Shown here: positions 1 through 44,578 of the stretch, piece after piece
Layout of the letters: every line of letters begins with the position of its first letter
How positions within the stretch are numbered: position 1 is the first letter of the stretch
IMG/VR virus record: IMGVR_UViG_3300036760_000421
Coordinates: 1-44,578 of that record
Direction: 5' to 3' (one strand)
DNA length: 44,578 bases
DNA from: a virus
Made by a program: the position numbers and the translations under genes
Notes under the pieces: model-generated
Seen by the model: only the letters and a program-made list of their open reading frames with translations
Databases searched by the model: none
Told to the model about the DNA's origin: nothing

Positions 1-911
1 GTTAGAGCTACATTGGTCGGCACCAATGCCTGCTTGTGCAGGAATTTAGCTATTGTCGGGTTGCAATAAACGAAAGTCTTAGCCATCGTTTCGCCGAAGG
101 TGATTGTGGGGCGAGAGTAGTAGGCGTCAATGAGTAGATTTATCAGGTCAGCGCCGGATGCTGCATCAGCAGTCAGGTCAGATACATCAACATTGCAGAT
201 GCGGATGACATGCCTGTAATCCAGCACCGATAGACCTATCTTCCACTGGAACTTGGTCTGGTAAACTTCGTGCTTTAGCCCGCTTCCATCCGTAATAACC
301 ACATTGCCCATATCCTTGGAAACCAGACCAGCCTTACTCCCCTTTGGGAATATCAGGCTACAGGTCTTTGGCCCCCAGGTAACTAGCCAGATAGATGTGT
401 TGTCATCCCCAGACCCACCGGCATTAACAATCTGACTAGCATAAGTGCCACTCAAACTGTTATAGCGCGGTGCTAGACCTTGCGGTTGCTCAGGGTCAGT
501 CCCCTGGTTGCCGTAAAACAGGGCAGTTGCCATTGTGCTGTTCAGGCCGGCGACAAATGCATTATCCTCTGAAGCTCGGAAAGCAGCCTCATTGCCACCC
601 AGTGCCGCCACATCAACATCTACCTTGCTATAAGCTTCCAGAATGGCGCATACATCGGTGAATTGCTGTGTGGCACTCTTTTCAGGTAAGACACCGTAGT
701 TCAGTAAGCGCCAACTACCCGTAGGCAGGGTTGCCCTCTGGGTGAAAAGGTGGCCAGTAGGCAGATTGCCTTCCATTACATTGGCATCTGCTAGTATTGG
801 ATTGCTGGCGGCCAAGACTTCAATTATCTCGTCTATCCCGCCAGCAGGTGAGACCCGCTTGGCATAATCAAGCAGGGTCAGATAGGTATTCCCGATTATT
901 GTGGCTGCCAT
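1..911 (-). CDS. Major capsid protein 1 (GP7-like family), 3' end cut by window edge
   Basis: The reading frame starts at 911 behind AAGGAGG and stays open to the left edge, giving about 303 residues without a stop, so the C-terminus is missing. The N-terminus (GNTYLTLLDYAKRV), EGNLPTGH, a Trp-Arg-x-Leu-Asn segment, FYGN, GLAPRYN, DNTSIWLV and FPKGSKAGL match by recall the family of phage major capsid proteins called GP7-like, usually about 330 residues. It would form the icosahedral shell. It lies directly downstream of scaffold 1, the normal order for head genes. It is not recognisably related to the capsid protein encoded at 35554-36405. Family assignment is from memory and could be tested with Pfam. 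Confidence 0.85.
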   Translation of the reverse strand, partial: MAATIIGNTYLTLLDYAKRVSPAGGIDEIIEVLAASNPILADANVMEGNLPTGHLFTQRATLPTGSWRLLNYGVLPEKSATQQFTDVCAILEAYSKVDVDVAALGGNEAAFRASEDNAFVAGLNSTMATALFYGNQGTDPEQPQGLAPRYNSLSGTYASQIVNAGGSGDDNTSIWLVTWGPKTCSLIFPKGSKAGLVSKDMGNVVITDGSGLKHEVYQTKFQWKIGLSVLDYRHVIRICNVDVSDLTADAASGADLINLLIDAYYSRPTITFGETMAKTFVYCNPTIAKFLHKQALVPTNVAL

Positions 912-922
912 TTAATTCCTCC

Positions 923-1633
923 TTATTTCCGAAACATTGTCGGGTATCTCTCTTTGAGTCTTTGTTCCTCGGATTTCTCGCCTCCCCCTTTGCCCTTAGC
1001 AGAGTCGGTTTTCAGTGCAGAAGTAACACCTCCGGCTTCCCTGTCTTCAGTGTCTTGTCCTGGAACTGTCTTTGCACCAGCGATGGCTTTAGCGGCAGCT
1101 TCTACTTGTTCAGCAGTGGTAAGATTTAACTCCTCAAGTATATTGGATTCTATGTTATACCTGTGAGCTATCTCCCAAACGGTCTCTTCCCACTGATGTT
1201 CACGGACTGCCTTGATGTCCCCGGCGTGTTGTAGTTTATCCTTGTCCAAATCGGCTCGTTCCTGTTGGAGTTTCCGTTGAGTCTTGCGAAGCTCTTGCTT
1301 CTCTTGGAACAATTTCACTCCCTCCGGGCTATCGCTAAGTCCTTGACGTTCAAGCTCATCTAGGCGGTCTTCAAGACCTACCATCCGTTGATAGGATTCC
1401 TTGAGTTCCGTATCCTTTACACCCAGTTGAGTCTTTGAACTTTCAGCCTGACGAGTTAACTCGGCGAGTTTGCGTCCTTGCTCCGCCTTCAAGTCGCTGA
1501 TTTCTTTCAGATATTCGGCTCTGGTATAGGTTTCCTTGGGGGTTTTTGCTGAAGTAGTCCCATCTTCACCACCAGAGGACTGCCCCGTTCCCGGAGGAGT
1601 GCCCTGTGTAGTTCCCTTGGTTTCGTCCTGCAT
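923..1633 (-). CDS. Scaffolding protein 1
   Basis: This encodes 236 residues with a Gly/Ser/Thr-rich N-terminus, a long charged coiled-coil centre (about residues 35-150, with many Lys/Glu/Gln heptads) and a short basic C-terminus. These are the usual traits of phage scaffolding proteins, which template capsid assembly and bind the capsid protein through the C-terminal tail. It sits between the giant gene and the capsid gene. It shares the stretch DKLQHAGDIKA with scaffold 2 (DKLQHAEEIKA, gene 36418-37083), so the two are homologues, while the C-terminal tails differ, as expected if each matches its own capsid protein. The call rests on composition, position and this pairing. Confidence 0.8.
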   Translation of the reverse strand: MQDETKGTTQGTPPGTGQSSGGEDGTTSAKTPKETYTRAEYLKEISDLKAEQGRKLAELTRQAESSKTQLGVKDTELKESYQRMVGLEDRLDELERQGLSDSPEGVKLFQEKQELRKTQRKLQQERADLDKDKLQHAGDIKAVREHQWEETVWEIAHRYNIESNILEELNLTTAEQVEAAAKAIAGAKTVPGQDTEDREAGGVTSALKTDSAKGKGGGEKSEEQRLKERYPTMFRK

Positions 1634-1659
1634 CGTAAAAATCCTCCTTAAATGATTGA

Positions 1660-1719
1660 GCCTGCCATCTTTGATTTAGCAGGCATATAAAAAGGCTGAG
1701 TTTATTGATTAACCCAGCC
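1660..1719 (-). terminator. Rho-independent terminator plus second hairpin after giant gene 1
   Basis: On the minus strand, just after the giant gene 1 stop, a 9-bp stem with one G-U pair (1694-1719, loop of 8) is followed by five T (1689-1693), a canonical intrinsic terminator. A second hairpin, GCCTGC/GCAGGC (1660-1684), follows before the scaffold ribosome site. It probably lets only part of the transcription continue, or processes the mRNA between the giant and scaffold genes. The other head cassette has hairpins at the same place (37108-37180). Confidence 0.7.
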
Positions 1720-1732
1720 AGACGACCCTATT

Positions 1733-4700
1733 TTATTTGGGCATCAATCCTTTAAGCCACTCTTCAAACCGTCTCTTCTCTTCCAGTTTCTCCCATTCTG
1801 TCTTCTCGGCTTCCTTTTTACCTCGGTCTGTGGCTGCCTTAGTAACCTTCTTTGTTAAGAGCAACCAACTATCAAGTTCTGGATGCTGGACTCTAAAATC
1901 TAATCGGTTCTGCCTACTCATCAAAGGACTTATGTATGTCCTGTAAAGCCGATAGACTTCTCTTGAGGGGACTTTCGTAAAGTCTCGCGGCTCAGTAAAG
2001 ATGCCGAATTCAAACATTGCCTTATAGAAATCAGGATGCTCCATTAAGAACCAGTCGTCTTCGTAGTAAGACTCAGAGGGATGCTCTTTATACCAGTCAT
2101 CTGTAGATTTATCAGGTATCTTGTAATATTCAACATAGGTCTCAATTAAAGGAGTAGGGAAGTCTTTGCCATAAGCATCCCTTCTCAGTCTATCATCAGC
2201 ATACTCAGGATTGGATTTGAGGAAGGCTTGCCTCTGTTGTTTGCCCTCACTCGTCTCACCCTCAATCGCATCATATTGCTTATCCTGCTCTTGCCACTTA
2301 ACATCAATGCGCCAGATGGGTATTCTAGTCTCGTCAACTGGTTTTAAGGCATTATCACCCCAGATATTCTTGTCCATTCGCCAGGCATTATACTCAGGAT
2401 TATCAACACGATAAAGCATCACCTCAGCACTGGTGGAACCAATACCTTCTTTATCTTGTATCCGCATAAACTCAATATGGGCATTAACCAGCTTATCATC
2501 TACTGGATTCTCGTTTGTTCCTTTCTCAATAGCCTCAATCTTTCTTTCTGTATCCCTGTAGGTTAGGTCGTCCTCAATCATAGTAGCCTTCAGTTCAGCG
2601 ACCGCTCTATCTCTCTTTGTTAATCCATTCTCGTCTTTTATTTTATCATCCTTAAAATCAGGAGAATCCTCATCACTGAAAGATTCTATCTTGTCATAAA
2701 TTTCACGGAATTTAGGATTGGTTTTTAATTCCAAAGAGGCTATCGGAGTATCCACTTCGTCCAATGGATTGCCACTCTCATTCAGCCATTTCACAAGATT
2801 GGGATTCTTTGCTCGCAGAAGTTTGTCTTCCCAACTATTTGCTCCCCACTTATCTACTATCTCTATTCTTTCAAAGTAGGCTTTAGCAACATCTTGCGGC
2901 GGAAGATATGAAGTTACCGCACTATCGGGTATGTCGTAATCCTTAATCAATTTCTGGGCTATGTCATAGGCTTTCTGGGTCATTAACTTAGCCTTGCCCG
3001 CTAAAGCCTGCTTAGCGTTTTCCTCTGGATGAGACTTCAGCCATTCCTCTCTGGAATTTTGAGAAAGTTCGGGGTGTGTCTCCAAAAACTCCGCTTGCTT
3101 GGTTTTATCCGTGATTGCCCAATATTCACTTAGTAAGGCGAATTGTCTCTGTGATATATTTCCTAAGTAGGCTTGGTTATTTCTTTCATCAGCATCAAAG
3201 GCTTTCAATGCCTTCTCATCACCAGAGGCAATTATTTTTTGTCTTTCCTGCCATATCTTATAATTATCAACATAGGTTTTCCCCTTGTCAGGGTCAGCGT
3301 TCATAGAGATTAGTTTTACATTCGGGATGATGTTTGATTCCTCAAGACTACGGGCAGTTTCAACAATAAGTCTTACCTTTGGCGGATAGCCTTTCGCCTC
3401 AGTCAGGGTCGCCGGGTCAACGCCCTTAAATTGCGATGCTGTATCCGAGTAGAAATCTGCCCAATCATATACAGGTTTAGTCATCCCATAATAGAGATTG
3501 TCTGAGTATTTTGGTAGTCCTAATTTGGGAATGTTCTCCTTCCAGTCACCTGTATAGGTTTGGACACCCAACCCAAAGAAACTCAGGATACCAGCGGGTA
3601 TTGCACTGCTGGGTTTTTCTGCAAACGCCTCATAGGCATCCATCAAAGCCATGGGACTTATTCTATCTGCCCACTGCTGTAAGTTCTTGACATCTACCTC
3701 TTCGCCACTGTAAGTCTTTCCCGTTACATATTCAAGGAGTAGTCCAACCATGGGCGCTTCCTTACTCTTGAGGAAATTCTCTCCAACATTTAAGATATTT
3801 AATGGATACTCAGCACCCGTTGTAGTGGATTTACCCATTGCTGTCTTACCTGTAATCGGAGCCGTCACCAAGTCAAAGACTCTAGAGAAAAAGACAAAAA
3901 ACTGCTGTGCTCCACCCCAAGGGTCAATGCGTAGATTGCCGATGCGGGCTTTCCCGAAGTCGGCACTATTCCTATCCGTCTCTAAGTCCCACCAACCCAG
4001 TTGATTTCCTAATACGAGTGCCCCGCCAACTGTACCAACGAGTATTGTTGCATCTCTCCATGCCTGTTTTCTGACATAGGAATTAGACGAAAACAACTGT
4101 CTCCAACCAATAGCCCTACCCCATGCAAATCTGGGAGCATAGAGGATATTACCCAGTATTGGGGCTGCCTTCTGTAGTGGACCCAATGATGCTCTACCCG
4201 ACCAATCTGCCAACCTAGTGGCCTCGGCATCCATAATCTTCATAATATCAAAAGCCTTGCCTCGCTCTAATTTTAATTCTCCTGAGGCGTATTTCTCTCC
4301 TTCTCTCAGGGCACCTTTATAAGTATTTTCAAAAATACGCCATAAATCAGAATTGCAACCAGTAACAAAGCCGCGGTTGGACAACTTTACCCAGGGTATC
4401 TTTGCGGTCAGTTTTGGTATAAGTCTGTCCGGGAAAAGATAACCAAATTCCTCAACGCCTTTATATTGTTTTGTACCCTTTGGCATATCAGGGGGACGCA
4501 GGAAGTCCCTGCCCAACTTTGACTGCAGAGCGTCATAAATTGCATACAGTGGGTCATGAGTAATACGCACCCAAGAAGCCTCGGCACTCTTCTGGCTGAA
4601 TGTTGCCTTGAAAGCATCTACCATTGATAATACAAATTCTGTAGGATGACTAGGTATAAACGGCGCTACTTGTCTCGGGTAGGACATATCAAAAGAGGAC

Positions 4701-7700
4701 TTATTTGCCTTAATAAAACCGCCAATGTCTACTGGCGACCATGCTATCTCTTTGAGTACTCTAATAACGGCATCCCTAGCCGGTGCTGGCCACAAAGGTA
4801 TTTGTTTAATAGCATCCTCAATGGGTGCTTCATACTTAGTAACTGGCGGAGTCGGATATGCCTTCTCCCTGGCCTCCGAAACAGCAATGTCATAGGCATC
4901 CTTTGTTATTTTACCTTCCGAAAAGTCTATCGCCAGTTTAAGTTTTGCTTGGGCATATTCTACTTCCGCAGGAGTTCTAAGGTCTGATGCTATAGGCATT
5001 TCAAAGTCAGGTTCAAGGAATGTTTTATAACCAGCCGGGGTATTCTCTAATTTTCTCAGGTATTCAGCTGTTTCCTGGTCTATGGGTATAGACTCTTTAC
5101 CAGCTACAATAACTTCCGTGAATAGGTCTTCTGCTACTTTCTCCAATGGTTTCTGCTCGGAAGCCATCTTGTCTATGGATTTCAGAACTTCTGGTTGGTC
5201 ACCAAAGACACGCTGTAATCTGGTATATGCAGAACCACCCCTTACCCCTGGCTCTCTCGGTATCGCCTTGCCAGTTAGGGCATTAGTGAGGGCAGTAACA
5301 GTAGAGGCCATCTCAAAGGGTTCATCCTTTAGAACTTGATAGACTTTATTGAAGAGCACATCCCTCATTCGGTCTGTGAGGTCTGAAACATAATCAGTTT
5401 TCACAACAGGCAATTTGCCGGATAGTGTTTCGCTAATAGCCTGTTTCATTGCATCTTCTGCTGAAATACCCTCTTGAACTATAAGTTCTTGCGCTCTGAC
5501 TTTCAGTAATTCCGCTCTGCCGCTTCTTGTTTCTGTTCTTAGTTCCTTTGTTAGTTCCCAAGCATTTAGAGTAGAGGAGTCCTCAATATATTTACCAAAT
5601 AATTCTAATGTGCGAGTGACCTGAACAGGCGTTAAGGCTTTTCCGCCAGTAGGTGTTATGGCGACCTTTTCGGAAATAGGTTCTGGCAATGCTGGTAATG
5701 GTGTTTTTGCTTCAGTTGTAGCGATTTCAGTTTGCAGTTCTTTAATTGTAGTTTGAGCTTTACCAACACCCTCAATGGCTACTTTGAGCGCATCCCCGCT
5801 CTCATAACCCATCTCCGTAGCTACATCATCAAGGGCATACTCCCAGCGGACAACTTCTCTTGTAGTCTTGTATGTTTTTTCAGGCACAAACTTGCCCGCC
5901 TTCGTTGTATGTGCTTTTTCGGTAATAACTTGTGTCTCTTTACCTAGAATAGAGGCACTTGGTTCTTTACCTGTAATGTTCTGATACTGTTCCTTGCTAA
6001 GATTCCCCACCTCGCCCTTATACCAACCTGTCTTTTTAATCAGGTTCACCAGTTTAGTGGCGGGTTCAGTAGAGAGCCATTCTTTTAAACCCTCAATCTT
6101 TGCCTGCGCCTCATAAGCCGCCCTCGCTCCCCCTGGAGTCTCTTCCGCAGCCCGCCAAGTCTCTTCAATCTTGGGTGTAACGGTAAGGTCTCGGACTGGT
6201 ATCCCCTCGCTCTTTGCCCACTCAATAAACTTATTGAAGTCAGCCATAGCTTTGGGAGGTAACTCTATACCACCCTTTTCTTCAGTAATAAACTCCCTGA
6301 CAGGTTTCAGCCAGTCTCTAGTTACGGGGTCTTGAATCCATCCCTCTGCCTTCTTTTGAGCATCGGAGATAAGGGCGGCATTTTCCTTACTAACATTTAT
6401 CATCTTACCAGCCGCACCGAAGATAGATAGTGGCAAACCTTGAACCATAGAACTGATTGCCGCATTACCTATTCCAGCAAAAATGTCTTGTTTCGTATCT
6501 ACGAGTTTCATAGCAGCGTTTTGTATTGCTTGTTGAGCTACCCCAAAGACAGTAAACAAGGCTTCTGTCTCTCCAAATTGCTTTAATCCCTGTTTTAGAA
6601 CACTTTTAGCAGCGAGGTTGGCTATCTCCTTTGTGGCGGTTCTCTTAAATAAAGTCATCGCTTCTGGTTTTAATCCATTCAGCACCTTACCGATAGGTAT
6701 AAACATCAGGGCATTGCTTACGATACCAACCGCTGTTCCAAGTTTGGCAGCTTGGTCTTCTGTCGCTCCATGCGCCAGCATAAGGTCTTTATCTTCTTCA
6801 ATTTGAGCGGGAGTAAGAGCAACAATACTAGCTATAAGAGGCAGGGGGTTTGCCGTGACTGCACTAAGCCCCATCCCAGCTAGTATCGCCAGTGTCCCTG
6901 GTGCAGCGGTCGCTAGTTGATTTGCCCAATAGCTCCAATCTCTGGCTACTTCGGGATGATTTTTAATCGTATCAATAATATTACCTTGCCATTCGGGACG
7001 AGTTTCTAGTTCAGGGTGTTTACTTAACCAATCTTGGTGTTGTTGCTCATTCTGGACGTAGGTTGCACGAAATGAATCCCGAAGTCCCTTATATTTTTCG
7101 TTGTCAGCGGCAGCCTCTTGGTCAGTATAAACTAATCCTGCTTTAAGTGCCTCTTTATCACTCATCCCTGTTACTTTTGATTGTCCTGGCCTTACTTCGG
7201 GAAACAATAGAGTGGGTAAGGTGCTAACGAAAAACTGTTTCGTTTGATAGGCTATATTAGTGGCCGCAACCCTAAATGTATCCCAAATATCTTTTGCCTT
7301 ACTTTCTTCTGTCCCAAAAACCTGAGTAATCTCTTCCTCGGTGATGTCGGGGAATAACTGGGTTAAAAGAGCCTCCGTATCTTCGGTGCGCCCTATTGTC
7401 CGGAGAGTTTGACTAAATTCCAGCAGGTGAGCCTGTGCCTCAGTTATCCATCCGTACTCTTGCGAGAAAACCCTTCCAACTATCTGCCCTTCTGGCGGCT
7501 CACTTAACCATCTTAAGAGTTCCCCAATATCCTTACCTGAATATCCTGTAGGAAAGACCTTGCCAAAGACATCTTCAAGCTCAAGGGGAATCTCAGGTGC
7601 TTCTAGTTGGGTTTGTAATTCGTCCCTAGTATACTTCTTCCCTTCAGGAGAGATATAAGTCTGGTCCTGCGTAATCTCCCACTTCTCAGGAGTGATAAAA

Positions 7701-7954
7701 CTAATGGATTCCCCAGTGCCATTGCTGGCTGGAACTACCTTGAGCAACCAACCCTCATCTAGTTTAAGAGGTTCTCCCGTATCGGTAGTAAATCCCATTG
7801 ACTCCACATCCTGTGGAGTAAGAAATTTTGGAGTCTTTAGAATAGTCGTCTTCTGCCTGAGCGCAGGGATTAACTGGGGAAGAAGTTTCTTAACATCCTC
7901 AAGTTCATTGCCATACCGTCTTAATAATTCGCCTATATCGGTTTCGGTAGTCAT
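1733..7954 (-). CDS. Giant virion protein 1 (probable ejection/internal protein, 2073 aa)
   Basis: This is the largest gene here. Residues about 345-430 hold hydrophobic Ala/Gly-rich segments able to cross or insert into membranes, followed by amphipathic stretches. Residues about 1240-1480 (DWSGRASLG, APRFAWGRAIG, FGKARIGNLRIDPWGGAQQF, ISPMALMDAYEAF, GLGVQTY) resemble, by recall, the C-terminal region of large phage polyvalent/virion proteins (LPD38-like). The C-terminal third is charged with repeated HPE motifs. Lying between portal and scaffold, with no tape measure in the window, it is probably packaged in the head and ejected with DNA, like other podoviral internal proteins; this role is inferred. 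No polymerase, protease or lytic transglycosylase motif was seen. Its start overlaps the upstream small gene as ATGA. Compared with giant 2 it carries about 110 extra residues near residue 1800. Confidence 0.75.
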   Translation of the reverse strand: MTTETDIGELLRRYGNELEDVKKLLPQLIPALRQKTTILKTPKFLTPQDVESMGFTTDTGEPLKLDEGWLLKVVPASNGTGESISFITPEKWEITQDQTYISPEGKKYTRDELQTQLEAPEIPLELEDVFGKVFPTGYSGKDIGELLRWLSEPPEGQIVGRVFSQEYGWITEAQAHLLEFSQTLRTIGRTEDTEALLTQLFPDITEEEITQVFGTEESKAKDIWDTFRVAATNIAYQTKQFFVSTLPTLLFPEVRPGQSKVTGMSDKEALKAGLVYTDQEAAADNEKYKGLRDSFRATYVQNEQQHQDWLSKHPELETRPEWQGNIIDTIKNHPEVARDWSYWANQLATAAPGTLAILAGMGLSAVTANPLPLIASIVALTPAQIEEDKDLMLAHGATEDQAAKLGTAVGIVSNALMFIPIGKVLNGLKPEAMTLFKRTATKEIANLAAKSVLKQGLKQFGETEALFTVFGVAQQAIQNAAMKLVDTKQDIFAGIGNAAISSMVQGLPLSIFGAAGKMINVSKENAALISDAQKKAEGWIQDPVTRDWLKPVREFITEEKGGIELPPKAMADFNKFIEWAKSEGIPVRDLTVTPKIEETWRAAEETPGGARAAYEAQAKIEGLKEWLSTEPATKLVNLIKKTGWYKGEVGNLSKEQYQNITGKEPSASILGKETQVITEKAHTTKAGKFVPEKTYKTTREVVRWEYALDDVATEMGYESGDALKVAIEGVGKAQTTIKELQTEIATTEAKTPLPALPEPISEKVAITPTGGKALTPVQVTRTLELFGKYIEDSSTLNAWELTKELRTETRSGRAELLKVRAQELIVQEGISAEDAMKQAISETLSGKLPVVKTDYVSDLTDRMRDVLFNKVYQVLKDEPFEMASTVTALTNALTGKAIPREPGVRGGSAYTRLQRVFGDQPEVLKSIDKMASEQKPLEKVAEDLFTEVIVAGKESIPIDQETAEYLRKLENTPAGYKTFLEPDFEMPIASDLRTPAEVEYAQAKLKLAIDFSEGKITKDAYDIAVSEAREKAYPTPPVTKYEAPIEDAIKQIPLWPAPARDAVIRVLKEIAWSPVDIGGFIKANKSSFDMSYPRQVAPFIPSHPTEFVLSMVDAFKATFSQKSAEASWVRITHDPLYAIYDALQSKLGRDFLRPPDMPKGTKQYKGVEEFGYLFPDRLIPKLTAKIPWVKLSNRGFVTGCNSDLWRIFENTYKGALREGEKYASGELKLERGKAFDIMKIMDAEATRLADWSGRASLGPLQKAAPILGNILYAPRFAWGRAIGWRQLFSSNSYVRKQAWRDATILVGTVGGALVLGNQLGWWDLETDRNSADFGKARIGNLRIDPWGGAQQFFVFFSRVFDLVTAPITGKTAMGKSTTTGAEYPLNILNVGENFLKSKEAPMVGLLLEYVTGKTYSGEEVDVKNLQQWADRISPMALMDAYEAFAEKPSSAIPAGILSFFGLGVQTYTGDWKENIPKLGLPKYSDNLYYGMTKPVYDWADFYSDTASQFKGVDPATLTEAKGYPPKVRLIVETARSLEESNIIPNVKLISMNADPDKGKTYVDNYKIWQERQKIIASGDEKALKAFDADERNNQAYLGNISQRQFALLSEYWAITDKTKQAEFLETHPELSQNSREEWLKSHPEENAKQALAGKAKLMTQKAYDIAQKLIKDYDIPDSAVTSYLPPQDVAKAYFERIEIVDKWGANSWEDKLLRAKNPNLVKWLNESGNPLDEVDTPIASLELKTNPKFREIYDKIESFSDEDSPDFKDDKIKDENGLTKRDRAVAELKATMIEDDLTYRDTERKIEAIEKGTNENPVDDKLVNAHIEFMRIQDKEGIGSTSAEVMLYRVDNPEYNAWRMDKNIWGDNALKPVDETRIPIWRIDVKWQEQDKQYDAIEGETSEGKQQRQAFLKSNPEYADDRLRRDAYGKDFPTPLIETYVEYYKIPDKSTDDWYKEHPSESYYEDDWFLMEHPDFYKAMFEFGIFTEPRDFTKVPSREVYRLYRTYISPLMSRQNRLDFRVQHPELDSWLLLTKKVTKAATDRGKKEAEKTEWEKLEEKRRFEEWLKGLMPK
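4374..6118. repeat. 1.74-kb long direct repeat, copy 1
   Basis: This segment of giant gene 1 is repeated at 39461-41205 with the same orientation and a constant offset of 35,087 bp. I found no mismatch in the lines compared. Outside it similarity falls first to scattered substitutions and then to clear divergence. It encodes about residues 612-1193 of giant 1. See the findings for the biological and assembly interpretations. Confidence 0.95.
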
Positions 7955-8064
7955 CCGACCTGCCTTTTAGCGATTTCAAGCAGTCTCTTTAGCACTACAG
8001 GCTTGCTCTGTTTATTCTCAAGCTTAACCCTTATTTTCTTCTTAAACTCTTCATAACCTTTCAT
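7951..8064 (-). CDS. Conserved 37-residue protein between portal and giant genes
   Basis: This tiny frame starts at an ATG overlapping the portal 1 stop (ATGA) and ends in a TGA overlapping the giant 1 start (ATGA), so it is translationally coupled on both sides. It is basic and probably helical. The C-terminal half KPVVLKRLLEIAKRQ matches KPNVLNKLLNIARVK in the 49-residue protein at the same position in the second cassette (43039-43188). That conservation across diverged cassettes argues it is a real gene. Function is unknown; a small head-assembly or portal/giant linker role is a guess. Confidence 0.7.
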   Translation of the reverse strand: MKGYEEFKKKIRVKLENKQSKPVVLKRLLEIAKRQVG

Positions 8065-9716
8065 TCTTCTTCCTCGGCTATCCTTGGTTTGGAAATCCCC
8101 TTCTTCGGTTTAGCGGCAGTCTTAGGGAATAAGGATAATGGCGCAACGGGTGGCTTCTCCTCTTCTTTTGTGGGGGGTGCTTGTTTGGATTGCTCTAACT
8201 GGGCGGTAAATTGCTTCTCTAAAAGTTCAGCCTCAAACTTAGCGTCATCGTCCCCCCTATCCGCCATTCTATAAAGTCGTTTAATGGTTCGGTTAGCCAA
8301 AACAATGGGAGAGATTTTCTCTGCTATCTCCCAGTAATGTTCATCCTCCGCCTCTTCGGGGTCTTCTAGCTGTAAAATATCTCTCCACTTAATCCGCCTT
8401 GGTAAATCACTGCCTGCGGCTAATGTATATCGTGCCGCATCTAATCGTGGAGATTTGTTAAAATACTTGAAGGTTATATCATACTCGCCCTCTAGTTTAG
8501 AAACATCAAATGCTCTCTTATGCCCCCGTGTTCCAATCTCAACCGAACTTTCACCCGAATTTATTATCTGGTCTATAAACATACGAGCAAGCTGCTGTTT
8601 AAGTAAACCCCTTGCACCGAGCCTTGGAAGAAAGACCTGGTCTCTCCCTTCTCCGATTTCAATTAAAGCTACGGCAGACATTGTTTGGGTGAAAGTTCCA
8701 TAGTCAAAGGCAGAAATCATCGCCCTTTGTAGTCTTGCCTCTACTACCGAATTAAGCAGCCAAGCCTGTTCTTTTAGGTTTCCCAGGGCGATAGGGTCTA
8801 TTGCCATATCAGGCTCGCCAGCGATAACGTTCCCTGGGTCAGTGAGGTCAGAGTGCGTAGGGGCGTCCTGCTTTCTCATCGTAGAGCCGCCTGGCTTCCT
8901 CAGTAGAAGGGCGTGGTCTAACTCTTTTTGATTTAATGTTTGAATGATACTTATAAGTCTATTTAACTCAGGGAATAAATCTCTTACTAAGAAAAAGATA
9001 GACTCTCCCTCTCGGTGCTGCCCGTCTAACTCAATTAGCATAGACCCCATAGGAACGACCTGAATACAAACGGGGACATAGCCGTAGGGATTGGGTTGTT
9101 CAAACTCTAGTTTAGCGTCTATGTAGATTAAATTACTCTCAGGAGTCCATATATTAAGGACAGTAGCCTTCTCTCCCTTTGTAGTTAATTCATATTCAAC
9201 CTCTACTTGTTTCTGGGTTCTTTCTGTTTCATAAGCTGCCCAAGACAGCCCCTCGGTTCCTATATCGTAGTAAGTATATCGGGTATCCCAGGGAATGATG
9301 TCTGTTATTAGTTGTTCGTTCTCTATTCTAAAAAGGCAGAGAGCCGCCCCCCTTCCCCTTCGGCACATAGCCTGGTCGGTGAACGGGGTTATCTTAAACC
9401 CTCCCCGCTTAGAAAGGCGGTTATCGGCAGACAAGAAGCCAGCCCTTATAGCATCTCTAATGGTATCCTTATCTAACTTTTCATCCTCACTCTCAACAAC
9501 TATCTGCTCTACTGCGCTTCCAAGAGAAGCCTCCACATTAGCCGCAAAGACAGCCAGGTCATTTAATGTAACACTGATACTATTGGGGATGGGTCTTTTA
9601 TTAACATCTTGGAGGACATACCCTTTTAGGTTTACAAGGTTGGCATCTTCATCCATTCTGTCGTGAAGGTCTTTTAATTCTTTCTTCTTATCGTCAACTA
9701 ACTTCTTATAGTCCAT
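8061..9716 (-). CDS. Portal protein 1 (551 aa)
   Basis: The portal forms the dodecameric ring at one capsid vertex through which DNA is pumped in and ejected. Supporting features are its place right after terminase, its length of about 550 residues, the central GESIFFLVRDLFPELNRL helix region, the IPWDTRYTYYD segment and an acidic/Lys-Pro-rich C-terminus. It is homologous to portal 2 at the right edge (shared GESIF..RDLFPELNR, NPYGYVP/NPYGYPP) but clearly diverged from it. Its start overlaps the terminase stop as TAATG. The family call is made by context and alignment of the two copies rather than by a hallmark motif. Confidence 0.85.
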   Translation of the reverse strand: MDYKKLVDDKKKELKDLHDRMDEDANLVNLKGYVLQDVNKRPIPNSISVTLNDLAVFAANVEASLGSAVEQIVVESEDEKLDKDTIRDAIRAGFLSADNRLSKRGGFKITPFTDQAMCRRGRGAALCLFRIENEQLITDIIPWDTRYTYYDIGTEGLSWAAYETERTQKQVEVEYELTTKGEKATVLNIWTPESNLIYIDAKLEFEQPNPYGYVPVCIQVVPMGSMLIELDGQHREGESIFFLVRDLFPELNRLISIIQTLNQKELDHALLLRKPGGSTMRKQDAPTHSDLTDPGNVIAGEPDMAIDPIALGNLKEQAWLLNSVVEARLQRAMISAFDYGTFTQTMSAVALIEIGEGRDQVFLPRLGARGLLKQQLARMFIDQIINSGESSVEIGTRGHKRAFDVSKLEGEYDITFKYFNKSPRLDAARYTLAAGSDLPRRIKWRDILQLEDPEEAEDEHYWEIAEKISPIVLANRTIKRLYRMADRGDDDAKFEAELLEKQFTAQLEQSKQAPPTKEEEKPPVAPLSLFPKTAAKPKKGISKPRIAEEEE

Positions 9717-11008
9717 TATCTCCTCTCTCGGAACACAGGTATTCTGTCGGATGAAACGGTTTCAGGGGTGAAGTCAGACCCTATGTATCTCAGGCAGGCT
9801 AATAGGTGATACTTCTGCTCATCCTTAATCTTGTTTAATGGCTTATTACCATCTAATTCCCACATACAATTAGCCATCTCGGTAAGAAGGGAGTGCATAT
9901 CCTTAAAGACGAATAGCTTATTCAGCTCCATAAGCCCTATAATGCGGTCTATTTGGGCATTTACTTTGCTTAACTTAGGTGCGGTAATATTCCAGCCGTG
10001 TGCCGAGTAACCCTGCCTTATCTCGTCTTCCTGGGGTGACCCGCCTACTCTTCTTAAAACACTATATCCTTTAGTCAGCTCTTGAAAGGCATCTATATGT
10101 TGTGGTATAGACCTCCCCGTGCCTGGTAGATATTCCTTAAACGCAAAGAGATCTCCAGATGTAGGGTTTTGGGCCAGAAAAAGAGCGGCGGGGTTAGCGA
10201 TTCCAAAGTCATGTCCCGAATAGACAAGCCACTCCCTGGGTATCTCAAATCTATCAACCTTGCAGATTCTCTCGTTAAACTTATTATAGACTAACCAGGA
10301 GGACTCTATTTCATCGTCTTCCGCCAGTATCTCTCTGCGATAAGCGTCTAAGGACATATCGGAAGTTATGATTGATAGTCCCTCTTTACTGATAAATGGA
10401 TTATCTAAAGAGGTGAAGTGAAAGGTTTCCCATAACCCTGTCTTGTCTAATTCAGCCTTCTTGAAGAGTTTGGAGGCGTGTCTAGGGTCCTTCGCCTTAC
10501 TTACCCCAATATTGTATAAAGAGGGAGGCGTGAAACTAAATACAGCGTCTCCGTTGGTATCAAGCAACATAGGAGCACCAACTACTTCCCAAGCATCCTC
10601 ATTCATAAGTTGGTATTCGTCCAGTAACAAGAGGTCGGCGAAGTCGCCCCTCATGGTATCAGCGTTCCAGGCTGTCTTTCCCCGGATGCGGTTCTTTGTT
10701 CCAGGGTGTTCTATTAAATGCTCAACCTCATTCTTGTAAAGGTCTTTCGCCTCTATCGGTTCTTTTAGTGTCGCTGTAACCTCATACCAGAAGGCGTCTA
10801 GCTGGTCAGCTGTTGGAGTAGCATATAGGACACGGCGCCCTTTCAAAAAGGCTTCAACCGCTAAGATGGCAAGAATTACCGTCTTCCCCCCTCGTCTGCC
10901 TGCTTTAATAACCCGCCTCTTTGCCCTGCTTGCCTTTATAGCCCCCTGTATGGGATGTTTGACCGTCCCCTTAAGCCCTATTTTATATTCAACTTTCAGG
11001 GTTGTCAT
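9716..11008 (-). CDS. terL: Terminase large subunit
   Basis: This is the packaging motor ATPase and DNA-cutting nuclease. A Walker A motif GRRGGKT lies near residue 38, followed by the adenine-binding region YATPT. Walker B with catalytic acid is LLLLDEYQ near residue 130. The nuclease domain begins at about residue 265 with YSGHDFG, whose Asp fits the first metal-binding acid of the RNase H-like fold. At 430 residues it is within the usual range. It overlaps the small subunit by 20 bases and the portal start by a few. This is the only large terminase in the window, so a second head cassette would need one outside the right edge. Confidence 0.95.
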   Translation of the reverse strand: MTTLKVEYKIGLKGTVKHPIQGAIKASRAKRRVIKAGRRGGKTVILAILAVEAFLKGRRVLYATPTADQLDAFWYEVTATLKEPIEAKDLYKNEVEHLIEHPGTKNRIRGKTAWNADTMRGDFADLLLLDEYQLMNEDAWEVVGAPMLLDTNGDAVFSFTPPSLYNIGVSKAKDPRHASKLFKKAELDKTGLWETFHFTSLDNPFISKEGLSIITSDMSLDAYRREILAEDDEIESSWLVYNKFNERICKVDRFEIPREWLVYSGHDFGIANPAALFLAQNPTSGDLFAFKEYLPGTGRSIPQHIDAFQELTKGYSVLRRVGGSPQEDEIRQGYSAHGWNITAPKLSKVNAQIDRIIGLMELNKLFVFKDMHSLLTEMANCMWELDGNKPLNKIKDEQKYHLLACLRYIGSDFTPETVSSDRIPVFRERR

Positions 11009-11357
11009 AAATTACCCTATAGGTTACTTCTAACTTCCCTTCCGCCTCAACTGGAACCTTACCCTCTAGCCTCTCTTTCAGGTGTTCAAGCGCAGAATCT
11101 CTCTCGCTTGCAAGTGTTAAACCTTTCAATGCTAGCCATTCTCTCCAAGTCTGCCCTGGCTTGGAAGCATAGGGGCATACTTCGTCTAGCATCTTCTTTT
11201 GAATGGCTGTAATGCCAGGGTCTTTGGGTCTTCCTGCTGGATTGCCAGACTGACCAGGTTGCCAAGGTTTAGCTCCTTCAGGTATTTTACCCCGAACCCA
11301 GTTAGGATTACCAGGCTTAGTGATATTATTCTGTTTTTCACTAATCTCTTCTGTCAT
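10989..11357 (-). CDS. Terminase small subunit-like protein (GQSGNPAGRP motif)
   Basis: This 122-residue protein carries the motif PGQSGNPAGRPKD, seen in DUF5681-type proteins commonly encoded next to the large terminase and thought to be DNA-recognition subunits. It overlaps terL by 20 bases and the upstream membrane-protein gene by 17. No clear ribosome site precedes the ATG, so it is probably translated by coupling. A role in recognising the packaging start is inferred from position and motif. Confidence 0.75.
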   Translation of the reverse strand: MTEEISEKQNNITKPGNPNWVRGKIPEGAKPWQPGQSGNPAGRPKDPGITAIQKKMLDEVCPYASKPGQTWREWLALKGLTLASERDSALEHLKERLEGKVPVEAEGKLEVTYRVIYDNPES

Positions 11358-11577
11358 TTTGTTTACTTAATTCCAACCTTATCTGTAACTGATTCACATA
11401 ATAACCTAATTCGCTACTCGCCCAGAGGAAGCAACCCATCAAGACAAAAAGGAGAAGAGAGTTGCTTAATTCCCGTTCTATGAGATAATATAACCCACCG
11501 CCTAGGGCTGCATACTCTAGGATTCCTAGGAGGTTCATCGCTTCCTTCAGCAGGTGGTATTTGACTCGGAGGCTCAT
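11341..11577 (-). CDS. Small membrane protein (78 aa)
   Basis: Two hydrophobic stretches (about residues 14-32 and 40-58) suggest a two-helix membrane protein with a charged C-terminus. It is the first gene before the terminase small subunit and overlaps it. Its ribosome site is weak (AAGAGAAAG). A second, Pro-rich frame with its own ATG overlaps it at 11414-11596, so start and frame are not settled. Function is unknown. Confidence 0.5.
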   Translation of the reverse strand: MSLRVKYHLLKEAMNLLGILEYAALGGGLYYLIERELSNSLLLFVLMGCFLWASSELGYYVNQLQIRLELSKQNDRRD

Positions 11578-11704
11578 AGGCTTTCTCTTTAATCATTTTA
11601 ATTCAAATAAAATACTGGTGGTTTAAAGCGCCAAAAATGGGCAAGATACACCCAGTCCATAGAATAATTTTGAAAGGTTTTCTAAATATGTTCATAATAA
11701 CGCT

Positions 11705-11742
11705 GAAAAGTTGACAATAATTCGGGGAAAGGTTGACAATAA
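11705..11742. promoter_or_regulatory. Paired direct repeat, possible operator or activator site
   Basis: Two 16-bp copies, GAAAAGTTGACAATAA (11705-11720) and GAAAGGTTGACAATAA (11727-11742), differ at one base and are 22 bp apart, about two helical turns. They lie in the intergenic space just before the terminase operon and after the terminator of the HNH gene. The rest of 11578-11704 is AT-rich with no gene or promoter I can defend. Confidence 0.55.
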
Positions 11743-11763
11743 AAAAGCCCGTCTAAACGGACT
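11741..11763 (-). terminator. Intrinsic terminator downstream of the HNH gene
   Basis: On the minus strand AGTCCGT and ACGGGCT form a 7-bp stem (one G-U pair, loop TTAG) followed by six T. Upstream of it on the same strand are further hairpins: AGACCG/CGGTCT (11775-11796) and CCCTT/AAGGG (11808-11822). Together they should stop transcription from the HNH promoter before the head genes unless antitermination occurs. Confidence 0.75.
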
Positions 11764-11863
11764 GGTAAATAACAAGACCGCCACTAAAGACGGTCTGTAA
11801 CCCCATTCCCTTACGAGAAGGGTTCTTTGAGGGATTTTATTTCCCTATATTAACTATAACATA

Positions 11864-12253
11864 TCATATGCAGATTTTGTCAAGGGGTAGCTTACCCTGA
11901 TGCAGCAAAGTGTGATGTTGGGGACATAGCCATATTATTTCTAGCGGTTTATCATAATCGGTATGATGGCGGATGCCCCATTTGTTACACCCCTCAACTT
12001 GGCATTGTTGGACTATGGGATAAGCCTTCTGCGCCATTGACCTCCGAGAGCCAGCGTGAGGATGGGGTTTATGTTGGCGCTCAATATTCTTTTGGCGGTA
12101 ACATTTAAGACAAAGATAACCCGATTTTCTTTTCTGGTATTTAGCATCTAACTCCGCCTTACAAATTCTACATCTTGGCGGGGGTGGGGGAATACCCCTT
12201 ATTTTACAATACAACCGCAGATAACCATTTGATATAGCCCCTTCAATATCCAT
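11864..12253 (-). CDS. HNH-type homing endonuclease-like protein
   Basis: This 129-residue protein has two CxxC zinc knuckles (CRIC at about 27, CLKC at about 48) and a C-terminal HNH-like nuclease core: C-x4-C, then HHTDYDKP, IIWLCPQHH and a final His. It fits small free-standing HNH nucleases common in phages, either mobile or helping terminase cleavage. It stands alone, with its own consensus promoter and terminator. The promoter's -10 element ends five bases before the ATG, so the mRNA is predicted to be leaderless. Confidence 0.8.
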   Translation of the reverse strand: MDIEGAISNGYLRLYCKIRGIPPPPPRCRICKAELDAKYQKRKSGYLCLKCYRQKNIERQHKPHPHAGSRRSMAQKAYPIVQQCQVEGCNKWGIRHHTDYDKPLEIIWLCPQHHTLLHQGKLPLDKICI

Positions 12254-12258
12254 ACCCT

Positions 12259-12287
12259 ATTATACCTGCACCCTAATTCCGTGTCAA
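12259..12287 (-). promoter_or_regulatory. Consensus sigma70 promoter for the HNH gene
   Basis: On the minus strand TTGACA (12282-12287), a 17-base spacer and TATAAT (12259-12264) match the bacterial consensus perfectly. The expected transcription start falls at or next to the ATG at 12253, predicting a leaderless transcript. It is divergent from the early promoter at 12467. Confidence 0.85.
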
Positions 12288-12466
12288 ACCCCCCACCTTT
12301 TATATCTGGCTTGCCCATTCAAGCTACCATTTTGAGCGGTTAATCATATACTATCACCTCGCCTGTTTTATGCCCCTAGATTTTGATTGTAGCGTATCAT
12401 TCCCTGGGACGCACTATTATAATAAAACGAAAGTAGAAAAATCCCCCCAAGTTAACATAATAAGTA

Positions 12467-12495
12467 TTGACACAGACAGTTAAGTGTGGTAGTAT
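12467..12495 (+). promoter_or_regulatory. Early promoter 1
   Basis: TTGACA (12467-12472), a 17-base spacer and TAGTAT (12490-12495) form a strong sigma70-type promoter reading into the early region. The element is repeated at 12984-13012 with the same GTGTGGTAGTATGAG core. The stretch 12288-12466 between the divergent promoters holds no gene I can support. Confidence 0.8.
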
Positions 12496-12498
12496 GAG

Positions 12499-12591
12499 GG
12501 CAAATAGACAAAGCACCTTAACAACTGAATAGCCAAAGTCCCGAAGCCAGACCACACCGTGAGCCTCCTAGGGCGCAGGTTGGCAAGGGAC
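12499..12591 (+). ncRNA. Early leader: boxA-like repeat and predicted pseudoknot
   Basis: Right after early promoter 1 lies a 22-bp element beginning GGCAAATAGACAAAGCAC (12499-12520) that recurs exactly at 13224-13245. Its end, GCACCTTAACAACTGAATA, resembles boxA/nut-type antitermination leaders. Downstream, GCCAA (12532-12536) pairs with TTGGC (12580-12584), and GTCCC (12538-12542) pairs with GGGAC (12587-12591). The order is a-b-a'-b', an H-type pseudoknot. Structure is inferred by eye. Confidence 0.45.
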
Positions 12592-12648
12592 AGGTAGCAC
12601 ACTTACCGGATGACTTCTGGGCGGGTAAGAGAGGAGCGACAAAGCCCA

Positions 12649-12840
12649 ATGAGTAACCTAACAAAGCAGCACTTTGAGGCAATTGCCACTATTATCCGCC
12701 AACATTATGAAGCCGAAGGACTAGATTTTACTAGAGAGCGGTTGGAGTGGTTAGCACTAGACTTAGCTTCATACCTTGAAAAACAAAACCCATTATTCAA
12801 TCTTAAAAAATTCCTGCTTGCCTGTGGTATAAAGGATTAA
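12649..12840 (+). CDS. Small early phage protein (63 aa)
   Basis: The protein begins MSNLTKQHFEAIATIIRQ and ends NPLFNLKKFLLACG, a pattern I recall in small conserved proteins at the start of early operons of many phages, of unknown function. It is predicted mostly helical. An in-frame ATG at 12610 would add 13 residues but has no ribosome site; 12649 has GAGAGGAG upstream, though spaced rather far. It is the first gene after early promoter 1. Confidence 0.7.
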   Translation: MSNLTKQHFEAIATIIRQHYEAEGLDFTRERLEWLALDLASYLEKQNPLFNLKKFLLACGIKD

Positions 12841-12983
12841 CAAAACACTTTACCCGCCTAGACATCATCTGGTAAGTAATCTAACTGGTTGATTGCTGGA
12901 ATGGAGAATTGGGGATTATCTACAATTTGGGCGGTTTGTCAAGCACTTGCTATTAGAACAAATGTATTAGGACTAAAGTACTA

Positions 12984-13012
12984 TTGACAGCTACGGATAG
13001 GTGTGGTAGTAT
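12984..13012 (+). promoter_or_regulatory. Early promoter 2
   Basis: TTGACA (12984-12989), a 17-base spacer and TAGTAT (13007-13012), followed by GAGAGCAAATGAGGAGGG, which also supplies the ribosome site of the next gene. The -10 region and surrounding bases copy early promoter 1. Between 12841 and 12983 I see no gene and no clear structure. Confidence 0.8.
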
Positions 13013-13035
13013 GAGAGCAAATGAGGAGGGATAAG

Positions 13036-13188
13036 ATGACCAGAGAAGAAATCCTACAGGCTTACGAGGAGGCATTAGAGCAAGCTGCTAAAAAGTGCGA
13101 AGCGGAATGTAAGGACGCAAGGGAATGGTGTCTCAAGAAATTAAAGGAGGCAGGAGAGGAAGAAATCAAAGCCGAAACGGAGCAATAA
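13036..13188 (+). CDS. Small coiled-coil protein (50 aa)
   Basis: This starts behind GAGGAGGG at good spacing, directly downstream of early promoter 2. It is highly charged with Glu, Lys and Ala, begins MTREEILQAYEEALEQA and is predicted to be one amphipathic helix with three cysteines (KCEAECKDAREWC). No family recognised. Being first after a strong promoter, it is likely one of the most highly made early proteins. Confidence 0.6.
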   Translation: MTREEILQAYEEALEQAAKKCEAECKDAREWCLKKLKEAGEEEIKAETEQ

Positions 13189-13245
13189 AAGCTCCGTCCA
13201 CTGGTAAAGCCAGTGCTGATGATGGCAAATAGACAAAGCACCTTA
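13177..13245 (+). promoter_or_regulatory. Tandem hairpins and second copy of the boxA-like element
   Basis: ACGGAGC/GCTCCGT (13177-13197, loop of 7, spanning the stop codon of the 50-aa gene) is followed by CACTGG/CCAGTG (13199-13215), then the exact 22-bp repeat of the early leader element (13224-13245). Neither hairpin has a T tail, so control of readthrough or mRNA processing is likelier than plain termination. Confidence 0.55.
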
Positions 13246-13258
13246 GGGAGGGAAGAAA

Positions 13259-13465
13259 ATGGCACGAAAGATAGACTTTACTGTAAAATGCGTTGATTGC
13301 AGTAAGCCAGAAAGAATACACGATTATATCGGGAATTGGAAGACAGGCGATTATAGGTGCAGTAAATGCTTTGAGGTATGGTATAAAAAGCAACCGCCTA
13401 TAGAGCTTAAACTCTACGATATGATGACTAATGAACTTGTGGCAACAAGAACTTATGGTAGGTAA
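13259..13465 (+). CDS. Small zinc-ribbon protein
   Basis: This 68-residue protein has two knuckles, CVDC (about residue 11) and CSKC (about residue 35), spaced as in a zinc ribbon, with a basic N-terminus (MARKIDF). It starts behind GGGAGGGAAG. Such small ribbons are frequent in phage early regions and may bind nucleic acid or host proteins; no specific role can be read. It is followed after three bases by another Cys-rich gene. Confidence 0.75.
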   Translation: MARKIDFTVKCVDCSKPERIHDYIGNWKTGDYRCSKCFEVWYKKQPPIELKLYDMMTNELVATRTYGR

Positions 13466-13468
13466 GAA

Positions 13469-13684
13469 ATGAAATGTGTGTGTTGCGGTAAAAAAACTTC
13501 TCTCAATAGCAACGAAGGGTATTGGAAACGGTGGGGCGGTAGACACCAATGGGTATGCCGAAAGTGTGAATATTCGGGTCAGTATGCCCAAAGGCAACCA
13601 GACGAAAGGCAAATGTGCCAGCGTCATAATTTACCTATGAGAGGAGCAGGAGGCTGTATTCAATGCGAAAAGGAAGGTTATTGA
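13469..13684 (+). CDS. Small Cys-rich zinc-finger protein
   Basis: This encodes 71 residues with CVCC at residues 3-6, CRKC near 34, a single Cys-x2-His around 50 and CIQC near the C-terminus: enough ligands for two zinc sites. Family not recognised. The start follows the previous stop closely (TAAGAAATG) with no strong ribosome site, suggesting coupling. Confidence 0.7.
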   Translation: MKCVCCGKKTSLNSNEGYWKRWGGRHQWVCRKCEYSGQYAQRQPDERQMCQRHNLPMRGAGGCIQCEKEGY

Positions 13685-13692
13685 AAGTGTCG

Positions 13693-13760
13693 GAAGGCGA
13701 GCCTAAGCCCAGAAGGACTAAGTGGCTGAAGACTGGCAGGGATATGCCTTCTAACCCTGC
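13693..13760 (+). ncRNA. Predicted pseudoknot leader upstream of the 13782 gene
   Basis: GAAGGC (13693-13698) pairs with GCCTTC (13746-13751), and GCAGGG (13736-13741) pairs with CCCTGC (13755-13760). The order a-b-a'-b' is a pseudoknot with two 6-bp helices and an internal AGCC/GGCT hairpin. The ribosome site AAAAGGAGGGG follows within a few bases, so folding could control translation of the next gene. Seen by eye only; no known riboswitch class matched. Confidence 0.45.
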
Positions 13761-13781
13761 ATAAAAGGAGGGGAGGGGAAG

Positions 13782-13994
13782 ATGGCTGGAATGAAAGGCT
13801 TAGACGATTATATAATGGGCGTTCACGACCACAGAGAAGATGATGTCCGCCATATTTGTCCCGAATGTAAAATGGTGAAATTTATCCGAATGAACTTTGA
13901 TATGGGCGGATGGTTTTATGGCGATGATGACGACCCCTATTGCGAAAAGTGCCAAGTTGAAATGGTAATTGAGGAGAGGAATAATGATAAGTAA
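13782..13994 (+). CDS. Small zinc-ribbon protein (70 aa)
   Basis: CPEC (about residue 26) and CEKC (about residue 55) form a probable zinc ribbon, between an acidic patch GDDDDPY and an acidic C-terminus. It starts behind GGAGGGGAGGGG, one of the strongest ribosome sites here, preceded by a predicted pseudoknot. It overlaps the next small gene. Function unknown. Confidence 0.7.
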   Translation: MAGMKGLDDYIMGVHDHREDDVRHICPECKMVKFIRMNFDMGGWFYGDDDDPYCEKCQVEMVIEERNNDK

Positions 13995-14130
13995 AACAGA
14001 AAAGATAGAACAACTAAAGAAGTATAATGGTTGGGATGATAAATTCGTTTCAAAACTCACGCCTGTAGAATTAGAATCAGCGTATCATATTATGCTACTT
14101 GAGCTTGACATTTCTCTTAAAGAGGGGTAA
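13984..14130 (+). CDS. Hypothetical protein (48 aa)
   Basis: This starts behind GAGGAGAGGA inside the end of the previous gene and ends just before the ATG of the nuclease gene, typical of packed early operons. It begins MISKTEKIEQLKKYNGWDDKF and appears helical and charged. No family recognised. The short overlaps and ribosome site support a real gene. Confidence 0.6.
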   Translation: MISKTEKIEQLKKYNGWDDKFVSKLTPVELESAYHIMLLELDISLKEG

Positions 14131-14131
14131 A

Positions 14132-14902
14132 ATGGCAGAAGAAATAAAACACTTATCGGTATCGCAAATCAATATGTTTCTCCGATGCCCTATGCAATAT
14201 GAGTTTCGTTATATGAAGGGTATTAAAATACCGCCAGTCGGGGCGATAATTCAGGGCAAGGCATATCACGAAGCCATTGCTGCTGACTTGCTTTATAAAA
14301 AAACTCAAGGTAATCTGTTAACTGAAGGCCAAGTGGCCGATGCCTTCTCTACCTCATTTGATATTCAGTTAAAGTTAAAAGCAAGTGAGGATGAAGAGGA
14401 TTTGTGGGAATTTGAGGATATAGACTGGCAAGACAATAACCCTGGCGAAGTAAAAGACGAGGGGATAATCCTCGCAGGTATTTATCACAATAAAATAGCC
14501 CAATCAATAGAACCCCTAGAGGTAGAAGAAAAGAAGCAAGCAGATATAGAGGGCATACCATTTGTGTTTATTGCTGATGTGGTGGAAGAGAAACGCATCA
14601 TAGACCACAAGGTTAAGGGAAGGCGTTTTAGCGAAGATGAACTCAAAAAAGACCTTCAGGCAACAGCCTATTCCTTAATCTATAACCGCCCATTGGAGTT
14701 CCACCAAGCCCTGAAATTAAAAGTGCCAACAATAGAGATAGCACCAACAGCCAGAACGGAAAACGACTACTTGTTTTTTAGGGATTTGGTGTCAAGGGTA
14801 AAGCGAGCTATTGATACGGGCATATTCTATCCTAATCCTACGGGTTGGGCTTGCTCTGAACAGTGGTGTGGTTATTATAAATTGTGTAGGGATAAACCTT
14901 GA
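14132..14902 (+). CDS. Cas4/AddB-like PD-(D/E)XK nuclease
   Basis: The N-terminus LSVSQINMFLRCPMQYEFRY is the hallmark start of the PDDEXK_1 (AddB/RecB/Cas4-type) nuclease family. The catalytic region shows IADVVEEKRIIDHKVKG (Asp followed by Asp-x-Lys) near residues 145-165, followed by a QATAYSLIY motif. A cysteine in RCP and a C-terminal C-x4-C-x4-C cluster (CSEQWCGYYKLC) could bind an iron-sulfur cluster as in Cas4 and AddB. It probably processes DNA ends in phage recombination or replication. I chose 14132 over the upstream 14099 because GAGGGG sits six bases before it. There is no CRISPR array here, so no role in adaptation is implied. Confidence 0.85.
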   Translation: MAEEIKHLSVSQINMFLRCPMQYEFRYMKGIKIPPVGAIIQGKAYHEAIAADLLYKKTQGNLLTEGQVADAFSTSFDIQLKLKASEDEEDLWEFEDIDWQDNNPGEVKDEGIILAGIYHNKIAQSIEPLEVEEKKQADIEGIPFVFIADVVEEKRIIDHKVKGRRFSEDELKKDLQATAYSLIYNRPLEFHQALKLKVPTIEIAPTARTENDYLFFRDLVSRVKRAIDTGIFYPNPTGWACSEQWCGYYKLCRDKP

Positions 14903-14934
14903 CAAGAATATAAAAGGGGGTTAGAATAAAGACA

Positions 14935-15591
14935 ATGAAAGCGTTTCATTTTCTCAAAGACAATATGTGCGGAGGGTATGGGGATGAACCGCCCTGGAAG
15001 ATTGGGGAGGAACGAGATATTGGCGATGATAACCTTAGACTCTGTGAAAGAGGTTATCACTCTAGCCCTTCTTGGTATGACGCATTAAATTATGCGAGGG
15101 GTAATATGGCTTGCATTGTTGAGGTATCAGAGCCAATAGAGAAAGACAAGACAAAGTTTGTATCAAGAAAACGGAAGCTCATAGAAGCCCGAAATGCCGA
15201 GAAGATTTTAAGGGCTTGGGGATGTGATTGTGCAGAGAGGGCATTAAAGAAGGCGAAAGTAACGGATGAAAGAAGTTGGAACGCCATAAAGATTGCCCGC
15301 TTATTCAATGAGGGCAAAGCCACCAAAAAAGAATTAAATGTGGCTTGGGATGTGGCTAGGGATGCGGCTGGGGATGCGGCTGGGAATGCGACTAGGACTT
15401 GGGATGCGGCTAGGGATGCGGCTGGGGCTGCGGCTGGGAATGCGGCTAGAACTTGGGATGCGGCTAGGGATGCGGCTAGGGATGTGGCTTGGGATGCGGC
15501 TAGGGCTGGGGCTGCGGCTTGGGATGCCGAAGTTAAATGGCAAAAGCGAAGGCTAAATTACTATATGAAGAAATTATTTGATAGAAAATGA
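14935..15591 (+). CDS. Phage protein with Ala/Trp/Asp repeat tail (DUF7666-like N-terminus)
   Basis: The N-terminal 130 residues (KAFHFLKDN, LCERGYHSSPSWYDALNYA, ACIVEVSEP, SRKRKLIEA, CDCAERAL) match by recall a widespread phage family of unknown function related to DUF7666. From about residue 137 to 200 the chain becomes a low-complexity repeat of AWDAARDAAG-type units, probably a continuous alanine-rich helix, ending in a basic tail. The corresponding DNA is a GGGATGCGGCT-type tandem repeat. Its stop overlaps the next start as ATGA. Function unknown; homologues with different repeat lengths would be expected. Confidence 0.75.
   Translation: MKAFHFLKDNMCGGYGDEPPWKIGEERDIGDDNLRLCERGYHSSPSWYDALNYARGNMACIVEVSEPIEKDKTKFVSRKRKLIEARNAEKILRAWGCDCAERALKKAKVTDERSWNAIKIARLFNEGKATKKELNVAWDVARDAAGDAAGNATRTWDAARDAAGAAAGNAARTWDAARDAARDVAWDAARAGAAAWDAEVKWQKRRLNYYMKKLFDRK
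15343..15530 (+). repeat. GGGATGCGGCT-type tandem repeat inside a coding region
   Basis: Near-perfect short units (GGGATGCGGCTA, GGGATGCGGCTG, with GGGCTGCGGCT and ACTTGGGATGCGGCT variants) are repeated about fifteen times in steps that keep the reading frame. They encode the Asp-Ala-Ala-Arg/Gly repeats. Such arrays can change copy number by slippage or recombination. Confidence 0.85.
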
Positions 15592-15710
15592 TATACCGCA
15601 AGAGACAGTTTAAGTCCTATTGTCAATACCAGCTTGCCCTGAGAAAATGGCGGGTAGAAAATAAGAGGCGTATGGAATTAAAGAGCGCCGAATTGGGAGG
15701 GAATTTCTAA
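15588..15710 (+). CDS. Small basic protein (40 aa)
   Basis: The ATG overlaps the previous stop (ATGA), and the frame ends directly at the next ATG (15711). The product is strongly basic: MIYRKRQFKSYCQYQLALRK at the start, with several more Arg and Lys. Nucleic-acid binding is plausible but no family is recognised. Confidence 0.55.
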   Translation: MIYRKRQFKSYCQYQLALRKWRVENKRRMELKSAELGGNF

Positions 15711-15947
15711 ATGAAAGTCAGGTGTATGCTCTATCAAGATTGCCCCAAAACGGATTGTCCCCATTATCCCGAACATAAGCCAATCCAGTCCATAGATTAT
15801 ATCGGCGGGAAGGGGCTTGTCTGGGGGAAGACCTGCGCCCAAGAGACAAGAACCTGCGGATTAACCGAGCCGAATAGAGAATGTCGCTGCGCTAAAGTAA
15901 GTAAGAATTTTACGCAAGAATTTAAGGAAATCCCAGTATTAATATAA
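15711..15947 (+). CDS. Cys-rich hypothetical protein (78 aa)
   Basis: This starts behind GGGAGGG. Cysteines at CMLYQDCPKTDCPHY, KTCAQETRTC and ECRC suggest bound metal, possibly two zinc sites. Family not recognised. It is one of at least seven small Cys-knuckle proteins in the early region. Confidence 0.65.
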   Translation: MKVRCMLYQDCPKTDCPHYPEHKPIQSIDYIGGKGLVWGKTCAQETRTCGLTEPNRECRCAKVSKNFTQEFKEIPVLI

Positions 15948-15950
15948 GGA

Positions 15951-16030
15951 GGTGAGAATAGCCAGTGTCCAGCCGTGTGAAACGGCGGTTATCGGGAGAT
16001 ACAAAAGGGGGAAGTGTGACCGAGCTGGCT
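15951..16030 (+). ncRNA. Structured leader RNA, copy 1 of a paired motif
   Basis: An AGGAGGT sequence is followed by a predicted three-way junction. The closing stem is AGCCAG (15960-15965) with CTGGCT (16025-16030). Inside are hairpin GCCGT/ACGGC (15972-15986) and stem GGTTA/TGACC (15987-15991 with 16017-16021). The flanks TGTCC after the closing stem and ACCGAG before its return recur in the element at 16902-17013, whose closing stem has different bases. It ends nine bases before the ATG of the next gene, which has no ribosome site of its own. Confidence 0.5.
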
Positions 16031-16038
16031 AAATTAAA

Positions 16039-16248
16039 ATGGCAACTTATCAACATTGTAAAGAATGTGGAGCAGACCTTACTTGGCAAGAAGAAATAGA
16101 AGAAGGTTTGTGCCTCGCCTGTCTTGAAAAGGCGAAAGACAAAGGCGACTATACCCTGGCAGAAGCGCTTGATAAATCCGATGTCTTAGTTGCCGAACTT
16201 GAAAAGCGATATCCCGCTCAATATTTAATTGAAACAAAGGAGAAGTAA
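16039..16248 (+). CDS. Small zinc-ribbon protein (69 aa)
   Basis: CKECGAD (about residue 8) and CLACLEKA (about residue 30) form a compact zinc knuckle pair, followed by a charged helical tail. The ATG lies right after the closing stem of a folded RNA and lacks a nearby Shine-Dalgarno sequence; the closest AGGAGG is about 80 bases upstream across the fold. It ends at the start of the next gene (AAGTAAATG). Function unknown. Confidence 0.7.
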   Translation: MATYQHCKECGADLTWQEEIEEGLCLACLEKAKDKGDYTLAEALDKSDVLVAELEKRYPAQYLIETKEK

Positions 16249-16899
16249 ATGAAAGTAATCACAGTTAAGAACGCAACTATTAAAGCCTCCGATGGCAAGG
16301 AGTGGATAGAACTTATTGATACAGAAGATAAGACCCACCGAATTTTCTCATCAATCCAGCGAGTTGATGGAAGCTGGGCAAGCCTGAAGAAGGATATTGA
16401 AGTTCTCAAAGAGAAAATCGGCAACCACAACTTTGAGGGTATGAAACTGGGGCTTACCAAAGAACCCAAAGAAAAAGACGGGAAGAAATATTGGAATGTT
16501 GTGGCAGTAGATTTTAACCCCCCAGATGAACCAAACCCCGACAAGCCCAAAGCAGAATATCGGGGGAGGGATGAGGGCAAGGTTGATATGCGAACTTTCA
16601 TAATGGAAATAGGAGAAGACTGGAGGGCGGGCAAGCGAGATAAGAATGACCCACTTTGGAAGGCACGGGAAATATGGCTTATGGGCGTGGGGCAAGTAAC
16701 TGAAACAACAAAACCCGAACCGCCCAAAGAAATCTCTATCGCTGATATTAAAAAGATAAGAGATGATAATAAATGGACACTGGCGGATTGTGATAGCTTC
16801 TGCAACAAAAACAAGAAATGGAAAGTTCGTAATCTCAAAGAGCTTAATCAGGAACAGCGCAAAGAACTTATAGAATTTATTGGGGCACATCCTAAATAG
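16249..16899 (+). CDS. Probable ssDNA-binding (OB-fold-like) replication protein
   Basis: The N-terminal 110 residues (KVITVKNATIKASDGKEWIELID, THRIFSSIQ, KYWNVVAVDF) have the strand-rich pattern of OB-fold proteins and resemble by recall putative phage ssDNA-binding proteins. A Pro/Lys/Asp-rich linker follows, and a C-terminal helical domain (about 165-216, LKELNQEQRKELIEFI). It starts behind AAGGAGAAG and precedes the primase, consistent with a replication operon. The assignment is moderate: no hallmark residue proves ssDNA binding. Confidence 0.5.
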   Translation: MKVITVKNATIKASDGKEWIELIDTEDKTHRIFSSIQRVDGSWASLKKDIEVLKEKIGNHNFEGMKLGLTKEPKEKDGKKYWNVVAVDFNPPDEPNPDKPKAEYRGRDEGKVDMRTFIMEIGEDWRAGKRDKNDPLWKAREIWLMGVGQVTETTKPEPPKEISIADIKKIRDDNKWTLADCDSFCNKNKKWKVRNLKELNQEQRKELIEFIGAHPK

Positions 16900-16901
16900 A
16901 A

Positions 16902-17013
16902 AGGAGGTTTCTAACTGAATAATTGCTGGTGTCCCCTAATCGGTGCGCCAGTAGTCGTGGCTGACTAATATGGGGGTAAGAGTAACCGAGCCAGCAAGAC
17001 TGCCCCACCCCCA
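16902..17013 (+). ncRNA. Structured leader RNA, copy 2, with two alternative pairings
   Basis: AAGGAGGT is followed by a closing stem TTGCTGG (16923-16929) with CCAGCAA (16991-16997). Inside, TCCCC (16932-16936) can pair with GGGGG (16972-16976). The same G tract, as TGGGGGT (16971-16977), can instead pair perfectly with ACCCCCA (17007-17013). TGTCC and ACCGAG flank the closing stem as in copy 1 (15951-16030). Two exclusive folds upstream of the 17039 gene suggest a switch. No known riboswitch was recognised. Confidence 0.5.
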
Positions 17014-17038
17014 ATAGCCAGAATAGAAGGAGGCTTAA

Positions 17039-17299
17039 ATGGAGATACCGATACTAACAGATGAAGAGATAGAAGCAGTGCGAAAATCACTTATTGAAAC
17101 TGTAGGCAATCGCACCTCAATAGAACTTTTTAGGGGGAGGGGAATTGCAAAAAGGGCTAGAGATGACACAATAAAGAAGATTGTGAAGTGGGGGAATGAA
17201 CCCTGCCCAGGACACGAAGGTCTTTATATTACAATGCCTAAGCGGAGTTGTTCAAGATGCTGGCGGGGGCTGGAGGAGAGCGCAAATGCCGATAGATGA
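17039..17299 (+). CDS. Hypothetical protein with CxxC pair (86 aa)
   Basis: This starts behind AAGGAGGCTTAA. The N-terminal half is helical (LTDEEIEAVRKSLIETVG), the C-terminal half has Cys at CPGHEG and CSRCWRG, a possible zinc site. It overlaps the primase start by 14 bases, so the two are likely co-translated. Family not recognised; a primase partner is possible by position only. Confidence 0.6.
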   Translation: MEIPILTDEEIEAVRKSLIETVGNRTSIELFRGRGIAKRARDDTIKKIVKWGNEPCPGHEGLYITMPKRSCSRCWRGLEESANADR

Positions 17300-18137
17300 T
17301 ATAAATTTGTTGCTCTCCAAATTAAAAGGTGTTAAGAAAATAAGCACAGGATATATGGCGATGTGTCCTGCCCACAATGATACCCACAGAAGCCTATCCA
17401 TTAAAGCCGATGTTGATAACAAGGCTGTTCTTTACTGCCACGCTGGTTGCAAATTTGAGGATATCTTAAAGGCACTTGGCTTAACCAGCGCACCAACTTT
17501 CCACTTTACACCCGTGATAGATGAGACCTATGACTATACAGATGAAAATGGGAACTTACTTTATCAAGTTGTCCGCTATCACCCTAAAAACTTCAAGCAC
17601 CGCAGACCTAACGGAAAAGGATGGATATGGAACTTGAACGGAATAGAGCCAGTCCTCTATCGCCTCCCTGAAATTATTGAGGCAGTTGGCAAAGAATTGA
17701 TTTGGATTGTTGAGGGAGAGAAAGATGTTGAGACTCTGAAATCACAAAATATAATAGCAACTACAACTTCTGGCGGGGCTTCGGCGAGGTGGCTACCGCA
17801 ATACAATGAAATTCTACACGGAGCAGATATAGCCATAATACCTGATAATGACGAGGCTGGACAAGCGAGGACCCTAAGGATAGCTAAGAACCTCTATGGC
17901 TGGGCGAAGGGAATTAAAATAGTCTATCTACCGAAGGACATAAAAGACATCACGGATTGGTTTGAGCAGGGTCATACAAAAGAAGAACTCCTTGAGCAAT
18001 ATAAAGTAACTCGTCTTTTTGACATTAAAGGAACGCCCACATTAGAGGACTACCTTGACATTAAGGGTGCTATCGTGTATTATGGTGAAAAGATAAAGCG
18101 TCTATCGGGAAAGCGTAGGTCTTATGAATATAAATAG
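17286..18137 (+). CDS. DNA primase (CHC2 zinc finger + TOPRIM)
   Basis: This makes RNA primers for DNA replication. Zinc-binding residues are CPAHNDTHRS near residue 22 and CHAGC near residue 48, the CHC2 finger of bacterial-type primases. The TOPRIM domain follows: IWIVEGEKDV (about residue 138, catalytic Glu), then ADIAIIPDNDEAG (about residue 185, the DxD pair) and KDITDWFEQG. At 283 residues it lacks a helicase domain, which is probably supplied by the ATPase at 18321. I chose the ATG at 17286 because GGAGGAG precedes it, rather than the upstream in-frame ATG at 17196. Its 3' end abuts the putative origin. Confidence 0.92.
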   Translation: MPIDDINLLLSKLKGVKKISTGYMAMCPAHNDTHRSLSIKADVDNKAVLYCHAGCKFEDILKALGLTSAPTFHFTPVIDETYDYTDENGNLLYQVVRYHPKNFKHRRPNGKGWIWNLNGIEPVLYRLPEIIEAVGKELIWIVEGEKDVETLKSQNIIATTTSGGASARWLPQYNEILHGADIAIIPDNDEAGQARTLRIAKNLYGWAKGIKIVYLPKDIKDITDWFEQGHTKEELLEQYKVTRLFDIKGTPTLEDYLDIKGAIVYYGEKIKRLSGKRRSYEYK

Positions 18138-18307
18138 TATAATAATTAACTTTATCTATATTAGAGGGTGTTGCGCCAGCTATAATCCCGCAACATCCGC
18201 AACATTTTCGCCGATTTTAGCTACGAATTACCCCGTTTTCCCGCAACATTTCCGCAACATCCCGCAACATCCGCAACATCCCGCAACATCCGCAACATCC
18301 GCAACAC
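18124..18307. other. Putative replication origin: AT-rich stretch and nine iterons
   Basis: After a very AT-rich segment (18124-18165) come nine copies of CGCAACAT (the last ends in C). They start at 18189, 18198, 18242, 18253, 18263, 18272, 18282, 18291 and 18300, so seven are spaced 9-11 bp, about one helical turn. Iterons beside an AT-rich unwinding region, placed between primase and helicase-like genes, are typical of theta-type phage and plasmid origins. I see no good DnaA box. A 69-codon frame crosses it but encodes only repeat-derived sequence. Confidence 0.7.
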
Positions 18308-18320
18308 AAAAGGGAGCAAC

Positions 18321-19211
18321 TTGGCTAATCTAACGCAAGAAATAGTAGAAAATTGGATACAAAATGAAGCCACGGGGAGGTTTCATTATTCAAAAGTTTT
18401 GGATGGGCAGATTGACCCCAAGTTATATCATCATCTCAGGGAAATAATGAGACGATGTAAAAAGAAGGGGCTGATTTCTTCCGATGGAGCAGATGGATGG
18501 TGGCGACCCGTTGATATAAAGCTTGAGGAGATATGCTGGTGGGATGGCAATAGTGAGATAGGAGAGAATATTGTGTTACCGCTTGGATTAAATAAGTATT
18601 GCTTTATTCCTGTTCCTTCCTTGATAGTCGTGGCGGGCAAATACAATGTCGGCAAGACCGCCTTCTGTATAAACCTAGTGAATTGTAATCTTGAAATGTG
18701 GGCTAATAGACTGGACTTCTATGTCAGCGAGGGCGCAGATATGATGAAGAAAAAGTTTGAAGCCCTCAATGCTTATATCCCCAAACCCCCACCCTTCAAG
18801 ATGTTCCGCCGAACCCAAAACTTCGCCGATATTATCAATCCTAACAATCTTAGCGTTATTGATTATCTCCGAGTTGTTATGGATAAGCCCTATGCGATAG
18901 GGGATGCCCTATTTGCAATATTCAATAAGCTGGAAAAAGGTATAGCTGTTGTTGCTATGCAGAAACCGCCAGGCGAAAGAAAGCTAGCCTTCGGTGGGGC
19001 ATCAACTGCGTTTGAGCCATCCCTGTATATCGCAATGGATAAAAATGTTTTGAGCTTTGAAAAGATTAAAGTCGCCAAGCCAACAACTATTGACTTAGAT
19101 TTTCTCAAGATACAATTCAGGCTAAAGAATGGGGCTAACTTTTATGATATTCACGAAGTCGTTGAAGGAATGAATTTGGGTGAAGGGTTTCCCTTTGGAG
19201 AGGAGGAGTAA
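18321..19211 (+). CDS. RecA/DnaB-type replication ATPase
   Basis: Residues 1-65 look like a winged-helix DNA-binding domain (VENWIQNEATGRFHYSKVLD, REIMRRCKKKGLI). The ATPase core begins at about residue 92 with IVVAGKYNVGKTAFCINLV, a Walker A P-loop. Walker B is probably LSVIDYLRV near residue 178, followed by IAVVAMQKPPG and a SerThr-rich sensor loop. It is 296 residues, shorter than full DnaB. The start is TTG at 18321 behind GGGAG; no ATG fits. Next to primase and the iterons, it may bind the origin and act as helicase or loader. Confidence 0.75.
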   Translation: MANLTQEIVENWIQNEATGRFHYSKVLDGQIDPKLYHHLREIMRRCKKKGLISSDGADGWWRPVDIKLEEICWWDGNSEIGENIVLPLGLNKYCFIPVPSLIVVAGKYNVGKTAFCINLVNCNLEMWANRLDFYVSEGADMMKKKFEALNAYIPKPPPFKMFRRTQNFADIINPNNLSVIDYLRVVMDKPYAIGDALFAIFNKLEKGIAVVAMQKPPGERKLAFGGASTAFEPSLYIAMDKNVLSFEKIKVAKPTTIDLDFLKIQFRLKNGANFYDIHEVVEGMNLGEGFPFGEEE

Positions 19212-19213
19212 AA

Positions 19214-19339
19214 ATGGAAGAGCGAAAATTCGTGCCCGTTAAAGATAAGTTGACCAAAGCACAGAAGAAGGGACTTGAAAAGCCGATTAAACCCAAGCGG
19301 AGAAAAGTAAACCCTTGGATAACAAGGGGGAAAAAATGA
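19214..19339 (+). CDS. Small basic protein (41 aa)
   Basis: The ATG follows GAGGAGGAG at ideal spacing right after the ATPase gene. The product is very basic (LTKAQKKGLEKPIKPKRRK) and probably disordered, suited to nucleic-acid binding. Its stop overlaps the next start (ATGA). No family recognised. Confidence 0.6.
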   Translation: MEERKFVPVKDKLTKAQKKGLEKPIKPKRRKVNPWITRGKK

Positions 19340-19524
19340 ATAGCGAGGAATTAAGGGAAGAAATTAGTTCAATAATACATTGGGCAACCGAGGTAAGCAA
19401 GCCCCATAGAGCAGTTAATGATATTATGTCTCTCCTCTCCAAGAATTGCTGGCTGAAAGATGACCGATATGAGGTATTAAACTTTTCTATGATGCCAGTA
19501 AAACCGATTGAGGTAGATAAATGA
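19336..19524 (+). CDS. Hypothetical protein (62 aa)
   Basis: This begins MNSEELREEISSIIHWATEV behind AAGGGGG and overlaps the preceding stop as ATGA; an upstream TTG at 19315 is less likely. It is mixed helical and acidic. It overlaps the resolvase-like gene by four bases. Function unknown. Confidence 0.6.
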   Translation: MNSEELREEISSIIHWATEVSKPHRAVNDIMSLLSKNCWLKDDRYEVLNFSMMPVKPIEVDK

Positions 19525-19796
19525 CGCAGTATAGCAAAGGTGCTAACTTTGAACGCCGATTGATTAAGTATCTCCGAGAACAGGGCTTCAGGGCGCATCG
19601 GACTGCGGGTAGCCACACACCCATAGATGTAATAGCGGGGATAGATGGGAAGGTTTATGCCTTTCAGTGCCAGATAGATAAATACTTCCCACCCGCAAAA
19701 ATTGAAGCATTGAAAGATGAGGCTAGAGAGTTTGGCGCATTCCCTTGCCTTGCCTGGCGTGAGGGTAAAGAAATAAAGATGGAGTATCCGAGATGA
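19521..19796 (+). CDS. Holliday-junction-resolvase-like nuclease with altered catalytic Lys
   Basis: The pattern GANFERRLIKYLREQGF, RTAGSHTPIDVIA and KVYAFQCQIDK, then EALKDEAREFGA and CLAWREG, fits the small archaeal-Hjc-like PD-(D/E)XK family that cleaves branched DNA. Catalytic positions would be Glu in FERR, Asp in PIDV and the Q-C-K motif. Here the usual Lys is Gln (QCQ), so activity may be lost or moved to the nearby Lys in IDK. It sits in a four-gene overlapping run between ATPase and HNH genes. Confidence 0.75.
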   Translation: MTQYSKGANFERRLIKYLREQGFRAHRTAGSHTPIDVIAGIDGKVYAFQCQIDKYFPPAKIEALKDEAREFGAFPCLAWREGKEIKMEYPR

Positions 19797-20116
19797 AAAA
19801 AACACCATTAAGAAAAATAAGCGATAAGCAGAGAGAAAAGAACGCATTGTGGCGGTTGGTAATCCATCAGAAGATACTCCAGATTATAAATGTCTTCGGC
19901 TATCCCTATTGTCAGTATTGCGGAAGACCAGAAGGAAGACACGAATTGGAGAGATTTGATGGACACCACATTGACGGAAACCGTAGTCATAACACAAAGG
20001 AGAATTGCGGTATCCTGTGTAGACGGTGCCATAGCTTATTAACGGATAGAAAAATCAAATGGTCTGACCGAAAAATTAAAATTGAAGGAGAAAACAATGG
20101 CGATACTCCTAGATAA
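19793..20116 (+). CDS. HNH endonuclease
   Basis: A zinc knuckle CQYCG (about residue 41) and HHIDGNRSHNTKENCGILCRRCHSLLT (His-His-Asp, Asn, then C-x2-CH) form a classic HNH fold with the metal-binding and catalytic His pair. The protein is basic throughout and 107 residues long. Its start overlaps the preceding stop (ATGA). In early phage operons such nucleases serve recombination, packaging or homing; the role here is not determined. Confidence 0.85.
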   Translation: MKKTPLRKISDKQREKNALWRLVIHQKILQIINVFGYPYCQYCGRPEGRHELERFDGHHIDGNRSHNTKENCGILCRRCHSLLTDRKIKWSDRKIKIEGENNGDTPR

Positions 20117-20132
20117 ATTATTGGGGGTGTAA
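20097..20132 (+). CDS. Possible 11-residue peptide
   Basis: An ATG behind GAAGGAGAAAACA opens a 12-codon frame (MAILLDKLLGV, then stop) inside the end of the HNH gene and one base before the next ATG. The ribosome site is good, so it may be a leader peptide or coupling device; it could equally be chance. Confidence 0.25.
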   Translation: MAILLDKLLGV

Positions 20133-20133
20133 T

Positions 20134-20376
20134 ATGTGGAGACCAGATAATTGGGAGAAAATACTTTTGGTTGAGGTTAAAAAAATACCTGACCCGAAAT
20201 TACTTAAGGGAAATCTTGATGAAGCACTATTGTTATTTACCGAGGCTGGTGCAGACGCAGGAATAAAAGCCCTGATTAAAGAGATAGAGAAGTTATACAA
20301 GGGGGAGGCATTTAGGTGGTCGCTGGAAAAACTAATTCAGAGTAGGGAATGGCGAGAATTAAAGGAGGGGAAATGA
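20134..20376 (+). CDS. Hypothetical protein (80 aa)
   Basis: This begins MWRPDNWEKILLVEVKKIPD, then an acidic helical middle and a Trp-rich basic end. It has a GGGGGTG ribosome site and overlaps the next gene by four bases. Repeated Trp-Glu pairs are the only marked trait; no family recognised. Confidence 0.6.
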   Translation: MWRPDNWEKILLVEVKKIPDPKLLKGNLDEALLLFTEAGADAGIKALIKEIEKLYKGEAFRWSLEKLIQSREWRELKEGK

Positions 20377-20534
20377 AGACACAAGATGATTTAGATAGAG
20401 TTTGGCAAATTCTTAAACGCCTTGAAGAATTGGGGTTGCCTTACGAAACTTGGCGGGCTTTGCGTATCTGGTATGACAGAGAAGCTGAAAAGATTTTAGC
20501 AAAGGAGGCACAAGATGAACAGGGGAAGAGATGA
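20373..20534 (+). CDS. Hypothetical protein (53 aa)
   Basis: I start this at 20373 because AAAGGAGGGG lies just upstream; an in-frame start at 20349 lacks one. It begins MKTQDDLDRVWQILKRLEEL, is helical and charged, and overlaps genes on both sides. Function unknown. Confidence 0.55.
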   Translation: MKTQDDLDRVWQILKRLEELGLPYETWRALRIWYDREAEKILAKEAQDEQGKR

Positions 20535-20610
20535 GATTATAGAGAAGATAGGGGACATAGATTTTATTATTGCACAACCCGATTATGAAAGGTTAATAGA
20601 GGAGAAGTAG
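20515..20610 (+). CDS. Hypothetical peptide (31 aa)
   Basis: This starts behind AAAGGAGG at optimal spacing inside the end of the previous gene. It begins MNRGRDEIIEKIGDIDFIIA and is highly charged. Real status rests on the ribosome site and packing. Confidence 0.45.
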   Translation: MNRGRDEIIEKIGDIDFIIAQPDYERLIEEK

Positions 20611-20639
20611 ATTGCAGACTAAAGATATAAGGAGCGACA

Positions 20640-20849
20640 ATGCCTTATAAAGACGAGGCAAAACAAAGAGAGGCAGATTTGAAATACCGAAAAAGGGTTA
20701 CACTAGAACGCACCATAGATAGGTTATGCCGAACTTGTGGGCAACCCTTGTTAGAAGAAGAAACCTTGTGGTGTCTTGGGTGTAGGGTAAAAAGATATCT
20801 GCCTATGCGGCAATTAAAAGGAGTGCTAAAATATGCAACTGCTAACTAA
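20640..20849 (+). CDS. Small zinc-ribbon protein (69 aa)
   Basis: A basic N-terminal helix (MPYKDEAKQREADLKYRKRV) is followed by CRTCGQP and CLGCRVK, a probable zinc ribbon. The ATG lies behind AAGGAG and the end overlaps the metallophosphoesterase gene by 17 bases. Function unknown; DNA binding plausible. Confidence 0.65.
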   Translation: MPYKDEAKQREADLKYRKRVTLERTIDRLCRTCGQPLLEEETLWCLGCRVKRYLPMRQLKGVLKYATAN

Positions 20850-21687
20850 AAACTTACCTTCTGACCATAATATTTTTCATTTTGGGGATTTGCACGATGG
20901 CTCAGTCTTGAGTTCTAAGCACGGCTGGAATAAATTATGTGATGTTATGAATTCAGAATATGATGGATGTAAAAACAATTTTGGAATTGAGGGTGGGGAT
21001 GATATAGAGGCGATTATGGTTGATGATAAACGCTTCAGTCCTGAGACATTACAAGAGCCTTTACCATTGGCACAAATGAAAACTGCTATTAAATTGCGTG
21101 AGCCTATAAAGCATTTGCTATTAGTTAAGCTAATGGGTAATCACGAAAGAACATTGTGGAGATTTGGAGATATAACTAAACAGATATGTGATGAGCTTGG
21201 CGTGAATTATGGGACTTACACCTGCAAACTTACCGTCAAAGATAAGAATGATAATCTTATGTATAAAATATATGATACACACGGCTATAGAGGGATAACT
21301 TCAACTGCTGATGACCCTAAACGCAGGCGGATAAATATGCAACTCATTCTTAAAAGGCAACTAAAATTCAAGGCTGGCGATTGTGCTGTAATGATAAAAC
21401 ATCATACGCATAAACTCCTAGTATGCAAACCTGAGTCGGAATTATACCTAGTAGATGATGGTAGTAAAATCAAGCAAGCCTATACTAGTTGGGGACAGAG
21501 TGAACCTTATATCCACCCTGATGCTAGATGGTATGGTAATGCTGGTTCATTTCTTAAGCTTCACGGCAAAGGGATTTCAGGGTATGCGGAAATAATGGAA
21601 TGCGACCCTGTTGAGTTAGGATTTTTGGTGCTTAAAGTGAGAGATAAAAAGATTGTAGCCTTAGAACCTTACTACTTACAACTATGA
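20833..21687 (+). CDS. Calcineurin-like metallophosphoesterase
   Basis: The metal-binding motifs of this superfamily occur in order: FGDLHDG (about residue 17), GGDDIEA (about 55), MGNHERTLW (about 91), DTHGYRG (about 148) and KHHTHKLLV (about 188). At 284 residues it is a single domain. Family members include phage nucleases related to SbcD/Mre11 and cyclic-nucleotide phosphodiesterases; the substrate here is unknown. Located after the replication genes, a role in nucleic-acid or nucleotide turnover is likely. The start overlaps the zinc-ribbon gene. Confidence 0.85.
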   Translation: MQLLTKNLPSDHNIFHFGDLHDGSVLSSKHGWNKLCDVMNSEYDGCKNNFGIEGGDDIEAIMVDDKRFSPETLQEPLPLAQMKTAIKLREPIKHLLLVKLMGNHERTLWRFGDITKQICDELGVNYGTYTCKLTVKDKNDNLMYKIYDTHGYRGITSTADDPKRRRINMQLILKRQLKFKAGDCAVMIKHHTHKLLVCKPESELYLVDDGSKIKQAYTSWGQSEPYIHPDARWYGNAGSFLKLHGKGISGYAEIMECDPVELGFLVLKVRDKKIVALEPYYLQL

Positions 21688-21694
21688 GGTAATT

Positions 21695-21853
21695 ATGATT
21701 AACATAACTGACGCCCAAATAGAAAAAATTAAGGTAGAAGCTAATAAAGAACTCTATAAGAAGTATAGGATGTTAGGTAATGATACCATAAAGGATTTTC
21801 ATATTATCTATGTGTTTAAAGCCTACAACAAAATAATTAAGGAGAAGAAGTAA
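21695..21853 (+). CDS. Hypothetical protein (52 aa)
   Basis: This starts behind GAGG with short spacing and begins MINITDAQIEKIKVEANKEL; Lys-rich helical. Its stop overlaps the next ATG (TAATG). No family recognised. Confidence 0.55.
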   Translation: MINITDAQIEKIKVEANKELYKKYRMLGNDTIKDFHIIYVFKAYNKIIKEKK

Positions 21854-22134
21854 TGCCTTATATCAAACCCGAAATCCGTGGTGAGCTAAATCCATTTATT
21901 GACAGGTTAATAGGAGATATAGACACTGTTCAGGCTTGGATGGGAGGATCAAGGGAGGGTGTATTGAGCTATGTGATTACCCAGCTAATAGATGCCTTCT
22001 ATGGGCACGGTCATTATACCACTCTCTCACAAGGAATAGGTGTTTTGGATTGTGTTAAAGAGGAGTTTCGCAGAAAACGGCTTAATGTTTATGAGGACAA
22101 AAAGTGCCAAGAAAACGGAGATGTTTACAAATGA
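21853..22134 (+). CDS. DUF6899-like phage protein (93 aa)
   Basis: The sequence MPYIKPEIRGELNPFID, VLSYVITQLIDAF, IGVLDCVKEEFRR and YEDKKCQENGDVY matches my memory of the small DUF6899 family found in many phages and in nucleotide-metabolism gene clusters. It is soluble and helical. It overlaps both neighbours by one to four bases. Function is unknown for the family; the neighbours suggest nucleotide metabolism. Confidence 0.75.
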   Translation: MPYIKPEIRGELNPFIDRLIGDIDTVQAWMGGSREGVLSYVITQLIDAFYGHGHYTTLSQGIGVLDCVKEEFRRKRLNVYEDKKCQENGDVYK

Positions 22135-22475
22135 AAGTGTATGTAATCCATACTTTAGGGCGAAGACACGGATTAAGCGAATTAGAATGTGAAATCAATG
22201 TCCTCAAATCTATCCAGTGCGGGAGGGAACTCATTAAGAAAGGGCATAATCCATTTTTGCCCAATCTCTGGTGGTACGTTCATAAGGCGTGGGAAGACTC
22301 ACCGCAAGAAGGAGGATGGTTTAAGATGGTGTCCGATTGGATGCAGTTCTGCGATGCTGTCTTTGTCGGTGCAGTTCCTGAATGGGAGGACTCAGGAGTG
22401 CACCGTGAAATAAAAATGGCGACTGAAATGGGGAAGGTTATTTATTATCGGTTGGAGGACATACCCGATGCCTGA
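22131..22475 (+). CDS. Nucleoside 2-deoxyribosyltransferase-like protein
   Basis: MKVYVIHTLGR, RELIKKGHNPFLPNLWW, WMQFCDAVFVGAVPEWEDSGVHREIKMA and GKVIYYRLED follow the layout of the DUF4406/deoxyribosyltransferase-like fold: a Rossmann-like start, a cluster placing substrate, and the S/GVxxEI segment carrying the expected catalytic Glu. It may cleave or exchange bases on nucleosides, or only bind nucleotides. The start at 22131 overlaps the preceding stop; an upstream ATG at 22104 is inside the previous gene. It is coupled to the DUF1599-like gene. Confidence 0.75.
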   Translation: MKVYVIHTLGRRHGLSELECEINVLKSIQCGRELIKKGHNPFLPNLWWYVHKAWEDSPQEGGWFKMVSDWMQFCDAVFVGAVPEWEDSGVHREIKMATEMGKVIYYRLEDIPDA

Positions 22476-22764
22476 TACTTTTAATGAAGCCTGTCAATTA
22501 GTAGCAATGGAAATTGCTGAACTTTTGATGAAAAAACAAGCCGATTACGGGCACAGAAATATACTAGACTTTGGTGAGTTTGGAGTGTTGGTTAGATTGA
22601 ATGATAAGGTGGCTCGGCTAAAAAATCTCATAAATAAAGAAGCGACTAACGAACCGAAGCTAGATAGTTGGAGAGATATAGCGGGCTATGCTTTGATAGC
22701 AATAATGTTAGAAAGAGGATGGTTTGAATTACCCTTAAAAAGAGATGTTATTCCACCAAGATAA
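22468..22764 (+). CDS. DUF1599-like (nucleotide modification associated) protein
   Basis: KQADYGHRNILDFGEFGVLVRLNDKVARLKNL and DSWRDIAGYALIAIMLERGWF are characteristic of the DUF1599 family, described as associated with modified-nucleotide systems. The protein is 98 residues, helical, and resembles all-alpha nucleotide pyrophosphatases in its Glu/Asp pattern. Together with the deoxyribosyltransferase-like gene it suggests handling of phage nucleotides or base modification. The substrate cannot be told from sequence. Confidence 0.8.
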   Translation: MPDTFNEACQLVAMEIAELLMKKQADYGHRNILDFGEFGVLVRLNDKVARLKNLINKEATNEPKLDSWRDIAGYALIAIMLERGWFELPLKRDVIPPR

Positions 22765-22782
22765 CTTAAGGGAGATAATATA

Positions 22783-22920
22783 ATGAACTGGATAATAACT
22801 TATGAACCTGCAACCTCTGGCTATTATAAACATTGGTGGGAAGTCTCCAATAATTATTGCATCTTGCGTTGGTCAGAATGGGTAGAAATTCCTGAACTGC
22901 ACTGGGGGATATTGTTATGA
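22783..22920 (+). CDS. Trp-rich hypothetical protein (45 aa)
   Basis: This begins MNWIITYEPATSGYYKHWWE and has seven Trp in 45 residues. The ribosome site is GGGAGA. Its stop overlaps the next start (ATGA). Function unknown. Confidence 0.5.
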   Translation: MNWIITYEPATSGYYKHWWEVSNNYCILRWSEWVEIPELHWGILL

Positions 22921-23078
22921 ACTGGAAAGAGATAGAGAAAATTCAATTTGTGTGGTGGTGGCAATGCCCTACCTTCAAGTGGTGGCATTATCCTCGCACT
23001 TGGAAGAAGCCGATGTTTTGGGGGTTGTATCTTGGCATTGCTGAAATCCGCATATTTATAAAGGGATGTCATCAATGA
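22917..23078 (+). CDS. Trp-rich hypothetical protein (53 aa)
   Basis: This begins MNWKEIEKIQFVWWWQCPTF, with Trp clusters similar in style to the preceding gene, and may be membrane-associated. It overlaps genes on both sides by four bases. No family recognised. Confidence 0.5.
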   Translation: MNWKEIEKIQFVWWWQCPTFKWWHYPRTWKKPMFWGLYLGIAEIRIFIKGCHQ

Positions 23079-23155
23079 AATTCTTTAAGGACAATCTAAT
23101 CTATAATGGGATAGAGAGAAATGCGAATATTAAGTTATACTCAACGCTGGGATAA
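23075..23155 (+). CDS. Possible small protein (26 aa)
   Basis: The ATG overlaps the previous stop (ATGA) and the frame ends inside the start of the ASCH-like gene. There is no independent ribosome site, so translation would depend on coupling. It may be chance or may serve to deliver ribosomes to the next gene. Confidence 0.3.
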   Translation: MKFFKDNLIYNGIERNANIKLYSTLG

Positions 23156-23456
23156 ATTGAAGAAACCCATACATACGACCTTCCGCTATCCACGCAAGGA
23201 TAAGGATTGGTATGAAGGCGAAATTGTGCAAGAGGTTTATAAAACCCGTAGTCCCAACAGAGAAGTCCTGCAAAAAGCCAAGATAATTAAAAAAGAACCC
23301 AAGCAGTTAGTGGATATAATACACGAGGAAGCGATAGCCGATGGTTTTATTAACCTATACGCTATGTTTGAGTATCTTCAAAAAGCGCATAAGGGCAAAG
23401 ATATACATAAACCCATAAATAAACTAACGATAAAAATTATAGGGGCTTGCCCTTGA
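23121..23456 (+). CDS. ASCH/PUA-like domain protein
   Basis: RWDKLKKPIHTTFRYPRKDKDWYEGEIVQEVYKTRS, REVLQKAKIIKKEPK and DEEAIADGF-like text (HEEAIADGF) followed by NKLTIKI match the ASCH fold, a compact beta barrel related to PUA domains that binds RNA or modified nucleosides. At 111 residues it is a single domain. Some ASCH proteins are amidohydrolases on modified cytidine, which would fit the neighbouring nucleotide genes, but no activity is shown here. Confidence 0.75.
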   Translation: MRILSYTQRWDKLKKPIHTTFRYPRKDKDWYEGEIVQEVYKTRSPNREVLQKAKIIKKEPKQLVDIIHEEAIADGFINLYAMFEYLQKAHKGKDIHKPINKLTIKIIGACP

Positions 23457-23474
23457 AAGAAATAAGGGGATGAT

Positions 23475-23846
23475 ATGAGCAGGTCAGCAGGATTTAAGAC
23501 TCCGCAAATAACAAAGGATAGAATAGGGAATTCCTTAAAGGGGAATAAAAATGTTGTTAAAATGCGCCGAGCCGCCTCCTCTCACTTTATATTAAGATGG
23601 GAAAGTTGCCCCAAATGCGGAAGCACTCTATTGGGTGAAGATGAGGATGGGCAGTACTGCTTATGTGGATGGCATAATTATGGAGAGCCATTACCCTTTT
23701 TGGCAAGCGAGGCAGCGGAAAAGCGAGAAAGTAGAAACCGCCAGATTGGGGAAGATTTTTTGGGTGGAAAAACACGTGGGGAATTATCAGCGAAATATCA
23801 TTTGTCAAAACCTAGCATAAGTGATATACTTAAAGGCATAAGATGA
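23475..23846 (+). CDS. Zinc-ribbon plus helix-turn-helix protein
   Basis: A basic N-terminus is followed by a zinc ribbon, CPKCGS (about residue 45) with CLCGW (about 58). A C-terminal helix-turn-helix follows (about 95-120, GKTRGELSAKYHLSKPSISDILKGI), like the end of recombinase or sigma-type DNA-binding domains. At 123 residues it may regulate phage transcription. The start follows GGGGATGAT and the end overlaps the next gene. Confidence 0.7.
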   Translation: MSRSAGFKTPQITKDRIGNSLKGNKNVVKMRRAASSHFILRWESCPKCGSTLLGEDEDGQYCLCGWHNYGEPLPFLASEAAEKRESRNRQIGEDFLGGKTRGELSAKYHLSKPSISDILKGIR

Positions 23847-24046
23847 ATAAAGAACAGGCGCACAGTATTTTAGATGGCGTTCTCAATAGCAGGGGATACT
23901 GGGGAGAGGTTATCCTGACTGTTCAAAATAGCGAGGTAACCCACTGCCGCTTATCGCCCACTGCCAAATCAAGAGCAGAGTTAGATACTGCGCTAAAACT
24001 ATCAGAATATTTGAAAGAGTTTAATGAGAGAAAAGATGATGAATAA
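23843..24046 (+). CDS. DUF2292-like small protein (67 aa)
   Basis: The core ILDGVLNSRGYWGEVILTVQNSEVTHCRLSPTAK weakly resembles DUF2292, a small family of unknown function with the pattern Gly-x-Val-x-Ile-x-Val and a basic patch. The tail is acidic. It overlaps the preceding stop as ATGA. Family link uncertain. Confidence 0.5.
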   Translation: MNKEQAHSILDGVLNSRGYWGEVILTVQNSEVTHCRLSPTAKSRAELDTALKLSEYLKEFNERKDDE

Positions 24047-24069
24047 AGGAGAATTGTCTGGGAGCACGA

Positions 24070-24098
24070 CTCAGGGCATAAAGCAAAATGCCCCTGAG
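24070..24098 (+). promoter_or_regulatory. Hairpin enclosing the start codon of the 24088 gene
   Basis: CTCAGGGCAT (24070-24079) pairs with ATGCCCCTGAG (24088-24098) with one bulged C; the second arm contains the ATG. No ribosome site stands near that ATG; a GGAG lies about 40 bases upstream. The fold could hide the start until opened by upstream translation or a factor. Confidence 0.5.
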
Positions 24099-24426
24099 CA
24101 ACGATAAAAAATACGGCTGGGTATCAGAATGCGGGTGGAGATATAAGCCTAGCTGGTTAAAGGAAATCGCCGAGAATTATTACGCCTATGAGGGGGCGGA
24201 AGTCGGTAGCGAAAAGTTAGATAGGAAGATAGATTTTGATATGGCGTTAAAAAGCTTATCTAATCGGCGCAGAAAAGCAATAGAATTATACATAGACGGG
24301 TGGGAAGATATTACGGTTGAGACGGATTATCAAATTCAATCCGAATGGGGATTTTATAATGTGGCAAGTTTTAGAAAGAGTAGCTTTGGGCTTATGGCGG
24401 ATTGGTTAAATGGCAAAAGAAAGTGA
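24088..24426 (+). CDS. Sigma region-4-like DNA-binding protein (112 aa)
   Basis: The central part, DFDMALKSLSNRRRKAIELYIDG, resembles the helix pair seen in sigma-factor region 4 and in small phage regulators (the 'L..L..R.R..I.LY..G' pattern). A Trp/Tyr-rich N-terminus (WVSECGWRYKPSWLKEIAENYY) precedes it. Being late in the early operon, it may regulate late transcription; this is inference. Its start codon is inside a hairpin. Confidence 0.5.
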   Translation: MPLSNDKKYGWVSECGWRYKPSWLKEIAENYYAYEGAEVGSEKLDRKIDFDMALKSLSNRRRKAIELYIDGWEDITVETDYQIQSEWGFYNVASFRKSSFGLMADWLNGKRK

Positions 24427-24760
24427 GACTAGTTATTGGTCAGATTGCGGACAAATATATTTTACTGGTGGAAATGCTTTTGGGCTAACCGCAGAATTGA
24501 TTACTATTTGTTTGGGCGAAGAAGATGTTATTAAAAAGGTGCTAGAAGATGGGCAGCTGCCAGACAATTTGAATTCTACACAGAGGCTAGCATTATCAGA
24601 TATTATGGAATATCGAAAGGAGAAAAATGGAGAAGATATTGGAACAGGAAGTTTGGAGCGAACCTGCCATCTGCGAATTGCTGGGCGTAAACAAAAAACA
24701 GCTAGACAATTTAAGGCGAGAAAAGGACTTCCCCTGCATCCGATTAAATCAAAAGGTTAG
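24410..24760 (+). CDS. Hypothetical protein overlapping the HTH gene in another frame
   Basis: The first 70 residues (MAKESETSYWSDCGQIYFTG, NSTQRLALSDIMEYRK) look protein-like. From about residue 73 the frame runs for 134 bases over the well-supported 24627 gene. Either this gene has a long antiparallel-composition tail of low meaning, or the true product is shorter through a frameshift near the GAAAAATGG run at 24624. No family recognised. Confidence 0.35.
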   Translation: MAKESETSYWSDCGQIYFTGGNAFGLTAELITICLGEEDVIKKVLEDGQLPDNLNSTQRLALSDIMEYRKEKNGEDIGTGSLERTCHLRIAGRKQKTARQFKARKGLPLHPIKSKG

Positions 24761-24821
24761 AATATATCTGGCGGAAGATATTTTGCAATATCTCAAAAAT
24801 CGGGGTGGGGGAATTTCATAA
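24627..24821 (+). CDS. Helix-turn-helix (excisionase/MerR-type) DNA-binding protein
   Basis: EPAICELLGVNKKQLDNLRREKDFPCIRLNQKVRIYLAEDILQYLKNR is a classic winged-helix excisionase-like domain of about 50 residues: a DNA-recognition helix, then the Arg-x-x-x-x-Phe-P-x-x-Arg turn and a strand leading to the final helix. It starts behind GGAGAAAA. It may act as an architectural or regulatory DNA-binding factor. With no integrase in the window, true excisionase activity is not implied. Confidence 0.75.
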   Translation: MEKILEQEVWSEPAICELLGVNKKQLDNLRREKDFPCIRLNQKVRIYLAEDILQYLKNRGGGIS

Positions 24822-24823
24822 CT

Positions 24824-24896
24824 ACCCCAAATCGGCACGAATATCCGCCAAATCCGTATTCGTGTTATAGCTGAACTGGCAAGGATTTTTTGGGGT
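24824..24896 (+). ncRNA. Structured intergenic RNA element
   Basis: An outer stem ACCCCAAA (24824-24831) with TTTGGGGT (24889-24896) encloses a perfect 8-bp hairpin CACGAATA/TATTCGTG (24836-24864, 13-base loop). AATCC in that loop can also pair with GGATT at 24883-24887, giving a possible pseudoknot. A run of T overlaps the outer stem. It may act as a leader for the 24933 gene or as a weak terminator. Confidence 0.45.
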
Positions 24897-24932
24897 GGTA
24901 TCAATCTATAGGTCAAGGGGAAAATAACGCTG

Positions 24933-25166
24933 ATGGAAATAAGAATTAACAGAGAAAACCTATCCCATTACGATACAGGCGGGGGATACAGGGAGACTTC
25001 GGCAGATATTTATATTGACGAAACTAGTAACCCTCGCCAGCAAAGAAGAACAGTTATTTATGAAACTCTCGGTGCTTTATTAGACCCCTTTGAAACCAAT
25101 GGCGAATTTATAGAGAGCCTAACGGATGCCTTAATAGATGCCCTAGACCAACTGGGGGAGAAGTAA
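24933..25166 (+). CDS. Hypothetical phage protein (77 aa)
   Basis: The text LSHYDTGGGYRETSADIYID and RRTVIYETLGALLD, EFIESLTDALIDALDQL gives a strand-rich start and an acidic helical end. I recall similar short phage proteins but no function. The ribosome site is weak (AAGGGGAAAATAAC). It overlaps the next gene start by one base (TAATG). Confidence 0.55.
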   Translation: MEIRINRENLSHYDTGGGYRETSADIYIDETSNPRQQRRTVIYETLGALLDPFETNGEFIESLTDALIDALDQLGEK

Positions 25167-25261
25167 TGAATTGGCTGGAGGTAGAAATATGCGTGTTTGT
25201 CTGTCTTTTGTTTGATATTTTAAGGGATTGGCTGAAAAAGCGCATAAAGAGAGGAGGGTGA
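25166..25261 (+). CDS. Small single-pass membrane peptide (31 aa)
   Basis: One hydrophobic stretch (VEICVFVCLLFDIL) precedes a basic end (KKRIKRGG). It follows GGGGGAGAAG and overlaps the preceding stop. It is the last plus-strand early gene, just before the convergent terminator. Confidence 0.45.
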   Translation: MNWLEVEICVFVCLLFDILRDWLKKRIKRGG

Positions 25262-25294
25262 GAATTAGAAGGTAATTTATAAGTCTCAAAGTGC

Positions 25295-25319
25295 GGAGAG
25301 GGACGATTAGTCCCTCTCC
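25295..25319. terminator. Convergent-operon hairpin terminator
   Basis: GGAGAGGGAC (25295-25304), loop GATTA and GTCCCTCTCC (25310-25319) form a perfect 10-bp stem. It separates the rightward early operon from the leftward lysis genes and would read as a stem in both directions. No long T tail is present on either strand. Confidence 0.8.
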
Positions 25320-25337
25320 TCATTAAGAATGGTAGGG

Positions 25338-25496
25338 TTATTTCACAGAGGCTATGGTAAGCCCGATACCTAGCAAGGCTATACCGCCGAAAAACATTCC
25401 CCAACCAGAGCCAGCGAGACCAAGAACAAACATCGTCCACCCTGCAGCACCAAATAGGCAGGCGATTACAAGTTTAGCTATGTCGGTAATCCTCAT
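25338..25496 (-). CDS. Two-helix membrane protein, holin-like (52 aa)
   Basis: Two hydrophobic helices (about residues 7-25 and 29-48; LVIACLFGAAGWTMFVLGL and GMFFGGIALLGIGLTIA) with a tight turn fit a small holin or antiholin. I start at 25496, where AGGAGGTG precedes the ATG, rather than 25544. Upstream on this strand is TTGTTATAAT, a possible -10 without a good -35. Last gene of the leftward transcript, next to a second candidate holin. Confidence 0.55.
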   Translation of the reverse strand: MRITDIAKLVIACLFGAAGWTMFVLGLAGSGWGMFFGGIALLGIGLTIASVK

Positions 25497-25565
25497 TTTC
25501 TGCTTCACCTCCTTAAATTTAATTATAACAACATCCCTTGCCATAGATGGCGATAAGGACAGATA

Positions 25566-25820
25566 TTACCACCAACCTGCGTCTTTCAATAATTTACCAA
25601 ACCAAGCAAGAATAGCCGAACCAATAACTGAACCAGTTATTTTTATTGCTCGCATAAATACTAACCTGAAGGATGTATTTTCCCTGATAAGGTCAATGGC
25701 ATTTTGCAATGAGCCGTTTTGTTCTTTTTGGTGCGTTTCTAGCTTCTCCACAAGTTGCCAGATATTCCTAGTTCGCTCATCCAATCTTATCAATAAGTCG
25801 TGATATTCCTGCTTGGTCAT
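25566..25820 (-). CDS. Holin-like protein: coiled coil plus C-terminal membrane helix
   Basis: The N-terminal 55 residues (LIRLDERTRNIWQLVEKLET) form a predicted coiled coil, and the C-terminal part (FMRAIKITGSVIGSAILAWFGKLL) one membrane helix. This layout matches XhlA-type and related phage holins that permeabilise the membrane to release lysis enzymes. At 84 residues the size fits. It neighbours an NlpC/P60-like protein. Confidence 0.65.
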   Translation of the reverse strand: MTKQEYHDLLIRLDERTRNIWQLVEKLETHQKEQNGSLQNAIDLIRENTSFRLVFMRAIKITGSVIGSAILAWFGKLLKDAGWW

Positions 25821-25828
25821 TGGGGATT

Positions 25829-25978
25829 TTACTCCTTACTTCTTTTGAACATAAACCCCAGCTTATCAAAACCAAGGATGGCAAGATTGAAGCCGACATA
25901 GGTTCCATCTTTCCGCAGGAGAACTATCCCTAGCCAGGGTTTCCCGTCCATGTGAATACAAAGGTCTATCCTATCCAT
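25829..25978 (-). CDS. Hypothetical protein (49 aa)
   Basis: This starts behind AAAGGAGGTGAATA. It begins MDRIDLCIHMDGKPWLGIVL and continues with LRKDGTYVGFNLAILGFDKLGF, likely a small beta sheet. It lies within the lysis cluster. No family recognised. Confidence 0.6.
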   Translation of the reverse strand: MDRIDLCIHMDGKPWLGIVLLRKDGTYVGFNLAILGFDKLGFMFKRSKE

Positions 25979-25994
25979 TATTCACCTCCTTTAA

Positions 25995-26711
25995 CTAACA
26001 ACTTCCGCTATATGCAACCATAAGAATAAGCACCGAAGCCAACCAAGCGGCAATGAGTGCTACTATAACCCATACCAACGCATTCCTCATTTCCCCCTTA
26101 TTGTCTTTGGGCGTTTGGCTTAATGCGATTTCTTCGGTGGCTATCGGTATTTCGGGCTTTGTTTCTACTAGTTCAAATAATTCGCCTGACAACTCTGCAT
26201 ATTTATAAGCCGCTGGGACAGGGGCAAATTCATCGGGGATAATTGAGCAGCCAGCTAAATCATAGGCTTCGTCCACTGCCTCGGTGCAAACAAACTTGTC
26301 ATCTCTGCACCAACTTAGTTCCCAGGGATAGATTGGTCTTATCCTGCCCTTAGTTAAGAAATTCTTGAAAAGCAACCAGAAGCCCTGGAGCATAATCTTT
26401 AGGATTAATAGGTAATCATATTTGCTTCGCCCATAGCGGGTTAAGGCAATGGGGGCAAGGCGGCAGGCATCTTCGGGGCAATCTGCCCGATAAAACTTTA
26501 TATCTGCGTCCTTGTAAAATGAAAGTCTACCCACTGCTATTCCCTTCCCGATGCTTTCAAGGATTATGTAGTCATCCTCATCTGGAACTTGCCACACTAT
26601 AAGTCCATAATGGAAGCGGTCAGTCTTCGGAGCCATTAGTTTACTGGCAAGCCATCCCATAAACCCTGTATTCCGAGTAGCGAAAATATCCCCAGGTTTA
26701 AGCCCTATCAT
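25995..26711 (-). CDS. Permuted NlpC/P60 (YiiX-like) papain-fold enzyme with membrane anchor
   Basis: LKPGDIFATRN near the N-terminus, HYGLIV (about residue 34, catalytic His), YIILESIGKG, and FVCTEAVDEAY (about residue 140, catalytic Cys) match the permuted NlpC/P60 fold, in which His precedes Cys. Residues about 210-235 form a C-terminal membrane helix. Family members cut peptidoglycan peptides or lipids/amides. As I find no other endolysin candidate in the window, it may be the lysis enzyme, but the anchor is unusual for that. It overlaps the upstream coiled-coil gene by four bases. Confidence 0.7.
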   Translation of the reverse strand: MIGLKPGDIFATRNTGFMGWLASKLMAPKTDRFHYGLIVWQVPDEDDYIILESIGKGIAVGRLSFYKDADIKFYRADCPEDACRLAPIALTRYGRSKYDYLLILKIMLQGFWLLFKNFLTKGRIRPIYPWELSWCRDDKFVCTEAVDEAYDLAGCSIIPDEFAPVPAAYKYAELSGELFELVETKPEIPIATEEIALSQTPKDNKGEMRNALVWVIVALIAAWLASVLILMVAYSGSC

Positions 26712-26896
26712 CCCTTTTCACCATCCTTCCCTAGGCGTTCAAGCAGCCTCACTTCCCCCTCTATTTTTAGAGCTTCCTGGAGTAAAAGCTGCCTCTTCCC
26801 CTGGATTTGCTCAATGTTTTGGGCGAGTTCGTTTATCTCGTCCACTACCTTCTGTCTTCTGTCTTTTGCTGATTGAAGTTCGTTTTTAATGTCCAT
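26708..26896 (-). CDS. Small coiled-coil protein (62 aa)
   Basis: Almost entirely heptad-like (INELAQNIEQIQGKRQLLLQ), charged and soluble, with no signal or membrane segment. Located between the tail protein and the lysis genes and overlapping the NlpC/P60-like gene. It could be a lysis accessory protein or a small virion component; function unknown. Confidence 0.6.
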   Translation of the reverse strand: MDIKNELQSAKDRRQKVVDEINELAQNIEQIQGKRQLLLQEALKIEGEVRLLERLGKDGEKG

Positions 26897-26905
26897 TTAT
26901 ACTCC

Positions 26906-29023
26906 TTAATAATTATGTAGTGTCTGCCAGCTTCCATTGATATAGGCATAAATATTGTGGTCGCTGGAATTGAGATACATTCTTCCTTCTGCTGCTATTG
27001 GGTGGCTAGTTCTTTGGGGTAGGTCAATATAACAAGCACTACCGAAGGTTAACGGAGACATACATATTATGGGATTCCCCAAAAGTTCAAGGGCAGCAGC
27101 GCTAGCAGCAACACGGAAATGACCTGCATCCACCGCATAAACAACCCCCTTAAATACCCCCCCATAGTTAAAGATTAAATATTGCCCTTCAATCTTTAGC
27201 CCAGCAGCATCCAAAGAAACTGCCCCCGCCCCTGCATATAGCTTCCCATCTGAACCCATTTTGGTTTGGTAATTAGTGCCAGCTCTTGCGTCAGTCGCAT
27301 TAGCAAATGTAGCAAAAGCCATATCTGTCCCATAGAGCCTAATACCTTTGGTAGCATCTATAATGACCCCAGATTCGCTATACCATTCTCCCGATGCAAT
27401 ACAGGCACTTAGTAGAATATGTCCAGCTGAGATGTCGGTCTTATAAACTAATCCATAGGTCGTCCCTATAACTACTTGGTCTAAAAGAACCAATCCGCTT
27501 GCAGAAAGGGAGGTAGTTTTAACTCTTGAATAGGTCGTTCCGTTTGCTATTGCATCTAGGGTGGTCGCCGTCCAATCTCCAGCGACATACGCCCCCGTTG
27601 CCCTGGCTGTAGTGCACCTCTTTACAGTAGAGGTATCCATCCATATATCGCCGACATCATAGGGAGTTGTTGGTGTTGCGGTAAAAGTTCGGGATTTGCT
27701 ATCAGGGTCGTAACCCACCGCATACTCGCAGGCATCGGATAGAAGAATCTTCCCTGCCGTGATTTGATTTGAGAGAACCCTTTTATAGTTCGTCCCCTCT
27801 TGAATATCGTCTAACGAAATAAACTCATCAACATATAGCTTATCTACTCTTAATCGTTCTAAGTCTAATTCTTTCAAGCCCGAAGAGGTTGTTAAACTCT
27901 GATACAGGTCTTTGAGATATGTATTTATCGGGGGGTCGCCGAGACTGAAGTTTAACAAATATTCTCTCTTAGAATGACTGTAGTTAAAGGAGAGCGAACC
28001 GAGATTTCCTGTTCTAAAATCGGCTTCTCTCTCATCTGTAACTTTTATGTAATCAAATAACTCAGCACCGCAATTTACAGGGACGGAAGCCGAGCCCATT
28101 TTTGCATTTAACTGAGCACGAATTATAACAGCCGAAGCGATTGAGGTTGCCTCAGCATTACTCGCAAGTCTCATATCGTAGTAATCTCGTTTGGGAAGTA
28201 GAGCGTAAGAGGTAGTATCCTGAGCATATCCTGTATACTGTGGGTCGTCATCTGTCCTAGATTGGACGACAACATAATTAGGAATTACAAGAGACTTTCG
28301 GTAAGCCTTAGAGAAAAACGGATGCCCTGAATCTAATGAATATTCGTAATTGTAGGTCGTTCCTGAAGTCGTTGGAACAAAAATGTGTATCTTGCCGTCG
28401 TCCTCAAATCTATGGACGCACCCCGTTCTTTCAATCAGTCTCTTGAAAGCCGTCCACCTATTTCCACCAACAGGGATTCTGAATGAATCCTTTGGACAAT
28501 ACGAGTTTATCAGGCTGTCTTCGCTGTCAAACACTATTTCATAGGCTTGACAATGTGAAAAGCACGCTAGGGTCGCCGTGGTTATCTCGGTTAAAAGGGT
28601 CTTAACTGTCTTGGTATCTGATTCTAGGGGGAAGTAATTAGCACTAGATTCATCCAGTGCCATCATATCGGGGATGCCGAGCATGGTTAAAAGACAGGTC
28701 AGTTTCCCTGGGCTGGAATTGAGTTGCTGCCAGGTTACTGTCATAGGAGAAGTATCGGCGTATTCCTTGCCTGATTTAGTCAGGAGTCCATGAGAGATGA
28801 CTGCCGTGTAGCCTTTAAGGTCTTTGCCCGTGAAATAGCCATCTGAATTATCAAGTTCAACCTCTTTGGCATAAACATGGTCGGGGTCAAAATAGTGGTT
28901 TAATGATTTAATACGGTCAGCCTCTAAAGTATATGAAGTTGCGCCAGAGGTAAGAACAATCTTCGGAGCTGGCTCTGAGCTCTTCTTTTGTGCTGCTAAT
29001 AAAGCATCAGATAAAGTTCTCAT
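26906..29023 (-). CDS. Tail hub / receptor-binding tail protein (705 aa)
   Basis: Residues 1-370 (ALLAAQKKSSEPAPKIVLTS, LDNSDGYFTGKDLKGYTAVI, GNRWTAFKRLIERTGCVHRFEDDGKIHIF, NYVVVQSR) resemble by recall the hub-like tail proteins of siphophages and podophages. Residues about 400-700 hold several fibre-type units around GT(N/T)Y...I-x-AG-x-ILLS, ending in YLNSSDHNIYAYINGSWQTL, a motif frequent at the tips of phage fibres. It likely anchors the tail and contacts the cell surface. It overlaps the 165-aa gene by four bases. Confidence 0.75.
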   Translation of the reverse strand: MRTLSDALLAAQKKSSEPAPKIVLTSGATSYTLEADRIKSLNHYFDPDHVYAKEVELDNSDGYFTGKDLKGYTAVISHGLLTKSGKEYADTSPMTVTWQQLNSSPGKLTCLLTMLGIPDMMALDESSANYFPLESDTKTVKTLLTEITTATLACFSHCQAYEIVFDSEDSLINSYCPKDSFRIPVGGNRWTAFKRLIERTGCVHRFEDDGKIHIFVPTTSGTTYNYEYSLDSGHPFFSKAYRKSLVIPNYVVVQSRTDDDPQYTGYAQDTTSYALLPKRDYYDMRLASNAEATSIASAVIIRAQLNAKMGSASVPVNCGAELFDYIKVTDEREADFRTGNLGSLSFNYSHSKREYLLNFSLGDPPINTYLKDLYQSLTTSSGLKELDLERLRVDKLYVDEFISLDDIQEGTNYKRVLSNQITAGKILLSDACEYAVGYDPDSKSRTFTATPTTPYDVGDIWMDTSTVKRCTTARATGAYVAGDWTATTLDAIANGTTYSRVKTTSLSASGLVLLDQVVIGTTYGLVYKTDISAGHILLSACIASGEWYSESGVIIDATKGIRLYGTDMAFATFANATDARAGTNYQTKMGSDGKLYAGAGAVSLDAAGLKIEGQYLIFNYGGVFKGVVYAVDAGHFRVAASAAALELLGNPIICMSPLTFGSACYIDLPQRTSHPIAAEGRMYLNSSDHNIYAYINGSWQTLHNY

Positions 29024-29517
29024 GCCAACTTAAAACTCCCGTCTGCCACAGTATACTTAGCTCCCTCTAATAGACCATCCTGAGCCTTACAACTATATCT
29101 CCACCAGCCAAGAGTGGCTGAATCGGTCGGATTATAGTAATAGACATATTTACCAGTCGCATCATTAGTCATAGGAGCAGCTGTAAGTGCAGATGTTGTC
29201 GTAGATGCTCCTGTCCCAGTATCAGTTATAGCTTCGCCAGATTTCCATACGCCAGTTACCTGCTGAACCTCTAGTTCTGTAGCACTGGGCTTTTCTATAA
29301 TGACACCAGTAGCGCCAGAAGTTCCTCCCGTTACCTTTAGTCCGATTGTGAAAGAAGCACTGGACACAACAAAAATAATACCTGCCTTAACTACTCCATC
29401 TGGGTCAGTAATCGTAATCTGAATCCCCTGGTTAGGATTGTCATAGACTCCTGCCCAGGTCTTAGTCTCAGCCCAGATTGGAATTGTCTCTGGTCTTTGA
29501 AATACCTCTGTAGCCAT
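29020..29517 (-). CDS. Beta-rich virion appendage protein (165 aa)
   Basis: Strand-rich text (WAGVYDNPNQGIQITITDPDG, ASFTIGLKVTGGTSGATGVI, WWRYSCKAQDG) suggests an Ig-like or beta-sandwich virion domain with an internal ~50-residue insertion typical of phage tail decorations. It is tightly coupled to both neighbours (ATGG/TTAG overlaps). No precise family recognised; tail accessory protein by context. Confidence 0.6.
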   Translation of the reverse strand: MATEVFQRPETIPIWAETKTWAGVYDNPNQGIQITITDPDGVVKAGIIFVVSSASFTIGLKVTGGTSGATGVIIEKPSATELEVQQVTGVWKSGEAITDTGTGASTTTSALTAAPMTNDATGKYVYYYNPTDSATLGWWRYSCKAQDGLLEGAKYTVADGSFKLA

Positions 29518-31001
29518 TAGTTATGCGCCTCCATATCGTAGTAAGGTCTGGTATAAACCTTTATATCTCTATAGGGTCTGCCATATACCAGCATCTTTAG
29601 CACCTTGCCAGTAAGCTGAATAATGGCAGATACCAATGCTCCGACTTTAACAGCAGCCTTGCGGGTAGCGACAATTCTTCTAGTTGCTATGGATTTGATG
29701 CCAAGTTTAGTGGAACTTAATCTTACCAAGGCTAATGTTCTTTGAGCAGTAACCTTTGCTCCAACAATTACTGCCGATGCTCTGGTTCTGCCCCAAGATT
29801 TAGCAGCACTTATAACCTCTCCAATAAGGGTTAGAGCAGCTCTATGTATCCCAACTATCCTTGAAGCAGCGATTGAGATTTCAACAGCAGTAACAGAGGC
29901 AAGTGTCTTGGCTATTCTTCTCTTGGCGAATATCTTAACCCCGATAGAGACAAAAGCCATCTGAACATTAGCCCATATGCTTGCGGTTACTAATGCTCCA
30001 ATAATTGTGGTAGCTAATCTCGTTAGGGCAAGTCTTGGCTTAATAGCTGTAACTCTAACGCCTATTATCCTTGAGGCTGTCCTGATATAGCTAGGAAGCC
30101 TTGAGGCTGCAGAGACAACCCCAATGATAACTGAAGACGCTCTGGTCATTCCCCAACTCTTAGAAGCAGATACGAGTGTTCCGATTAAGGTGGAGCTTAA
30201 CCTTGTTATGACTAATGCTCTTAGGGCTGTTACTGTATTGCCTACTATGACTGAAGCCTGCCGAGTATGACCCCAAATCTTTGAAGCACTAGCAACTATC
30301 CCTACTATTACAGGGGACTGTCTAACTGTGCCCCAGCTCTTAGATGCACTGGTAACTATACCCAAAATAGTGGGCGACGCCCTCGTTGTGGTCAATAATC
30401 CTCTCAGGGCAGTTGCTAAGTTGCCTATGATAACTGAAGCTGGGCGAATACCGCCATAAACTCTTGAGGCAGTGGCAACTGCACCAACTAGAACGGATGC
30501 TGTCCTCTGATAAACAGCAACACCCCACTCCTCAAACATAAAGTCCGTGCCAGTATCCAATGTCCAGGTGCTGCCGCTGTCGCCGCTCCCAGCATAACTT
30601 CCACCAGCATAAGTAGGGCTGGAAACATCACATCTCCAGAAAAGTTGATTACTGCTATTCCCGCTAGGTGCTCTTACTACAATAGCATATTTGGTGGATG
30701 CAACTAGGTCATAGCCAGCACCTAGAGTAATCTCATACCAAGTATTAGTAGGATACTCTGATAAGGTATTTCCATTTATAGTGCCAGAGCATAAATCGTT
30801 ACCAGTTGGCTTCCCAGCACCATCAGTAGCCCTGATACCAACAGTGATAGTGCCTGGTGAACCGTAACGACATAATAATAGTTTGACGCTAGTAACTTTA
30901 TGTGCTGTAGTCGGAGTGAAGGTCTGCGCAAACCACCAGACGCCATAGGGGCTATTTTGGTCGTCGTCATTGGTGTTATAGTATTCGTAACGAGTAGCCA
31001 T
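29517..31001 (-). CDS. Virion protein: beta-sandwich head plus ~15 twenty-residue repeats
   Basis: Residues 1-160 (WFAQTFTPTTAHKVTSVKLL, TKYAIVVRAPSG, DSGSTWTLDTGTDFMFEEWG) resemble the carbohydrate-binding-like sandwich often seen in surface and tail proteins. From about residue 165 to 455 come roughly 15 units of about 20 residues with consensus R-x-A-S-x-x-I-I-G-x-x-V-x-A-S-K-x-W-G-x-T. They are rich in Ala, Val, Ile and Arg and have almost no acidic residues. The end is YGRPYRDIKVYTRPYYDMEA. It may form a fibre or solenoid of the tail. Such positively charged repeats are unusual. Confidence 0.65.
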   Translation of the reverse strand: MATRYEYYNTNDDDQNSPYGVWWFAQTFTPTTAHKVTSVKLLLCRYGSPGTITVGIRATDGAGKPTGNDLCSGTINGNTLSEYPTNTWYEITLGAGYDLVASTKYAIVVRAPSGNSSNQLFWRCDVSSPTYAGGSYAGSGDSGSTWTLDTGTDFMFEEWGVAVYQRTASVLVGAVATASRVYGGIRPASVIIGNLATALRGLLTTTRASPTILGIVTSASKSWGTVRQSPVIVGIVASASKIWGHTRQASVIVGNTVTALRALVITRLSSTLIGTLVSASKSWGMTRASSVIIGVVSAASRLPSYIRTASRIIGVRVTAIKPRLALTRLATTIIGALVTASIWANVQMAFVSIGVKIFAKRRIAKTLASVTAVEISIAASRIVGIHRAALTLIGEVISAAKSWGRTRASAVIVGAKVTAQRTLALVRLSSTKLGIKSIATRRIVATRKAAVKVGALVSAIIQLTGKVLKMLVYGRPYRDIKVYTRPYYDMEAHN

Positions 31002-31009
31002 TTAGCTCC

Positions 31010-31327
31010 TCAAACTTTGAATTCTAAACCTACGAATTGCTGTGCCTGTGCAACTTTGGTGTGAGCCCTCTTAAAAGCCCCTAGTTTCTCCTTTATATTA
31101 TCTGTAACCTGTGCCTTGGTTACATCTACAGGGAAACTCAAAGATAGGCTTCTAAAAGGCACAAATACTTTATGAGTAGGAACCACCTCGCCCACAAAGG
31201 TTGCTGGTCTGTCTGGCACATCTATCCAGCAATTATCATAGCCAGTCTCACCTAACTCAAAAAAGCAGTCCACACCAACAACAATAGTATCTGGGCTAAA
31301 ACCAATATCTCTTATTTTGGCTATCAT
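31010..31327 (-). CDS. Hypothetical structural protein (105 aa)
   Basis: I start at 31327, because GGGAGG lies seven bases upstream; an in-frame ATG at 31357 has none. Begins MIAKIRDIGFSPDTIVVGVD and continues with strand-like text, ending with a basic helix. It lies between the AUC-start gene and the repeat protein in the tail region. No family recognised. Confidence 0.6.
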   Translation of the reverse strand: MIAKIRDIGFSPDTIVVGVDCFFELGETGYDNCWIDVPDRPATFVGEVVPTHKVFVPFRSLSLSFPVDVTKAQVTDNIKEKLGAFKRAHTKVAQAQQFVGLEFKV

Positions 31328-31349
31328 AGAGAAGCCTCCCGTTTCCTTA

Positions 31350-31757
31350 CTAAGCACCGAGCTTGAACTGCATCTTCATTTCTACAGTAAGAGTGTCCGT
31401 GTTCTCTAAGGGGATAGCAGAAGCAAAGCAGCAAAGGGCGAAGAGAACATCAGGGGTAGTCAGGTTATTGAAGGTTCCGAAGCCCAAGACAGTTATCGTC
31501 TCACCAGCAGTAAACACGTGGTCTACTTCTACTGTGTCATTGGGGACAGTGGTCTGGCTGGTAATTACACTGTTAGCTGCCACCATTGATACCCCAGACT
31601 CCGTGCACTTTGTAACACCAGTATAGGTCTGGTCTTCATTAGCGGTGCAGGATGTCTTGATACAACAAACCTTCTCTACCTCGTTAGCTGCTTCTCCAGC
31701 TACTAGTTTGGCTATCTCCGCATAGCCTTGTTTGGTCGGACTTTGTGTCTGTGCGAT
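31350..31757 (-). CDS. Structural-type protein with apparent AUC start codon (135 aa)
   Basis: The frame is open from 31808 and contains no ATG, GTG or TTG before residue 58. GGAGG (31766-31770) stands eight bases before ATC (31755-31757), the ideal spacing, giving an N-terminus (M)AQTQSPTKQGYAEIAKLV. Starting at the first ATG (31586) would drop a conserved-looking N-terminus and lacks a ribosome site. The product is strand-rich (VITSQTTVPNDTVEVDHVFT), typical of virion proteins. Either AUC is used, or a single G>C change (ATG to ATC) exists in the DNA or the assembly. Confidence 0.6.
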   Translation of the reverse strand: MAQTQSPTKQGYAEIAKLVAGEAANEVEKVCCIKTSCTANEDQTYTGVTKCTESGVSMVAANSVITSQTTVPNDTVEVDHVFTAGETITVLGFGTFNNLTTPDVLFALCCFASAIPLENTDTLTVEMKMQFKLGA

Positions 31758-31812
31758 TTTATTTGCCTCCTTTTCGCAACCTTGTGCGTTGTATTTAGGT
31801 CTGTTATTTTAT

Positions 31813-31841
31813 TTGTGCTTTGTCATTCTTTATGGTATAAT
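31813..31841 (+). promoter_or_regulatory. Promoter of the LAGLIDADG gene
   Basis: TTGTGC (31813-31818), 17-base spacer and TATAAT (31836-31841). The ATG begins at 31848, six bases after the -10 element, so the transcript should be leaderless. It runs against all neighbouring genes. Confidence 0.75.
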
Positions 31842-31847
31842 TAACTT

Positions 31848-32276
31848 ATGATAAAAGATACTGATTTAGCTTATGCCGCAGGGGTCATTGACAGTGATGG
31901 TTGTATTTCCATCTGCAATGAAACTCGGAATGACCGACCACATTCCTACCATCGGCTTAATGTAAGAGTTGCCACTACTGATGTTCGGATACTTGAATGG
32001 TTTAAAACTACCTTTGGCGGTAATACATATCTGCAAAATAAACCGAGAGGCAACCGTAAGGCCTGTTGGGCTTGGTCTAAGCGAGATGAACCAGCTGCAG
32101 ATTTCCTGACGGGTATTATGCCATTTCTCATTTATAAACGAGACCAAGCACTTGTTGCTCTGGATTTTAGGGATTATAAAAATAATCATAAACATGCCAA
32201 ATTTGATGAGGCTTCCGTTCCTTATGAAAAGGCATTTGCTGATACTCTTAAATCCCTGCATCAACATCGCCGATAG
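31848..32276 (+). CDS. LAGLIDADG homing endonuclease
   Basis: LAYAAGVIDSDGCISI at residues 6-21 is the LAGLIDADG motif with its catalytic Asp, followed by strand-rich DNA-binding saddle text (YHRLNVRVATTDVRILEWFKTTFGG, NRKACWAWSK). Its 142 residues and single clear motif suggest a homodimeric enzyme. It is alone on the plus strand inside the leftward late operon, with its own promoter, as expected of a free-standing mobile gene inserted between head-tail genes. It likely cleaves alleles lacking the insertion. Confidence 0.88.
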   Translation: MIKDTDLAYAAGVIDSDGCISICNETRNDRPHSYHRLNVRVATTDVRILEWFKTTFGGNTYLQNKPRGNRKACWAWSKRDEPAADFLTGIMPFLIYKRDQALVALDFRDYKNNHKHAKFDEASVPYEKAFADTLKSLHQHRR

Positions 32277-32286
32277 TCCCCCCTTT

Positions 32287-32637
32287 TTATTTTAGAAATG
32301 GGTCAACATTATATTTCCTGCAAATAGGGCAGGTTAGCTTTATGTGAGCGTGGATTGCTTGCCATAGTGTTTGAGGGCTAGGCTCACCAGTTCTGTAGCG
32401 TTCTAAAATATCCTTGTCCCTATGAGACTCTGCATAAGCTACTCTCCTCTTGTGATAGAGTAAGACCAGAGTATAACTCAGGGACGCTATCAGATAGTTC
32501 CACAGGCAACTGAACCTCAGACACTCAATAGCTTTAGGTGGGTCAATGGAAACTAGTCTAACTACCAGCTTCCCATTATGTCTATGAGTTGCTCCCCAAG
32601 ATACTACGAGTCCACTTCCAGCTCTGGCTTGAGCCAC
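32287..32637 (-). CDS. Hypothetical protein with CPIC motif (116 aa)
   Basis: The start is GTG at 32637 behind GGAGGG. The sequence begins with a Gly/Arg/His-rich part, a middle hydrophobic stretch (CLWNYLIASLSYTLVLLYHK) possibly membrane-associated, and ends with LTCPICRKYNVDPF, one CxxC pair. Position in the head-tail region suggests a late gene; family not recognised. Confidence 0.55.
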   Translation of the reverse strand: MAQARAGSGLVVSWGATHRHNGKLVVRLVSIDPPKAIECLRFSCLWNYLIASLSYTLVLLYHKRRVAYAESHRDKDILERYRTGEPSPQTLWQAIHAHIKLTCPICRKYNVDPFLK

Positions 32638-32648
32638 ATTCCCTCCTT

Positions 32649-33455
32649 TTAAGTGTATCTTTTGTTTACCCTTGGTGAAGTGATTTGATTTAATTTATTC
32701 CTATAAAGAGTTAATTGTGTAATCCCCCAGTTCTGCATCCTACTGTCAGCGTTTGCCCCTCCTATATTTATCTTGTCTATCATACTTTGAACCTTGTTTA
32801 TTGCGGCTTGGGCAGTTACGCCTTGAATTAAAAGCTCTTCAAGTTCAATGTCTAAAGTAGAAGAAGACTCGGTTAGCGTATGAACCTTATAACAGTAGAC
32901 GAACACCTCGTCTCCGTCATCGGGAGCGGAGCCAACATCTATGGTCAGAACATCGCCGAAGATGTCAAAGTTCCTTAGATTTTTTGGTCTTCGGCGAGTG
33001 GGATATTCCACCTCGTCAACAGATAACAGGCCTGTTATATCTCCGATGTAGATGTCTCTTGGGTTGGTTCCCCCAGCGCAGTAAATCTCATAGTCTTCTC
33101 CAGAAGTCATAATGTCCGTGTCTAAGGTTACATCAGAGGCACTGTTACGAACCGTGATAATAGCCGTGGACTTATCAGTAGTGTTATAAACAGTTTTCCC
33201 CACATCACCTGCTACAAAACTTGCCGATGTGTCTACAAGGTGATTAGCTAAGGTTGAAGTGGCTGTTCCCGACTTGTTTACGGCATAGACAGTCTCCTTG
33301 ACCTGATAAGGACGGGGGCGGGAGATTTCAACTAAGAAGGAACTGATGATTAAATCCAACTCGTCATCTTCCCATGTATAGTCCTCATCCGAAGACACGA
33401 ATTCATCTCTTAATACTTGCCTGACGGTTGCACGGATGGCGCTAAGGGTTCTCAT
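32649..33455 (-). CDS. Head-tail adaptor-like protein (268 aa)
   Basis: An N-terminal helical part (LSAIRATVRQVLRDEF, WEDDELDLIISSFLVEI) resembles the start of phage adaptor/gp4-type proteins that extend the portal ring. A beta-rich insertion (about residues 60-130) and a C-terminal helix (LTLYRNKLNQI) follow. Location between the small DUF3008-like gene and tail genes fits a neck protein. The fold call is moderate: small motifs only. Confidence 0.6.
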   Translation of the reverse strand: MRTLSAIRATVRQVLRDEFVSSDEDYTWEDDELDLIISSFLVEISRPRPYQVKETVYAVNKSGTATSTLANHLVDTSASFVAGDVGKTVYNTTDKSTAIITVRNSASDVTLDTDIMTSGEDYEIYCAGGTNPRDIYIGDITGLLSVDEVEYPTRRRPKNLRNFDIFGDVLTIDVGSAPDDGDEVFVYCYKVHTLTESSSTLDIELEELLIQGVTAQAAINKVQSMIDKINIGGANADSRMQNWGITQLTLYRNKLNQITSPRVNKRYT

Positions 33456-33462
33456 ACTTCAC

Positions 33463-33624
33463 CTACTTCTTCACTGGAGCTTCGCAGTATTCCTTTAGGG
33501 TTGCTTCATCGTTTGTCTCGGCTAACTTCGCTGCTTGCTTGCTGTAGTTTTTGGGTGTTTCACCCCGCCTAATACTAAGCGCAATGCAGAAGAGCGTTTT
33601 TTGTGCCTTACTCGTTGCTGGCAT
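33463..33624 (-). CDS. DUF3008-like small protein (53 aa)
   Basis: MPATSKAQKTLFCIALSIRR followed by a Lys/Glu-rich end (SKQAAKLAET) matches the DUF3008 pattern (MPATSKAQ...), small proteins of unknown function in phages and bacteria. It starts behind GGAGGTTAAT. Confidence 0.75.
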   Translation of the reverse strand: MPATSKAQKTLFCIALSIRRGETPKNYSKQAAKLAETNDEATLKEYCEAPVKK

Positions 33625-33633
33625 ATTAACCTC

Positions 33634-34029
33634 CTAAATTAAAATCACTTGTGGGGAATATCCATTTTCCCCGATTTCAAAATACTCCCTATATCCATAA
33701 TCACGATTTGGCTCAAATAGTTTGAACCCCCCACCATAATAAAACATATTAAAGGCGTGAAGTCCGTAGGGTGATTTACCAATAACCATTCCGAGAGTGT
33801 TTAACCCATATATCTCAGCACAATCGTTCATAGCCTCAAGTGCTATATTATCGCAATCAAACCTATCTTCCTTGTGAGGTTTGGAGATGGATAGTTTCTG
33901 TATAATTTCCCCCCAACCCTCCAGGTCAGTGTAGTAATACCATCTATCTAATAGGCCAAAGGGGATTTTAACTTTTAATTTCTTGATGAGCTTCTCTAAT
34001 TCAGGAGCGGATATTTTATATTCCTTCAA
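33634..34029 (-). CDS. Cysteine-peptidase-like (transglutaminase/MOA-type) protein
   Basis: FDCDNIALEAMNDCAEIYGLN (Cys near residue 58), LHAFNMFYYGG (His near residue 93) and FKLFEPNRDYG provide, in order, the Cys, His and Glu/Asn positions of a papain/transglutaminase-like fold. The layout resembles the small 'lectin MOA-related' peptidase-like phage proteins I recall. It is 131 residues, between a charged 79-aa gene and a DUF3008-like gene. A role in maturation or in attacking a host polymer is possible; neither is shown. Confidence 0.6.
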   Translation of the reverse strand: MKEYKISAPELEKLIKKLKVKIPFGLLDRWYYYTDLEGWGEIIQKLSISKPHKEDRFDCDNIALEAMNDCAEIYGLNTLGMVIGKSPYGLHAFNMFYYGGGFKLFEPNRDYGYREYFEIGENGYSPQVILI

Positions 34030-34265
34030 AATACCTTTCCCCTCCCACTCACCCAGTCCTTGAACCGTCTCATTTCACGATAGGCTTCAATGGCTGGAAT
34101 TTTGCGGTATCTAGCTCTTTGCTTGCGTTCAAGTTCTTGCTTTTTACTATTCCGCCTTGACCATTCAAGCATCTCTTGTAACTGACCAGGACTCATATTT
34201 TCAGAGCCGAGAATTAAAACCCTTTCTATCTTCCCGTCTTCTGTCATAAATTCGTGTAATGCCAT
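34026..34265 (-). CDS. Charged hypothetical protein (79 aa)
   Basis: Starts MALHEFMTEDGKIERVLILG and continues with a very basic helical tail (SKKQELERKQRARYRKIPAI). It overlaps the peptidase-like gene by four bases. Possibly a small capsid-associated or assembly protein by position; family unknown. Confidence 0.55.
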   Translation of the reverse strand: MALHEFMTEDGKIERVLILGSENMSPGQLQEMLEWSRRNSKKQELERKQRARYRKIPAIEAYREMRRFKDWVSGRGKVF

Positions 34266-34297
34266 CGTTAAATCGCCTTCTATCCTCCAATATTAAA

Positions 34298-34332
34298 GGG
34301 GGTGTTAAGGCACACCCCCAAAGCCTTTGGGG
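34298..34332 (-). terminator. Attenuator-like pair of exclusive hairpins
   Basis: On the minus strand directly after the stop of the 34333 gene, CCCCAAAGGCTTTGGGG folds on itself. Its G arm can instead join GGGGGTGT/ACACCCCC (34298-34319), an 8-bp stem followed by TTTAAT. The two folds exclude each other, the layout of an attenuator or leaky terminator between the virion protein and the rest of the late genes. Confidence 0.6.
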
Positions 34333-35124
34333 TTATATGCTTATTTGAAGCATAATGAATGGTGCGCCCTGAGTAGCTGTGCTTGTCTCGGCAAGAACAA
34401 ACCCAGCGTATTGGCTTGAGAGGGTTCCGCTGGGAGTTTGCCCAGCCTTTTCTAGCGAACCATCGTGTCTGAAGATTATTCCTCTGTCATAAGCCACTCC
34501 TACATTTGACTGGGGTGCTAACCAGCAAGCCCCCCAAGTCTGTATCCATAGATATTGACCAGTAGTGGCAGGAATTGTAGCTACACCAACAACGGCTTTA
34601 TCCATAGCACTGTCACAGACTACATAAGCATACGGACTTGCCATTGCCTCGCCGTGAGTAACGTCAGCAACAACGGCTACTGGGGTTGGCGTATCTATTC
34701 CAATCGTCATCTCACGGACACCGCCTACGGCAGTAGTGGCAGTATTAGAGGTTATTCTTCTGACGAATGTGTTTGAACTGTGCGGAAATATCACTATGTA
34801 TCCGCCAACCATCTCGTCTTCGGCGATGACACCTGTCCCTAGGGGGCCGTCGGTTACTACGGTATCTAGCACAATACTTTTTGCACCAGCATCGGCAGAC
34901 AGAGCGACTGTGGTAAAAGCTATGTGTTGGCTATAACCATTTTTAACACCCATATCAGGATTAAGTGACCCGCCTGCTTTCGCATAGACAAACACTCTGC
35001 CATCTTCCAATATCATTCTCTGACCGAGTGGGTGTTTTTGGGTTGTATCTGCCTCATGAATGGGAGCTGTAGCCCCATTACAATATATTGCATTGGGGAA
35101 ACTTCCAGGATATTCTTGTGTCAT
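34333..35124 (-). CDS. Head decoration-type virion protein (263 aa)
   Basis: LGQRMILEDGRVFVYAKAGGSL is a signature I recall in a common phage protein encoded near capsid genes, thought to be a structural or decoration protein. The rest is beta-rich. AAAAGGAGG precedes ATG at 35124 (the TTG two codons upstream is less likely). It lies two genes after major capsid protein 2, consistent with a capsid-surface role. Confidence 0.7.
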   Translation of the reverse strand: MTQEYPGSFPNAIYCNGATAPIHEADTTQKHPLGQRMILEDGRVFVYAKAGGSLNPDMGVKNGYSQHIAFTTVALSADAGAKSIVLDTVVTDGPLGTGVIAEDEMVGGYIVIFPHSSNTFVRRITSNTATTAVGGVREMTIGIDTPTPVAVVADVTHGEAMASPYAYVVCDSAMDKAVVGVATIPATTGQYLWIQTWGACWLAPQSNVGVAYDRGIIFRHDGSLEKAGQTPSGTLSSQYAGFVLAETSTATQGAPFIMLQISI

Positions 35125-35126
35125 TA

Positions 35127-35552
35127 TCAATCCTCCTTTTTAGAACCTAAAATATTTGAGCCGAATGGTATTTCGGCAACTTGCTCGGGCTTAATGGTAA
35201 GGTTTCGGAAGGGTATCCCCTCCTTCTTTGCCCATTCAGCAAGTTTGTTGTAATCTTCCACTTGCTGTGGGATTACAACGGGGGTAACCTGCCCCCCATC
35301 ATCGGATTCAGCGGCTTTTAACTGCGGTATTACAATGGGGGGAGGTATAATTTGTTCCACTTTTATGGGTGGTTCAAGCGTAAAGCCCATGCGTAGAAGT
35401 AACCTTGTATGGTATGCGTCAGCGGGCAAGGGGCAGGTAGGGTCTCCCATTCCTGGATGGTAATAAATCCGTCTTTTCTTCACCTTCCTGTATGGAAGGG
35501 GGCGTATAAGAACGCCCCCTACATTCCTCTCGCCCGCTATTACATCATCCAT
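35127..35552 (-). CDS. Small head protein sharing a motif with the giant protein (141 aa)
   Basis: The N-terminal half has basic text (RPLPYRKVKKRRIYYHPGMG). The C-terminal part KLAEWAKKEGIPFRNLTIKP closely matches KFIEWAKSEGIPVRDLTVTP in giant 1 and the corresponding giant 2 segment, giving a shared 20-residue module. A Pro-rich linker (IPPPIVIPQ) lies between. It sits directly after capsid 2, so may bind capsid or giant protein; function inferred only. Confidence 0.6.
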   Translation of the reverse strand: MDDVIAGERNVGGVLIRPLPYRKVKKRRIYYHPGMGDPTCPLPADAYHTRLLLRMGFTLEPPIKVEQIIPPPIVIPQLKAAESDDGGQVTPVVIPQQVEDYNKLAEWAKKEGIPFRNLTIKPEQVAEIPFGSNILGSKKED

Positions 35553-35553
35553 T

Positions 35554-36405
35554 TTAAGTTACCGCAGGAGCAACGCAAGCCCAGTGCATCTCACGACCAT
35601 AGGTTGCGTCAATTATAAAAGCCTCGTAGTCAGAGACTATAACCAACTCGGTAGCTCTTAGAGATGCATCTCTCTCACGCTCCGTAGTATCTGCTAGTGA
35701 TTGCAAATACCCAAGACAGGATTTAGAGAACATTCCACCCTTAGCTGTGCCAGTAGAGATGGCGATATTGCCATCCTCAAAACAGGGGACACCAGCCCAG
35801 GTGCCAACGTGCCACTGTTTAATCACATCTACAGTAAGACCAGCTTGCGGAATCGGGTAAGTGCCAGAAACCGCTACTGCAGCCTTTAGCGGATGCGCCT
35901 GATAGGGATGAACAACACAGTTAATCGGTAGCGGGACGGGGACAGCTTCCAAGATAGTTGCGGCTGCAGCATAAAAGCTAAGCGTCAGGGCATCTGAGCC
36001 ATCGTTAGTTGGTGTTAAGGTATCAAAAAGGTCAAGTAAATCCTTGTCCTTTTTCCGCCCCATAGCATCACCAACCTGGCGACCAACCATAGCCCAGACA
36101 TCCTCATTTAGTTGCCTAGCCAACTTATCGGTGATAATAACCTTTAAGCCAACCTCTTCGCAGTCAATTTGTTCTGCGGTCATACCAATGTCTGCGCTAT
36201 TTGTCATATCCGTGCCATCGGTTAGGTCTGCCGCCGTCATTTGTCCGACCTTCGGGATTGTTAATTGTCTCTCGCCCTTTCCCAGGGTGAAATGCTCCAC
36301 CAGGGTTAGCATCGGTGCAGTAAACTCTTGAGTAAATCGTGCCTTAGCTATGATGGTGCGTTGTGCCTCATCAAGCTCGGTAGTAGAAGCAGTTTGAATA
36401 CCCAT
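35554..36405 (-). CDS. Major capsid protein 2 (HK97-fold type)
   Basis: The 283-residue protein reads MGIQTASTTELDEAQRTIIAKARFTQEF, FTLGKGERQLTIPKVGQMTAADLTDGTDM, EVGLKVIITDKLARQLNEDVW and a C-terminal VSDYEAFIIDATYGREMHW, a layout I recall for HK97-fold capsid proteins of uncultured phages. AAAGGAGGAAAA precedes the ATG. It follows scaffold 2. It shows no recognisable similarity to capsid 1, which is of the GP7-like family. It is the capsid protein that belongs to the complete 35-kb unit of this window. Confidence 0.75.
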   Translation of the reverse strand: MGIQTASTTELDEAQRTIIAKARFTQEFTAPMLTLVEHFTLGKGERQLTIPKVGQMTAADLTDGTDMTNSADIGMTAEQIDCEEVGLKVIITDKLARQLNEDVWAMVGRQVGDAMGRKKDKDLLDLFDTLTPTNDGSDALTLSFYAAAATILEAVPVPLPINCVVHPYQAHPLKAAVAVSGTYPIPQAGLTVDVIKQWHVGTWAGVPCFEDGNIAISTGTAKGGMFSKSCLGYLQSLADTTERERDASLRATELVIVSDYEAFIIDATYGREMHWACVAPAVT

Positions 36406-36417
36406 TTTTCCTCCTTT

Positions 36418-37083
36418 TTAGTGTTTCCCGCTGACCTTCATTGCTTCCATATAATCAGCGGTGCTGATTTTCCCATCAGCGTAATCTTGCTCTATTTGCT
36501 TGAAGGAGCGGACACCGCCCCTTGTCTTACCAGAGTCAACTTTCAGCGGGGTTTTAGTTCCCCCCATTCTTTTGGCGGCGGCTTTGATTTGCTCCTCGGT
36601 GGGATTCTGAATACCCAGTTCGGCAAGGGTGTCCTTGAGTTCTGCTGCGTCAGCCCCTGTTTCTTTGGCTATATCCCAGATTTTTATTTCCAACTGGGAT
36701 TCAGCAGCAGCCTTGATTTCCTCTGCGTGTTGCAGCTTATCTCTCTCAAGGTTCGCTCTCTCTTCGGTGATTCTCTTCCTCTCTTCCCTCAGAGATTTCT
36801 TGTCCTGATAGGCTTTGAGCTGGTCAGGGTCATCCCTTACAGCTTCAAGTGCCTCGGCTTCCCGTCTTGCCTCGGCTTCCTTAATGGCCTGTTCCCTGAT
36901 ATCAAGGTCTTTCGCCTTCAGGGCTAAGGTTTTGGCATCTCTACCAGCCTTAGAGAGGGCATTACTAACCTCCTTTTGCGCCGCCTCATCTAGTTGAGAC
37001 CTGGTAAACATCTCGGGTTCTTTTTCTGAAGTTCCCTGTTCACCAGCAGAAGAATTGTCCTGCTCGTTTTCAGTTCCGTCCAT
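36418..37083 (-). CDS. Scaffolding protein 2
   Basis: The acidic/Ser-rich N-terminus, long charged coiled coil (about residues 40-140) and basic C-terminus of this 221-residue protein fit phage scaffolding. It shares NLERDKLQHAEEIKA with the DLDKDKLQHAGDIKA region of scaffold 1. The C-terminal 45 residues (SFKQIEQDYADGKISTADYM) differ from scaffold 1, expected if each binds a different capsid protein. Ribosome site AAGGAGGTTTT. Confidence 0.8.
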   Translation of the reverse strand: MDGTENEQDNSSAGEQGTSEKEPEMFTRSQLDEAAQKEVSNALSKAGRDAKTLALKAKDLDIREQAIKEAEARREAEALEAVRDDPDQLKAYQDKKSLREERKRITEERANLERDKLQHAEEIKAAAESQLEIKIWDIAKETGADAAELKDTLAELGIQNPTEEQIKAAAKRMGGTKTPLKVDSGKTRGGVRSFKQIEQDYADGKISTADYMEAMKVSGKH

Positions 37084-37107
37084 GTTGTTAAAACCTCCTT
37101 AAAATTT

Positions 37108-37180
37108 AGCTCGCCTGAATGACGAGCTATTTTCTGCTCATTTTATTGAGCACTTGCTCATTATTTTGGTTAACGAGCAA
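37108..37180 (-). terminator. Three hairpins between giant gene 2 and scaffold 2
   Basis: In minus-strand order after the giant stop: TTGCTC/GAGCAA (37154-37180, extendable to nine pairs with a G-U), TGCTCA/TGAGCA (37135-37152) and AGCTCG/CGAGCT (37108-37128). The same location in the first cassette has two other hairpins, one a clear terminator. Likely a leaky terminator or processing site setting the ratio of giant to scaffold/capsid transcripts. Confidence 0.6.
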
Positions 37181-37191
37181 ACCAACGACCC

Positions 37192-40100
37192 TTATTTAAG
37201 CCCCATCTCTTTTAACTTCTCTTCCATTTCTCGTTGTATCCGTTCAAGTTCCTTCTGTGCTTGCAGGTCTTTTCCCCCCGCTTTTTCGGTTACTTTGTCT
37301 CCATCTGTTGGAGGTTTGCCCCCAGTCTCTAGCTTGGTTCCTGTAGTTATATGAAGCCACATATCTAATTCGGGATGTTCAGCCTCAAAGTCTCTGCGTG
37401 CTTTCCCCTTGGGTAGATTCCCCCAGGTCTGATAAAGGGCATAGACTTCTTTGGTCGGGACTTTGGTAAAGTCTCTTGGCTTCCACGCATTATCGCCCAT
37501 TATCTCAGGGTCAATCATTGCTTTATAAAGGTCGGGATGTTCCATCAGGAACCAGTCATCTTCATAGCCAGCCCTGCTGACTTTATAGTATTCAACATAG
37601 GGTTCTATAAGGTTATCGGGAAGGTTATAACTATAAGCGTCAATCCGTCTCATATCGTCAACCCATTCGGGATTATCAGCCTTGAGTTTGGCAACAGCCC
37701 TATCTCTGGCCGTCAGACCTTGGGCATCTTTGACTTTATCATCCAAATAAGCGGGGGATTCCTTGTCACTATAAGATTCCAACAGGTCAAATAGCGGTCG
37801 GTTCTTAACCTTTAATTCTAGGGAAGCTATCGGGGTATCTACCTCGCCTAGTGGATTCCCACTCTCATTCAACCATTTCACAAGTTTGGGATTCTTTGCC
37901 CGCAGGAGTTTATCCTCCCAGCTATTTGCCCCCCACTTATCTACTATCTCTATTCTTTCAAAGTATGCTTCGGCAATCTCCTTTGGGGGGAGATAAGAAG
38001 CCACCGCACTATCGGGTATGTCGTAGTCCTTAATCAATTTCTGGGTTATGTCATAGGCTTTTACGGTCATTATCTTAGCTTTACCCACCAAGGCCTGTTT
38101 AGCGTTTTCCTCTGGATGAGATTTCAGCCATTCTTCCCTGGGATTCTGAGAAAGTTCGGGATGGGTCTCCAAAAACTCCGCCTGTTTGGTTTTATCCGTG
38201 ATTGACCAGTATTCATTAAGCAAAGCAAACTGCCTTTGTGAGAAATTGCCTAAGTAGGCTTGGTTGTTTCTCTCATCGGCATCAAAGGTCTTCAGTGCCT
38301 TCTCGTCACCGGAGGCTACTATCTTCTGTCTTTCCTGCCATATCTTATAATTATCAACATAGGTTTTTCCCTTGTCTGGGTCGGCATTCATAGAGATTAG
38401 TTTCACATTCGGGATAATACCAGACTCATCAAGGCTTCTAGCAGTTTCTACAATAAGTCTCACCTTTGGAGGGAAGCCCTTCGCCTCGGTTAAAGTGGCT
38501 GGGTCAACGCCCTTGAACTGTGATGCCGTATCCGAGTAGAAATCCGCCCAATCATATACAGGTTCGGTCATACCATACCAGGCATTGTCGGGGTATTTAG
38601 GTAATCCTATTTTTGAGATGTTCTGGTTCCAATCACCCGTATAGGTCTGGACACCAAGACCAAAGAAGCTCAGGATACCGGCGGGTATTACACTACTGGG
38701 TTTTTCCTTAAATGCCTCGTAGGCATCCATCAGGGCCATGGGGCTTATTCTATCTGCCCACTGCTTTAAGTTCTGGACATCTACCTTTTCGCCACTGTAG
38801 GTCTTTCCTGTCACATATTCAAGGAGAAGCCCAACCATAGGTGCTTCCTTACTCTTGAGGAAGTTCTCGGCAACATTTAAGAAATTTAGTGGATATTCTG
38901 CTCCAGTTGTGGTGGACTTACCCATCGCTGTTTTGCCTGTAATGGGAGCCGTTACCAGGTCAAAGACCCTAGAGAAAAAGACAAAGAATTGCTGTGCCCC
39001 ACCCCAGGGGTCAATGCGTAGATTGCCGATGCGGGCTTTCCCGAAGTCGGCGCTATTCCTATCCGTCTCTAAGTCCCACCAACCCAGTTGATTTCCTAAT
39101 ACGAGTGCCCCGCCAACTGTACCAACGAATATTGTTGCATCTCTCCATGCCTGTTTTCTGACATAGGAATTAGGCGAAAGCAACTGTCTCGGACCAATAG
39201 CCCTACCCCATGCAAATCTGGGAGCATAGAGGAGATTACCCAGTATTGGGGCTGCCTTCTGTAGTGGACCCAATGATGCTCTACCCGACCAATCTGCCAA
39301 CCTAGTGGCCTCGGCATCCATAATCTCCATAATATCAAAAGTCTTGCCTTGCTTTAATTTTAATTCTCCTGATGCGTATCTCTCTCCTTCTCTCAGGGCA
39401 CCTTTATAAGTATTTTCAAAAATACGCCATAAATCAGAATTGCAACCAGTAACAAAGCCACGGTTGGACAACTTTACCCAGGGTATCTTTGCGGTCAGTT
39501 TTGGTATAAGTCTGTCCGGGAAAAGATAACCAAATTCCTCAACGCCTTTATATTGTTTTGTACCCTTTGGCATATCAGGGGGACGCAGGAAGTCCCTGCC
39601 CAACTTTGACTGCAGAGCGTCATAAATTGCATACAGTGGGTCATGAGTAATACGCACCCAAGAAGCCTCGGCACTCTTCTGGCTGAATGTTGCCTTGAAA
39701 GCATCTACCATTGATAATACAAATTCTGTAGGATGACTAGGTATAAACGGCGCTACTTGTCTCGGGTAGGACATATCAAAAGAGGACTTATTTGCCTTAA
39801 TAAAACCGCCAATGTCTACTGGCGACCATGCTATCTCTTTGAGTACTCTAATAACGGCATCCCTAGCCGGTGCTGGCCACAAAGGTATTTGTTTAATAGC
39901 ATCCTCAATGGGTGCTTCATACTTAGTAACTGGCGGAGTCGGATATGCCTTCTCCCTGGCCTCCGAAACAGCAATGTCATAGGCATCCTTTGTTATTTTA
40001 CCTTCCGAAAAGTCTATCGCCAGTTTAAGTTTTGCTTGGGCATATTCTACTTCCGCAGGAGTTCTAAGGTCTGATGCTATAGGCATTTCAAAGTCAGGTT

Positions 40101-43038
40101 CAAGGAATGTTTTATAACCAGCCGGGGTATTCTCTAATTTTCTCAGGTATTCAGCTGTTTCCTGGTCTATGGGTATAGACTCTTTACCAGCTACAATAAC
40201 TTCCGTGAATAGGTCTTCTGCTACTTTCTCCAATGGTTTCTGCTCGGAAGCCATCTTGTCTATGGATTTCAGAACTTCTGGTTGGTCACCAAAGACACGC
40301 TGTAATCTGGTATATGCAGAACCACCCCTTACCCCTGGCTCTCTCGGTATCGCCTTGCCAGTTAGGGCATTAGTGAGGGCAGTAACAGTAGAGGCCATCT
40401 CAAAGGGTTCATCCTTTAGAACTTGATAGACTTTATTGAAGAGCACATCCCTCATTCGGTCTGTGAGGTCTGAAACATAATCAGTTTTCACAACAGGCAA
40501 TTTGCCGGATAGTGTTTCGCTAATAGCCTGTTTCATTGCATCTTCTGCTGAAATACCCTCTTGAACTATAAGTTCTTGCGCTCTGACTTTCAGTAATTCC
40601 GCTCTGCCGCTTCTTGTTTCTGTTCTTAGTTCCTTTGTTAGTTCCCAAGCATTTAGAGTAGAGGAGTCCTCAATATATTTACCAAATAATTCTAATGTGC
40701 GAGTGACCTGAACAGGCGTTAAGGCTTTTCCGCCAGTAGGTGTTATGGCGACCTTTTCGGAAATAGGTTCTGGCAATGCTGGTAATGGTGTTTTTGCTTC
40801 AGTTGTAGCGATTTCAGTTTGCAGTTCTTTAATTGTAGTTTGAGCTTTACCAACACCCTCAATGGCTACTTTGAGCGCATCCCCGCTCTCATAACCCATC
40901 TCCGTAGCTACATCATCAAGGGCATACTCCCAGCGGACAACTTCTCTTGTAGTCTTGTATGTTTTTTCAGGCACAAACTTGCCCGCCTTCGTTGTATGTG
41001 CTTTTTCGGTAATAACTTGTGTCTCTTTACCTAGAATAGAGGCACTTGGTTCTTTACCTGTAATGTTCTGATACTGTTCCTTGCTAAGATTCCCCACCTC
41101 GCCCTTATACCAACCTGTCTTTTTAATCAGGTTCACCAGTTTAGTGGCGGGTTCAGTAGAGAGCCATTCTTTTAAACCCTCAATCTTTGCCTGCGCCTCA
41201 TAAGCCTCTCTAACTCCCCCCGAAGCCTCTTCCACGGCCCGTAATGTCTCTTCAATCTTGGGTGTAACGGTAAGGTCTCGGACTGGTATTCCTTCCTTTC
41301 TTGCCCACTCAATAAACTTATTGAAGTCAGCCATAGCTTTGGGAGGTAACTCTATACCACCCCTTTCTTCAGTAATAAACTCCCTGATAGGTTTCAGCCA
41401 GTCTTTAGTTTGGGGGTCTTGAATCCATCCCTCTGCCTTCTTTTGAGCATCGGGGACAAGAGCAGCATTTTCCTTACTAACATTTATCATCTTACCGGCC
41501 GCACCGAAGACAGCCAGTGGCAAACCCTGAACCATAGAACTGATTGCCGCATTACCTATTCCAGCAAAAAGGTCTTGCTTCGTATCTAAGAGTTTTATAG
41601 CAGCGTTTTGTATTGCTTGTTGAGCTACCCCAAAGACAGTAAACAAGGCTTCTGTCTCGCCAAATTGCTTTAATCCCTGCTTTAGGACACTTTTAGCAGT
41701 GAGGTTGGCTATCTCCTCCGTAGCGGTTCTCTTAAATAAAGTCATCGCTTCTGGTTTTAATCCATTCAGCACCTTACCGACAGGTATAAACAACAGGGCA
41801 TTGCTTGCGATACCAACCGCTGTTCCAAGTTTGGCAGCTTGGTCTTCTGTTGCTCCATGCGCCAGCATAAGGTCTTTATCTTCTTCAATTTGAGCGGGGG
41901 CAAGAGCAGTAATACTAGCTATAAGAGGCAGGGGATTCTCCGTGACTGCACTAAGCACCATCCCAGCTAGTATCGCCAGTGTCCCTGGTGCTCCGGCCGC
42001 TAGTTGATTTGCCCAATAGCCCCAATCCCTAGCTACTTCAGGATGATTTTTAATCGTATCAATAATATTACCTTGCCATTCGGGACGAGTTTCTAGTTCA
42101 GGGTGTTTACTTAACCAATCTTGGTGTTGTTGCTCATTTTTAGTATAGGTCTGGCGATATTGGTCTCGGCTCGTCTTACTCTTCTCGTTATATGCCGCTA
42201 CCTGTTCTGGTGGGCAAGGTATATTCCGCCCAGTCCTTTGGTCCCATACTGGGTCTCCAGCCTTAATATCTCTGAACAGTAAATTTGGTAGAGTGCCAAC
42301 AAAAAACTGTTTCGTTTGATAGGCTATATTAGTGAAAGCAACCCTCGCTGTATCCCAAATATCTTTTGCCTTGCTTTCTTCTGGCACAGTTGTTGGGGCT
42401 GGTGCAAAGAACTGGGTAATCTCCTCTGGTTTCATTCCCAATCCCGAAAGCAAACTCTCGGTATCTTCCGTTCGCCCTATAGCCCAGATGGCTTGAGCAA
42501 ATTCCCGCTGGCGAGCCTCCGCTACCCAGTCTCTCTCTCCATACCATCCCCCAGTCCCCCTCAACCAAGTTAAGGTCTCTTCAATATCTTTGCCCGAATA
42601 GCCTGTGGGGAAGACCCCACCAAAGGCACTCTCAAGTTCAATATAGGGGGCATTTAATTGAGTTGTTATCTCCTCCGCGGTAAACTTCTGCCCCTTCGGA
42701 GATAGCCAGGTCTGGTCTTCTAACACTTCCCATTTCCCAGGTTCAATAGGGGCAAGGAAGTCTTCGGGTGTGATAAAACTCATGACAGGCTCGGCTCCAT
42801 TAGCACCCGGAGTCATCTTTAGCAACCAACCTTCATCTAACTTAAAGGGTTCACCAGTCTCGGTTGTGAGCCCTAGCCCTACGACTTGTTCAGGAGTAAA
42901 GAACTCAGGAACCTGGGGAAGGGCAAGCCTAGCCTCTTTCTGCTTTGTCATCTCTTCGGTAAGCAGGGGCATTAACTTGCGTGTTTCCTCTAAAGATGTC
43001 CCGTAAGATTCCAACAGTTCAGAAATGCCGTTGCTCAT
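37192..43038 (-). CDS. Giant virion protein 2 (1948 aa)
   Basis: This is a homologue of giant protein 1 with the same order: hydrophobic Ala/Gly region near residues 330-420, shared core, LPD38-like WSGRASLG...GLGVQTY region, charged HPE-rich tail ending in a coiled coil (DLQAQKELERIQREMEEKL). Its core (39461-41205) is identical to giant 1 in nucleotide sequence as far as I can see, while the first 300 residues are strongly diverged and it lacks about 110 residues near the C-terminal third. In the 35-kb circular interpretation only its C-terminal half belongs with the tail genes. Probable internal/ejection protein. Confidence 0.75.
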   Translation of the reverse strand: MSNGISELLESYGTSLEETRKLMPLLTEEMTKQKEARLALPQVPEFFTPEQVVGLGLTTETGEPFKLDEGWLLKMTPGANGAEPVMSFITPEDFLAPIEPGKWEVLEDQTWLSPKGQKFTAEEITTQLNAPYIELESAFGGVFPTGYSGKDIEETLTWLRGTGGWYGERDWVAEARQREFAQAIWAIGRTEDTESLLSGLGMKPEEITQFFAPAPTTVPEESKAKDIWDTARVAFTNIAYQTKQFFVGTLPNLLFRDIKAGDPVWDQRTGRNIPCPPEQVAAYNEKSKTSRDQYRQTYTKNEQQHQDWLSKHPELETRPEWQGNIIDTIKNHPEVARDWGYWANQLAAGAPGTLAILAGMVLSAVTENPLPLIASITALAPAQIEEDKDLMLAHGATEDQAAKLGTAVGIASNALLFIPVGKVLNGLKPEAMTLFKRTATEEIANLTAKSVLKQGLKQFGETEALFTVFGVAQQAIQNAAIKLLDTKQDLFAGIGNAAISSMVQGLPLAVFGAAGKMINVSKENAALVPDAQKKAEGWIQDPQTKDWLKPIREFITEERGGIELPPKAMADFNKFIEWARKEGIPVRDLTVTPKIEETLRAVEEASGGVREAYEAQAKIEGLKEWLSTEPATKLVNLIKKTGWYKGEVGNLSKEQYQNITGKEPSASILGKETQVITEKAHTTKAGKFVPEKTYKTTREVVRWEYALDDVATEMGYESGDALKVAIEGVGKAQTTIKELQTEIATTEAKTPLPALPEPISEKVAITPTGGKALTPVQVTRTLELFGKYIEDSSTLNAWELTKELRTETRSGRAELLKVRAQELIVQEGISAEDAMKQAISETLSGKLPVVKTDYVSDLTDRMRDVLFNKVYQVLKDEPFEMASTVTALTNALTGKAIPREPGVRGGSAYTRLQRVFGDQPEVLKSIDKMASEQKPLEKVAEDLFTEVIVAGKESIPIDQETAEYLRKLENTPAGYKTFLEPDFEMPIASDLRTPAEVEYAQAKLKLAIDFSEGKITKDAYDIAVSEAREKAYPTPPVTKYEAPIEDAIKQIPLWPAPARDAVIRVLKEIAWSPVDIGGFIKANKSSFDMSYPRQVAPFIPSHPTEFVLSMVDAFKATFSQKSAEASWVRITHDPLYAIYDALQSKLGRDFLRPPDMPKGTKQYKGVEEFGYLFPDRLIPKLTAKIPWVKLSNRGFVTGCNSDLWRIFENTYKGALREGERYASGELKLKQGKTFDIMEIMDAEATRLADWSGRASLGPLQKAAPILGNLLYAPRFAWGRAIGPRQLLSPNSYVRKQAWRDATIFVGTVGGALVLGNQLGWWDLETDRNSADFGKARIGNLRIDPWGGAQQFFVFFSRVFDLVTAPITGKTAMGKSTTTGAEYPLNFLNVAENFLKSKEAPMVGLLLEYVTGKTYSGEKVDVQNLKQWADRISPMALMDAYEAFKEKPSSVIPAGILSFFGLGVQTYTGDWNQNISKIGLPKYPDNAWYGMTEPVYDWADFYSDTASQFKGVDPATLTEAKGFPPKVRLIVETARSLDESGIIPNVKLISMNADPDKGKTYVDNYKIWQERQKIVASGDEKALKTFDADERNNQAYLGNFSQRQFALLNEYWSITDKTKQAEFLETHPELSQNPREEWLKSHPEENAKQALVGKAKIMTVKAYDITQKLIKDYDIPDSAVASYLPPKEIAEAYFERIEIVDKWGANSWEDKLLRAKNPKLVKWLNESGNPLGEVDTPIASLELKVKNRPLFDLLESYSDKESPAYLDDKVKDAQGLTARDRAVAKLKADNPEWVDDMRRIDAYSYNLPDNLIEPYVEYYKVSRAGYEDDWFLMEHPDLYKAMIDPEIMGDNAWKPRDFTKVPTKEVYALYQTWGNLPKGKARRDFEAEHPELDMWLHITTGTKLETGGKPPTDGDKVTEKAGGKDLQAQKELERIQREMEEKLKEMGLK
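39461..41205. repeat. 1.74-kb long direct repeat, copy 2
   Basis: Same orientation and content as 4374-6118, offset 35,087 bp. On both sides the similarity declines gradually, then the flanks diverge, consistent with homologous recombination inside a conserved gene or with assembly joining at a shared segment. Confidence 0.95.
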
Positions 43039-43188
43039 TTATTCTCCAGCTTCCGTCTGAGTCTTCTTTACCCTGGCGATGTTCAAGAGCTTATTTAATA
43101 CGTTTGGCTTATCCGTGCTTTTACTCTCACCCTCTCCCATCGCCTCCAAAACGAGTTTATCCAAATCTGCCTGAGTTAGTTTAGCCAT
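43039..43188 (-). CDS. Conserved 49-residue protein between portal 2 and giant 2
   Basis: Begins MAKLTQADLDKLVLEAMGEG and ends in KPNVLNKLLNIARVKKTQ, matching the last half of the 37-residue protein in the first cassette. Its TAA is directly followed by the giant 2 ATG. No clear ribosome site; the ATG is close to the portal stop, so coupling is likely. Function unknown. Confidence 0.7.
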   Translation of the reverse strand: MAKLTQADLDKLVLEAMGEGESKSTDKPNVLNKLLNIARVKKTQTEAGE

Positions 43189-44578
43189 TTATGCTACTCT
43201 CCCTTGTTTTGCTTCCGTTCCAACCGCGGCAGTAGCCTCTGCTTGTCTTTGAGCCTCATCTATTGCTTGTTGTTCAGCGCCGACTTCTGGGGCTACTGTA
43301 CCACCGGCGGGACCTTGACCGAGTAAGGGCATGACCTGTCTACCGCCAGGTTTCTCCAACTTTTTAACTGTCGTTTCAGGTGGCTGAATTTGAGGTATTC
43401 CTTGTCGTGCTTTCAGGAGTTGTATTAGTCTATTGGCAAGAATTCTAGCCTCAATATCCCTATCCTGGGCGATGAGTTTACTACACCGATTGTATAAGAA
43501 TAAAACCTCATCTACCTTTTCCGCTTGTTCTATCGCTATCCTCTCCTCTTCGGCTTCGGGGTCGGGTACATTGAGAATATTGCGCCTGATAGTAGATTCA
43601 GAGAGGAAACCTTTGGCAGCATTGGCTACTGAGTAGTTGGCTATCTCCTGTTCTTTGGACTCGGTGAAGAACCTGAACTTAATTTGATAATCGCCCTCAA
43701 GGTCTTTTGGATTGTATTCCTTTGTCCATCCTTCTTGACCGAGTTTAGCCTTGATATTAACCAACTGGTATTGTTTAATGAGCATCTTAAAGAGTTGCTG
43801 GTAAAAGATAGCCTTCCCCTGTATTCGGGGAAGAAATATCTGGTCGCGGGAAGAAGTGAGCCGAGTAATCGCCACTGCCGATAGGGGGAAGGTTAAATTA
43901 CCGTAGTCAATCGCCGATAACCCGCCTTGCTGTATCCGAGTATAGAGTATGGCGTAAAAGAGTCTGGCGGCATTTTGTATATCAGTTATAGGCATTGACT
44001 TGAAGCCACCACCCTCATCAACGGAAACAACAAAATCAACCCCAGGCAATGGTTTCTTGGGTTTTGTGGCTTTAGTACCTGCTTTACTGGCATACTGCAT
44101 CCCAGGACGAAAAGCGGCGACATTTAGTGTCTGGAAGATGCTGGCTGTCCTATTTAGTTCAGGGAATAAATCTCGGTTTGCCCAGAAGATACTTTCCCCT
44201 CTATGCGGGTAAGCATCTTTATCGGCAAGCATGGAACCCGCAGGGGTCTGGGTAATAATAAAAGGCGGATAACCGTATGGGTTTTTCTGCCTCTTTTGTT
44301 CTTTCCCGCCAATAAAGATGACATTATTTTGGGCGTCCCAGAAGTCTATTACCTCATCTTCCTCACCCGTAATCGTAATTCCATACTCATCCTTAATATC
44401 CTCTTTGCCACGCTTAAAGGTAGGAGCAACCCACTTCAAGCCGTTTCTGCCCATATCATAATAGACAAAGCGAGAATCTATAGGTATGACATCGGGAACC
44501 AGAACACGCTTGCCATCCTTTTCCTCTTCACGAAGGCAACATCGCCCAACTGCAGTCCCCCTGATGCAGAATTGCTCA
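43189..44578 (-). CDS. Portal protein 2, 5' end cut by window edge
   Basis: The frame stays open to the right edge, so the N-terminus is missing; about 462 residues are visible, starting before the internal ATG at 44454. GESIFWANRDLFPELNR, KNPYGYPPF and VIPIDSRFVYYD align with portal 1 (GESIFFLVRDLFPELNR, PNPYGYVP, IIPWDTRYTYYD), but overall identity is low. The C-terminus is Gln/Glu/Ala-rich. Upstream of the window a second terminase would be expected if this cassette is a complete head module. Confidence 0.85.
   Translation of the reverse strand, partial: EQFCIRGTAVGRCCLREEEKDGKRVLVPDVIPIDSRFVYYDMGRNGLKWVAPTFKRGKEDIKDEYGITITGEEDEVIDFWDAQNNVIFIGGKEQKRQKNPYGYPPFIITQTPAGSMLADKDAYPHRGESIFWANRDLFPELNRTASIFQTLNVAAFRPGMQYASKAGTKATKPKKPLPGVDFVVSVDEGGGFKSMPITDIQNAARLFYAILYTRIQQGGLSAIDYGNLTFPLSAVAITRLTSSRDQIFLPRIQGKAIFYQQLFKMLIKQYQLVNIKAKLGQEGWTKEYNPKDLEGDYQIKFRFFTESKEQEIANYSVANAAKGFLSESTIRRNILNVPDPEAEEERIAIEQAEKVDEVLFLYNRCSKLIAQDRDIEARILANRLIQLLKARQGIPQIQPPETTVKKLEKPGGRQVMPLLGQGPAGGTVAPEVGAEQQAIDEAQRQAEATAAVGTEAKQGRVA

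Follow-up and report, generated by a model that had tools for sequence, protein, structure and literature searches.

What is a structured piece of RNA doing in two separate gaps of one phage operon, and are the two pieces copies of the same element? The window (the whole stretch of DNA that was analysed) corresponds to a single virus record of IMG/VR, 44,578 bases long, and encodes a terminase, a capsid protein, a portal-like protein, an exonuclease and a primase. The phage is a bacterial virus. Its structural genes occupy the minus strand, and a replication-type operon runs along the plus strand from about 12.5 kb. Two near-identical promoter-like regions (12467-12495 and 12984-13012, TTGACA-N17-TAGTAT with TG) are found upstream of the early genes, and a minus-strand promoter-like site at 12287-12259 matches the consensus at 12/12 positions. 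These bacterial-type promoter matches contrast with the terminase (9719-11008, minus strand), which is 62.5% identical over 189 aa to a 'gene transfer agent terminase' of the Methanosarcina virus MetMV (L430, 9155-9730). The window also carries a 4.7-kb direct repeat (2585-7311 and 37678-42383, 91.5% identical), which falls within two giant minus-strand open reading frames of 2073 and 1948 aa.

Both elements are located in the plus-strand operon, in the gaps 15946-16038 (copy 1) and 16900-17038 (copy 2). The order is gene 15711-15947, copy 1, gene 16039-16248, gene 16249-16899, copy 2, gene 17039-17299 and the primase gene (17196-18137). Gene 16039 encodes a zinc-ribbon-like protein of 69 aa. 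Gene 16249 encodes a protein of 216 aa that matches no Pfam or PHROGs family; a structure prediction made without an alignment is of poor confidence, and its one weak relative is located among replication genes. The original prediction placed a structured RNA twice in early gene leaders. The structure is supported by the analysis below, but the gaps are internal to the operon and are not transcript leaders. Elsewhere in this part of the window, a gene matching DUF7666 carries in-frame 12-nt repeats (15338-15534), and CCGCAACAT is repeated at 18185-18307, directly 3' of the primase gene, in an iteron-like arrangement that is possibly a replication origin.

Copy 1 starts with a Shine-Dalgarno (SD) sequence, AAGGAGGT (15946-15953), which overlaps the stop codon of the upstream gene. 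It is followed by the 5' strand of the closing helix P1, TAGCCAG (15959-15965), the conserved TGTCC (15966-15970), a hairpin GCCGT-GTGAA-ACGGC (15972-15986), which is absent from copy 2, the conserved block GGGGGAAGTGTGACCGAG (16007-16024), which includes ACCGAG (16019-16024), and the 3' strand of P1, CTGGCTA (16025-16031). In copy 2, the SD sequence SD1, AAAGGAGGT (16900-16908), has no ordinary start codon downstream. The 5' strand of P1 is TTGCTGG (16923-16929), followed by TGTCC (16930-16934), the conserved block GGGGGTAAGAGTAACCGAG (16972-16990) with ACCGAG (16985-16990), and the 3' strand CCAGCAA (16991-16997). Further downstream are ACCCCC (17007-17012), which has no counterpart in copy 1, and a second SD sequence, SD2 (17027-17033), the ordinary ribosome-binding site of gene 17039-17299. 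All these features are on the plus strand. The closing stem, TGTCC and ACCGAG described in the original prediction are therefore all present in the sequence of both gaps. The AGGAGGT that it also listed as shared occurs in both, but it is an SD sequence whose distance to the stem downstream (5 nt in copy 1, 14 nt in copy 2) puts it out of register with the other features.

The resemblance is closer than was first noted. Both gaps contain GTGTCC, then about 37 nt that are mostly dissimilar, and then GGG[GT]AAG[TA]GT[GA]ACCGAGC, all within the closing helix, and the 3' block is identical at 16/19 positions (GGGGGAAGTGTGACCGAGC vs GGGGTAAGAGTAACCGAGC). In both copies, TGTCC lies just inside the helix on the 5' side and ACCGAG just inside it on the 3' side. 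The length from TGTCC to ACCGAG is nearly equal (48 and 50 nt), with mostly dissimilar intervening sequence.

P1 is fully paired in both copies and consists of seven Watson-Crick pairs plus one U-G pair, which in copy 1 is contributed by U15966. Three of the seven pairs differ between the copies on both sides (AT/TA, CG/TA and AT/GC) and none on one side only, which bears out the covariation proposed for the closing stem. Sliding the helix by 1-3 columns abolishes all double changes, and six random changes in 14 bases would keep pairing at 7/7 with P = 4.4e-4. A shuffle control of the stem covariation, which has little power with two sequences, gave 61/500. The unshuffled window contains three pairs of 7-bp stems that have all 11 inner bases in common. 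Two of them derive from the 4.7-kb repeat, and copies 1 and 2 are the sole such pair outside it, while any stem pair with 11 common inner bases was present in 7/2000 dinucleotide-shuffled windows. The tested features were picked after being seen, so these chance figures are somewhat generous. Taken in isolation, both elements fold better than shuffled sequences (z of -2.84 and -2.30). The shared structure of the two copies is likely to be real, and this grade stops short of proof because the features were chosen after the fact and come from only two sequences.

The same numbers bear on a chance likeness of two unrelated gaps, or on decayed small genes that once followed good SD sequences. The local similarity of the gaps by sequence only is modest (p 0.008), and short frames with near-start codons (ATA, CTG) follow both SD sequences. 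The stem tests (7/2000 shuffles, three double changes, P = 4.4e-4) make either origin improbable. A coding remnant was rejected on further grounds: there is no ATG, GTG or TTG at SD spacing, the reading frame of GTGTCC and that of the 3' block change from one copy to the other, the frames of the 5' block differ, and the frame in copy 2 stops inside the element.

Within P1, the computed pair probabilities of copy 1 are 0.82-1.0. The behavior of copy 2 depends on how far the RNA extends. Its P1 is predicted to be firm in RNA ending at 17000, as during transcription, and to be rivalled by an alternative fold once ACCCCC has been transcribed. In the alternative fold, TTGCTGGTG pairs with CGCCAGTAG and GGGGGT with ACCCCC. 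With the RNA ending at 17008, P1 has a probability of 0.83, compared with 0.21 when the end is at 17015; it is 0 for 16900-17060 and about 0.9 for 16800-17200, and the free-energy gap between the two folds varies with the stretch from about 0.3 to 4 kcal/mol. The two mutually exclusive partners proposed for the G tract of copy 2 are thus confirmed in silico, and they are predicted in this copy only.

The interior of P1 may also hold a pseudoknot. Its candidate strands are UCC/GGA and UCGG/CCGA in copy 1, where the TCC of TGTCC could pair with GGA at 16010-16012, and UCCCC/GGGGG and UCGGU/ACCGA in copy 2, where TCCCC (16932-16936) can pair with GGGGG (16972-16976). These pairings would account for most of the conserved bases. 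The complement that they need arises in both copies in 5% of shuffles, and the putative strand TCGG lies 26 nt from TGTCC in copy 1 vs 10 nt in copy 2. Because of these two observations, we infer a pseudoknot core in both copies as a possible, weakly supported feature.

The best clue to function, overlooked in the original prediction, is that the AGGAGGT of copy 1 is the only good ribosome-binding site available to gene 16039. SD strength was expressed as the pairing energy with the 16S tail and calculated for 24 early-strand starts, most of which have a good SD sequence within 22 nt. Gene 16039 has none near its start: its local SD is the second weakest of the 24 (-3.7 kcal/mol). Of all sites measured, the strongest (-13.5 kcal/mol) is the SD sequence that precedes copy 1. 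It lies 86 nt from the AUG, a distance that would shrink to about 13 nt if P1 formed. When P1 is blocked in copy 1, the predicted accessibility of the AUG drops from 0.84-0.94 to about 0.39. The annotated ATG of gene 16039 is probably correct because it leaves both CxxC pairs in the protein and because the gene runs directly up to gene 16249. Neither feature of this layout, the lack of a usable SD at normal spacing or a strong upstream SD with a helix that restores near-functional spacing, is repeated in copy 2. There, SD1 is strong (-12.3 kcal/mol), no start codon closely follows P1, and gene 17039 has its own SD2 (-11.7 kcal/mol).

The element is probably a translation-control RNA. In our main reading, to which we give a probability of about 0.5, one cis-acting structured domain is present twice between genes of a polycistronic replication mRNA and controls translation initiation of the next gene, with copy 1 acting as a split ribosome-binding site. 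P1 would enclose a conserved core (UGUCC, GGGG, AAGWGUR and ACCGAG). In copy 1, it would loop out 73 nt of the stretch that separates the strong SD from the AUG of gene 16039 and thereby shorten the spacing from 86 to about 13 nt, so that output would depend on P1 formation, which a protein or another signal could stabilise through the conserved core. In copy 2, P1 and the alternative fold would compete ahead of a gene with its own SD, and the role would be modulatory. Copy 1 is read as a split site because a near SD is missing, the far SD is strong, AUG accessibility drops when P1 is blocked, and the layout is that of T4 genes 25 and 38. Several findings weigh against this reading. The covariation rests on two sequences, and no homologue is present in the collections searched; bridging cannot account for copy 2; a 13-nt spacing with a helix exceeds the usual optimum; and the SD of copy 1 is predicted to be unpaired only about one third of the time.

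The conserved core exceeds what a bridge needs and, we think, serves recognition by something. This leads to a protein-binding operator, in which a protein of the operon would bind both cores and repress or stabilise translation of two gene pairs. Such an operator may overlap with the split-site reading. The copies flank gene 16249 and precede the primase pair, the weak relative of the 216-aa protein sits among replication genes, and T4 offers precedents in the autoregulation of gp32 and gp43 (PMC3014915). No RNA-binding protein has been identified in the operon, however, gene 16249 being without a Pfam or PHROGs match, and an operator is possible but on the unlikely side.

Recognition could also be by a small molecule. 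A metabolite riboswitch of a new class, whose ligand would stabilise P1 and the core, fits the closed helix, the conserved internal loops, the possible pseudoknot and the competing folds of copy 2. It is very unlikely, since the alternative fold is predicted in copy 2 only, neither copy adjoins a metabolic gene, and there are no homologues, before metabolic genes or elsewhere, in the collections searched. An aptamer conserved across genomes with compensatory changes would mark a riboswitch, and here there are two copies in one genome. A hybrid of these ideas, a signal-responsive split ribosome-binding site of a new class, would place an aptamer-like domain between SD and AUG, make its folding dependent on a ligand or a phage protein, and use it twice in the operon; we consider it doubtful.

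Relatives of the element were sought in several ways. None of the 4227 Rfam families matched copy 1 or copy 2 at E up to 10 (15900-17060), in agreement with the original prediction, which could assign it to no known riboswitch, ribozyme or leader, and a fast-filter Rfam search of the whole window returned no riboswitch or leader family at gathering score. Scans with exact patterns covered 2.9 million viral contigs and 84,980 genomes. Among the matches listed for the viral contigs, none had TGTCC, ACCGAG and a 7-bp stem correctly placed, and no match in the genome contigs did. Blastn searches produced no true match, either among phages (with the region and with each element as query) or among plasmids (with the region). 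The element was not found by descriptor or covariance model near relatives, taken from the viral contigs, of the primase (78 loci, up to 45% identity), of TerL (6 loci, 55-66%) or of the 216-aa gene (1 weak locus), and the exonuclease as a query had no relative. The covariance model found no third copy in the window.

Individual candidates were examined and rejected. A covariance-model match in MetMV (15.7 bits, E 0.07) has an unpaired stem, and the stretch reads as an open Cys-rich frame. The leader at 12500-12649 is weakly similar to both copies, but the similarity does not reach significance once the several comparisons are allowed for. The ACCGAG block has a likeness to the D-arm of class II tRNAs, and one pattern match, L146, is a real tRNA-Ser; ARAGORN, however, predicts no tRNA anywhere in the window. 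The original prediction had named a lack of further homologues with compensatory changes as evidence against it, and this is currently the outcome of the covariance-model, descriptor and pattern searches. The element thus appears to be an orphan of one phage within the collections searched, where relatives of the phage are distant and its nearest records are possibly absent.

A known structured RNA is found in the same operon. A type II hammerhead ribozyme (RF02276) at 13170-13234 on the plus strand scores 38.4 bits (gathering 37, E 2e-4 window-wide) and escaped the fast-filter search at gathering score. It overlaps the end and stop codon of one gene, and the ATG at 13259 follows its GUC (13196-13198) by about 60 nt. 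A 21-nt sequence, GCAAATAGACAAAGCACCTTA, is identical at 12500-12520, right after the promoter-like region 12467-12495, and at 13225-13245, at the 3' end of the hammerhead. If active, the hammerhead would mean that structured RNA is put to use in the early operon of this phage.

RNase III sites exist in the early genes of T7. Copies 1 and 2 could by analogy be mRNA processing sites, that is, targets of a host RNase or undescribed self-cleaving ribozymes that cut the polycistronic mRNA between genes. Their intergenic position and the hammerhead in the same operon speak for such sites. A typical RNase III site has longer and less interrupted helices than these, no known ribozyme family is matched, and the missing SD at gene 16039 is left unexplained; cleavage at the two copies therefore seems rather improbable.

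Most known leader switches act by hiding the SD. The assembly of a ribosome-binding site whose two halves lie apart, by the folding of a large domain, has a simple precedent in T4. Should the split-site reading be confirmed, copy 1 would show that phages give such sites a conserved core, which may be recognisable, and employ it more than once in one operon. For the present, a twice-used structured RNA that looks real and has no relatives in the collections searched is unproven. The absence of relatives indicates that a structured RNA of an uncultured phage can fall outside current family libraries.

Among known RNAs, the type II hammerhead (RF02276) shares the operon with the two copies, but both lack the hammerhead core bases (CUGANGA...GAAA) and Rfam is negative there, so a hammerhead identity was rejected. 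Orphan riboswitch candidates and other candidate structured RNAs also have a covarying helix around conserved loops upstream of genes, but the element described here is represented by two copies in one genome only. The leader pseudoknot of T4-type gene 32 (PMC3014915) is likewise a structured RNA in a phage replication mRNA, and a parallel to this operator would give one protein control over two sites. Unlike in gene 32, no sequence relation is shown, the pseudoknot is only possible, and no binding protein has been identified. The closest parallel to the split-site reading is found in T4 genes 25 and 38, where a structure reduces an SD-AUG spacing of 27 nt to 11 nt in one case and of 22 nt to 5 nt in the other, and destabilising it lowers translation (PMC3014915). 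As in these genes, the structure of copy 1 lies between SD and AUG and would shorten an unusable spacing. Unlike the T4 sites, with their gaps of 22-27 nt, copy 1 would loop out 73 nt with a conserved core, a domain about three times larger, and the phage carries this domain twice, with the second copy preceding a gene that has an SD of its own.

Follow-up and report, generated by a model that had tools for sequence, protein, structure and literature searches.

RESULTS

Repeats and an AT-rich stretch between a primase gene and a winged-helix ATPase gene

The window, by which we mean the whole stretch of DNA analyzed here, is a 44,578-base virus record. An earlier note on this DNA had placed a repeat array between a primase gene and a gene for a RecA/DnaB-like ATPase, and both neighbors were confirmed as a CHC2/Toprim primase and an ATPase with a winged helix (wHTH) (Table 1). 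The primase gave a PHROG primase match with an E value of 5.4e-35, and it is 36.9% identical to a Salinibacter phage primase; its Toprim and CHC2 Pfam matches were weak and fell under the curated cut-offs.

Between the two genes, we found eight exact copies of CGCAACAT, every one within positions 18189-18298, against an expectation of 0.71 from dinucleotide shuffles; none of 100 shuffles had eight copies. A ninth direct copy, at 18300-18307, reads CGCAACAC. The heptamer CGCAACA starts at 18189, 18198, 18242, 18253, 18263, 18272, 18282, 18291, and 18300, in steps of 9, 44, 11, 10, 9, 10, 9, and 9 bp, and these nine direct copies together with one inverted copy span 18168-18307. Beyond the array region, CGCAACA occurs in the window only at 13481 and 27674, and in simulated Markov genomes (n = 20), no 8-mer exceeded 6 copies per 120 bp. 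The array of nine copies at 9-11 bp steps described earlier is thus real, although one of its copies is the variant CGCAACAC rather than CGCAACAT, and one step is a 44-bp gap. The inverted copy was missing from that description, and position 18124, which had been taken as the array edge, is actually the ATG of a 69-aa frame crossing the array. With its short, helically phased direct repeats, the window fulfills one criterion for an iteron origin. Two lone minus-strand copies of CCGCAACAC lie at 13480-13488 and 27673-27681, distant from the array.

A very AT-rich stretch had also been reported beside the array. We located it at 18116-18165, and with 84% AT, it is the AT-richest 50-mer among all 44,578 bases. 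It fulfills the iteron-origin criterion of an adjacent AT-rich element, its role in unwinding being inferred, and the order in the window is AT stretch, iterons, wHTH gene. No RNA element was matched in Rfam at E ≤ 1 for 17900-18500, the folding of 18138-18330 was ordinary (z = -0.73), and a search for intrinsic terminators found none.

TABLE 1 Features at the repeat array and its flanking genes
Feature	Position in window	Strand	Basis
DnaG-type primase gene (CHC2 zinc ribbon and Toprim), 313 aa	17196-18137	+	PHROG, Pfam
AT-rich stretch, candidate DNA unwinding element; overlaps 3′ end of primase gene	18116-18165		84% AT
Inverted iteron CGCAACAC	18168-18175	-	Sequence
First iteron cluster, two copies of CGCAACAT	18189-18205	+	Repeat count
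Second iteron cluster, six copies of CGCAACAT and a final CGCAACAC, steps of 9-11 bp	18242-18307	+	Repeat count
AAGGGAG, likely ribosome-binding site of ATPase gene	18310-18316	+	Sequence only, inference
Putative initiator gene (winged helix and RecA/DnaB-fold ATPase), 296 aa, TTG start	18321-19211	+	Model, fold, homology

The ATPase had no Pfam match above cut-off (it scored 12.4 bits against DnaB_C, for which the cut-off is 27), and the Pfam search found no Prim-Pol domain (PF09250) in it. Larger proteins from the Methanosarcina virus MetMV and from vir555 (Methanomicrobiales), both beginning with a Prim-Pol domain, match it in their C-terminal half. An AlphaFold model based on 76 aligned sequences had a mean pLDDT of 88.8; a model from the single sequence reached 30.6 and was discarded. 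Residues 6-63 were predicted to form three helices and two strands resembling a winged helix, followed by a RecA-type core, which gives a layout of winged helix (about 1-65, with recognition helix 33-48 containing Arg40) and RecA/DnaB fold (76-287). The Walker A residues A105, G106, G111, and K112 are invariant across the 76 sequences, and the protein fulfills the DnaB/SF4 criterion of a RecA fold with Walker A. Residues 76-287, the part covered by the fold hits, which excludes the winged helix, matched the C-terminal domain of Helicobacter pylori DnaB (4a1f; VIA Z 17.1, 3.1 Å over 197 residues), KaiC (Z 17.3), RadA (16.9), the G40P ATPase domain (16.7), and T7 gp4 (16.3). Since these scores are nearly tied, the kind of ATPase is not settled.

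Relatives carry different repeats in the same place

Single-protein searches with the ATPase among viral and genome contigs found no relative, and alignment-based scans (MetMV, vir555, and the window) were needed. They yielded 135 sequences, 129 with both wHTH and ATPase, and clustering of these 129 loci at 90% identity left 78 representatives. The scan patterns, Walker A and one other motif, both belong to the ATPase part and lie outside the repeat region. Two of 50,697 phage records matched, and no plasmid relative of the window ATPase was found at E 1e-5. With a relative's ATPase as the query, weak matches to Streptomyces plasmids appeared. A separate set of 78 loci found with the primase contained no ATPase relatives and was scanned for repeats in a first pass only. 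In Salinibacter phage M1EM-1 (L007:7753-7946), six copies of ATGTATGG lie downstream of a primase-ATPase gene.

The best short-repeat cluster of the approximately 10-kb locus lay at the wHTH start in 33 of the 78 representatives, where about 4.3 were expected, and elsewhere in the remaining 45. When loci were binned by 250 bp around the wHTH start, the fraction scoring ≥5.5 was 0.35-0.37 in both bins between -250 and +250, 0.18 between -500 and -250, and 0.00-0.08 beyond -500 and +250. The repeat score and the near zone were picked after a first look at the data. The window is not among the 33 because an unrelated array at 15338-15527 scores higher. That array has about 15 copies of a 12-bp unit within the open reading frame 14935-15591, the first 93 residues of which match DUF7666.

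Repeat placement is thus conserved among the relatives, but the motif is not. The repeats are intergenic next to a stand-alone ATPase gene and intragenic when the ATPase forms a fusion with a Prim-Pol primase. In L086, the closest relative at 67% identity, CGTTACAC repeats fill the same position in the gap ahead of an ATPase gene that likewise starts with TTG, and repeats also lie just upstream of stand-alone ATPase genes in L150 and L166 (TGTGACAA-like), L158 (TTATACAA), and L153 (CATATCAT). The gene upstream in L086, L166, and L150 encodes a CHC2 zinc-ribbon protein; these proteins are small, lack a Toprim match, and are encoded directly upstream of the array (L086:4363-4908, L166:4241-4834, and L150:4212-4886). 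A Prim-Pol domain (PF09250) is present in L087, L111, L101, L125, L159, MetMV, and vir555 and was not found in the L115 and L138 proteins.

Base composition followed the repeats in the fusions. At -300, just before the linker repeats, the AT excess was +0.117 ± 0.029 in 24 iteron-positive fusions and -0.009 ± 0.024 in 16 iteron-negative ones. Across all representatives, the near zone held a top-1% AT 50-mer of the locus in 32 of 78. A full-text literature search (titles and abstract starts) found no description of iterons for this wHTH-ATPase initiator family, and the words replication, primase, helicase, and iteron are nowhere present in the MetMV paper.

Repeats within coding sequence are constrained as DNA and change together

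In the fusions, the repeats occupy a linker about 200-250 bases before the wHTH as well as codons of the wHTH itself. The lambda-like criterion of iterons within initiator coding sequence is therefore met by the fused relatives and not by the window, where they are intergenic. Among the 47 genes with coding sequence upstream, repetition exceeded that of all 60 synonymous shuffles in 26; the observed score was equaled or exceeded by at most 3 of the 60 shuffles in 28 genes and by more than 3 in the other 19. Copies fall in two or three reading frames (3, 4, and 4 in MetMV). The constraint inside the fusion genes acts on the DNA.

Three homologous sites in the wHTH codons (HMM columns 11, 18, and 28) carry one 8-mer three times over in many genomes, and the 8-mer varies by genome: GCGTTACA in L087, TGTCTACA in L089, ACCTTACA in L111, CGACCACA in L116, GCGTAACA in L118, TGTCGTCA in L120, and TGACCTCA in L138. 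All three sites were readable in 60 of the 78 representatives. Agreement among the sites was 2.73 of 8 between genomes and 4.63 of 8 within genomes, the latter a value that none of 10,000 permutations attained (largest, 3.18). Of 248 slid controls, only shifts of one codon, which overlap the sites, approached it. Concordance of at least 6.5 of 8 was seen in 24 of the 60 genomes, with 14 motifs among them. In the 310-base linker of these 24, a genome's own motif occurred 2.29 times on average and the motifs of other genomes 0.25 times; the own motif was more frequent than the others' in 16 of the 24, and elsewhere it occurred 0.094 times per 310 bases. These 24 genomes, on which part of this analysis of the sites and the comparison of protein columns below rest, were picked for concordance, leaving out 54 of the 78. 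The window and L086 have no sites in wHTH codons, all of their repeats being in the intergenic gap.

A recognition-helix residue covaries with an iteron base

We compared protein columns with motif distance in the 24 concordant genomes. Among columns that do not themselves embed the repeats, column 38, in the recognition helix, tracked the motif best, with column 35 next; 249 columns were tested in all, and none of 300 permutations scored as high as column 38. Columns 228, 138, and 43 also ranked high, but only on the strength of a single genome. At the third base of the 8-mer, G paired with Arg at column 38 in 6 of 7 genomes, T with Ser in 8 of 9, A with Asn in 4 of 7, and C with His in the single case. 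This code fails in 5 of the 24 training genomes and in 3 of 13 further ones; the 10 that agree include the window and L086 (both G and Arg), the residue in the window protein being Arg40. The register threshold for these 13 held-out genomes was fixed after the data had been seen and removed 10 of 23 rows (L005, L107, L112, L115, L125, L126, L152, L153, L159, and L211). Judged by eye, L125 and L211 agree, L112, L153, and L159 disagree, and the others could not be assigned. For L166 and L167, among the 13, the minus strand was used.

A tree built from the ATPase part alone requires 18 changes of the base, about the number required by shuffled labels (17.6), indicating that specificity switches fast. 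The figure of 18 is a best-tree count, with 11 of 34 inner branches open; starred branches force at least 7 changes for T, 6 for G, and 4 for A. In independent pairs, G and Arg/Lys went the same way in 5.6 of 6 and never in opposite ways (median p = 0.031), T and Ser went the same way in 5.3 of 7 (median p = 0.0625), and for A and Asn there were too few pairs. Among 432 column-letter associations with G, that of Arg at column 38 ranked first (phi = 0.82). Comparison with the relatives suggests that the repeats are recognized by the ATPase protein and that the two have changed in concert on many occasions. As evidence for a cognate initiator, this covariation is indirect, there being no binding data.

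Skew and the rest of the genome

The earlier note had proposed GC skew on a closed 35-kb unit as a check on the origin. We ran it on the 35,087-bp unit, and it neither supports nor refutes an origin at the array: the detrended skew has its minimum at 12,570 and its maximum at 25,361, not at 18.2 kb. Both GC and AT skew change sign sharply at these two positions, which are where gene orientation switches, and the GC skew is thus uninformative on the origin.

The unit results from closing the record on a 4.33-kb stretch that is present twice (2724-7051 and 37811-42138, 94% identity), in two reading frames of about 2,000 aa. Head-type genes lie near both copies, and the genome may be circular or permuted, with the two ends of the contig representing different versions of a single head region. 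The protein encoded at 25995-26711 shows weak similarity (E = 1.6e-6) to phrog_1128, a phage family resembling enoyl-CoA hydratases, and might be a prohead protease with a crotonase fold.

DISCUSSION

The row of repeats is very probably the site where copying of the viral DNA starts, a statement made without replication data. A possibility already raised in the earlier note, that the array is an iteron origin recognized by the neighboring helicase-like protein through its winged helix, gained support from the relatives' repeats, their concerted change, and the covariation, and we regard it as likely. The array, its conserved placement, the constraint at the DNA level in coding relatives, the concerted change, the residue-base covariation, and the RecA fold were all computed; origin function, binding, melting, helicase activity, and the order of events are inferred from sequence.

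In the mechanism that we propose, 18116-18307 would be a theta-type replication origin of the virus. The CGCAACA iterons, which are in phase with the helix, would be bound by the winged helix of the 18321-19211 protein, and Arg40 in its recognition helix would recognize the first G of the core GCAACA. With several copies of the protein on the same side of the DNA, the duplex might be wrapped or strained until the AT-rich DNA next to the iterons opens. The protein's own RecA/DnaB-fold part could then load there as a ring helicase or serve as the loader of one, and primers would come from the CHC2/Toprim primase encoded upstream. Many relatives would combine the initiator and the primase in a single Prim-Pol-wHTH-ATPase protein with the iterons inside its gene, partly as codons of the wHTH.

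Some of the evidence goes against an origin. The cumulative GC skew turns at positions that follow gene orientation rather than the array, and the array directly precedes a start codon, as an operator would. The 45 representatives with their best repeat cluster elsewhere, the 19 of 47 coding cases in which more than 3 shuffles did as well as the gene, and the exceptions to the base-residue code also count against it. An autoregulatory operator, through which the ATPase winged helix or another repressor controls its own gene with the AT stretch as promoter, is the alternative we take most seriously, although we consider it unlikely. The array ends 13 bp upstream of the TTG start, the AT-rich stretch includes TATAAATA and TATAAT-like strings, a good sigma-70-like site lies at 18055-18083, and an operator would produce the same protein-DNA covariation. 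In the fusions, however, the arrays are several hundred bases inside the gene, in linker and wHTH codons, where they cannot be its promoter operator, which speaks against a simple operator of this kind; as a matter of general knowledge, the length and helical phasing of the array also exceed those of usual operators. The two functions are not exclusive, and dual use is possible.

The same protein might instead bind the array as a partition, copy-number, incompatibility, or packaging site. Plasmid iterons are generally known to serve copy control as well, and PMC5043065 relates this to initiator and iteron concentration. The domain that presumably reads the array, however, shares a protein with a helicase-fold ATPase and, in the fusions, also with a primase, which fits initiation better, and an AT-rich stretch accompanies the arrays; we think a role as such a site improbable. 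Least credible of all is that the repeats merely arose from repetitive peptides or from slippage during replication and have no binding function. Tandem arrays can expand by slippage, and some far arrays, such as that in the open reading frame 14935-15591, look as if they had arisen in this way. The window array is noncoding, however, 26 of 47 relatives beat every synonymous shuffle, copies lie in several frames, and the three wHTH sites change together without being adjacent, in a placement that is conserved while the motif is not.

Extending the origin reading to the relatives, we lean, with less assurance than for the window itself, toward a mostly uncultured virus family whose initiators combine a wHTH with a RecA fold, whose iterons lie inside or before the initiator gene, and whose specificity has switched often through a change of all iterons and one residue. 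As parts of this same joint reading, the protein sequence would be partly dictated by the origin, the iterons often lying in codons of the very wHTH that reads them; related elements would occur in bacterial and archaeal genome assemblies; and the switching (G-Arg, T-Ser) would possibly be driven by origin-targeting nucleases or by competing co-infecting replicons. Phage ICP1 has an origin-directed nuclease that mimics the specificity of an initiator to cut the origins of satellites, and it may thereby act as selection for altered origins (PMC8263062). By analogy, a nuclease of that sort is a possible driver here. If our reading is true, it supplies an origin and an initiator for a virus group known almost only from metagenomes, a rule linking the two that can be read from sequence, and, from nature, an exceptionally clear example of a protein-DNA specificity that switched repeatedly, with all sites changing together. 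How multi-site origins change specificity would become directly testable.

The locus is best read as a known kind of origin, a lambda-like combination of iterons and AT-rich DNA at an initiator gene, here with an initiator whose specificity has switched repeatedly. Like O and ori-lambda, it has iterons and an adjoining AT-rich stretch in or beside the initiator gene. Unlike those of lambda, the window sites are about 8 bp long, one helical turn apart, and mostly direct; the initiator here also includes a RecA-fold ATPase, and the relatives' sites are in codons of the DNA-binding domain. Helix-phased direct repeats with an AT-rich element, a common arrangement in plasmids, also recall the origins of iteron plasmids. 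To our knowledge, the Rep proteins of plasmids P1, F, RK2, and RSF1010 are not joined to a RecA-fold ATPase. Gene O of lambda contains four iterons of 18 bp, to which an AT-rich sequence of 38 bp is joined (PMC3349717), and O works with P and the host DnaB (PMC3985674). P1, F, RK2, and RSF1010 have helix-phased direct repeats with an AT-rich element alongside (PMC5043065), and RSF1010 uses separate RepC, RepA, and RepB′ proteins (PMC4234260).

Other systems share the joining of activities. For the AEP replication proteins PrimQH and pRN1 ORF904, origin recognition by a winged helix has been proposed (PMC5862659), and like our fused relatives, they unite a primase, a P-loop helicase, and a winged helix in a single polypeptide; their winged helix is C-terminal, whereas here the wHTH precedes the RecA-fold ATPase. 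pRN1 has an SF3 helicase and a stem-loop origin without iterons (PMC4234260), whereas iterons are present here and the window primase is separate and DnaG-like. The SaPI Rep and SCCmec Cch2 initiator helicases have their own DNA-binding domain, which reads short iterons beside the gene (PMC7581432). In those elements, the iterons are downstream and the binding domain is C-terminal (PMC7581432), whereas here the iterons are upstream of or inside the gene and the binding domain is N-terminal to the ATPase.
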